33,327 bases of DNA from an uncultured Pseudomonadota bacterium (GTDB lineage: Bacteria; Myxococcota_A; UBA796; SXON01), in contig CAIMSU010000163.1 in the NCBI GenBank assembly GCA_903844155.1, positions 1 to 33,327 on the forward strand, in the 5' to 3' direction. The notes under the pieces were generated by a model, which saw only the letters and a program-made list of their open reading frames with translations, was not told the origin of the DNA and did no database searches. Below are positions 1 through 33,327 of the stretch, piece by piece; position 1 is the first letter of the stretch; every line of letters starts with the position of its first letter. The position numbers were made by a program, and so were the translations under genes.

Positions 1-13
1 CGAGGAGTGAACC

Positions 14-28
14 ATGGGCAGCGTTTAG
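14..28 (+). CDS. Micro-ORF B of the leader array (MGSV)
   Basis: ATG GGC AGC GTT TAG preceded by GAGGAG. In the closed circle its upstream part is 33133-33199. That part holds a GGCGA-GAGA-TCGTC stem with a GNRA loop and a GTGCG-TTTCGG-CGCGT stem. This unit is directly followed by the third unit (hairpins at 48-88) and lacks the pseudoknot element found after micro-ORFs A and C. The same bases are 33200-33214. Confidence 0.42.
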   Translation: MGSV

Positions 29-47
29 TAGACGTGTCCATCCCGGG

Positions 48-88
48 CGGCGAGCGATCGCCATCCAATCCGCGTGTTTCGGCACGCA
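48..88 (+). promoter_or_regulatory. Paired stem-loops before micro-ORF C
   Basis: The first stem-loop is GGCGA-GCGA-TCGCC, with a GNRA-type loop (48-61 region). The second is GCGTG-TTTCGG-CACGC (73-88 region). The same pair occurs before micro-ORF B at about 33133-33171, with changed bases that keep pairing: TCGCC becomes TCGTC, still paired by G-U, and GCGTG/CACGC becomes GTGCG/CGCGT. Base changes that preserve pairing suggest the RNA fold is selected, probably to present or restrict the downstream Shine-Dalgarno. Confidence 0.5.
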
Positions 89-112
89 CAACCACCAACC
101 AAGGAGGGCATC

Positions 113-127
113 ATGGGCAGCTGCTGA
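113..127 (+). CDS. Micro-ORF C of the leader array (MGSC)
   Basis: Four sense codons and a stop (ATG GGC AGC TGC TGA), preceded at close spacing by a near-perfect Shine-Dalgarno AAGGAGGG. The upstream sequence matches that before micro-ORFs A (33005) and B (14 and 33200). It has a stem-loop GCGTG-TTTCGG-CACGC (73-88), an A/C-rich linker, then the Shine-Dalgarno. Translation is likely from the quality of the site. Whether the peptide matters, or only the ribosome's presence does, is unknown. It is repeated at 33299-33313 because of the terminal overlap. Confidence 0.45.
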   Translation: MGSC

Positions 128-133
128 GAGCGT

Positions 134-233
134 CCGTCCCCGGCTGAAGCCAGCGCCGGTGGATGGGTCAAGCGTGTCGGTCTGGCAACGAGAGCTACGC
201 GCCCGGTCCGGTCCTGCAGACCAGATCGGGCGC
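134..233 (+). ncRNA. Pseudoknot-like leader RNA element, copy 2
   Basis: Left arm 134-144 pairs with 155-166 as 11 base pairs with one bulged T. The apical loop contains GCCAG (149-153), which can pair with CTGGC at 182-186 to form a pseudoknot. A second hairpin pairs GCGCCCG (199-205) with CGGGCGC (227-233). Copy 1 at 33032-33125 has the same architecture and spacing with compensatory pairs. This copy lies directly upstream of the gene at 257, so it is probably its 5' leader. I recognise no known RNA family. Confidence 0.55.
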
Positions 234-256
234 CGGGCGTTCAGGACGGTGCGCTG

Positions 257-1204
257 ATGTCCGCCCAGCCAGAATCGTCGTGCTGCCTCGTCTGCGGCAA
301 GATCCCTGTGGGCCGCTACACCAGCTGGGAGAACGGCGGGGTCGCCTGCGGACACTGCAAGGCTTCACGTCCGCCCTGCCTCGTCTGCGGCAGGCCAGCC
401 GTGCGAGGACGACGGGGCGGTGGTGCATTGAACCTGCCGAACATCTGTGCCAGCTGTGACGCCACGGGGCGAAGGTGTACCTGCTGCACCGGGCTCGTTG
501 GGACGCATCTGTCCTGGATTGGCGAGAACAAGGAGCGGATCTTCTGCTCCGCGTGCGCGAGGGGAGCGCGGTGTGCCATCTGCCAGGCCCCCGTTCCTAC
601 CCGCTCACGACCTGGCCCGGACGGGCGACGGTTCTGTCAGGACTGCCGCGAGATGGGGATCTTCGACCCCGCCCAGATCCACGCCCTCGCAAACGAGGCC
701 CGGGCCTGGATGCTCGACACGCTCGCGATGCCGCTCCGTGAGTTTGAGCGATGCGAGATCCTGCTCGTGGACCGACGAGCCTTCGGCCCTCCCGCACGAC
801 CTGCGCCCAACCGACTCGGCGGACCAGCCGTCGCGTCGGCGCGTGCCGGCGACTTCCGCTGCTCCACGCTAACATCGGGAACAACCATGGTGCATCTTCG
901 TGATCTCCGCGTCCGCGTGGTCTCTGGGCATCCAACCGCAGCGACCCGGCTCATCCTCGCGCATGAGCTCGCTCACCTTTGGCAGGCAGAGCAGCATCTT
1001 CGCCAGGACCTCACCATCCGCGAGGGCCACGCTGTCTGGGTCGAGCACCAGCTCGCCACCAGTCGCGGGGAGACGGCGCTGGCCCAGGCGCTGGAGAACA
1101 GCACCGACCCGATCTACGGGGACGGGTTTCGCGCTGTGCGCGCGATGCTCCAGGGAGGCCGGGCGATGGACGCGGCCCGCGTGATGGTCCAGAGGTTCTC
1201 GTGA
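257..1204 (+). CDS. Multi-zinc-finger DA1-like metallopeptidase
   Basis: A 315-aa protein. The N-terminal 140 residues hold many Cys pairs (CLVCG, CGHC, CLVCG, CASC, CTCC, CSAC, CAIC, CQDC), consistent with several LIM-like or zinc-ribbon knuckles. The C-terminal half carries a zincin motif, LAHELAH (HExxH at 236-240), followed about 16 residues later by a REGHAVWVEHQL segment that could supply the third ligand. This order, LIM-like fingers followed by HExxH and a Glu-rich helix, matches the DA1 family, known as ubiquitin-activated peptidases in plants and sparsely present in bacteria. The start is placed at ATG 257, after AGGACGG. The gene overlaps the next start by GTGA and heads the operon behind the structured leader. 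Protease activity is inferred from the motif; the substrate is unknown. Confidence 0.7.
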   Translation: MSAQPESSCCLVCGKIPVGRYTSWENGGVACGHCKASRPPCLVCGRPAVRGRRGGGALNLPNICASCDATGRRCTCCTGLVGTHLSWIGENKERIFCSACARGARCAICQAPVPTRSRPGPDGRRFCQDCREMGIFDPAQIHALANEARAWMLDTLAMPLREFERCEILLVDRRAFGPPARPAPNRLGGPAVASARAGDFRCSTLTSGTTMVHLRDLRVRVVSGHPTAATRLILAHELAHLWQAEQHLRQDLTIREGHAVWVEHQLATSRGETALAQALENSTDPIYGDGFRAVRAMLQGGRAMDAARVMVQRFS

Positions 1205-2640
1205 TCGCACCCCGCGATAAGCGCGCCCATCCAAGGATCTTCGTGGACAACCTCTACCACCCCCTTCTCAGCTATCCGGGCCTGCACAGCGATCAGCTCA
1301 TCGCTGCCTGCGATCCTGACGCCCGGCGCGTGATCGAGGCCGCGCTCTCGCTCCGAGCCTGGAGGGTCGGGGCATGGGCCCAGGCGACGGAGCTCGTCGC
1401 CGAGGTTCAGGCTGCACCCTGGCGGACCGGCCCTCAGCACACGTTACCACCCTACTGCACCGAATTGACGCGGGAGGACCTTGCAAGAGCACTCCTGGCC
1501 ATCAGCCCCGACATCGCCATCGAGACCTGGTTCCGGAACCAGGCCAACAACGAGTTGTATAGGGCGGCATGTGCCACATGGCAGCGACGAGCGGCGGGGC
1601 CAGGACCAGCCGCCGCGGTCGATGTCAGGTGGGTGTTGACCATGAGCCCGGCGTGGCTTCGCGCCGCCAAGCCGCGTCCTCTCTGCATGAACGACCTCAT
1701 GGCAATGGCCGCCTTTGGTACTGACCTCTTTGCCCTCGACGAAGCGTACACGGCGGGACTGGAGACCATGCGGGAGGCCTGGAGCCGCATCCTCGACAAC
1801 CTGAGCGAGCGAGGCACCGGGATCGTCCGGATCCCCAGCCCGGTCTGGATCGACGTGGACGGGAACCTCGCCAAGCTGGACGCGGCCCTACTCAACGGGC
1901 CGGGCGCCGTTCTGGTCGGCGAGCGAAACACCGGCCGCCTCTCTCTGGCCTCCATGTGGCACGAGCGCCTCCGCGCCGGCGATGGACCCGGCTCCCTGAC
2001 AGCGTGGGAGGTATGGGCTGGGAAGAAGTTGAAGGCACCCGCGGAGTCCGGGGTCTTCGTGATGTTCGGCTTCGGCGATGAGCCCGTCGGCGTTGAGGCG
2101 TTCAACCACGCCGCAGGTATGTCCTTTGGTAGTGCCCTCCGAAAGGCCATCGAGCACCCCGATCACATGAAGCTGCTCGTGCGCGCCACCCCCGACGAAC
2201 TGGCGGCGCTCTGCACCGAGATGCCTACCGCTGCTCAATTGACGCCCATCGCCACCCTGGCGCACCCTCAGGACGCTCTTGCTCGGTGGATCTGCATGGC
2301 CCCGGTGCTCTACGCGTCGGACGGCGTCGCGCCCAGCCTGGAGGATCTCGTCGGGATGCGCGGCGCGATGCCCACAGCAGAGTGGAATGCGGTCACCCCG
2401 GACTTTCGATGGACCAACGAACCTCGGGAGCAGGCCGTCGTTGCCCCCCAGGTACGGATCGCGATCAGGAGGGCCAGACGCGGAGGAGATGTGGCCTCGG
2501 TCTTCGAGGAGAGCCTCGCTGTGCGCGATGCGTTCGGCGACGTGGACGCGCTGATGAAGCTGGTAGGGCTCGAAGCCCGCGTATTCGGGATGTTCCGGCA
2601 TCCGGACGATCCGACTTCATCGCACGCGAGACGGTCATGA
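1201..2640 (+). CDS. Hypothetical protein, 479 aa
   Basis: Starts at GTG 1201, inside the stop of the preceding gene (GTGA), which favours this start over the longer frame opening at 979. That longer frame would overlap the metallopeptidase by 226 bases. The protein is soluble and acidic, without a signal peptide, membrane segment or motif I recognise. It is rich in Trp and Ala and predicted mostly helical, with one segment reading PSPVWIDVDGNLAKLD. Tight coupling suggests it acts with the DA1-like peptidase, as substrate, adaptor or inhibitor, but nothing in the sequence proves that. Confidence 0.72.
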   Translation: MIAPRDKRAHPRIFVDNLYHPLLSYPGLHSDQLIAACDPDARRVIEAALSLRAWRVGAWAQATELVAEVQAAPWRTGPQHTLPPYCTELTREDLARALLAISPDIAIETWFRNQANNELYRAACATWQRRAAGPGPAAAVDVRWVLTMSPAWLRAAKPRPLCMNDLMAMAAFGTDLFALDEAYTAGLETMREAWSRILDNLSERGTGIVRIPSPVWIDVDGNLAKLDAALLNGPGAVLVGERNTGRLSLASMWHERLRAGDGPGSLTAWEVWAGKKLKAPAESGVFVMFGFGDEPVGVEAFNHAAGMSFGSALRKAIEHPDHMKLLVRATPDELAALCTEMPTAAQLTPIATLAHPQDALARWICMAPVLYASDGVAPSLEDLVGMRGAMPTAEWNAVTPDFRWTNEPREQAVVAPQVRIAIRRARRGGDVASVFEESLAVRDAFGDVDALMKLVGLEARVFGMFRHPDDPTSSHARRS

Positions 2641-2746
2641 ACGCCCGCACGCGCCAACATCCCACCGCACGTTTTCAACTCATCCTGACAACCGCTAAAG
2701 GTTACTTATCGGCCGTCAGAATATCAAAAATCGGATACGTTCCTTC
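2641..2746 (+). promoter_or_regulatory. AT-richer gap, possible promoter
   Basis: This 106-base gap is clearly richer in A and T than its surroundings. It contains CTGACA followed 16 bases later by TATCGG, a weak match to a -35/-10 pair. It may supply a second promoter for the 2747-5613 genes. The gene at 2747 has no obvious Shine-Dalgarno, so a short or leaderless transcript is possible. Confidence 0.25.
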
Positions 2747-3118
2747 ATGGCCGTTCCCTGGAATCCCGCGCGCTCGATCCGAGTCGACACCCTCCTGAAG
2801 GAGTACACGGTCGAGAGTCCGTGTGCCGAGGTCGCCCGAAGGCTCCTGCCCATCGCTCGCGAGGAGACCCCCGACTCAGCCGGGGTGATCATCCGCGCAA
2901 ACACCGGCCAGGCCCGATACCCGGTGGTCAATCCGCGCGGGGTCCGACTGTTCTGGTTCTACCATGTAGCTGTCCTCGTCCAGGACCACTGCGTCGATGC
3001 GTTGACGGGCACGCCTGGCACGCATCGCGAAAACTACTTCGAGATGCACTTCCTCAACGCCCCTGGGGATCTCCGGTTCGATGAGGCCGACCCTGATCTG
3101 AAGGACGCATGTCTCTGA
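2747..3118 (+). CDS. Small Cys-His-Asp protein, possibly papain-fold
   Basis: A 123-aa protein. Cys26 lies at the start of a helix (SPCAEVARRLL). His73 begins a hydrophobic strand (FYHVAVLVQDHCVDAL) that ends at Asp84. The order Cys-helix, then His-strand, then Asp resembles the small papain-like fold toxin and deamidase domains (Tox-PL types) of polymorphic toxin systems. The match is by pattern only, and no clear Gln/oxyanion residue can be assigned. The gene overlaps the next by 10 bases. If it is an effector, the neighbour at 3109 is the natural candidate for an immunity protein. Confidence 0.5.
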   Translation: MAVPWNPARSIRVDTLLKEYTVESPCAEVARRLLPIAREETPDSAGVIIRANTGQARYPVVNPRGVRLFWFYHVAVLVQDHCVDALTGTPGTHRENYFEMHFLNAPGDLRFDEADPDLKDACL

Positions 3119-3513
3119 CATCATCCGCCGCCATGGCCGACTTCGTTCGACGGCGCCTGACCTCGCTCCTGCAGAACCCTGACGGCTGGGGGCCGCCGCA
3201 CGCGGTGGAACTCCAGCTCCTCCTGCTGCTCGAGATGTGGCTCGTGGTCGCCGGAGCACCGCAGGAAACGGTCGACGCGGTCGCCGAGCGCTACCAGCGC
3301 TTCCTCTCGAGAGAGCTGCCGGGACCTCCCCTGCCCCTCTCGTTGCGGCTGAGACTCGGCAACGAGTCGTCCCCCGAGTTCGTGCGGTTCCTTCGGAAGT
3401 TCGTGCTGGCCGAGCAGCTCCGCCATCGCGAGGACTCGCTCGTGCGATCCGCGTCTGCGCCGACACTTCCCCTCACCGACGCTCCGGGTCGGCTTCACTT
3501 CGTGGAGACCTGA
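3109..3513 (+). CDS. Hypothetical protein, 134 aa
   Basis: Overlaps the preceding gene by 10 bases and ends one base before the next start. It appears all-helical, with a strongly hydrophobic Leu-rich helix (VELQLLLLLEMWLVVAG) near residues 34-50 and a charged C-terminal half. The helix is long enough to touch a membrane, but it is flanked by acidic residues and could equally be a buried core helix. Function is unknown; position suggests a partner of the Cys-His-Asp protein. Confidence 0.62.
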   Translation: MSLTSSAAMADFVRRRLTSLLQNPDGWGPPHAVELQLLLLLEMWLVVAGAPQETVDAVAERYQRFLSRELPGPPLPLSLRLRLGNESSPEFVRFLRKFVLAEQLRHREDSLVRSASAPTLPLTDAPGRLHFVET

Positions 3514-3514
3514 G

Positions 3515-3973
3515 ATGTACGCAGCGGCTCACCGCGTTGTTCACCGTGATGGCAGGACCGGCATCAACGCATTCCTGCACCATCACGGACCGCAGTTTTC
3601 CTGGCCGGCTGCGCCGTGGACGTTGCCGGAGACGAACCCCGGCGACCTGGTTCGGGAGCGCATCGAGGTCCCGCCTGGGGGCAACCGGGTTTTGTCCTAC
3701 CTCGATGTGCTCGCCCCGGACGACGCGACCCCCGCAGAGATCGATGTTGCCCTCACGGGTCTCTGGCTGGAACTGGTCGCCGACGAAGCGGGGCCTTCTG
3801 CCCCGACCGGACCGCTCCCCAACCCCACCGTCTACAAACGCGGTCATGTCGTCCTGCGCTTTGGCGTCGAGGACGGCCTGGTCCCGGGTCGGGCGCTCGA
3901 ACTGGCGGAGCTGCGTGACCGCATCGACACGGGCAGGTCGACACGGGCCGGTGCCGAGGCGGCAGCCCCGTGA
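3515..3973 (+). CDS. Hypothetical protein, 152 aa
   Basis: Start ATG 3515 follows GTGGAGACC at good spacing. The protein is predicted mainly beta in its middle (RERIEVPPGGNRVLSYLDVLAPDD) with an Ala-rich C-terminus. I recognise no family. Its stop overlaps the recombinase start by one base (TGATG), so it is probably translated together with the recombinase and could be an accessory factor. Confidence 0.6.
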   Translation: MYAAAHRVVHRDGRTGINAFLHHHGPQFSWPAAPWTLPETNPGDLVRERIEVPPGGNRVLSYLDVLAPDDATPAEIDVALTGLWLELVADEAGPSAPTGPLPNPTVYKRGHVVLRFGVEDGLVPGRALELAELRDRIDTGRSTRAGAEAAAP

Positions 3974-4941
3974 TGTCCAACCTGCCCTCCCTCCCCTCCC
4001 CCGACACCGCCCTGATCGCTGGCCTGATCCCGCTCGCAGAGCGCGCCGTGGCCATGGCCGACGCCGCCCAGGCCCCGAGCACTCGACGTGCCTACGACCG
4101 CGCCTGGTCCGGCTTCGAGCGATGGACCGCTGCGCGGGGGCTCGCCTCTCTCCCGGCCATGCCCGAGACGCTGGCGATGTACCTGACCGACCGTGCGGAG
4201 GCCGTGAAGGTCTCCACGTTGGAGCAGGAGCTCGCCGCCATCGTCGAAGCGCACCGCAAGGCCGATGTCCCTTCGCCGACGGACAACCGCGATCTCCAGC
4301 TCGTCTGGAAGGGCATCCGACGCACCTACGGCAAGCCAAAGGTCGGGAAGTCACCGGTCGGCGTTCTCGACCTGGCGCGCATGGTGGCCGAGCTCGGGGA
4401 CACACCGAGCGGCATTCGTGATCGCGCGCTCCTCCTCCTGGGCTTCGCGGGTGCCCTGCGGCGCTCCGAGCTGGTCGCGGTCGACGTGGAGGACCTCGCG
4501 CCGAATCCGGACGGTTTTGCCTTGATAATCAAGCGCTCAAAGTCAGACGGCGAAGGCGAGGGGCAGCGCATCGGGATCCCGAACGGGCGACGGCCGGAGA
4601 CCTGTCCGGTGCTCGCCATCCGCGCCTGGCTGCAACTCGCGAACATTAAAGCCGGCCCCGTGTTCCGCTCGGTGGACCGCCATGGCAACATCGGCCCCGA
4701 ACGCCTCGGCGATCGGGCCGTCGCCGAGGTCGTGAAGCGAGCGGCCCACGCCGTTGGTCTGGATGAAAAGGCGCTCGGCGGACACTCGCTCCGATCGGGG
4801 CTGGTCACCGAAGCCGTCCGGGCGGGCGTGAGCGAGCGAGCCATCATGGCCCAGACCCGCCACAAGAGCTTGATCACGCTGCGCGGCTACATCCGGTTGG
4901 GGTCGCTGTTCCTGGACAACCCGGCGGCGGCGTTGCTGTAG
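3973..4941 (+). CDS. Tyrosine recombinase (XerC/D-like)
   Basis: A 322-aa site-specific recombinase. The N-terminal core-binding helices span about residues 30-115. The catalytic domain shows the full set: Arg163 in GALRRSELV, a Lys in the IIKRSKSD beta-hairpin, His271 and Arg274 in HSLRSG, His297 in TRHKSL and nucleophile Tyr306 in GYIRLGS. GTG 3970 directly precedes ATG 3973; the ATG is preferred. Family members resolve plasmid dimers or integrate mobile DNA. Here a plausible substrate is the 11-6-11 palindrome at 10139-10166. A second copy of its last 36 codons lies at 5506-5613. Confidence 0.93.
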   Translation: MSNLPSLPSPDTALIAGLIPLAERAVAMADAAQAPSTRRAYDRAWSGFERWTAARGLASLPAMPETLAMYLTDRAEAVKVSTLEQELAAIVEAHRKADVPSPTDNRDLQLVWKGIRRTYGKPKVGKSPVGVLDLARMVAELGDTPSGIRDRALLLLGFAGALRRSELVAVDVEDLAPNPDGFALIIKRSKSDGEGEGQRIGIPNGRRPETCPVLAIRAWLQLANIKAGPVFRSVDRHGNIGPERLGDRAVAEVVKRAAHAVGLDEKALGGHSLRSGLVTEAVRAGVSERAIMAQTRHKSLITLRGYIRLGSLFLDNPAAALL

Positions 4942-4951
4942 GCGGCGCTCA

Positions 4952-5458
4952 ATGATCACGGATTTCCGCGGCCCCCACCGCTGGCTCTCGAACTTCCACC
5001 TCGCGAACATCGTGTTCGAAGGGGAGATCTATCCGTCCAGCGAGCACGCCTACCAGGCCGCAAAGGCAGACTGCGTGGGGACATCTGCGCTCTTTCCCGA
5101 GCCCTCTACGGCTGGACTCGCAGCGTGCGACGAGGAGCGGGCCCGCTTCCGGGAGCCCGGGTTGACGTGCAGGGACGCCAAGCGCCTCGGGAGCGCAATT
5201 CGGCTCCGGTGGGATTGGGACGACGTACGGCTCGGCATCATGGAGACCATTCTGCGCGACAAGTTTTCGCGGCACGCGGACCTGCAGCGCCTGTTGCTGG
5301 AGACCGGCGACGAGGTCTTGGTCGAGGGAAATTCCTGGGGGGACCGGTATTGGGGCGTGTCTCCACCTCCGCCGGAGGGGACGGGGGACAATCACCTCGG
5401 TCGCCTGCTGATGCAGATCCGGCGCGAACTGCGGGAGACGGACACCGATCGGCCATGA
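4952..5458 (+). CDS. NADAR/YbiA-family protein
   Basis: A 168-aa protein with both family signatures. The N-terminus reads FRGPHRWLSNF followed by FEGEIYPSSEHAYQAAK. The C-terminus reads VEGNSWGDRYWGV followed by GDNHLGRLLMQIR. NADAR proteins act on N-glycosidic bonds; YbiA cleaves riboflavin intermediates. Some members reverse guanosine ADP-ribosylation of DNA made by DarT toxins. No gene here looks like a DarT, so this copy is an orphan or protects against an outside toxin. The stop overlaps the start of the 52-aa recombinase-tail ORF (ATGA). Confidence 0.9.
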   Translation: MITDFRGPHRWLSNFHLANIVFEGEIYPSSEHAYQAAKADCVGTSALFPEPSTAGLAACDEERARFREPGLTCRDAKRLGSAIRLRWDWDDVRLGIMETILRDKFSRHADLQRLLLETGDEVLVEGNSWGDRYWGVSPPPPEGTGDNHLGRLLMQIRRELRETDTDRP

Positions 5459-5613
5459 TCCCAGCAGGACAGACCGTTGAGCCGTCCGGGCTCGTGACCG
5501 AGAGAGAGCGCGCGATCATGGCGCAGACCCGCCACAAGAGCTTGATCACGCTCCGCGGCTACATCCGGCTCGGCTCGCTGTTTCTGGACAATCCGGCGGC
5601 GGCGTTGTTGTAG
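5455..5613 (+). CDS. 52-aa recombinase C-terminal mini-ORF (or remnant)
   Basis: Starts at ATG 5455, overlapping the NADAR stop by ATGA. From residue 11 it follows the recombinase C-terminus: SGLVTE, a six-residue deletion, then 35 identical residues including the catalytic His (27) and Tyr (36). Over the last 36 codons, including stop, the two copies differ at ten bases, all synonymous. The donor was therefore under protein-level selection long after the copies diverged. It may be a fragment of a second, now deleted, recombinase, or a kept mini-protein that could act in trans or interfere with recombinase assembly through the C-terminal helix. The open frame and coupled start keep the second option alive. 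Confidence 0.6.
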   Translation: MIPAGQTVEPSGLVTERERAIMAQTRHKSLITLRGYIRLGSLFLDNPAAALL

Positions 5614-5692
5614 AGATCAGCTGTACCCGGCGTTTGCGGCTGGACTCAACGGGGGGAGCTACTTCTGCGCGCGCGCTCTTTTGTGATTTTCC

Positions 5693-5729
5693 ACGGGGCC
5701 GGGCCAGCCTCCAGCGGGCCCGGCCCCGT
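5693..5729. terminator. Strong GC hairpin between converging blocks
   Basis: A perfect 13-bp inverted repeat, ACGGGGCCGGGCC (5693-5705) against its complement at 5717-5729, with an 11-base loop. It sits between the plus-strand recombinase block and the 3' end of the minus-strand replication block. A run of T precedes rather than follows it on the plus strand, so it may be a bidirectional Rho-assisted terminator. The rest of 5614-5860 holds only the direct repeat at 5801-5839. Confidence 0.5.
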
Positions 5730-5800
5730 AGAGTCGTACCGACTCGATCCGTGCAGCTGTACTCGACCTAAGTGGCTGAAACAACCGCATTCTGCCTCCG

Positions 5801-5839
5801 GGTCCGGTATCAACGATGGGGGGGTCCGGTATCAACGAT
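5801..5839. repeat. Two 17-bp direct repeats
   Basis: GGTCCGGTATCAACGAT occurs at 5801-5817 and again at 5823-5839, a start-to-start distance of 22 bp, about two helical turns. The pair lies in the gap just past the 3' end of the 637-aa replication gene. Candidate roles are a protein binding site (iteron pair) or an attachment-type site. No third copy was noticed. Confidence 0.55.
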
Positions 5840-5860
5840 AAAAACGTCCGTTGTAAGCCA

Positions 5861-7774
5861 TTATTGTTGCGGCCCCTTGTCCTTCTTTCGGCGGGGCACG
5901 AAGGGAGCAGGGACCGCTCGCTTCTTCGCCGCCGCCGCCTGCCCACCTCGCCGGGCGGACGACTCGATTCGGAGGGCGTCTCGGAGCATCTCGACAGCAG
6001 CCTCGCTCTGGAACGTGATCCTCCCGCTGGAGGCCTTTCGCAGCCAGGGGTAGTCCCCCTTGACCCAGGCTGCGACGGCCTGTACGGCGACCGGCATCGG
6101 GATGCCGGTGGCGGTAGCGAGCTGCTGCAGCATCGCCTCGTCGAACACCACCCCGACGGTGGTGGCTTCCTCCGGTCTGGCCCGAAGTTCGCCGATGATT
6201 CGCCACTGGAAGTCGCACAGAGCCGGCCAGTAGCGGTTGTTGGCGAAGGAGAGGTCTGGGAGCAGGTGTTCCCGGGTGAAGGGCAACGGGTACAGCCATC
6301 GTGCCGGGCCGCGGATGGTCTCGGGGAGCTTGTGGACGTACCCGGGTGCGAGGGCGGCTCCGACGTCGATCCACAACTTGGCACGACGGCCGCGGGTTTC
6401 GCCCAAGCGGTAGGGGCGGCCGATGATCGCGGGGAAGAAAGGGTCGTTGGCTCGGTACTGGGCCAGCGCCTCAAGAACGCTCGGGAGGAGGTGCCGGTCC
6501 TTGGTATTGATGCCGTAGCGGTCGGCGACCTCGGCGTACCCGCCCTCGTACTCGATCCGGTTGAACGGGTTCTTGCCGTCGCGTGCCTGCTGGTCCACGT
6601 CGATGAGCCACCCGCGGATGAGGCGCTCGACCATGAGTCTCGGCATTTGGTCGATGCCGCTTCGGAGGAGATCCTGGACGGCGTCGGCATCGACCTTCAC
6701 GACGTCGGACCGGTCGAGGTAGCGCCCGATCACGACGTTGGAGGAGTCGAGCACCTCGACACCTCCAAGTGCATCGCGAGTCGCACCCGGCGTGCGGAAG
6801 AGCGAGATCTGGGTCTGGGCGTAGGCGGTCACGGCCGGCGGGTGCCGCGGCATGCGCTCGGCCTTCGGCCTCACGATGGCGCGCCAGAGCTCCCGGCAGA
6901 GTCCGCGCGGCCAGCGAGCCGGGACCGGGCCCCGCTCCGGTCCGTCCGTCAGCGGTCCTCGCGTGATGTCGACCCACAGGGCCAGCAAGTCGGCGTCCCC
7001 GTAGAGCTTCATCTCGGGAAAGAGGAACCCTGTCGTCTGGCTGTAGGCTGCCCAGCGCGACCGCGATGCCTCGCGGACCTCCTCGGCGTAGTCGCGCCCG
7101 GGCTCTCGGAGGTAAATCTCTACCCATTCCGCGAATACGGCGTCGAAGGCGAACATGCCGTCCCGAACCGGCCAACGATTCGCCATCTCCCTCCGTTGCC
7201 GCTCCGTCCACGCCGCAAGGAGCCGGTTGCGCGCAGTCTCGTCGCTCGCCGCCCAGTCGTCGAAGTTCACGGTGGAGGAGGCGTCGTCCGCCGGGCCGGG
7301 CTCGCCAAGGATGTTCAGGGCGCGGAAGGCGGTCAGCAATGAGGCGGCAGCCTCCTGGAGAGCGCGTGCCAGAAGATCCACGACGGGAAGCTGGTTCAGT
7401 CGGTCTGGAGCCTCCTTCTCCAGCGCCGACCGCGCTACGGCGTGGTGGACCGGGTTGAGGACGTCGGCGGCGAGCAGGACCAGGATCCCAAGCGCGTGGA
7501 GGTAGAGGCTAGTCGGCGTGACCTCGGTGGCGAACGCGCGCTCCTCGGCACCGTGGTCGCGTGTTGACGCCCCCGGCACGAGGAGAGGGGCGCTTCGGAC
7601 GAGCGCGAGCTCCCCGGAGAACCTCTGGAATACCTGCGCGAGGTTCGCGGGAGTGTTCGCTGTCGGAAGGTGCTCGCGCCAATTCGGTTCGGGCACCCCC
7701 TGGACGATCGGCACGAGATCCCATCCGTCGCCAAGATCGACGGTGGTGGTTGTGCCGGTGGTGGAGACGATCAC
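5861..7774 (-). CDS. Putative replication protein, 637 aa
   Basis: Last gene of the primase-helicase run; its start overlaps the helicase stop by ATGA. The protein is helical and soluble, with no P-loop or HUH/relaxase motif visible. Two segments look like helix-turn-helix or winged-helix units: one near residue 420 (GGYAEVADRYGINTKDRHLL) and one near residue 570 (MLQQLATATGIPMPVAVQ). The C-terminus is strongly basic (RKKDKGPQQ). Position in the operon and the possible DNA-binding segments suggest a replication initiator or helicase loader, but I do not recognise the family. The 22-bp-spaced direct repeats lie just past its 3' end. Confidence 0.72.
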   Translation of the reverse strand: MIVSTTGTTTTVDLGDGWDLVPIVQGVPEPNWREHLPTANTPANLAQVFQRFSGELALVRSAPLLVPGASTRDHGAEERAFATEVTPTSLYLHALGILVLLAADVLNPVHHAVARSALEKEAPDRLNQLPVVDLLARALQEAAASLLTAFRALNILGEPGPADDASSTVNFDDWAASDETARNRLLAAWTERQRREMANRWPVRDGMFAFDAVFAEWVEIYLREPGRDYAEEVREASRSRWAAYSQTTGFLFPEMKLYGDADLLALWVDITRGPLTDGPERGPVPARWPRGLCRELWRAIVRPKAERMPRHPPAVTAYAQTQISLFRTPGATRDALGGVEVLDSSNVVIGRYLDRSDVVKVDADAVQDLLRSGIDQMPRLMVERLIRGWLIDVDQQARDGKNPFNRIEYEGGYAEVADRYGINTKDRHLLPSVLEALAQYRANDPFFPAIIGRPYRLGETRGRRAKLWIDVGAALAPGYVHKLPETIRGPARWLYPLPFTREHLLPDLSFANNRYWPALCDFQWRIIGELRARPEEATTVGVVFDEAMLQQLATATGIPMPVAVQAVAAWVKGDYPWLRKASSGRITFQSEAAVEMLRDALRIESSARRGGQAAAAKKRAVPAPFVPRRKKDKGPQQ

Positions 7775-8904
7775 GCATCTCCTGATCGGGCCCGAACATC
7801 GGGCCTCTTGGCGGGCGGTGCAGCCGACTCCCGGAACACGCCGCCATCAAACGCCAGTCGCACCCAGCCCGGCACGCCAGCCCGCACCTTCGCGACGGCA
7901 AGCCATGTCGCCGTCCCTTCCGGAGGCGCCTCCGCTCCGGTCCACGGCTCGCGACACAGCACGAGGACGGAATCGGCCGCGTACTCCACCTCCCCGCTTT
8001 CCTTGCCGAGCCCGACCAGCCGGGCTGGGCTCCCCTCCCCCAGGCCGGGGCCCTTCCCGTCCTTGTCCCCGTTCAGCGCCCCGTAGTTGTCCCGGGCCGT
8101 ACTCGACACGAGCAACACCGCCGCGTCGAGATCCCGCGCAGCTGCGCGCCCGATGTAGGCCGCCCGCCCGATCCGCTCGCGCAGGTCCTCGTGCTGCTCG
8201 ACCGGGCTGGAGACGAGCTGCAGGAAGTCGAGGACGACGAGGAACGGCGCGGTTCCGGGCCGCGGCTTTCCAGCCTCGTCCTTGGCTTCCGGGTAGTGCT
8301 CGCGCATCGCCCGCGCCTTCTCCCAGAGCACCGGGTAGCTCCAGCCGAACGGCGAAGCGACCTCCAGGTGAAACGGCAGGCGAGAGAGCTCGCCGAGTTC
8401 CTCCCCGAAGCGGGCGATGACGTCCTTCAGCTCGAGCGGGTCGGTGCCAAGGTAGAGCCGGCTCCAGCGCCGGTTGCTTATGAGGCCGACCAGGCGCGCC
8501 ACCAGGTCAACCTTGCCGAGTTCCAGCCCGACGTACAGGACGGGCACGCCAGACTTCGCCGCATGGAGCGCAGCCTGCAGCGCGAGCTGGCTCTTCCCGG
8601 AGCCGGTGTTCCCGACGAGCACATGGAGCCCCGGCCAGAGTCCGCCTCCGAGCGCTGCCGAGACCGCGGGCCACGGCAGCGGGATCGGCTTCTCGTGTCC
8701 GCTGGCACGCGCGTCCATGCGAGCGAGGGCGTCGTTGAGGAAGTTGCCGACGCGTGCGGCCTCCAACGCCGCGCGTCGCTCATCCTCGGTCGGATCGCGC
8801 AGCGGCACGGTGTCCGCTTCCGGATCGTCGGGCAGCGTCCCGGCCTTCAGCCGGTCGTTCTCGTCGGGCGGCTTCTTAGCGGCTGTCTTGGCTTTGGGCG
8901 TCAT
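7771..8904 (-). CDS. DnaB-type replicative helicase (RecA-fold ATPase)
   Basis: A 377-aa protein. Walker A is GNTGSGKS (98-105), followed by the DnaB-like LYVGLELGKVDLVARLVG helix, Walker B in FLVVLDFLQL (221-230), and a later VSSTARDN sensor-like segment. The N-terminal DnaG-binding collar of full DnaB is missing; instead there is a short Lys-rich tail, so it resembles plasmid or phage DnaB-C/RepA-type hexameric helicases. ATG 8904 is preferred because it overlaps the primase by only 29 bases. A longer frame opens at 8997. It would unwind the plasmid fork alongside the primase encoded just upstream. Confidence 0.85.
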   Translation of the reverse strand: MTPKAKTAAKKPPDENDRLKAGTLPDDPEADTVPLRDPTEDERRAALEAARVGNFLNDALARMDARASGHEKPIPLPWPAVSAALGGGLWPGLHVLVGNTGSGKSQLALQAALHAAKSGVPVLYVGLELGKVDLVARLVGLISNRRWSRLYLGTDPLELKDVIARFGEELGELSRLPFHLEVASPFGWSYPVLWEKARAMREHYPEAKDEAGKPRPGTAPFLVVLDFLQLVSSPVEQHEDLRERIGRAAYIGRAAARDLDAAVLLVSSTARDNYGALNGDKDGKGPGLGEGSPARLVGLGKESGEVEYAADSVLVLCREPWTGAEAPPEGTATWLAVAKVRAGVPGWVRLAFDGGVFRESAAPPAKRPDVRARSGDA

Positions 8905-9943
8905 CGGGGCTCGGGGGTTTGGAACGGTGAAGGCTACAACGGCCAAGGACGAAGGAGGCACGGATGATCTCGGCGTACTTCTCGCCGGGCTCGTCATGGT
9001 GGGTGCGGACGATCACTTTCGCAGCGTCGGGGATGCGGCGCGCGAGGTCCTCGGACCAGCTCCCCGACGCGATGCCGAATACGGCCCAGGTCTGGGCCGC
9101 TCCGAACCGTAGGGGGTGACAGGACCAGGTCCAGAAGTCGGGCTCGCCTTCGACGATGACCACCTGGCCGTTCCAGGCGATGTCCTCGTCCTTGCGTTCG
9201 CCGCGAAGGAGCGCGCGGCCCATAGGATCGGCCATGACGAGGCCGCCGTAGCCGTAGCCCTTAGGGTTGAGCGTCTTTTTGCTGGCCGACGTTGCTGCGA
9301 CCGCGCGAAATCGCACTGAGCGCATCGCGCCTGTCGCGTCGAACATCGGGGTGACGAGGCGGTAGAGCCGGTGCCAGTCTGGACGCAGCATCCCTGCCCA
9401 GGGGATCCATGTCGGGGCGAACGAGTCAGGGATGATGCGGCTCAGGTCGAGCAGGCCGCAGCGCTCAGGGTCGATGTGACGCTCGGCTCGAAGGTACGAG
9501 CGCGCGGGCTCTGTGGCCGACGCTTCGTGAAGGGGTCGGCAGGCGGCCCAGAATTCGCGGAGCTCGACATCGGGGAGATAGCGATGGTCAGGCGCGACAC
9601 CGGATGGTGCGGGCGAAGACCTTGGCGATGCTCCCCGCGGCTTGTGGACGGGCTCAGGCGCGGCGTCTAGCTCTCGTCGGAGTTCGCCCCAGCGGGTGTC
9701 GCCCTGCCCGGGGATCTCACCGTACCGGATCGCGGCGAGCAGGGCGATGGCACTGCCGCTTGCGTCGCATCCGCCGGCCATGCACTTCCAGTGATCTTCG
9801 CCGCCCTTCGCGTAGACGGAGATCGGGCCGCGTCGCTCGCCATGGCCGCGTGTCTCGGCGTGGCAGACCGGGCAGGGGCCGAGCGCTCGCCCCCGAAAGG
9901 TCAATCCGCCCTGACTTGCGATGTCGGCGAGGTTCGGATTCAC
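8876..9943 (-). CDS. DnaG-type primase (zinc finger plus TOPRIM)
   Basis: A 355-aa protein starting at GTG 9943, eight bases after GGAGG. The N-terminal CHC2-like zinc module has Cys24, Cys27, Cys54 and Cys59 (CPVC, CMAGGC), followed by a GSAIALL helix. The centre resembles the RNA-polymerase core, and a TOPRIM-like strand VVIVEGEPDF (about residue 250) supplies the catalytic Glu. A later HHDEPGEKYAEII may supply the acidic pair. It makes primers for plasmid replication. The 3' end overlaps the helicase start, so the two are coupled. The candidate origin lies just upstream. Confidence 0.85.
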   Translation of the reverse strand: MNPNLADIASQGGLTFRGRALGPCPVCHAETRGHGERRGPISVYAKGGEDHWKCMAGGCDASGSAIALLAAIRYGEIPGQGDTRWGELRRELDAAPEPVHKPRGASPRSSPAPSGVAPDHRYLPDVELREFWAACRPLHEASATEPARSYLRAERHIDPERCGLLDLSRIIPDSFAPTWIPWAGMLRPDWHRLYRLVTPMFDATGAMRSVRFRAVAATSASKKTLNPKGYGYGGLVMADPMGRALLRGERKDEDIAWNGQVVIVEGEPDFWTWSCHPLRFGAAQTWAVFGIASGSWSEDLARRIPDAAKVIVRTHHDEPGEKYAEIIRASFVLGRCSLHRSKPPSPDDAQSQDSR

Positions 9944-9965
9944 GTGCGCGCCCTCCGCTGGCTTT

Positions 9966-10045
9966 CAAAAGGCGTCAAAAGGCTCAAAAGACCGTCAAAC
10001 GGCACTCCAAAGGACGTCCAAAGGCAGTCAAACGGATTCCAAAAA
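9966..10045. other. Helically phased CAAA tracts: candidate origin
   Basis: Eight CAAA(A) tracts begin at 9966, 9976, 9985, 9996, 10008, 10019, 10029 and 10040. Intervals are 10, 9, 11, 12, 11, 10 and 11 bp, a mean of about 10.6 bp, matching the DNA helical repeat. Phased A-tracts bend DNA, and the degenerate unit TCAAAMGGC resembles short iterons. The site is in the only sizeable gap of the replication block, between the primase start and the 11-6-11 palindrome, with more AT-rich DNA following (10080-10155). Origin function is inferred. Confidence 0.6.
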
Positions 10046-10138
10046 CTGGCGGGGTTGACGGAGACCGCCGCGGTTGGGGACACATAAACGAGAATTTCGA
10101 ACGACATTTGAGCCTGTTTAGGCAGCGTTTGTCTATAT

Positions 10139-10166
10139 CGGGACACTTGTTATATCAAGTGTCCCG
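10139..10166. repeat. 11-6-11 palindrome: dif/res-like core or hairpin
   Basis: A perfect inverted repeat with 11-bp arms (CGGGACACTTG and its complement) around a 6-bp spacer TTATAT, 28 bp in total. That is the geometry of XerC/XerD-type recombination cores. The element encodes a tyrosine recombinase, so this is a candidate dimer-resolution site beside the origin. Alternatively it is the transcriptional stop of the parA block, since it overlaps the 3' end of the gene at 10155; no T-run follows on the minus strand. The sequence does not resemble bacterial dif, so identity rests on geometry and position. Confidence 0.5.
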
Positions 10167-11711
10167 CGCATCTGTCCCATCTGAACGGAGCCGCAGCCCG
10201 CGCCACCGCCGCACCCCTGCCGTGCGACCGGGGGCCTGTTGAAAGCCGTAGGCCTTGAGGTGAAGCGCGAGCCATCGCTGGCTGGGGACCTCGTTGGCGC
10301 CGTGCTGGCGACACCAAGCGGTGAAGGCATCGGACAGAACGGGGTTGTCGATGAGCGCGCCGTCGTCGAGGACCATGACGTCGTCGAGGAAGGCCTTCAT
10401 CTCAGGCCCGTAGGACGTGATGACCGGGAGCGATCGAGGTGAAGACGGCGCTGGGGGCGCCCCGGTTGGCCGGCCCGCCGGTACCTCGGCCTTCGGGGTG
10501 ACGGGCTTCGACACCGGCATTTTCGTTGGAGCCGGCCCGGATCGCGCCGGTGTTTGAGAGACGACAGGCTGCGCTGCTTTTGGGCGCTGCTGTGTTGTCG
10601 CCTTCGGCGGTTCGGTTCGAACAGGGCCTCGGCGCTTGAGCACGAGCTCTGTCCGCCCGCCGGCGCCGCTGGAGCTGCGGTGATCGAAGCCTGTGACCGC
10701 CCCATCCCACCCCAGCGCACCGTTCCGCCGCACGAGCTGAAGGAGCAGTTCATTGCGGACCCAGCCTCCCGGCGAAGTCTCCGGAAAGCGCACGCAGATC
10801 GACGCACCGACATCGACCTCCATCGGCTCGTCGCGGACGTCGGCTCGCCAGCTCCGCTGGACGACCGCGTACAGCAACATCTGCCGGAGGGTCGCGGAGT
10901 CCACCCGCGGGTCTTCGCCCTGGACGCGTTCGATGACCTCGTCGCAGAGCCGTCGGAGCGGGAGACCGCGGATCGGCCGGGTCGCTCTTCCTGTCGTCAC
11001 CTCGAACGCGAGCCCTTTCAGGCCGGGTCGATCAGAGAACGCGACCTGGGCCGCGAGCGTGGGAGCCCGACATTTCCGGGTCCGGTCGTAGGTTGTGAGT
11101 CCGTAGCGGGCGAGCGTGTCCTCGGCGGAGAGAGCCTGCGGCGAGCCTGCGTAAATGAACCGGCGGACGTCTTCGTCGCTCACAAAGCGATCCGTTGATC
11201 CAGGCATGGGCTCAGCGTCGACGCGGTCGGGCGCCCGATGACCAGGGACGTGCCCGACGATCAGGGCAAGCGCAAGACCGTGCCGCTCGGTCTCGCTCAG
11301 GTGCGCGGCGAGACCGGCGTCATCCCCGAGGCGCCTGCGGAGGCGAGCCGATACGAGTCCGCACAGCTGCTTTCGGTCGACCACGGGTGAGGACGCGATC
11401 ACGAGCAGTCCGCCGTGAGGGTGAGCGGCGCAACGGGAGAGCGCCGTGTCCAACTCCCAGCGCGACCTCGGGTAGAGCGCAAGGCTGGGCGTGAGCTGGA
11501 GCACGAAGAAGAGCCCCTCTCCGGGCCGCGTCTCGGGTCCCGCCGGTTGATCCTTAAGTCCGGTGAGGATCTTCTGTCCGAACGCCTGAATCGACTCGGG
11601 GATCTCCGGCTCGGCCTCCTCAGCCTCCTCCTCGGCTTGTGCCATGGAGAGGAGGAGCGCAACGTCCTCGAGCGTCTCCTCGGCGTCCTCGATCAGCTTC
11701 TTGAAGAACAT
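10155..11711 (-). CDS. D5-type C-terminal DNA-binding protein, 518 aa
   Basis: Start ATG 11711 follows GGAGAGC and overlaps the preceding gene by 19 bases. An acidic N-terminus (EDAEETLEDVALLL, then a Glu/Ala run) precedes about 350 residues I cannot assign and a Pro/Ala-rich linker. The last 100 residues (YGPEMKAFLDDV... AFTAWCRQHG... SQRWLALHLKAYGF... RRWRGLRLR) resemble the winged-helix module at the end of phage P4/D5-type primase-helicases. The matching ATPase domain is absent. A DNA-binding replication or partition accessory acting near the adjacent candidate origin is the best reading. Confidence 0.68.
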   Translation of the reverse strand: MFFKKLIEDAEETLEDVALLLSMAQAEEEAEEAEPEIPESIQAFGQKILTGLKDQPAGPETRPGEGLFFVLQLTPSLALYPRSRWELDTALSRCAAHPHGGLLVIASSPVVDRKQLCGLVSARLRRRLGDDAGLAAHLSETERHGLALALIVGHVPGHRAPDRVDAEPMPGSTDRFVSDEDVRRFIYAGSPQALSAEDTLARYGLTTYDRTRKCRAPTLAAQVAFSDRPGLKGLAFEVTTGRATRPIRGLPLRRLCDEVIERVQGEDPRVDSATLRQMLLYAVVQRSWRADVRDEPMEVDVGASICVRFPETSPGGWVRNELLLQLVRRNGALGWDGAVTGFDHRSSSGAGGRTELVLKRRGPVRTEPPKATTQQRPKAAQPVVSQTPARSGPAPTKMPVSKPVTPKAEVPAGRPTGAPPAPSSPRSLPVITSYGPEMKAFLDDVMVLDDGALIDNPVLSDAFTAWCRQHGANEVPSQRWLALHLKAYGFQQAPGRTAGVRRWRGLRLRSDGTDARDT

Positions 11712-12205
11712 GCTCTCCGCCAGGCCGACACGATGACGACTGTGATGGTGCTGTTGCGATCAAGACCACCCTGGTGCTGCGCCAGCTCGCCGAGCTTCGT
11801 GTCCACGTCGAGGTTGAGCCGCAGGGTGCGTGAGGAGCGTTTCGCGTCAGCTGATGGCGTAACGGTATCTGGTAGAGCCCGTGGAGAGGCAGAATCGGCG
11901 ATGAGGCGCTGCACTTGGTCCACGACGTTCTCAGTGGATGGTTTGAAGACGCGGTCCCACTCCGCGCAGATCGCGTGGGAGACCGCGGCGGTGAGCGAGA
12001 TGCCGCCGCATGCCAGCGCGAGCTGCCGGAGCTTGGCGTCGGTTGCGGCGGAGAGACGCAGGGGGCGGGCGACGGTTGTCGGGAGGGGAGGGGCGACGGG
12101 CGCAGGTTCCGAAGCGGGGGCGACGACCGGCGGCGCGGGCGACTCCGCGTGTCGCGGCCCCCAAGGCGTCGCGGACACGTTGAGCTTCCGGGCGGGCTTG
12201 CTCAT
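11693..12205 (-). CDS. Tandem ribbon-helix-helix partition partner (ParB-like)
   Basis: A 170-aa protein with an internal duplication: residues 46-86 (RPLRLSAATDAKLRQLA...) and 126-165 (RTLRLNLDVDTKLGELA...) align along their length. Each shows a short basic strand followed by two helices, the ribbon-helix-helix pattern. These factors are usually single-repeat dimers; here one chain may supply both halves. A Pro/Ala-rich linker fills the N-terminus. The start overlaps the parA stop (ATGA), as for ParA plus small-RHH partition cassettes. It likely binds a centromere and represses the par promoter. Confidence 0.72.
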   Translation of the reverse strand: MSKPARKLNVSATPWGPRHAESPAPPVVAPASEPAPVAPPLPTTVARPLRLSAATDAKLRQLALACGGISLTAAVSHAICAEWDRVFKPSTENVVDQVQRLIADSASPRALPDTVTPSADAKRSSRTLRLNLDVDTKLGELAQHQGGLDRNSTITVVIVSAWRRACSSRS

Positions 12206-12867
12206 GCGGCACCTCGCTTGGACGCGCGCGGCGCGGGAACGCCTACGCGCGTGAACATACCTTCAGCGAACCGCTCGACGATGCCGTTGACGTTCTTCGA
12301 GGCGAAAGGCGCATCCCAGACCGCGACTCCGTAGGAGGCGGCGCGGGTGAGCGCGGCGTTCTCTGGGATGGCATCCGGCCACACGTCGAGGCATCCGGCG
12401 GCGAGCGCTTCGGCGATCCCTTTCTGAACGCGGAGGCCGCCGGCGTCCGCGCGGTTCAGCACGAAGAGAAGGGGTACGCCCGACGGCGCGATGTCCGCGT
12501 GGACGTTGGCAGCACCGCGCACGGCGAAGGCGCTGTCTACGGGGACGATCCAGAGGTCCGGCTTGAGCCGGTCAGCGACGTCGAGCCCCGGCGGGCAGTC
12601 GACGACGACGACGTCAAAGGGCGGCAGGTTCAGCGCCGGTCCGTCCGGGGAGTAGAGCAGCGAGAGGTATGGCGAGCGCTCAAGCACCGCGCCCGGGCGG
12701 AGATCCTGCGCTTCGTCACCAGCGATCCACTGCAGCGCGTTTCCCTGGCGGTCCATGTCGACGAGCAGGCAGCGCCGTCGGGTCTTCTCGGCCCAGTAGG
12801 CGAGGTGCACGGCGAGTGTGGTCTTGCCACAGCCGCCCTTGTTGTTCCAGACGGAGAGGGTTTTCAT
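12202..12867 (-). CDS. parA: ParA-type partition ATPase
   Basis: A 221-aa protein with the deviant Walker A motif NKGGCGKTT (9-17), a LLVDMDRQGNALQW switch segment, and Walker B-like VVVVDCPPGLD. It lacks the N-terminal helix-turn-helix of long ParA proteins, so it is the small (type Ib-like) form, which normally pairs with a small RHH protein such as the one downstream. It drives segregation of plasmid copies over the nucleoid. It is the first gene of the minus-strand replication and partition block, transcribed from the gap at 12868-12974. Confidence 0.93.
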   Translation of the reverse strand: MKTLSVWNNKGGCGKTTLAVHLAYWAEKTRRRCLLVDMDRQGNALQWIAGDEAQDLRPGAVLERSPYLSLLYSPDGPALNLPPFDVVVVDCPPGLDVADRLKPDLWIVPVDSAFAVRGAANVHADIAPSGVPLLFVLNRADAGGLRVQKGIAEALAAGCLDVWPDAIPENAALTRAASYGVAVWDAPFASKNVNGIVERFAEGMFTRVGVPAPRASKRGAA

Positions 12868-12974
12868 GGAAGCGAGCTCCGATAGGACACCTATAATGCA
12901 TCGTTAAGATACCGGACAGTAACCCGGATAGGATCAACGTCGCACAGACATTCTAACATGATTAACATTAAAGC
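12868..12974. promoter_or_regulatory. Divergent par/abiE promoter region
   Basis: An AT-rich gap between parA (minus) and the AbiE pair (plus). It contains a perfect TATAAT at 12891-12896 on the plus strand and a palindrome ATAGG-ACA-CCTAT (12881-12893) overlapping it. A pair of TAACAT repeats (12954-12969 region) lies just before the plus-strand start. The AbiE antitoxin gene has no clear Shine-Dalgarno, so its transcript may be leaderless. The palindrome is a candidate operator or centromere for the RHH protein or the antitoxin. Confidence 0.45.
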
Positions 12975-13535
12975 ATGTCTCCTCGTCCCTCCTTCTACGC
13001 CCTCGCCTCCGAGCAGGACGGCTACTTCGCCGCCTGGCAGGCGGTCGCCGCTGGCTACTCTCGTCCGGCGCTCACCCAGGCTGTGGATGCCGGTAGGCTC
13101 GTGCACGCCCGCCGCGGGGTCTACCGGCTGGTCGAGTACCCGGCGGGGGAGAACGAGGACATCGTTCAGGCCTGGCTGTGGAGCACCGGCCTCGACGAGG
13201 AGCACGAGGGCGGTGTCGTCAGCCACGAAACGGCGCTCGCCCTGCACGGCCTGTCCGACGCTCTGCCTGCGCTCATCCATCTGAGCGTGCCTGCGAGTTG
13301 GCGTTGTCGCCGCATGAAGGTGCCCGCCGGCGTTCGGCTCCACTTCCAGGACGTACCGCCCGAGGACCGCGCGTGGCACGGGGCCGTGCCGGTGACAAAG
13401 CCGCTGCGCGCGGTCATCGACAGCGCGGTCGATCATGTGCAGCCCGACCTCGTCGCGCAGGCGGTCCGAGACGGGGTTGCGCGGGGGTTGTTCGCGGCCG
13501 CCGATGTCGCACGGATCCTCCCGGTGACCGCATGA
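12975..13535 (+). CDS. abiEi: AbiEi-type antitoxin
   Basis: A 186-aa protein. The N-terminal winged-helix part (FAAWQAVAAGYSRPALTQAV, then GRLVHARRGVYRLVEYP) is typical of the transcriptional-regulator AbiEi antitoxin family. The middle VVSHETALALHGLSD and the C-terminal AVPVTKPLRAVIDSA also fit. It neutralises the toxin encoded downstream and represses its own promoter by binding inverted repeats. Its stop overlaps the next start (ATGA). As a type IV toxin-antitoxin module beside parA it probably serves plasmid stability and possibly phage exclusion. Confidence 0.88.
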   Translation: MSPRPSFYALASEQDGYFAAWQAVAAGYSRPALTQAVDAGRLVHARRGVYRLVEYPAGENEDIVQAWLWSTGLDEEHEGGVVSHETALALHGLSDALPALIHLSVPASWRCRRMKVPAGVRLHFQDVPPEDRAWHGAVPVTKPLRAVIDSAVDHVQPDLVAQAVRDGVARGLFAAADVARILPVTA

Positions 13536-14452
13536 CGCGCACCTATGCGAATCCGGCCGCGTTCAAGGCTGCCCTGGAGTCGCGGCTGATGACGCACGCG
13601 ACCGAGGCGGGGAGACCGATCAACCGCGTTCGCCAACTCCTGGTCATGGAGCGGTTTCTGGCGCGAGTCATCGTGGACTTCGAGGCGGCGGTGCTCAAAG
13701 GCGGGCTTGCGATGGAGCTGCGTCAACCTGGGAAGGCGCGCACGACCAAGGACGTGGACCTGCGGCTGATGGGCCGCTCCGACGCGATCCTCGATCGGCT
13801 ACAGGCTGCGGGTCGTCGCGAGCTCGGGGACTTCCTCTCCTATGAGGTCCGGATCGACAGCGCGCATCCTGTCATCGAGGCCGATGGTCTGCCTTACGAA
13901 GGCCAGCGCTTTCGAGCGGAAGCCGTCCTCGCCGGCAAGATCTACGGCTCCGCGTTCGGCGTGGACGTTGCCCTCGCGGAGCCGCTCGTCGGCACGCCTG
14001 ACCGTCTGGTGGGGAGCGACGCGCTCGACTTCATCGGCATCATCCGCCCGGAGTTCCTCGCCTACCCAGTGGCGACGCACATCGCCGAGAAGCTGCACGC
14101 CTACACGCTGCCACGCCCTCGACCGAACTCCCGCGTGAAAGACCTGCCGGACATCGCGCTCCTCGCCCAGCAGGGGCCGCTCGATGCTGAGGAACTGCGC
14201 ACGGCGATCGCGGCGACGTTCGCCAACCGGGCGACGCATCCGGTGCCGACCGTGGTGCCAGATCCGCCAGCGGTGTGGGCGAACGTGTACGCGCGCATGG
14301 CGAGGGATGAGGGGCTGGCGTGGGCGAACGTCGACGTGCTTCTGGCGGCGGTCCGTGGGTTTCTGGGACCCGTGCTTGTCGGAGGTGCGAGGATCTGGGA
14401 CCCGGCCCTGTGGGGATGGGTGACGGGATTCGAACTCCGTAGCGAGCTTTAG
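13532..14452 (+). CDS. abiEii: AbiEii-type nucleotidyltransferase toxin
   Basis: A 306-aa protein starting at ATG 13532 inside the antitoxin stop. The nucleotidyltransferase signature is present: LKGGLAMEL (55-63) with the GG pair, then RTTKDVDLRL carrying the DxD metal-binding acids (74-76). Further on are GKIYG, HIAEKLHAY and a VKDLPDIALL helix typical of the family. Members transfer nucleotides onto tRNA acceptor ends and stop growth. The longer frame opening at 13178 is excluded because it runs through the antitoxin gene. The stop overlaps the convergent gene's stop by four bases. Confidence 0.9.
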   Translation: MTRTYANPAAFKAALESRLMTHATEAGRPINRVRQLLVMERFLARVIVDFEAAVLKGGLAMELRQPGKARTTKDVDLRLMGRSDAILDRLQAAGRRELGDFLSYEVRIDSAHPVIEADGLPYEGQRFRAEAVLAGKIYGSAFGVDVALAEPLVGTPDRLVGSDALDFIGIIRPEFLAYPVATHIAEKLHAYTLPRPRPNSRVKDLPDIALLAQQGPLDAEELRTAIAATFANRATHPVPTVVPDPPAVWANVYARMARDEGLAWANVDVLLAAVRGFLGPVLVGGARIWDPALWGWVTGFELRSEL

Positions 14453-14739
14453 GCCTTCCGCTTCTTCTTGCCCGTCGCTGCTGCTGCCGCCGCAGCGCCC
14501 GCCGCAGCTCCAGTCGCGCCGATAACCGCCGTCGTTCCGGCGATGGTGCCCGTGATGGCTGCACCAGATGCGCTGGCCAGAGCAGCGCCGCTCAATGTGC
14601 CGATCGCGGTGCCCGTGCCCGCGGCACCGAGGACACCTGCTGCGCCGAGCATGGGGAGGACAACTGGTGCTGCCACGACAGCGAGAGCACCGCCCGCGAG
14701 GGTTCCTGCGCCGATCAACAAGGCCTTGGTCCAGCTCAT
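14449..14739 (-). CDS. Gly/Ala-rich hydrophobic peptide, 96 aa
   Basis: Start ATG 14739 follows AAGGAG by seven bases, so the longer frame to 14805 is rejected. After a short MSWTK head the chain is nearly all Gly, Ala, Val, Leu, Ile, Ser and Thr, with repeated small-xxx-small spacing. That suggests two or three glycine-zipper-type membrane helices. It ends in GKKKRKA. The segment GTLSGAALASAS and the Ala run plus basic tail parallel the C-terminus of the dynamin-like GTPase in the same operon (GTLSADAIAAAG... AAAAGKRRR). It could be a membrane or pore component of that unit. Function is inferred only from composition and context. Confidence 0.68.
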   Translation of the reverse strand: MSWTKALLIGAGTLAGGALAVVAAPVVLPMLGAAGVLGAAGTGTAIGTLSGAALASASGAAITGTIAGTTAVIGATGAAAGAAAAAAATGKKKRKA

Positions 14740-14782
14740 CGAAAACTCCTTGGTTCGGAGAGAGTACCACGCTCTGTGCCGT

Positions 14783-16153
14783 TCAAGGACCTGTGGTCGT
14801 CTCATTCGATTGGACTCGCTGTAGTGCCTCGAACGCGGCCTTCTCGAGGTCCGCCCGGCTCGTCGCTCCCCGGAGCAGTTTTTCCATAGAGGCTCCTGGC
14901 TCCGCGCTCAGGATCTTGCGAACGATGGCCTCGACCTCCGCCTTGACGTCGCCGACGAAGGCCGGGGAGCGGGAAAACCGCCGCGAAACCGCGGCGAGAA
15001 GCACGCTGCCACGAAGCTGGGCGACCGCGACATCCCGTTCTCGCCCCATCTGGACGAGGCTCCGAGCGTAGGGGTCATCATGGTCGTCGAGAATTGCCGT
15101 TGCAATCGCTACAGCGACCGCGGTGGACGCATTCCCGGTGCCACAGTCGGCCGTGGCGGACTGTCGTAGAAATCCTGGCACGCGCAAAGGGCCGCTGTCC
15201 GGAGGGCGCCAACGGGCCGCTTCACGCAGGGCTCGCTCTAGCTGTCGCACATTGCCGGGCCAGCTCTGGTCCTCCAGCCACCGGAGTGATTCTGGGTCGA
15301 TCGTGGTCTGACAGGACCGTGAAACCCTGGTGGTGATCTCGCGGATGTCCACGATCCTTCCCTTCAGCGGGGGGAGCGCCACCACCTGGTCCAGGCGCGC
15401 GCTTAGGTCCGAGCGCAGCACGCGCTCGGGAAGGGCGAGAAACTCCGCCTTCGTGTGGGCACGGTTGCTGGCGAGAACGATGACGAGGTCTTTTGCGGTG
15501 ATGTAGTCGGTTCCACCGACGCGCCTGAACCTCCCGGTCTGAAGGAGTCGCAAAAGTGGGGGCTGGAGTTCGGGCAGGTCGAGGAACTCGTCAATGAGGA
15601 TCGTTCCTCCCTTGTCTGCGCACTTCTCAACCAGCCCAATCCGCCTGTCGACGGCGCCGGTGAACGCGCCCTTCTCGTGCCCGAAGAGCTCAGAGAGCAG
15701 GATGTCCCCGTGCAGACCCCCGACGTCGGCTTCGATGAATGGGCCTGTGCGGTTGCTCCATCCATGAAGTGCGGCAGCAAAGGTAGTCTTGCCGACGCCC
15801 GGCGCCCCTACGAGCACAAGATTGTTCGGCTTTGGCAGACGCGCCGGGTCGGGAGTGGCAGACACGAAGTGTTCGGCGAGAAGACGGAGCTCAAAAACGG
15901 CGTGCCAAACCGCTGGCGATGCTGTCGAGATCTCGCCGGACATCTCGGCAGCGGCCTTGAGGTGCCGGTAGCCGAGCCGAGCGCTTTTGAGCGTCTGGAG
16001 GATGCTCTCCGCGCGTCGCGGCTGGTCGTCCCACATCGCCTGGCGCCAGCCAGAAAACGCCCGCTCCTGCTCGTCACTCCAACCGTCGGGCCGCCAGCCA
16101 ATCGGCGTTGGCTCGCTCGGGGGGCGCGGGAGCTCGGCTCGCCAGGCGCTCAT
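14783..16153 (-). CDS. Sigma54-activator-type AAA+ ATPase
   Basis: A 456-aa protein; ATG 16153 overlaps the dynamin stop (ATGA). The AAA+ domain shows Walker A GAPGVGKT (116-123), the GAFTGA loop (162-167) in ELFGHEKGAFTGAV, Walker B GTILIDEF (183-190), and the SWPGNVRQLERAL segment. GAFTGA normally contacts sigma54, so a transcription activator is possible. However, there is no receiver or GAF domain before it, and the C-terminal 130 residues do not look like the Fis-type helix-turn-helix of such activators. Coupling to a dynamin-like GTPase suggests either dedicated regulation of that unit or a remodelling role with the GAFTGA loop reused. Confidence 0.8.
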   Translation of the reverse strand: MSAWRAELPRPPSEPTPIGWRPDGWSDEQERAFSGWRQAMWDDQPRRAESILQTLKSARLGYRHLKAAAEMSGEISTASPAVWHAVFELRLLAEHFVSATPDPARLPKPNNLVLVGAPGVGKTTFAAALHGWSNRTGPFIEADVGGLHGDILLSELFGHEKGAFTGAVDRRIGLVEKCADKGGTILIDEFLDLPELQPPLLRLLQTGRFRRVGGTDYITAKDLVIVLASNRAHTKAEFLALPERVLRSDLSARLDQVVALPPLKGRIVDIREITTRVSRSCQTTIDPESLRWLEDQSWPGNVRQLERALREAARWRPPDSGPLRVPGFLRQSATADCGTGNASTAVAVAIATAILDDHDDPYARSLVQMGRERDVAVAQLRGSVLLAAVSRRFSRSPAFVGDVKAEVEAIVRKILSAEPGASMEKLLRGATSRADLEKAAFEALQRVQSNETTTGP

Positions 16154-17949
16154 CGTGTCCCCCGACGTCGCTTTCCAGCAGCAGCGGCTACGGGAACGGC
16201 CCCCCCAGTGGCCTCGGCGATCACGACGGCGCTCACCGTGCCAGCCGCAGCGATCGCGTCGGCGCTCAGCGTGCCGGCTGCGGCACCGGCTCTGGCCGCA
16301 CCGAGCCCGGGAACACCCCCACGTAGGTGCGCGATCGCGTTTCTCGTGTTCACGAGGTCCGCGAGCCACGCTTCGGATACCTTTGGTCGGCCGGATCGCT
16401 GCAGTTGCACGCGAAGCGACTCAACGGCGGTCCTCCAGTTGCGCTCGGCCTCTGCAACAACGGCATCGCCCGCGTCCTCCAGCCGCGGGCGGAGCTCGCT
16501 GTTGATGAAGGAGGCGACCGACGAATCGACGGCCCGATACCGGCTCGCCGCCCAGAGCCCCGCTCCGAGAGCCCCAGCGAGAAGGGTCAAAGGCCCGCCA
16601 AGGATAGACGCCAGGGAGCCCGTGAACAATTCTCCCAGGGCGAGACCGAGGCCTGAGGTAAGCGCGATGCCCGCGCCGCTACCCATCGCACCTCCGAGGA
16701 TCGCTGCCTCCGCGAGTCCGCCCGCTGCCAACGAACTGCGGATCTCGGCGGTAATGAGTGCAAGCCCGTCTTTGGTTATCGGGCTCGCGAGCCGAATTCC
16801 AGCAGACAGCCGCTCCATCAAAGCCTCGTGCTGGCGTTGCAAGGCATTTCGGGTTTTCCGGCGAAAGAACCGAACCTGTTCCTTTGTTGCCTCCTCCGCT
16901 GCATCTTGAAGCGCAGATGCCGAAAGCTTCGGCCAGTTCTTCGCATCGGCATGGAGTCGCCCAGCGGTCTCTCTAACGATGGCGTGGACGTCCTCTCGCA
17001 GCCCTCGAACCGCTTCCCAGACCTCCTCCTCCGCCCCTTCAAGCGGGCGCACACAGATCGCTGTCGCCGAGTGTACAGTGTCCATTGGACGAAATGACTC
17101 GTCGGCTCGTTGCTCCAGCAGTTCTGCGATGCGGCCAGCGGCAGGTAGAATCGAGTGTCGTGTCGCTACGGATTGCAGGGTGGTGCGCAAAGCATCGATC
17201 CGGCCGGTCCACGCATCGGAGCCCAGACCGCCGATGGTCAGTACGGGTGTTGGAGCGTCCGGCGAGAACATTCGGCGAGCGTGTTCCTGTAGGGCCGGAA
17301 GTTCAGACTGGGGTACGGCATCACATCTGGTCAACAGGATGATGTGCGCAGCCTGTGGGGAGAGCTCTGCGGGGAACCGGGCGACGTCGTGGCGAGACGG
17401 GGGCTGCGATGCCGGCCAGCAGAACACAACGATGTCCGCCCGCTGCAGTACATCCAGCCCTTCGCCCCCCTCCCCGACGCTGGAACTCCCCAGCCCGGGG
17501 GCGTCCACGAAGGCGAGCGCTGGGAACCCTGCCGTCGGGACGTAGCCGATCTCCGCTCGGGAGAATCGGGTCGGTGCATTCTCGTCGTTCGCGCGTCGCA
17601 ACACCTGGCTGATGTCCGTGCTTTCGAACTGGCCGCGATGCTCGTGGTCCACGAGCCTTGCGCGTCGTGCGTCGGCGGGAATCAGGACCGTGGGGACCTT
17701 CGTTGTCGGGAGCGCACCGGTCGGCAGTTCGGTGACCCCGGTGAGCGCGGCAACCAGCGTCGTCTTCCCGGCGCTGATGGGCCCCACCACCACCACAAGC
17801 GCTTCCTTCAGCGCCGGCAGATCCGCGAGGCGGCCGAGCACTTCCCGGCGGTCGGGGTCGGCCTCCCCCTTCGCCATCTCCGTGGCCAGCTCGCCGAGGT
17901 GCCCGACCAACTGCTCGACATCCGGGGACTGGCGCGATGTGGGGTTCAT
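16150..17949 (-). CDS. Dynamin-like GTPase
   Basis: A 599-aa protein. The GTPase domain has G1 GPISAGKT (56-63), G3 DAPGLG (149-154) and G4 TRCD (207-210), followed by helical stalk regions with heptad-like charge. A hydrophobic Gly/Ala-rich membrane hairpin lies around residues 425-475 (GLAEAAILGGAMGSG... LTLLAGALGAGLW). The last 55 residues are Ala-rich and end in GKRRRGTR. Bacterial dynamins bend or fuse membranes and some protect against phage or antibiotics. It is the first gene of a three-gene unit. Its promoter region is shared with the divergent micropeptide/AAA+ operon. Confidence 0.85.
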   Translation of the reverse strand: MNPTSRQSPDVEQLVGHLGELATEMAKGEADPDRREVLGRLADLPALKEALVVVVGPISAGKTTLVAALTGVTELPTGALPTTKVPTVLIPADARRARLVDHEHRGQFESTDISQVLRRANDENAPTRFSRAEIGYVPTAGFPALAFVDAPGLGSSSVGEGGEGLDVLQRADIVVFCWPASQPPSRHDVARFPAELSPQAAHIILLTRCDAVPQSELPALQEHARRMFSPDAPTPVLTIGGLGSDAWTGRIDALRTTLQSVATRHSILPAAGRIAELLEQRADESFRPMDTVHSATAICVRPLEGAEEEVWEAVRGLREDVHAIVRETAGRLHADAKNWPKLSASALQDAAEEATKEQVRFFRRKTRNALQRQHEALMERLSAGIRLASPITKDGLALITAEIRSSLAAGGLAEAAILGGAMGSGAGIALTSGLGLALGELFTGSLASILGGPLTLLAGALGAGLWAASRYRAVDSSVASFINSELRPRLEDAGDAVVAEAERNWRTAVESLRVQLQRSGRPKVSEAWLADLVNTRNAIAHLRGGVPGLGAARAGAAAGTLSADAIAAAGTVSAVVIAEATGGAVPVAAAAGKRRRGTR

Positions 17950-18127
17950 ACGAACATCGTATCAATGTCCTACGACATTTGTCGAATCGAGCGAACAAGA
18001 TGGCGCAACATACTGAAAGTACAGGAACACGACGCGGCTCGGCACTTGCACTCTGGGATGGCACACCGGACGACAACGCGAATCCCCGCGCAGTCCACCC
18101 GGCTCACCCCGTCCCTCGGAGCCCCTC
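17950..18127. promoter_or_regulatory. Shared divergent promoter region with palindromes
   Basis: A 178-base gap between the dynamin start (minus) and the first micropeptide (plus). It contains CGACA-TT-TGTCG (17973-17984), a perfect inverted repeat 24 bases before the dynamin start codon, and TACT-GAA-AGTA (18011-18021). These look like operators for a dimeric regulator. The 17950-18020 part is richer in A and T than the flanks, as expected for promoters. The arrangement allows both operons to respond together. Confidence 0.45.
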
Positions 18128-18202
18128 ATGGACCCCTTCCTCCTCGCCAAGATCACCATCGCCGTCCTCGAAGCCGTCGTCAAACACGGCAGCAAGCGCT
18201 GA
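18128..18202 (+). CDS. Micropeptide 1, 24 aa
   Basis: An amphipathic helix-forming peptide beginning MDPFLLAKITIAVLEAVVKH and ending GSKR. Start ATG 18128 follows CGGAG by six bases. Hydrophobic residues are spaced every three to four positions with Lys, Glu and His on the other face, as in membrane-active small peptides. It heads a run of three consecutive micro-genes, each with its own ribosome site, which argues against chance. Function unknown. Confidence 0.5.
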   Translation: MDPFLLAKITIAVLEAVVKHGSKR

Positions 18203-18231
18203 ACAACCCTCACCTCCTCAAGGATCATCCC

Positions 18232-18345
18232 ATGCTTCTCTACCCGCTTCCGCCCTTCTTCCCCTCCCCGTTCCCGACGCTTCCGCCCTGGTTCCCCCGC
18301 ATCCCGGGCCTCCCGATCGACCACACCGGCCCATTCAACCTCTGA
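18232..18345 (+). CDS. Micropeptide 2, 37 aa, Pro/Phe-rich
   Basis: Begins MLLYPLPPFFPSPFPTLPPW and ends DHTGPFNL. Ten of the first 31 residues are Pro, interleaved with Phe, Leu and Trp. Start ATG 18232 follows AAGGATCATCCC. The composition is like hydrophobic Pro-rich peptides that bind membranes or ribosomes. It lies 29 bases past micropeptide 1 and eight before micropeptide 3. No family recognised. Confidence 0.5.
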   Translation: MLLYPLPPFFPSPFPTLPPWFPRIPGLPIDHTGPFNL

Positions 18346-18353
18346 GGCTCGCC

Positions 18354-18431
18354 ATGTTCTTGCTCCCCGTTCTCATCGCCATCTTCACGGCTCTCGCCGA
18401 TCCGCCCCCGCCCACGTTCAACAACCGCTGA
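18354..18431 (+). CDS. Micropeptide 3, 25 aa, hydrophobic head
   Basis: MFLLPVLIAIFTALAD followed by PPPPTFNNR: a 14-residue hydrophobic stretch with a polyproline break. It is too short for a secreted product but could be a membrane-anchored peptide or leader. Its start resembles that of the 126-aa protein at 19419 (MFLIPIFGF). The next gene begins 25 bases downstream with a good AGGAG site. Confidence 0.48.
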   Translation: MFLLPVLIAIFTALADPPPPTFNNR

Positions 18432-18456
18432 TCCACAGCACTTCAGGAGTTTCATC

Positions 18457-18915
18457 ATGCCCATCTTCATCTTCGCCGGCATCGCCATCGCCGGGTTCAT
18501 CACCGCCGCCGTCTTTTGGGACCAGATCCGTGAGTGGGCCCAGACCACCCTCGCCGACTCCATCGGGCGCATCCTCGGTGCCGAAGCCCGCGAGGTGTTC
18601 CTCGACGTGCTCGTCGAGGCTGACAAGTTCATGAGCGCCGTCCGGCGCGTCGCCAAGAAGGCCTGGCAGGTGGTCCGTGAGGCCATCAAGAGCGCCGTCG
18701 TCACCATCGCGAAGGTCGCTTCGAACGTCTACCTCAAGCGCCTGTGCGCCTACATCGTCAAGGTGGTGGACGGGGTCGAGAAGGTCTACCGCGCCGTCGT
18801 TGAGGAGGAGGTGCCCTTCGAGGACCTGCCCGACGACGCCCGCGCCAACTTCATCCGCGGCTCCAAGCAGGAGGTCATGCACCTCCAGTTCGGCTCCGGC
18901 AACGACAACAACTAG
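18457..18915 (+). CDS. EDLP-family membrane-anchored protein A, 152 aa
   Basis: Start ATG 18457 follows CAGGAGTTTCATC. The N-terminal 20 residues (MPIFIFAGIAIAGFITAAVF) form one membrane segment, followed by FWDQIREWA and long amphipathic helices rich in Arg, Lys and Val. Near the C-terminus is EEEVPFEDLPDDARANFIRG. It aligns with the 126-aa protein at 19419 (FWEDIREWA, EEVPFEDLPESVQ) and shares the ELSWEDLP-type tail with 18939. The EDLP-coding DNA is identical over 26 bases between 18808-18833 and 19719-19744. Family and function not recognised. Confidence 0.72.
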   Translation: MPIFIFAGIAIAGFITAAVFWDQIREWAQTTLADSIGRILGAEAREVFLDVLVEADKFMSAVRRVAKKAWQVVREAIKSAVVTIAKVASNVYLKRLCAYIVKVVDGVEKVYRAVVEEEVPFEDLPDDARANFIRGSKQEVMHLQFGSGNDNN

Positions 18916-18938
18916 TCCATCCACCCAAAGGAAACACC

Positions 18939-19418
18939 ATGTTCAAAGACTTCTTCTCGTCCGCCAAGGACGTCCTCCAGTCCGCCTCCACGCTCGTTGA
19001 CCGCGCGAGGGTGGCCTTCCCCGACCTCTCCGACGACGACGAGAGCTTCTTCACCACCCAGATCGCGCCCCATCTCGCGCGCTGGGCTGTCGAGATGGAT
19101 CGGGACCGCAACCTCGACCAGGTCCTCGCCGATGGGTTCGCGCATGTAGCGAACGGGGAGGGCATCTCCGGGCCGTGTGGGCCGATCCTCGCCGCGCGCC
19201 TTGAGTGGTGTCTGGTGCCCGGGACCCGTGCGTGGGGGATGGCCCTGCACGCGGACCTCATGAGTGCGGCCGGGCCCATCCACCGCGTTGCCCGTTGGGA
19301 GTTGTCGTGGGAGGACCTGCCGGACCCGATCCGCGCGGCGAGCATCCGGCAGGGTCTGAAGCAGGGCCGGGTGGACTTCATCACGCTCGCGATGCCCGCC
19401 AGCCCGAAGGAGGCGTAG
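18939..19418 (+). CDS. EDLP-family soluble protein B, 159 aa
   Basis: Start ATG 18939 follows AAAGGAAACACC. It lacks the N-terminal membrane segment of its neighbours. The first 30 residues are amphipathic (MFKDFFSSAKDVLQSASTLV), the middle is rich in Trp and Asp, and the tail RWELSWEDLPDPIRAASIRQ parallels the EVPFEDLP tails of the flanking genes. The stop is directly followed by the start of the 126-aa gene. It may be the cytoplasmic member of a three-part assembly. Confidence 0.68.
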   Translation: MFKDFFSSAKDVLQSASTLVDRARVAFPDLSDDDESFFTTQIAPHLARWAVEMDRDRNLDQVLADGFAHVANGEGISGPCGPILAARLEWCLVPGTRAWGMALHADLMSAAGPIHRVARWELSWEDLPDPIRAASIRQGLKQGRVDFITLAMPASPKEA

Positions 19419-19799
19419 ATGTTCCTCATCCCCATCTTCGGCTTCCTCGTGGACGTGTTCCTGGTGACGGCGCCGGTCCTCGTGCCGTTGGCCCTCGTCA
19501 CCATGACGGTCGCGGCATTCTGGGAGGACATCAGGGAGTGGGCGGTGGACCTCGCTCACGGCTGGGTCCGTCGCACGCTCGGCAAGGGCGCAGAGCGCCT
19601 GTTGACGGACGCGATCGTCGTACTTGACCGCGTCATGGTGGCGGGGCGCAAGACGGTCCGCCGCGCGGTGTACGGCAAGGTGAGCGGGACGAAGGGGCGA
19701 CAGCACATCGTCACCGAAGAGGTGCCCTTCGAGGACCTGCCCGAGTCCGTCCAGGCCGAGCTCCGCAACGGCAGCATTGAACACACCTACGGCGTTTGA
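19419..19799 (+). CDS. EDLP-family membrane-anchored protein C, 126 aa
   Basis: Begins immediately after the preceding stop (TAG ATG). The hydrophobic N-terminus (MFLIPIFGFLVDVFLVTAPV) continues to about residue 33 and is followed by FWEDIREWAVDL, basic amphipathic helices, and TEEVPFEDLPESVQAELRNG near the end. It is a diverged duplicate of protein A at 18457. The shared EDLP tail could be a docking tag read by the AAA+ ATPase encoded 30 bases downstream; that is inference from order and conservation. Confidence 0.7.
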   Translation: MFLIPIFGFLVDVFLVTAPVLVPLALVTMTVAAFWEDIREWAVDLAHGWVRRTLGKGAERLLTDAIVVLDRVMVAGRKTVRRAVYGKVSGTKGRQHIVTEEVPFEDLPESVQAELRNGSIEHTYGV

Positions 19800-19829
19800 G
19801 CCGACAACCCACCCCTCCGAGAAAACATC

Positions 19830-21092
19830 ATGGCAAATGACTCTTTCAACTCCTCCGTCTGCCGCGTCCACGGCATGCCCTTCCAGCCTTGGACGGGCCT
19901 CGTCCGGCCCTCTGACGTCGGCTATCCGAGCCCGGCCCTCGCGAACGTCACCCTCACGGGCCTCTCTCCTCGGTACTGTCCGTCCTGCGCGGACACGGGC
20001 CGCCAGCGGCTTCGGATCGGCGACGTCAAGCGCGAGCAGCTTGGGGCGATCATCTACCGGCTGGCCGGGAGCGCCCAGGGGCGGGAGATGACGGTGGACC
20101 TGGGCGCGTCTGCTCCGGACTCCCGGGCCGGTCGCTCTGAGGCCGTGCCCGTCGGCCTTCCGGTCAGCCGGATGGTCCAACCGGCGACGGCTTCGCTCGT
20201 CGCGAAGCCGATCCAGGCGGCGCGCCCTCCGACCCCGGCCCTGCCGACGGTTCCGGCGGAGGACGACCATCGCCTCGACGACATCGTGCTCTCCCCAAGC
20301 GTGCGGAAGCAGCTGGCCCGTGCGGTGACCATCACGCGGAAGGCCGCCATCCTTGCTCGCTGGGGGTTGCGTCACCCGCCGAAGCCGATCCTGCTCTTCA
20401 TCGGCCCGTCGGGTACGGGCAAGACGTTGACGGGGACCGCCTACGCCCGGGAGATCGGACGGACGCTCCATGTTGTCTGCAGCACCGGGATCGAGGGTTC
20501 GCACGTGGGGGAGAGCCAGCAGAACCTCAAGAAGCTGTTCATCAAGGCCGAAGAGACGGGCGATGTGCTGTTCTTCGACGAGGCAGAATGGCTGCTTGGC
20601 AAGCGGTGCTCAAACCCGTCGAGTGCCGCGGACAGCGCGCTGAACGCCCTGCGGGATGAGCTGCTGAAGCTGCTGGAGACAGCGACGATGCCCGTGATCT
20701 TCGCCACGAACCTACCGGAGTCCGTCGATCCGGCATTCCGTCGTCGCATCGGGACGACGGTGAAATTCGAAATGCCGGATGAGGACGCGCGTCGTCGCAT
20801 CGTCGCGCGGGAGCTGCCCGTCGCAGCACCGCTTGAAGAGGGGACCACACACCGGGACGTCTGTGCACGCATCGCGGCAGGCTCGGAGAGCCTGTCCGGT
20901 GGCGACCTGCGCGAGGTCGTGAAGCTCGCGCTCGTCAGCGCCGTGCACGAGCGGGACGAAGCCGGACCGGTCCACATGGCAGACTTCGAGGCTGCGCTGG
21001 CGGAGGTGCTCGCCGCCCGTCAGGCGGTGTCGCGGAAGGAGCCGGTGGTGACGGTGGATGAGGTAGCGCCGGGTGATCTCCGACAAGCTTGA
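19830..21092 (+). CDS. AAA+ ATPase with N-terminal zinc knuckle, 420 aa
   Basis: The N-terminal 60 residues contain CRVHG and CPSCAD, a likely zinc knuckle, then a Pro/Ala linker to about residue 145. The AAA+ core has Walker A GPSGTGKT (192-199), the pore-type region GIEGSHVGESQQNLKKLF, Walker B DVLFFDEAE (245-253), sensor IFATNLPESVD and arginine finger FRRR (303-306). This is the classic FtsH/Cdc48-like order, without a protease domain. It probably remodels proteins, with the EDLP proteins as natural partners. A hairpin (21080-21105) overlaps the stop codon. Confidence 0.85.
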   Translation: MANDSFNSSVCRVHGMPFQPWTGLVRPSDVGYPSPALANVTLTGLSPRYCPSCADTGRQRLRIGDVKREQLGAIIYRLAGSAQGREMTVDLGASAPDSRAGRSEAVPVGLPVSRMVQPATASLVAKPIQAARPPTPALPTVPAEDDHRLDDIVLSPSVRKQLARAVTITRKAAILARWGLRHPPKPILLFIGPSGTGKTLTGTAYAREIGRTLHVVCSTGIEGSHVGESQQNLKKLFIKAEETGDVLFFDEAEWLLGKRCSNPSSAADSALNALRDELLKLLETATMPVIFATNLPESVDPAFRRRIGTTVKFEMPDEDARRRIVARELPVAAPLEEGTTHRDVCARIAAGSESLSGGDLREVVKLALVSAVHERDEAGPVHMADFEAALAEVLAARQAVSRKEPVVTVDEVAPGDLRQA

Positions 21093-21216
21093 TTCGGCTT
21101 GTCGGCATCCAATGGATGCCAAGTTGCGACCATCAGCTCATCTGAGTCCGAACGTCCGAACGAGCACTGGCTCGGCGTCATCTAAACAATCCACCTGCTC
21201 ACCGCGGAGACCCGTC
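21080..21216 (+). promoter_or_regulatory. Structured leader L1 with overlapping hairpins
   Basis: Hairpin 1 pairs CCGACAAGC (21080-21088) with 21097-21105 across the AAA+ stop codon. Hairpin 2 pairs GGCATCC (21104-21110) with GGATGCC (21114-21120). They share two bases, so only one can form fully. Downstream lies GTCCGAACGAGCACTGGCTC (21154-21173), also found in leader L2 and in part in L3. The distance from hairpin 2 to the next ATG (113 bases) is close to that in L2 (120) and L3 (122). Attenuation or translational control is likely. Confidence 0.5.
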
Positions 21217-21438
21217 ATGCGCTCACTTCACACTGTACCCATCAGGAAAATTGGCCGCAAGGCCTGCGCCGGTTGCTCGGACTGGACGACCTTCGGGTTC
21301 ACGCGCCGAGGTGGTCGGTGGATCTCGATTCCGTCTTCGCAGAGCGCGTTGTGCCGACGGTGCCACCGGAACATGGCTCGGTGGGCCCTGGTCGATTGCG
21401 ATCACGCGACGGTGGCAACTCCGCTCGAGGCTGCGTAA
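21217..21438 (+). CDS. Small zinc-ribbon protein, 73 aa
   Basis: Start ATG 21217 follows CGGAGACCCGTC, so the longer frame from 21073, which would overlap the AAA+ gene and the leader, is rejected. Two Cys pairs, CAGC (residues 18-21) and CRRC (about 46-49), could bind one zinc. A third region ends DCDHATVATP. Charged Arg-rich segments between the pairs suggest nucleic-acid or protein contact. It is the first of three genes each preceded by a related leader. Confidence 0.6.
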   Translation: MRSLHTVPIRKIGRKACAGCSDWTTFGFTRRGGRWISIPSSQSALCRRCHRNMARWALVDCDHATVATPLEAA

Positions 21439-21551
21439 AGCCTGTCTTCGGTCGATGGCCGTCGGCGTTGAGGGACGATCGGAAGCTGAGCCAGCGATCG
21501 AAGTAGGGTCCGGACCGGGTGGACGTCCATCCCGCCTGATTGTGGCCTGTC

Positions 21552-21671
21552 GGCATCGTTAGGATGCCATCTGGATATCGCAGGCATCTACCGCGGACGC
21601 GTCCGAACGCGGACTGGCTCGGCGTCTACATCGCATACCGCTCCTACAGAGTGGTTCCGGAGCCAATCATC
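21552..21671 (+). promoter_or_regulatory. Structured leader L2 with three-way pairing choice
   Basis: Segment 1 GGCATC (21552-21557) can pair with segment 2 GATGCC (21563-21568), which can instead pair with segment 3 GGCATC (21583-21588). Mutually exclusive stems of this kind are typical of attenuators. The conserved box at 21601-21626 (GTCCGAACGCGGACTGGCTC and onward) matches L1. A CGGAG site lies nine bases before ATG 21672. The stretch 21439-21551 before it shows nothing I can assign. Confidence 0.5.
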
Positions 21672-22223
21672 ATGTCCACGTTCACACCTGTCACTGAGCC
21701 CCAACACCCCGCCACTACTGACATCGAGTCCGATGAGGGAGCGACCATGGTTGTGGACGCCGGCCCATGGCGGGGCGTTGTTCGCTGGGCCTCGGCGGTG
21801 GGCATGGCCGCGCTGACAGGGGTGGCGCTCGGCTTCACCTGCAATGCCGCTGGGATGGGCATGATCGGGCCGCAATCGACCCTGATGAGGATGGCCCCGT
21901 TCGCGATCGGGACGCTCTATGGCGTCGCCGGTGGCCTGAGCTTGGTCGACTGGGCCAGCGAGCAGACACGTCGCGCGTACGTCTTTGCTGGCGGGCTGGC
22001 CTTCGCTGCACCCATGATCGGGCTCGGGGTCCTTCGTATGCTCGAGCTGTCCTACAGCCCAGAAGCCGTATTCCGTGGTGGCGTCTCGACCCTCCTTGAA
22101 GTCGGGGGGGCCGTGGCTCTCACCCAGGTCGGTGATGTGATGCGGAGCGCTCGGCTGCGCCGGGATGAGCAGTTCCGAAAGGCGGAGCTCGCGACCGTGA
22201 ACAAGCCAATCAGCATCCCATAG
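21672..22223 (+). CDS. Four-helix membrane protein, 183 aa
   Basis: After a short acidic N-terminus the chain has four hydrophobic segments (about residues 40-60, 68-90, 100-120 and 135-155), with VRWASAVGMAALTGVALGF and LYGVAGGLSLVDWAS as landmarks. The C-terminus is cytoplasmic-type, Arg-rich. It is a clear paralogue of the 371-aa protein that follows and lacks that protein's long N- and C-terminal extensions. Longer upstream frames run through the leader and are rejected. Function unknown. Confidence 0.7.
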   Translation: MSTFTPVTEPQHPATTDIESDEGATMVVDAGPWRGVVRWASAVGMAALTGVALGFTCNAAGMGMIGPQSTLMRMAPFAIGTLYGVAGGLSLVDWASEQTRRAYVFAGGLAFAAPMIGLGVLRMLELSYSPEAVFRGGVSTLLEVGGAVALTQVGDVMRSARLRRDEQFRKAELATVNKPISIP

Positions 22224-22334
22224 ATGCCATTTAGATATCGTATGTCTTCCTACCGCTGACACGTCCGAACGCGCCCCACCTCGGGGTCTTCTTCACACGC
22301 CGCCCATTCAGGGTGGCACTCCCTGGAGCCCACC
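22213..22334 (+). promoter_or_regulatory. Structured leader L3
   Basis: GCATC-CCATA-GATGC (22213-22227) folds across the stop codon of the preceding gene. It is followed by ATTTAGATATCG, similar to L2's ATCTGGATATCG, and by CGTCCGAACGCG near 22262-22273. A TGGAG site precedes ATG 22335 by about seven bases. It is the third member of the leader family and the most diverged: the segment 3 of L2 is lost here. Confidence 0.45.
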
Positions 22335-23450
22335 ATGTCGATGTTTACCCGTGCCCGTGATTCCGTCCGCAAGATGACCCGTTCTGACTCCTCCTCGTCG
22401 ACCGAGGAGCGAGGTGCCCTGATCTTCCTCTCTCCTTTCCCCGGCCAGAGTACGGGGCAGGATGTGGACCGCTCGAAGGCCGCGCGGGAGATCGGCGTCG
22501 AAGCGGCCGGCGCGGACTGCCAGGCAGACGAAGGGGAGATCGAGCGGGTGAAGGAACTCGCCGCGGCGCTCGCGGACCGCGTGATCGCGGATGAATTCAA
22601 CCGCGAGGCGGAGCACGACCGGATGTTGCTGGAGCGGGTCGGCCGCGCCGAGGAGGATGTTCACGCCCGTCGAGCGGAGAAGGACGAGGCCGAGCGCAAG
22701 CTCGACGGCGCGAGCGAGGAAGAGGCGCAGCTCGTGGCGGTGGACTCTGGCCGATGGCACAGCGTCGTTCGGTGGGGTTCCGCTATCGGCATGGCCGCGC
22801 TGACGGGCCTGGCGCTCGGCTTTACCTGCGACGCCGCCGAGATGACCTTGACCGGCCCGAGGACCGTGCTGACTGGCATTGCGCCGTTCGCAGTCGGGAT
22901 CCTGTACGGCGTGGCCGGTGGGCTCTCGCTCGTAGACTGGGCCCGGGATCAGGCCAAGCGTGCACACGTGTTCCTGGGTGGGCTGGCGTTCGGAGCGCCG
23001 ATGGTCGGGCTCGCGATTTTTCGCGCGACCGAGATGGTACTGAGCCCAGACGTGGCGTTCCGGAACGGCATCCTGACCATCCTGGAAATCGCGGGTGCCT
23101 TCGCCTTGACCATGGCCGGCGACGCCATGCGGGCCGCTCGAATCCGGCGGGAGGAGCAACTGGAGAAGCAATCAGCGATCAAGCAGACGAAGTTGCTTCG
23201 CAAGGCCGAACTCGCGACCGCCGTTGAACGGCTGGCCGAGGCCGACGCGATCCTGCTCGACCTTCAGAAGCAGGTCGGGCAGCGTGAGCGAGCGCACTTC
23301 GCCGGCGAGTCGTTGACGCGTGCGCTCGTGGCGGAGGCGGTGTTCGCGTACCACAACCAGATTCGTGCGAACGTGGCGGCTTCGGCGGGGGGGGCGGAGT
23401 TTGAAGAGCCGGTGGGTGAAGCGGCGGACGGGGCGGGGATGGAGAACTGA
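22335..23450 (+). CDS. Four-helix membrane protein with coiled-coil arms, 371 aa
   Basis: Start ATG 22335 follows TGGAGCCCACC. Residues about 60-135 are a charged, helical segment (ADEGEIERVKELAAALADRV, RAEKDEAERKLDGASEEEAQ). A four-helix membrane core homologous to the 183-aa neighbour follows (VRWGSAIGMAALTGLALGF, LYGVAGGLSLVDWARDQ). The C-terminal arm is again coiled-coil-like (RKAELATAVERLAEADAILL). Tandem duplication including the leader is the likely origin, with the arms gained here or lost in the neighbour. The arms could couple the membrane to cytosolic partners. Confidence 0.72.
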   Translation: MSMFTRARDSVRKMTRSDSSSSTEERGALIFLSPFPGQSTGQDVDRSKAAREIGVEAAGADCQADEGEIERVKELAAALADRVIADEFNREAEHDRMLLERVGRAEEDVHARRAEKDEAERKLDGASEEEAQLVAVDSGRWHSVVRWGSAIGMAALTGLALGFTCDAAEMTLTGPRTVLTGIAPFAVGILYGVAGGLSLVDWARDQAKRAHVFLGGLAFGAPMVGLAIFRATEMVLSPDVAFRNGILTILEIAGAFALTMAGDAMRAARIRREEQLEKQSAIKQTKLLRKAELATAVERLAEADAILLDLQKQVGQRERAHFAGESLTRALVAEAVFAYHNQIRANVAASAGGAEFEEPVGEAADGAGMEN

Positions 23451-23467
23451 TCGGGCGAGACGGATGG

Positions 23468-23514
23468 GCCCGCATTGGCATCTCCAAGATACTCATGGAG
23501 TACCTATTGCGGGC
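23468..23514. terminator. Nested hairpin between convergent genes
   Basis: GCCCGCA (23468-23474) pairs with TGCGGGC (23508-23514), enclosing an inner CTCCA/TGGAG stem (23482-23486 with 23496-23500). It lies between the 371-aa membrane gene and the converging kinase gene, overlapping the last kinase codons. It is a plausible bidirectional stop, without a T-run. Confidence 0.42.
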
Positions 23515-25430
23515 TGCGACTGTGGCGCGGTACAGCTGGTCACGGTGAGCGTCGGCCGGTCCGGCGTTGGAGCCACCTCACAGCGCCATCGCGCCTCGGG
23601 GTCGTAGCCCTCGCACCCGTAGAACTCCATGACCCCGGGCTCGGCGGCCGGCCGGTTCTTGTGAGAGCAGATCTGCCAGGGCTTGGTCTCCAAAACTCCT
23701 GACCCTGACGAGGTCCCTGCTACGAGGATGTCGGGTGACACCGGAGGCGATGCGACCGTGAGTTCGGCTGCGGGGGCCGATCCAGAGCCTGTACGTGGCG
23801 CGAGAGTAATCGGCGCGCCGGGCGCTGCCGAGGCCCGCTCTACGACAAGTTCCACCGCGGGTTCGGAGCGGGGCTCGGCGATCGGTGCGACACTCCCAGC
23901 CGGCGGCGCGCTTGTCGACAGGGAGTCGACCCCTGCTTTCGTCTCGGTGTACGTGTGCTCGAAGAACGCAAAGACGCCCCCACCGAACACGAATCCAAAA
24001 ACGGCGCCCCAAAACACAAGTGTCCAGACGACGATGACCACCCACGCGACGCGGGGGCCGACTATCGAGACTAGTGTAGCGTAGCTTCGGTCGTAGCTCT
24101 CCTTGAAGGCCGCGAGTGCAGGCGAGCCCCTGGTCGTCGAGTCGTAGCCCTCCTTAAAGGCCGCGTAGCCCTCCTTAAAGGCCGCCGCGAACCCACTGCC
24201 CGAATCAGGCGAGCCCTCGGCAGTCGAGAGGCTCTGGCTCTGATCTCCGGACACCGGCGCCGCTACGGGGCCAGGCGGAGTGAACCAAGGGGCTTCGTCC
24301 GGCGAGATGTCCGCGACAGGCGACAGACCGAACGTCAAGGGCACCTCCGCGGGAGATGAGGGTGGCCGCTGGGGGCTGGGGACTACCTGAGATGGGATCG
24401 GTGAACTTGGCCGTCGACTCGGGCCCGACGGCGCGGGAGGTCTGGTCGGCGCAGGCGCGAACAGCATCGGCTGGCGGGCCTGGCCGTCTGCCGGTTCCTC
24501 GGGAAGGAGCGGTACCTCGTCACTAAACCGGCATTCCTTCTCGGGCGGCGCCTCGCAGATCCTCTGAATGGCATCGAGCAGCCCAGGTCGAAGCGTGCGC
24601 AGGGCGCGCATCTTCTCTGAGGCAAAGCACGTAAAATCCGCCTCCCGAAACAACAGCAGCGTGTCATCGCCGTATGCCTCCCAAAGATCGGAGTCATCGG
24701 CCAGCAGGAGCAACGAAGCGTAGATCACCAACGCGGGAAGCACATCCGCGTGCAGCACCTTTCTCCCAAGCTCGCGTCGGCGAGGATGCGAAAATCCGGC
24801 CACCCCGAAAATGCTCTCAACATTCCCCGACATCTCCGGCACTACGACAGAATCGTAGTCGACGAGTCGAACTAACGGCCCATCCGCGGCGTAGGCTACG
24901 AAGATGTTGTCCGGCTGCAGATCACCATGAGCTATCTTTCTGGACTCCAGATCATGGATGACGGCAGCCCAACTCGCAGCAAGTGCGCAAAGTGCCCCCC
25001 TATCTTTGCGGTGATCCTCGATGAACATGCCCAATGGGACATCCGCAACCCACTCCATGACGACCACGGGAAGCACGTCGCGTCGCATACGCAGGCCCGC
25101 ATCATGGTATCTCGCTGTCACAAAGGAACTCGGCATTCTTACTTGACGGATGTGCTCTTCGATCAGCCGGTACTCGGTCGCTCGCGAAGTAGCGGACCTG
25201 AATACACGAACTGCGACATGGCCAAGCCCGGCGCAGCATGCGCATCTGTGCCCCGTAGTGTCGCGGCTCGGCAACGCATACTGCACGACGACCGCCGACT
25301 TCCCGGACCCGTCCAGACTGACTTGGCCGGTCGCCGGAGTCGCCCCCTGCAGGCACGCGGGAAGGAGTCCCCCCGCCGCCAACGCTTCCAGGATGGCAGC
25401 GTCTGTGAATACATCAGCGTCGTCGAGCAT
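23493..25430 (-). CDS. Transmembrane protein kinase of TerY-P-type triad
   Basis: A 645-aa protein from ATG 25430 (site AGCGGAG); a GTG at 25463 would add 11 residues. The kinase domain has catalytic loop HGDLQPDN (168-175) and VDYDSV in place of DFG, but the usual VAIK lysine reads VAVR, so activity may be atypical. A Pro-rich linker follows, then three AFKEGY/AFKESY repeats (about 416-446), one membrane helix (about 461-490) and an outer part with Cys near CSHKNR, YGCEGY and RCEV. Kinase, PP2C phosphatase and VWA protein in a row are the known TerY-P triad of stress and tellurite-type systems. The AFKEGYD motif recurs in the small protein at 32737. Confidence 0.82.
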   Translation of the reverse strand: MLDDADVFTDAAILEALAAGGLLPACLQGATPATGQVSLDGSGKSAVVVQYALPSRDTTGHRCACCAGLGHVAVRVFRSATSRATEYRLIEEHIRQVRMPSSFVTARYHDAGLRMRRDVLPVVVMEWVADVPLGMFIEDHRKDRGALCALAASWAAVIHDLESRKIAHGDLQPDNIFVAYAADGPLVRLVDYDSVVVPEMSGNVESIFGVAGFSHPRRRELGRKVLHADVLPALVIYASLLLLADDSDLWEAYGDDTLLLFREADFTCFASEKMRALRTLRPGLLDAIQRICEAPPEKECRFSDEVPLLPEEPADGQARQPMLFAPAPTRPPAPSGPSRRPSSPIPSQVVPSPQRPPSSPAEVPLTFGLSPVADISPDEAPWFTPPGPVAAPVSGDQSQSLSTAEGSPDSGSGFAAAFKEGYAAFKEGYDSTTRGSPALAAFKESYDRSYATLVSIVGPRVAWVVIVVWTLVFWGAVFGFVFGGGVFAFFEHTYTETKAGVDSLSTSAPPAGSVAPIAEPRSEPAVELVVERASAAPGAPITLAPRTGSGSAPAAELTVASPPVSPDILVAGTSSGSGVLETKPWQICSHKNRPAAEPGVMEFYGCEGYDPEARWRCEVAPTPDRPTLTVTSCTAPQSQPAIGTP

Positions 25431-26691
25431 CTGGGCTCCGCTCAGAACTCCCGATGACAGCACGCTCGAAGCGCTCCTGGCGTTCGCGCAACTCCGCTAC
25501 CTGCTGCTCCAGTTCCATCAGACGACGCTGGATGACGAGAACCCGATCTTCACGGTGCCATGACCACCCTGAGACAAGGCTGCTAAGCAGCCGAGCGACA
25601 CAATGTCCATACCTACGAACAAGCGTCACGGGGGTCACGAGCGCACCACGGACGCGGGCGGCTGCGACTGCCCAGTGAATCGCCTCCGGGCCGCTCTCCA
25701 CATGCTGCTCGGTTGGCGCACCGGGGTACGAGGGCGTCTCGCTGCTCGCAGTGCCCGCGAGAATGCTGCCCGTGGTCAGGCTCGGTAGGTTCACGCCCCG
25801 CCGCTCCCCTTCGCGGGCCACGTCCTCATCACCCGAACCTACTGCTTCCCCGACATCCACCATCAGCACGCCGACGTCATCGTCGTGCAGGCGAATGGGG
25901 CGCGACTCCCGCCATGCCGCGATCAGTCCAGCCGGGTCCGCACTCTGCGTGAGGTCATCTATGATGGATGCGGCGCTTCCAGCCGCCGCGTGCTCCAGGA
26001 GGAACTTCGCCATTGCGTCCGTGGCTAGCAGCAATCGATCACCCGCCCGCACCTCGAGAATGATCGAGCGCGGGATGGTTCGTGCCCGCTCGTCAGCCGA
26101 ACGTTCCAGAAGCGGAAGCGTCGAAAAGCAATCCGGAGCGTCATCGAACTGGTCGGGCCATTCCATGGGAAACGACACGACAACCGTGGAGTCCCGAATC
26201 AGGAAGAAGCAGGTGTCCCCCACCCCAATCACGGTGCATGTGAGCCCACCAGTTGACGGAGTCAGCGCCATCGTCAGCAGCGTGCTCCACGCTGGCGTGC
26301 TTCGACCGGACCCCAATGCGCGATTGGCCTGCCACAATTCGAGTGGTCGACCGAGCCATTCATCGCGCTCGGCTTCTAAGGTCGGAAGCGCGACCGCGAC
26401 GGCCTCGTGCACCAACAAGCCTGCCCAGACGCCAGAATCGACGCCGGCGGTCACTCCATCGGCGGCGGCGTACCGCATTGACGCGTCGTCCCCTAAGACC
26501 CGGTCTTCGTTTCCCTCGGCTGACTTGTCGCTTGCAGGGCATGTAAATGCCCAATGGCGGGCGACTCGCGGGACGGGTGCCTGCACTGTCCCATCCGCCG
26601 CGCGAGGCCCCCCGAACGCCGTCCCGCGCACGAACTGCGCCGGTGGACGCCCCCGAAGCGCCGGCTTGACGGCCCTGGATCGGCGGATCAT
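25414..26691 (-). CDS. PP2C-type protein phosphatase of the triad
   Basis: A 425-aa protein; ATG 26691 overlaps the VWA stop by ATGA, which is preferred to the longer frame at 26772. PP2C landmarks are NEDRVLGDD with the metal-binding Asp (62-64 region), AAADGVTAGV (76-82), VIGVGDTCFFLI, LLLATDAMAKF and HDDDVGVLMVD. Beyond the phosphatase lies a variable linker and a C-terminal coiled coil (IQRRLMELEQQVAELRERQ). It should reverse phosphorylation by the downstream kinase. Confidence 0.87.
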   Translation of the reverse strand: MIRRSRAVKPALRGRPPAQFVRGTAFGGPRAADGTVQAPVPRVARHWAFTCPASDKSAEGNEDRVLGDDASMRYAAADGVTAGVDSGVWAGLLVHEAVAVALPTLEAERDEWLGRPLELWQANRALGSGRSTPAWSTLLTMALTPSTGGLTCTVIGVGDTCFFLIRDSTVVVSFPMEWPDQFDDAPDCFSTLPLLERSADERARTIPRSIILEVRAGDRLLLATDAMAKFLLEHAAAGSAASIIDDLTQSADPAGLIAAWRESRPIRLHDDDVGVLMVDVGEAVGSGDEDVAREGERRGVNLPSLTTGSILAGTASSETPSYPGAPTEQHVESGPEAIHWAVAAARVRGALVTPVTLVRRYGHCVARLLSSLVSGWSWHREDRVLVIQRRLMELEQQVAELRERQERFERAVIGSSERSPDARRR

Positions 26692-28343
26692 AACTGTAGA
26701 GGTCCCCGGCTCGCGAACCGCAGGACCGCAGTCAGATGCGTCACTGCCGCGCCGAATACGAGTCCCCGGCACCCGTTTTGGACCACCACCGACCCTTTCA
26801 GCGAGTCTTTTGCGTGGTTCGCCATCCAGTCAGGTAGGTCGGAGCTGATGTCGAACATCAGCCTACATTCTGGAGTCATTCGCTCAACGTCGGTCGCATT
26901 TGGAAATTGAATCGCAGAATCCTGCGATTGCTTACTCACATGGTAGGTCAGAACGATGCCGTTCCCGAACTCCGTTTGAATCGCCTTGAACGCGTTGGCA
27001 GCGGCGCGTGTCCTGTCCTCAGTCCCCGCATCGGGAACTCCATCGGTGATGTTGATGAGAATCGGTGGAAGCGACTCCTTATGTTCCGCAGCCCATGGGT
27101 CACACCATTTCCAGGCTAGTTCTATTGCCGCGCCCATCGGGGTCCCCGGAAATCCGCCCGACTCGTCGGAGGGAGATGGCGCGATCCACTGCCCGTTTTC
27201 CTCCTTGTTGGCGGCCATGACGCTCAGAGGAACCAGTGTGGCGCCAGTCGTAGCCCACGACTGTAGCTTTGGCCCCCACGCAGACGCGGGCGTGGCCCCA
27301 TATCCGATCACTCCCACCACCAGGCGCGGCTGCACGACTTTTTGCCTGGTACACATGTCCGCGATGTCTTGAAGTGCAGCGTTCACCGCGCCCGTACAGA
27401 TGTCTCGCAGGGTTTCACCTCCCACCGCGACATGGTCTTTCATGGAGCCAGACTGGTCGATCAAGATGACCACACAGCCAGGATGACGAACGCTGAAGGG
27501 GTTGATGTCCGTGCGTATTTGGCGCCCGGCAGCGACTGTCCGGCCGGGCGGTGGCGGCGCGCTCGCAATGGTCGCCCGGAGCGCGGCCAGCATTAGCGGG
27601 TCCCGCTGCAGCGCGTGAGCATCCCACTGCAGCGGTGCTCCTTCTGCGTCAGGACCAACCATCCGCATCCACGCACCTCTTTGCGCTTCTGGGAGGCGGT
27701 GCGCATCACTCCCGAGCTCCTCACGCAGGGCGGCGGCACAACCGCCGTCGAGAATGAGTCGCACCATGTCCACATGGTCACTCGTTGCCGCGAGGTAGAG
27801 CCGAATGGCTCGAAACAACGATTCCATCGTAGTAATGGGAATCCGTCTCCCGTCGTTGGTCGGAACGGAAAGGTGCGGCCACGCATCATTCGGCGCAATC
27901 AGCCAGTGGTTGCCCAAAGTGCTCAGATGCTTTGCCTTAGCACCAAGCGGATCGTCCAGCTTTCCGGTGAGCTTACCCTCGGACGTCATGGCGGCTACGA
28001 TCACGAGCGGAAAACGAGCCTCCAGTGGTACATCATGCAGTATCGCGGCCCCCAGGACTGCTCCATGCCAGCTCCGGCCTTCAAATGTCCCGTTGCTCGG
28101 AATCTCGACTTCGACCGTGAATCCGTGTCCAGGTTGCGCCTGGAGTGGAAGGAAGTGGAGGACATCGTCGAAGCCCTTGATGTCCTGTCCCCCAAAGCCA
28201 CCTGGAACCGAGTAGTGTCCGTTATAGTAGGCTCTATTATCGCCCCTCCGGACCTGCAGCTGACCATTTTTCCCAACAGTGTTCATTCTACGTGTCGTCA
28301 GCGAAAACACGCCTGCGGTAGTCACAAGGTGTACAGCGCTCAC
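26688..28343 (-). CDS. Lon-protease-like plus VWA (TerY-like) protein
   Basis: A 551-aa protein starting at GTG 28343 (GTGA overlap, GGAG seven bases before). The VWA part begins near residue 285: VVILIDQSGSM gives the DxSxS metal site (296-300), with later ITDGVPDAG. The N-terminal 150 residues read like a Lon (S16) protease domain: EVEIPSNGTFEGRSWHGAVL places Ser91 where the catalytic Ser sits, AAMTSEGKLTGKL matches the AMTGEITLRG strand, and GAKAKHL places Lys136 or Lys138 as the partner. Lon-like plus VWA in one chain, next to a phosphatase and kinase, is an unusual form of the TerY protein. The Lon call rests on motif order only. Confidence 0.78.
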   Translation of the reverse strand: MSAVHLVTTAGVFSLTTRRMNTVGKNGQLQVRRGDNRAYYNGHYSVPGGFGGQDIKGFDDVLHFLPLQAQPGHGFTVEVEIPSNGTFEGRSWHGAVLGAAILHDVPLEARFPLVIVAAMTSEGKLTGKLDDPLGAKAKHLSTLGNHWLIAPNDAWPHLSVPTNDGRRIPITTMESLFRAIRLYLAATSDHVDMVRLILDGGCAAALREELGSDAHRLPEAQRGAWMRMVGPDAEGAPLQWDAHALQRDPLMLAALRATIASAPPPPGRTVAAGRQIRTDINPFSVRHPGCVVILIDQSGSMKDHVAVGGETLRDICTGAVNAALQDIADMCTRQKVVQPRLVVGVIGYGATPASAWGPKLQSWATTGATLVPLSVMAANKEENGQWIAPSPSDESGGFPGTPMGAAIELAWKWCDPWAAEHKESLPPILINITDGVPDAGTEDRTRAAANAFKAIQTEFGNGIVLTYHVSKQSQDSAIQFPNATDVERMTPECRLMFDISSDLPDWMANHAKDSLKGSVVVQNGCRGLVFGAAVTHLTAVLRFASRGPLQL

Positions 28344-29410
28344 GTCGCGCTCCAGCGGGTCTGAGTCTCAAGCTGGATGCCCTCCGCGTATGATGCTGCT
28401 CTCATGACTCGCGGTTCACTACCAGCCCCCACGCGGACCCATGGACTCCATTCGTTTTCATCGCTCCGGCGCCAACGAATGTCGATGGCGCGATCCCAGG
28501 CGTCTTCAGGTGATTCGTCCCAATGTGGCTGAATGTCCCATTTATCGCCAGGTTGAGGCACGAAGATGATCGTCCACCCGTTCGGAAGCGTTTTTTTGAA
28601 TGTTGGCTCGGTCTCCTCGTCTTTCGCCGCTGCGGCCCATTCGCCGTAGCCCGCGTCGATGAGTCCGTCTCCGGGACCGAGGTTCCCCACCTCCGCCCAC
28701 AGGAGACGCGCCTCAACGCCCTCCTGCACTTTCTCCCAAAATGGTCGCTCTCCGCGCCTTCGAGAGGGCACTGCTGCCCCCTTCGCCTCCCGCTCCGCTA
28801 CCGCCCACTCGCTCAACCGCAGCACCGCCACCTCCGAGAGCATCTCAAGTGTGCGCCGCAACGGCTCCGGCAGCCCGCCCCCCTCAAGCGCGAAGCGCCG
28901 CTCGGCCACTGACGGCGCCGAAGGGAAAGCATCTGGCCCCATCTCCATGAGCGTCCAACAGGTGTCCAGCACCGACTCCGCTGACTTCCGATGCTCGGGG
29001 CCAAGGTCCTCGACCACCGCCGCCAGGGTCAGGACGTCGTGCAGCCAGGCGAACCCCTCCATGTCAGGATCCTCGTCCGGGCTGGTACTCGCGGTCGCCG
29101 CGATGACGAGGTCGCTACCCCGTGACGCCAAACCCTCGAAGGACCGCCCCGCAAGCCCGGCGTTCACCTGGGCGGCGAGTTGGGCGTGGAGCTTCTGCAG
29201 CTTCTCTGCCGCGTGCGCGTCCATCGGCAGCGGTCCCGGCGGCTCCGGACCATCCGGATCTGGTTCATCGACGTCAAGTGCGCACGGGATGCGGATGCAG
29301 AGATCCAGCTGGGCCAGAGCCTCATCAAGCGCGGGCGTCGGGCCGACAGCATTCCTGCGGATCTGAAGGGCCTCGATGAGGTACTGGCGATGGGTCATGG
29401 CGGGTCTCAT
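28340..29410 (-). CDS. Hypothetical protein, 356 aa, triad-associated
   Basis: An ATG at 29398 is an equally possible start. The first 240 residues are helical (HAAEKLQKLHAQLAAQVNAG, FAWLHDVLTLAAVVEDLG). The last 100 are Trp-rich and beta-like (PNGWTIIFVPQPGDKWDIQP, IDIRWRRSDENEWSPWVRVG). It overlaps the VWA start by GTGA, so it belongs to the signalling operon and may be a partner or substrate. No family recognised. Confidence 0.68.
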   Translation of the reverse strand: MRPAMTHRQYLIEALQIRRNAVGPTPALDEALAQLDLCIRIPCALDVDEPDPDGPEPPGPLPMDAHAAEKLQKLHAQLAAQVNAGLAGRSFEGLASRGSDLVIAATASTSPDEDPDMEGFAWLHDVLTLAAVVEDLGPEHRKSAESVLDTCWTLMEMGPDAFPSAPSVAERRFALEGGGLPEPLRRTLEMLSEVAVLRLSEWAVAEREAKGAAVPSRRRGERPFWEKVQEGVEARLLWAEVGNLGPGDGLIDAGYGEWAAAAKDEETEPTFKKTLPNGWTIIFVPQPGDKWDIQPHWDESPEDAWDRAIDIRWRRSDENEWSPWVRVGAGSEPRVMRAASYAEGIQLETQTRWSAT

Positions 29411-29464
29411 AGAAGGTGCTGACGCACGAGCGGGCGTCGTTCGGACGACCTCGGCGTTTTTGGT

Positions 29465-30070
29465 TTACTTCTTCTTCTTGTACAGGTCGTAGGCGTTCTT
29501 CACCGGAGCGGTGACCGCTGGTGCCAACGTGGTGGTGAGCTCATGCGGGCTCCAGTGCGCCGTCCGAATCGCAAGCCGCCCGGTGCCAGATTTCAACGGA
29601 TCTGCGACCTCGAGCATGTCAACGGCAAGAAGGACATTGGCCCATTCCAGCCTGGCCTCAAAACGCTGGTATTCCCGGAATTTGTCGAGGGCTCGACCAC
29701 TCCAGGGGGAACCCAGGCCCGGCTCCCGACAGGAGCGAACCGCGGCCTCGTACCTCGGTGCATAACCGTCGTCGTGAATCCCCTGGATGGTTGACCAGAG
29801 GGCCCGGTTTTCCCACAGACGCTCAAGCGGGCGAAGGGCCCGCAATGCACGAACGGCGGCTCCTACGTCCGCTCCTACGTCCCGTCCCCGTTCCCCGAGT
29901 TCCCACCGCGCCACGCCGGACGTCTTCTTCCCCATAATTTCGATCGCCCGATCGAATGCCCCCGCGTCCTCCGCGACAAAGTGGCGCAACGTGTGATCGA
30001 CCATCTCGTAGCCGCCGGCCTCAAACGGGACGACTTCCCCAAGGTACAGCGGTGCTGGTGGCTTCGCCAT
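29465..30070 (-). CDS. Hypothetical protein, 201 aa, triad-associated
   Basis: The start overlaps the sigma-factor-like gene's stop by one base (TGATG). It is mostly helical and soluble, with a basic KKKK C-terminus. A mid segment ERLWENRALWSTIQG and a later LEWANVLLAVDMLEVADP are conserved-looking hydrophobic helices. Its placement directly after a sigma-factor-like gene fits an anti-sigma or adaptor role, but there is no membrane helix or zinc motif to support it. Confidence 0.62.
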   Translation of the reverse strand: MAKPPAPLYLGEVVPFEAGGYEMVDHTLRHFVAEDAGAFDRAIEIMGKKTSGVARWELGERGRDVGADVGAAVRALRALRPLERLWENRALWSTIQGIHDDGYAPRYEAAVRSCREPGLGSPWSGRALDKFREYQRFEARLEWANVLLAVDMLEVADPLKSGTGRLAIRTAHWSPHELTTTLAPAVTAPVKNAYDLYKKKK

Positions 30071-30795
30071 CAGTCCACCTCTTCATCGCTGGCCATCACA
30101 AGCAGCGCGTGAGCTCGGCCGAGGTTCTGGTCGAGCCAGGTCACCGCCTTACGCAGTTCGTCATCGGTCGCCTCCTCCCGAGGAGGCCGAACCCGGAAGG
30201 TCACACGCAGAAACCGCTTCCACTCCACCTGATCTTCGAAGTCCGTGCTTCCCACATACGTCTTTCTGGATTCGCTATGAACGGTTTGCGCGATCTCGCT
30301 CCAGGGCTGCCCTCGAAACGGGTCGGACTTTGCTGCAGCGGCACTCTCAAAAAGCTCATCTCGAAGCCAGCGTGGCACCGAGACCGAAATCACGAGCAAC
30401 CTGTGAACAGGCCCGAGCAAGGCGATCCGTTCCTGCAGCGCCCGCAAGCGCCAATCTTCCTCAGTACCAGCAAGCTCCACCTTCGGGAGTCCCGGTGCCC
30501 GGCCTCCAACCGGGGGGCGGAGCAAATCGGCTTCCAGACCGATTCTATTCGCTTCGCGTTCATGCTTCGTGACCACATTCCGAACGCAGAAGGCCAGAAG
30601 CGTCCACGCCTGCGCCTGGACGTTCTGCGCGGGCATGGCAAACCACGCCGGGGCACGCTTGATGAACAAAATCACCGCGTCAGCGGCAATGTCTTCCGGA
30701 TCCAGACGCGGGCGACTGCACGCCCTGCACAACACCTCCAGCCGAGGTGCGAACGCCTCCAGAAGGAGCCAGCCATGTTCGGTGGTGTAGGGCAT
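30070..30795 (-). CDS. ECF-type sigma-factor-like protein, 241 aa
   Basis: The N-terminal part resembles sigma region 2: LDPEDIAADAVILFIKR (31-47), then AWTLLAFCVRNVVTKHEREA (about 63-82), matching the usual D-EDI-Q-T-F and W-L-x-IARN-x-D-x-R pattern. A middle ALQERIALLGPVHRLLVIS and PWSEIAQTVHSESRKTY could form region 4 with its helix-turn-helix. It is longer and more diverged than normal ECF factors. It likely directs transcription of the signalling operon or of the plasmid's stress genes. Confidence in the fold is moderate. Confidence 0.55.
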   Translation of the reverse strand: MPYTTEHGWLLLEAFAPRLEVLCRACSRPRLDPEDIAADAVILFIKRAPAWFAMPAQNVQAQAWTLLAFCVRNVVTKHEREANRIGLEADLLRPPVGGRAPGLPKVELAGTEEDWRLRALQERIALLGPVHRLLVISVSVPRWLRDELFESAAAAKSDPFRGQPWSEIAQTVHSESRKTYVGSTDFEDQVEWKRFLRVTFRVRPPREEATDDELRKAVTWLDQNLGRAHALLVMASDEEVD

Positions 30796-30847
30796 CGACG
30801 GCCACGCTCTATCCGGAGCCTGCTGGGACGGCCAGACGCCCCGACCC

Positions 30848-31576
30848 TCAACTTTTCGAGGGACAAGCCGGATCGAACACGAACGCCGTCGCCCCCTCCA
30901 ACACCGGCGTCCACGCCGCCATGGTGCGGTCGCGGTCTTCCCGGCTGATCACGCCATTCGAAGTCCTCCCGTAGCCGCAGGCATGGATCGTGAGCCCGGA
31001 GGCATCGATCACCGGCGTCGGCGCGGGCTGCATCGGAACCGTGCGGGACCTGCTCCGCGGATGAGCCCCATCCTTTGCGCCCACCTCCCCGGCGATGGCC
31101 ACGGTGAGACCCGGCTCCACGTTCTCCTGCAGGTCGGAGACCACCCACAAGGTCGAGTCATCGCCAGGACCGCGGGAGACCGAACGCGCCGCGTTGTCCA
31201 CGGCATCGTAGATCGGCGAGGTGCTCGCCGGCACGACATCATGCAGGCACGCATCGATGACGGTCTGGAGCAGCGCCGCCTTCTTGCCCTGCACGCTCGC
31301 GGACCCGGCGAGCGCGCTCCTCGCCACCGGAATCGCGGTCGGCGGCACGATCTGTCGAGCTCCTCCGTTACGCCCGTCTCCCGTGATCCAGACCTGGATG
31401 GTCGAGCGACTGTCCAGGTTCGGCGACGCCAGCTCGCTCTCTGTGATGCCGGCCACGGCATCGCAGAGGTCCTCCAGAGAGAGGCTATCACTGCGGTCGA
31501 TCACGATCGCGGCGGAGTGCGCCGGGAGAGGGGCGCAGGCGGAGAGGAGGGAGAGGGTGATGACGATGGCGTTCAT
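30848..31576 (-). CDS. Putative VWA-like lipoprotein, 242 aa
   Basis: Start ATG 31576 follows CGGAGCATCCC. The longer frame to 31714 is rejected because it would put 46 polar residues before the signal. The N-terminus MNAIVITLSLLSACAPLP has a hydrophobic core and a lipobox LSAC with Cys14, though no Lys/Arg at the start. The mature part begins AAIVIDRSDSLSLEDL, where DRSDS fits a VWA metal site, and continues with VWITGDGRNGGARQIV and LWVVSDLQENVE. It is probably an envelope-facing adhesion or sensing protein. It lies 52 bases upstream of the sigma-like gene on the same strand and so probably opens the operon. Confidence 0.68.
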   Translation of the reverse strand: MNAIVITLSLLSACAPLPAHSAAIVIDRSDSLSLEDLCDAVAGITESELASPNLDSRSTIQVWITGDGRNGGARQIVPPTAIPVARSALAGSASVQGKKAALLQTVIDACLHDVVPASTSPIYDAVDNAARSVSRGPGDDSTLWVVSDLQENVEPGLTVAIAGEVGAKDGAHPRSRSRTVPMQPAPTPVIDASGLTIHACGYGRTSNGVISREDRDRTMAAWTPVLEGATAFVFDPACPSKS

Positions 31577-31740
31577 GGGATGCTCCGAAGGATGACGTGT
31601 TGACCAGGATTGGTGCGAAAGTGACCCGGAGCCAGACGAGGATCGGACGGGCGACATGAGGATCGGAAAATCATTTTCCTGCCGCAGATGGGCGTCCGAA
31701 GCAGGGCATCCCATGGGTCAACGCTCCGAGGCTACCCACC
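31577..31740. promoter_or_regulatory. Divergent promoter region with repeats
   Basis: Between the lipoprotein operon (minus) and the membrane protein at 31741 (plus). GAGGATCGGA occurs at 31638-31647 and 31658-31667, 20 bp apart, and GGAAAAT-C-ATTTTCC (31665-31679) is a perfect palindrome overlapping the second copy. Such an arrangement fits a regulator binding site controlling both directions, possibly tied to the sigma-like factor. Confidence 0.45.
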
Positions 31741-32400
31741 ATGACCCGATTCACCGACTCCGATTCCGATGGACCCGACCAGGTTCCGACCGCAGGGCGG
31801 CCGTCCGCAACCCTGGCTGATCCGCGCGATGCAGCGCTGCGCGTGTCGATCGCAGGCACCCAGGTTCGCGCCGCCAAGGAACGAGCGCGTAAGACCTTTG
31901 GCGCCTTGAAGAACCCCGGCGAGGCCCCGCCCTACGAGCGCGCGATCCTCCTCGCCCTCGGCGTCACTTCCTTGGTCGCCGCAGGTGCCCTGGGAGTGCT
32001 GCTGGCGGGCCCTCTCCCGCCAGCTTTGGCCTGGACCGTGGCTGTCGGTTTCGGTGCCGCGAGCGGGGTCATCGGGGCCCGCGCGTCCGCGAAGGCGTGG
32101 GCCGTGAGCGCCGCGCTCGGGGCCGTAGGCGTCGGCGCCGTGGTGGCTGGAGCCCTTACCCTCGGTGCTCTGGCACCCGCACTCCTGCTGCTCGCGACGG
32201 CGTTCGTCGGCGGCTTGGGCTCGCTCGGCCTTCTGCACCATGTCACCGCCTGGGAGAAGGCCTCCGTCGCCTACAAGGCTGCCGAGCGAGCTGACGCACG
32301 GCTGAATGGCCGCCGCGAGCCAACTCCGGTGGTCGCAACGTCGCAGAAATCTGGAGCGGCCTCGTCCGATCCAGCAGGGTCTGTGGGTCTTGATGAGTGA
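31741..32400 (+). CDS. Four-helix membrane protein, 219 aa
   Basis: Start ATG 31741 follows CCGAGGCTACCCACC. A polar head of about 65 residues is followed by four hydrophobic Gly/Ala-rich helices (ILLALGVTSLVAAGALGVLL through LLLLATAFVGGLGSLGLLHH) and a polar tail. The layout, with cytosolic head and tail around four helices, is like the paralogous pair at 21672 and 22335, but I see no clear sequence match to them. Function unknown. Confidence 0.7.
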   Translation: MTRFTDSDSDGPDQVPTAGRPSATLADPRDAALRVSIAGTQVRAAKERARKTFGALKNPGEAPPYERAILLALGVTSLVAAGALGVLLAGPLPPALAWTVAVGFGAASGVIGARASAKAWAVSAALGAVGVGAVVAGALTLGALAPALLLLATAFVGGLGSLGLLHHVTAWEKASVAYKAAERADARLNGRREPTPVVATSQKSGAASSDPAGSVGLDE

Positions 32401-32702
32401 AGGTCTGGAAACATCAGCCGCTTCGGCGGCGAGGAGGTCGTGACGAGTAGCCTGTAATTCTGTTGGTTTGTTTCTTCTCTTTGCGTGTCTGTATCTGTCA
32501 GTGGGCGTCCCGCGTTCGGCGATGATGCCAAGTCCGTTGGTTGAAAGTTCATGTCTGCTTCTGTTGGCGTCCATGAAGACGCCGAATCTCGGTTGAGAGT
32601 GAGTGGTGAGTGAGCGTCTGTAGTTGCGTAAGTCCCGTGACGACGGGCAGCCGGTAGCGGGTGGCGCGGTGGGCGAAAGCCCGCCGCGCCCTTTGCTTTT
32701 TG
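32401..32702 (+). ncRNA. Candidate non-coding RNA or long leader
   Basis: A 300-base stretch without a convincing gene, with T-rich, lower-GC composition unlike its surroundings. It begins with a UUCG-capped stem GCCGC-TTCG-GCGGC (32417-32430). It then holds GGCGTC-CATGAA-GACGCC (32566-32583) and CCCGT-GACG-ACGGG (32634-32647), and ends in a strong terminator hairpin. Several stems followed by a terminator suggest a stable small RNA, or an attenuated leader for the gene at 32737. No known RNA family was recognised and no clear promoter can be assigned. The minus-strand frame across it (32271-32720) has no ribosome site or family features. Confidence 0.4.
32663..32702 (+). terminator. Rho-independent terminator
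   Basis: A 12-bp stem GGCGCGGTGGGC (32663-32674) pairing with 32679-32690 with one T-G wobble, capped by a GAAA tetraloop, then CTTTGCTTTTT. It is the best intrinsic terminator in the window on the plus strand. Confidence 0.8.
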
Positions 32703-32736
32703 TGAGCCCGTGATCTCCACGGCCCAGAGGATCTCG

Positions 32737-32922
32737 ATGTCTTACGCCAACAATTACTCCGACTACTACGAGCGCAAGGCCTTCAAGGAGGGCTACGACG
32801 ATGGGCGCTCCGGCCGCTACCACAACCCCTACAAGTCCAATTTCGGTACAAACTACCTCGACCTCATCCGAGTCTACAACGAGGGGTATGCCGATGGGAC
32901 GCGGGACCGATGGACCCGGTAG
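32737..32922 (+). CDS. RMF/CrpP-like small protein, 61 aa
   Basis: Start ATG 32737 follows AGAGGATCTCG. The chain reads KAFKEGYDDGRSGRYHNPYK and then VYNEGYADGTRDRW. The A-x-x-x-G-x-x-x-G...NPY...G-x-x-x-G pattern is the signature of the ribosome-modulation-factor/CrpP fold, found in small ribosome-binding and accessory proteins. Tyr-rich and basic residues suit RNA contact. AFKEGYD also occurs in the kinase juxtamembrane repeats. The micro-ORF leader array begins just downstream, so a link to translation control is tempting but unproven. Confidence 0.6.
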   Translation: MSYANNYSDYYERKAFKEGYDDGRSGRYHNPYKSNFGTNYLDLIRVYNEGYADGTRDRWTR

Positions 32923-33004
32923 CGCAACAAGCGCGCACCGTGCGGCGGATCGCTGTCCGATCCGCGCGCTTCTGCGCGTCAAACCAACAACAAAGGAGTG
33001 CGCC
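32923..33004 (+). promoter_or_regulatory. Stem-loops before micro-ORF A
   Basis: An 8-bp stem GCGGATCG (32944-32951) with CGATCCGC, loop CTGTC, is followed by CGCGC-TTCT-GCGCG, an A/C-rich linker and AAAGGAG. This is the first and most diverged unit of the array. It has the same order of parts as the units before micro-ORFs B and C but a different first stem. Confidence 0.48.
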
Positions 33005-33025
33005 ATGGGCTTCGGAAACTTGTAA
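33005..33025 (+). CDS. Micro-ORF A of the leader array (MGFGNL)
   Basis: ATG GGC TTC GGA AAC TTG TAA, six codons, preceded by AAAGGAG. All three micro-ORFs of the array begin ATG GGC and have strong ribosome sites. The stop codons differ (TAA, TAG, TGA). A first pseudoknot element follows directly. Confidence 0.45.
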   Translation: MGFGNL

Positions 33026-33031
33026 ACGCGT

Positions 33032-33125
33032 CCATCCCCGGTCAAAGCCAGAACCGGTGGGTGGGTCAAGCGTGTCGGTCTGGCTACGGGAGCAACGCGC
33101 CTGGTCCGGTCTGGGGACCAGGCGC
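33032..33125 (+). ncRNA. Pseudoknot-like leader RNA element, copy 1
   Basis: Left arm 33032-33042 pairs with 33053-33064 (11 bp, one bulged T). The loop heptamer AGCCAGA (33046-33052) is the exact complement of TCTGGCT (33079-33085). Twelve bases on, GCGCCTGGTCC (33097-33107) pairs perfectly with 33115-33125. Compared with copy 2 at 134-233, the loop-closing T-A pair is C-G there, and the sixth pair of the last hairpin is C-G instead of T-A. Compensatory changes between copies support a selected RNA fold. Confidence 0.58.
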
Positions 33126-33132
33126 ACCTTGT

Positions 33133-33199
33133 GGCGGCGAGAGATCGTCGTCCAATTCGTGCGTTTCGGCGCGTACAACCATCAACCGAGGAGTGAACC
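33133..33199 (+). promoter_or_regulatory. Paired stem-loops before micro-ORF B
   Basis: GGCGA-GAGA-TCGTC with a GNRA loop and GTGCG-TTTCGG-CGCGT, then an A/C-rich linker and GAGGAG. It continues directly into micro-ORF B (33200-33214, same as 14-28). It aligns with the unit before micro-ORF C over about 70 bases. Confidence 0.5.
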
Positions 33200-33327
33200 A
33201 TGGGCAGCGTTTAGTAGACGTGTCCATCCCGGGCGGCGAGCGATCGCCATCCAATCCGCGTGTTTCGGCACGCACAACCACCAACCAAGGAGGGCATCAT
33301 GGGCAGCTGCTGAGAGCGTCCGTCCCC
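33187..33327. repeat. Terminal direct repeat (circular overlap), right copy
   Basis: Second copy of the 141-base overlap; it should be counted once when the circle is closed. It contains micro-ORFs B and C, and the pseudoknot element that follows micro-ORF C begins just before its end. Confidence 0.93.

Follow-up and report, generated by a model that had tools for sequence, protein, structure and literature searches.

An orphan tandem RNA array with mini-ORFs on a 33-kb plasmid: a possible translational leader of a DA1-like gene

Introduction

Two similar stretches, at 33032-33125 and 134-233, lie near opposite ends of the window (the whole stretch of DNA that was analyzed, 33,327 nt of contig CAIMSU010000163.1). 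The first-pass annotation described them as two copies of a pseudoknot RNA motif. The locus raises the question of whether the copies represent a conserved RNA fold, whether this fold is a pseudoknot, and what it does for the neighboring genes. We found that the copies belong to an array that is an orphan, putatively cis-regulatory RNA on one plasmid, outside every described RNA family. The initial observation is both stronger than noted (three units, mini-ORFs, and a strand-specific fold) and weaker (a pseudoknot without covariation).

Results

A tandem array on a circular plasmid

Assemblers frequently use a maximum k-mer of 141. The two ends of the window are identical over exactly 141 nt (1-141 = 33187-33327), so the contig closes into a circle of 33,186 bp. 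The source assembly comprises 375 contigs (8.1 Mb). The two fold copies are both real; since the contig is circular, they are in fact neighbors, 288 nt apart. They are parts of one tandem array of three related units with spacings of 195 and 99 nt, the third of which had been missed. The array is flanked by an RMF-like ORF and a DA1-like peptidase gene, all three on the plus strand. The components are as follows.

32737-32922, plus strand: upstream small gene, 61 aa, weakly RMF-like (PF04957, 18.3 bits, E 0.0025; the cut-off of 27.9 is not reached)
32938-33132, plus strand: unit 1 (U1), complete, with stem A, hairpin B, ribosome binding site (RBS), mini-ORF 1, fold, and hairpin C (repeat search, 70% to U2; blastn, 76% to U3)
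32964-32979, plus strand: hairpin B of U1, 6 bp with a TTCT/TTCG loop (UUCG-type); equivalents at 33159-33174 and 72-87 (sequence, folding)
33133-33231, plus strand: unit 2 (U2), with stem A, hairpin B, RBS, mini-ORF 2, and a truncated fold (repeat search)
33232-33327, plus strand: unit 3 (U3), first part, entering the terminal overlap (141-nt terminal repeat; 83% to U2)
46-256, plus strand: unit 3, complete, reaching the DA1-like start codon (sequence, terminal overlap)
257-1204, plus strand: downstream gene, 315 aa, with a Cys-rich N-terminus and a DA1-like peptidase C-terminus containing HELAH (PF12315, 23.7 bits; cut-off 25)

The units are up to 211 nt long and share one order: stem A (4 bp), hairpin B, a C/A-rich stretch with AAGGAG or GAGGAG, a mini-ORF, and the fold. 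The core of the fold is about 70 nt, and its parts are P1 (GCGT/ACGC), P2 with a GCCAG loop, CTGGC, and hairpin C. The leader part flanking the fold is present in three copies with 70-83% identity, and the two fold repeats are 85% identical over 94 nt. In U2, the fold ends after GTCCATCCC and most of it is lost; the last part of this unit also corresponds to 1-45. All 18 pair cells of hairpin B in the three units are standard, with one double and three one-sided changes.

The DA1-like gene is the likely regulatory target of the array. A promoter was searched for in the array region, and none was identified. A scan of the plus strand from 32350 to 33327 gave one terminator candidate, at 32663-32690, upstream of the array, and none after hairpin C of U1; inspection of the sequence revealed no T run after hairpin C of U3 (199-233). 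The putative switch is not followed by a hairpin with a U tract, the intrinsic terminator of a transcription attenuator. The strong terminator at 32663-32690 (GGCGCGGTGGGCGAAAGCCCGCCGCGCC then CTTTGCTTTT) lies in a 336-nt gap (32401-32736), which is possibly a small RNA gene or a 3' UTR. A tRNA/tmRNA search found none. The RMF-like gene sits immediately 5' of this array of ribosome binding sites, and a functional link between them is only a thought.

Several other features of the plasmid were observed. Direct repeats of 115 bp (4827-4941 and 5499-5613; 90% identical) both end in the last codons of a tyrosine integrase gene. Between them lies a NADAR-like gene (4952-5458), apparently a cassette that entered at the 3' end of the integrase gene and duplicated this end. 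On the minus strand, 23493-28343 encodes a kinase (STK_OB-like), a PP2C phosphatase, and a TerY-like VWA protein that adjoin each other as in TerY-P phosphorylation triads (PADLOC). An AbiEi/AbiEii abortive infection pair (12975-14452, plus strand; PADLOC) adjoins parA.

Mini-ORFs at a fixed distance from the fold

Each unit contains a very short ORF preceded by a Shine-Dalgarno sequence (SD); these elements, like the UUCG-type hairpin upstream of them, are absent from the first-pass annotation.

33005-33025, plus strand: mini-ORF 1, ATGGGCTTCGGAAACTTGTAA, MGFGNL-TAA, with AAGGAG upstream (sequence; SD energy -7.5 kcal/mol)
33200-33214, plus strand: mini-ORF 2, ATGGGCAGCGTTTAG, MGSV-TAG, with a second TAG next to it and GAGGAG upstream (sequence; SD energy -8.5)
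113-127, plus strand: mini-ORF 3, ATGGGCAGCTGCTGA, MGSC-TGA, in the frame of the DA1-like gene, with AAGGAG upstream (sequence; SD energy -11.4, the strongest of 34 sites)

The three SDs rank 1, 8, and 9 among the 34 start sites of the element. All three units retain the SD, ATGGGC, and an in-frame stop codon 4 nt ahead of the GTCC with which the fold begins. The distance from the ATG to the first base of GTCC is 25, 22, and 19 nt in units 1, 2, and 3, decreasing in steps of three, and the position of the stop is kept despite different codons (TAA, TAG, and TGA). Minigenes and leader peptides have the layout seen here, in which an SD and a start codon begin a very short ORF that lies ahead of a gene of the same orientation. 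In such an arrangement, the mini-ORFs would be translated.

Because an open frame crosses the array (from 32910 through all units to 257) and the spacings are multiples of three, a repetitive-protein reading was tested and rejected. No frame has an excess of differences at third positions, all six frames have negative codon scores (against +0.23 to +0.79 for genes of the element), and GC content by codon position is flat (0.63-0.66). By codon statistics, the array is non-coding.

A conserved fold on the plus strand

The hairpins of the fold were located as follows.

33032-33064, plus strand: P2 of copy 1, 11 bp with a bulged T and a 10-nt loop, GCCAG at 33047-33051 (folding z -3.1)
134-166, plus strand: P2 of copy 2, loop GCCAG at 149-153 (folding z -3.3)
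33097-33125, plus strand: hairpin C of copy 1 (copy 2: 199-233), no T tract after it (folding, pair comparison)

The two copies are present as the first-pass annotation described them. Both have the 11-bp stem with one bulged T and a loop whose GCCAG matches a complementary CTGGC further on (33080-33084 and 182-186); from CTGGC to the last hairpin, the distance is 12 nt in each. The variable pairs of P2 are A-T/G-T, T-G/T-A, and T-A/C-G, none of them broken; in the last hairpin, the change of T-A to C-G was found as claimed, and G-C additionally changes to G-T.

The gap-free core alignment of the two copies has 74 positions and 10 differences. When 10 substitutions of the same kinds were placed at random, a model of 20 pairs stayed unbroken in 1.4% of trials; if 4 of them had to fall in paired sites, this figure was 10.6%. 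Preservation of pairing across the two copies therefore has moderate statistical support, which is suggestive, not overwhelming. The consensus of the two copies calculated with RNAalifold has an energy of -33.5 kcal/mol on the plus strand (z -3.4). Column shuffles average -22.8 +/- 3.1, and one in 300 is equally stable; on the minus strand the consensus is no better than shuffles (z +0.7). The leader half alone is not unusual in the same test (z -0.75). Every wobble change reads G-T on the plus strand and A-C does not occur, which is the pattern that a plus-strand RNA should leave. The claim that covariation reveals a conserved fold is thus borne out for a structured RNA that keeps its pairing through substitutions, specifically on the plus strand, and does not extend to the pseudoknot helix, which is invariant. 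The longest invariant tract (alignment columns 36-58) falls mainly outside P2.

Pseudoknot or nested hairpin

Two features compete for the segment downstream of P2.

33080-33084, plus strand: CTGGC of copy 1 (copy 2: 182-186), the proposed loop partner, invariant (alignment)
33070-33100, plus strand: P3*, an alternative nested hairpin GCGTGT/ACGCGC of copy 1 (copy 2: 172-202; RNAalifold consensus)

In the GCCAG/CTGGC helix, all five pairs are invariant, and a sixth pair, A-T, becomes C x T and is lost in copy 2; the pseudoknot helix itself therefore shows no covariation. RNAalifold, which is pseudoknot-free, instead puts CTGGC and the conserved upstream "spacer" GCGTGT into P3*, and its consensus fold contains both P2 and P3*. 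The annotation had taken the base changes as direct evidence of the motif, and for the pseudoknot this does not hold: its helix does not vary, and RNAalifold prefers a nested hairpin with the same CTGGC. P3* has an energy of -13.6 kcal/mol in both copies, a stability that is not unusual (z about -0.9). The pseudoknot as such is unproven. Since CTGGC is used by the inner and not the outer part of P3*, a kissing interaction between the loops of P2 and P3* is possible in the predicted fold.

The 3' arm of P3* and the 5' arm of hairpin C have GCGC in common, and P1 uses ACGC too. Because of these shared arms, P1, P3*, and full-length hairpin C partly exclude each other in both copies. Mutually exclusive hairpins are the layout of a switch; any switching is putative.

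Searches for relatives

A scan of the window against Rfam 15 (4227 families) gave nothing at gathering thresholds, in agreement with the initial statement that no known family has this form. A permissive scan of the array region gave scores of 11-20 bits against family cut-offs of 40 or more, none credible. The 17-mer GGGTCAAGCGTGTCGGT of the invariant tract had 45 matches in 84,980 species genomes, which is about the number expected by chance, and none had flanking stems. Three stricter patterns had no match in viral contigs, and blastn against plasmids and phages gave short chance matches only.

Extension with Infernal, as the annotation had suggested, added no homologues: a covariance model of the fold (R2) found only the two copies in their own genome. 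The same two were the only matches of R2 across the order (63 genomes), the class (71 genomes), and a sample of the phylum (379 genomes), in which weak matches were judged to be noise. A model of the leader half (R3) recovered the three units and the duplicate in the overlap; among its best weak outside matches, those that were inspected were ordinary start sites (two in open 140-aa frames) or sequences without ATG. In the absence of a homologue, the conservation argument rests on two to three paralogous copies in one element.

Neighboring genes were also followed. Distant relatives of the DA1-like protein were found in genomes G003 and G031 only (about 30%); no array was recognized upstream in G003, and R2 reported no match in the stretches examined from the two genomes. 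Relatives of the primase occur in 13 of the 71 genomes of the class (G010, G011, G022, G050, G002, and others), and no array was recognized in the ten contigs examined. In G010, two small contigs also hold relatives of the element's DnaB and of the protein encoded at 5861-7774; therefore, a sister plasmid lineage probably exists.

Discussion

The array looks like a mini-ORF leader and probably works as one. More specifically, we tentatively propose, at somewhat less than even chances, that it is a cis-acting translational leader of the DA1-like gene coupled to the mini-ORFs. Ribosomes would bind at the start sites of the mini-ORFs, translate their 4-6 codons, and halt 4 nt before the fold. A ribosome on a mini-ORF stop codon would cover the 5' strands of P1 and P2, and the covered segment and the mini-ORF RBS would be kept from the pairing with the RBS and start codon of the DA1-like gene that folding predicts. 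In this way, a ribosome translating mini-ORF 3 would free the start of the DA1-like gene. If mini-ORF translation failed or was delayed, the fold would shift (P2 plus P3* or the pseudoknot, versus full hairpin C). Units 1 and 2 may act as earlier sensors or load ribosomes, or they may be duplicates in decay.

For free U3, folding predicts that the start region of the DA1-like gene is paired with the leader. The duplex between the 5' strand of P1/P2 and the DA1-like RBS has an energy of -18.8 kcal/mol, which 1% of the 25-mers of the element reach and which is the best of 34 RBSs, a modest, post hoc figure. The predicted accessibility of the DA1-like start is 0.08 and becomes 0.48 with a ribosome placed on the mini-ORF region, a gain that 3% of leaders match when their upstream sequence is shuffled; this too is a modest, post hoc effect, obtained from a nested-fold prediction at about 3% significance after several features had been examined. 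The gain suggests that the start of the DA1-like gene may be opened by ribosomes that occupy mini-ORF 3. Several facts stand against the leader model: the searches gave no homologue and no promoter, no gene directly follows copy 1, and one gene does not need two complete units. No sequestration of the U2 RBS like that of the DA1-like RBS was seen. Regulation of the DA1-like gene, its sign, and any signal are putative. A broader claim would be that ribosome sensors arrayed in series form a new class of RNA module, in which a fixed stop-fold distance and a two-hairpin switch, with a kissing or pseudoknot contact that excludes a third hairpin, control one plasmid operon; we consider this doubtful.

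Other explanations were weighed against the leader. The array could be a structured RNA with a ligand or protein partner (riboswitch-like, or binding the ribosome or the RMF-like protein), in which the GCCAG/CUGGC kiss joins P2 and P3*, the invariant tract GUCAAGCGUGUCGGUCUGGC is the binding core, and the mini-ORFs are secondary. The position of this tract mostly outside P2, the presence of both P2 and P3* in the consensus fold, and the general occurrence of tandem riboswitches suit such an RNA. We nevertheless regard it as unlikely: Rfam has no match even at permissive thresholds, a single element is known, and U2 lacks the fold yet has an RBS and a mini-ORF, with the leader half kept at least as well. 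Minigenes could also stabilize the mRNA by loading or holding ribosomes, or they could release peptidyl-tRNA; the fold would then serve as a pause site or RNase barrier. Strong SDs ahead of ORFs of 4-6 codons would fit, and the axe-txe minigene increases txe expression in cis (PMC8708949), but the conserved fold and the fixed stop-fold distance are left unexplained, and we give this reading a rather small chance. The chance is slightly smaller again for a recent tandem duplication of one leader that is decaying, the array itself being functionless. The truncation of U2 and the presence of two to three copies without homologues would be expected from decay; differences that keep pairing and stop position and a fold stability specific to the plus strand would not.

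The remaining readings are improbable to different degrees. DNA-level repeats (origin iterons, single-strand initiation hairpins, or recombination sites) might be suspected from tandem repeats by a gene boundary in an element with a primase, DnaB, and an integrase. This is improbable in view of the plus-strand G-T wobbles without A-C, the retained SD, ATG, and stop, and the location of the array, which is distant from primase/parA and shows no clear skew switch. Still less credible is that the array encodes a repetitive protein or that mini-ORF 3 is read through in frame into the DA1-like gene; open frames exist and the spacings of 195 and 99 are divisible by 3, but the coding tests described above (third-position substitutions, six-frame codon scores, and GC3) all speak against it. 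We give the least weight to a type III toxin-antitoxin RNA, with ToxI-like pseudoknot repeats ahead of a toxin gene. Tandem units, a possible pseudoknot, and a gene downstream recall that arrangement, but the downstream protein is DA1-like and not ToxN, PADLOC has no match, and the mini-ORF-bearing units, up to 211 nt long with a core of about 70 nt, are unlike ToxI repeats of about 35 nt.

If the leader model is true, the array is a compact cis-regulatory RNA of no described family that reads the ribosome occupancy of genes of 4-6 codons and is serially repeated. Gene callers miss mini-ORFs of such size; therefore, similar leaders may be widespread and unannotated. Should the array be no more than a duplication in decay, it would be a minor curiosity confined to one plasmid.

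Comparison with known systems

In the erm, cat, and amino-acid operon attenuators, the ribosome on a leader ORF chooses between alternative downstream folds. The array resembles them in having a short ORF ahead of such folds. Attenuators, however, have as a rule a single leader, whereas a tandem array is present here; in addition, MGFGNL, MGSV, and MGSC contain no visible stall motif or run of regulatory codons, and no intrinsic terminator follows hairpin C of U1.

Leaders of the ColIb-P9 type govern a replication initiator, using antisense RNA. The rep leaders of ColIb-P9, IncB, and IncL/M combine a RepY-type leader peptide with an RNA pseudoknot. As in the array, a short ORF in a plasmid leader is accompanied by a stem-loop that can pair with downstream sequence through its loop. 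Here, the neighbors are DA1-like and RMF-like genes and not a replication initiator, with the DA1-like gene downstream; the mini-ORF comes before the stem, and the units are in tandem. Both attenuators and these rep leaders act by related principles, with another layout and another target. Leaders of the rep type are cited in PMC10724649.

Type III toxin-antitoxin RNAs (ToxI, CptI) are likewise tandem RNA repeats, with a possible pseudoknot here as well, followed by a protein gene. ToxI units are H-type pseudoknots with repeats of about 35 nt (PMC8860590). In contrast, the units described here are much larger and carry mini-ORFs, and no ToxN-like protein is present: the neighbor of the repeats is DA1-like, with no PADLOC match, and not an endoribonuclease of the ToxN/CptN/TenpN type.

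The axe-txe minigene mg2 is the closest described case. It has 2 codons, lies in frame with txe and 15 nt before it, and increases txe expression in cis, perhaps by protecting the mRNA (PMC8708949). Like the mini-ORFs, it is very short, has an SD of its own, and precedes a gene that shares its reading frame and transcript; mg2 itself is translated, and a positive cis effect has been proposed. The arrangements differ in that mg2 has no array or conserved fold after its stop codon, whereas here ORFs of 4-6 codons occur in three copies, and the stop of mini-ORF 3 (125-127) is separated by 129 nt from the DA1-like start (257).
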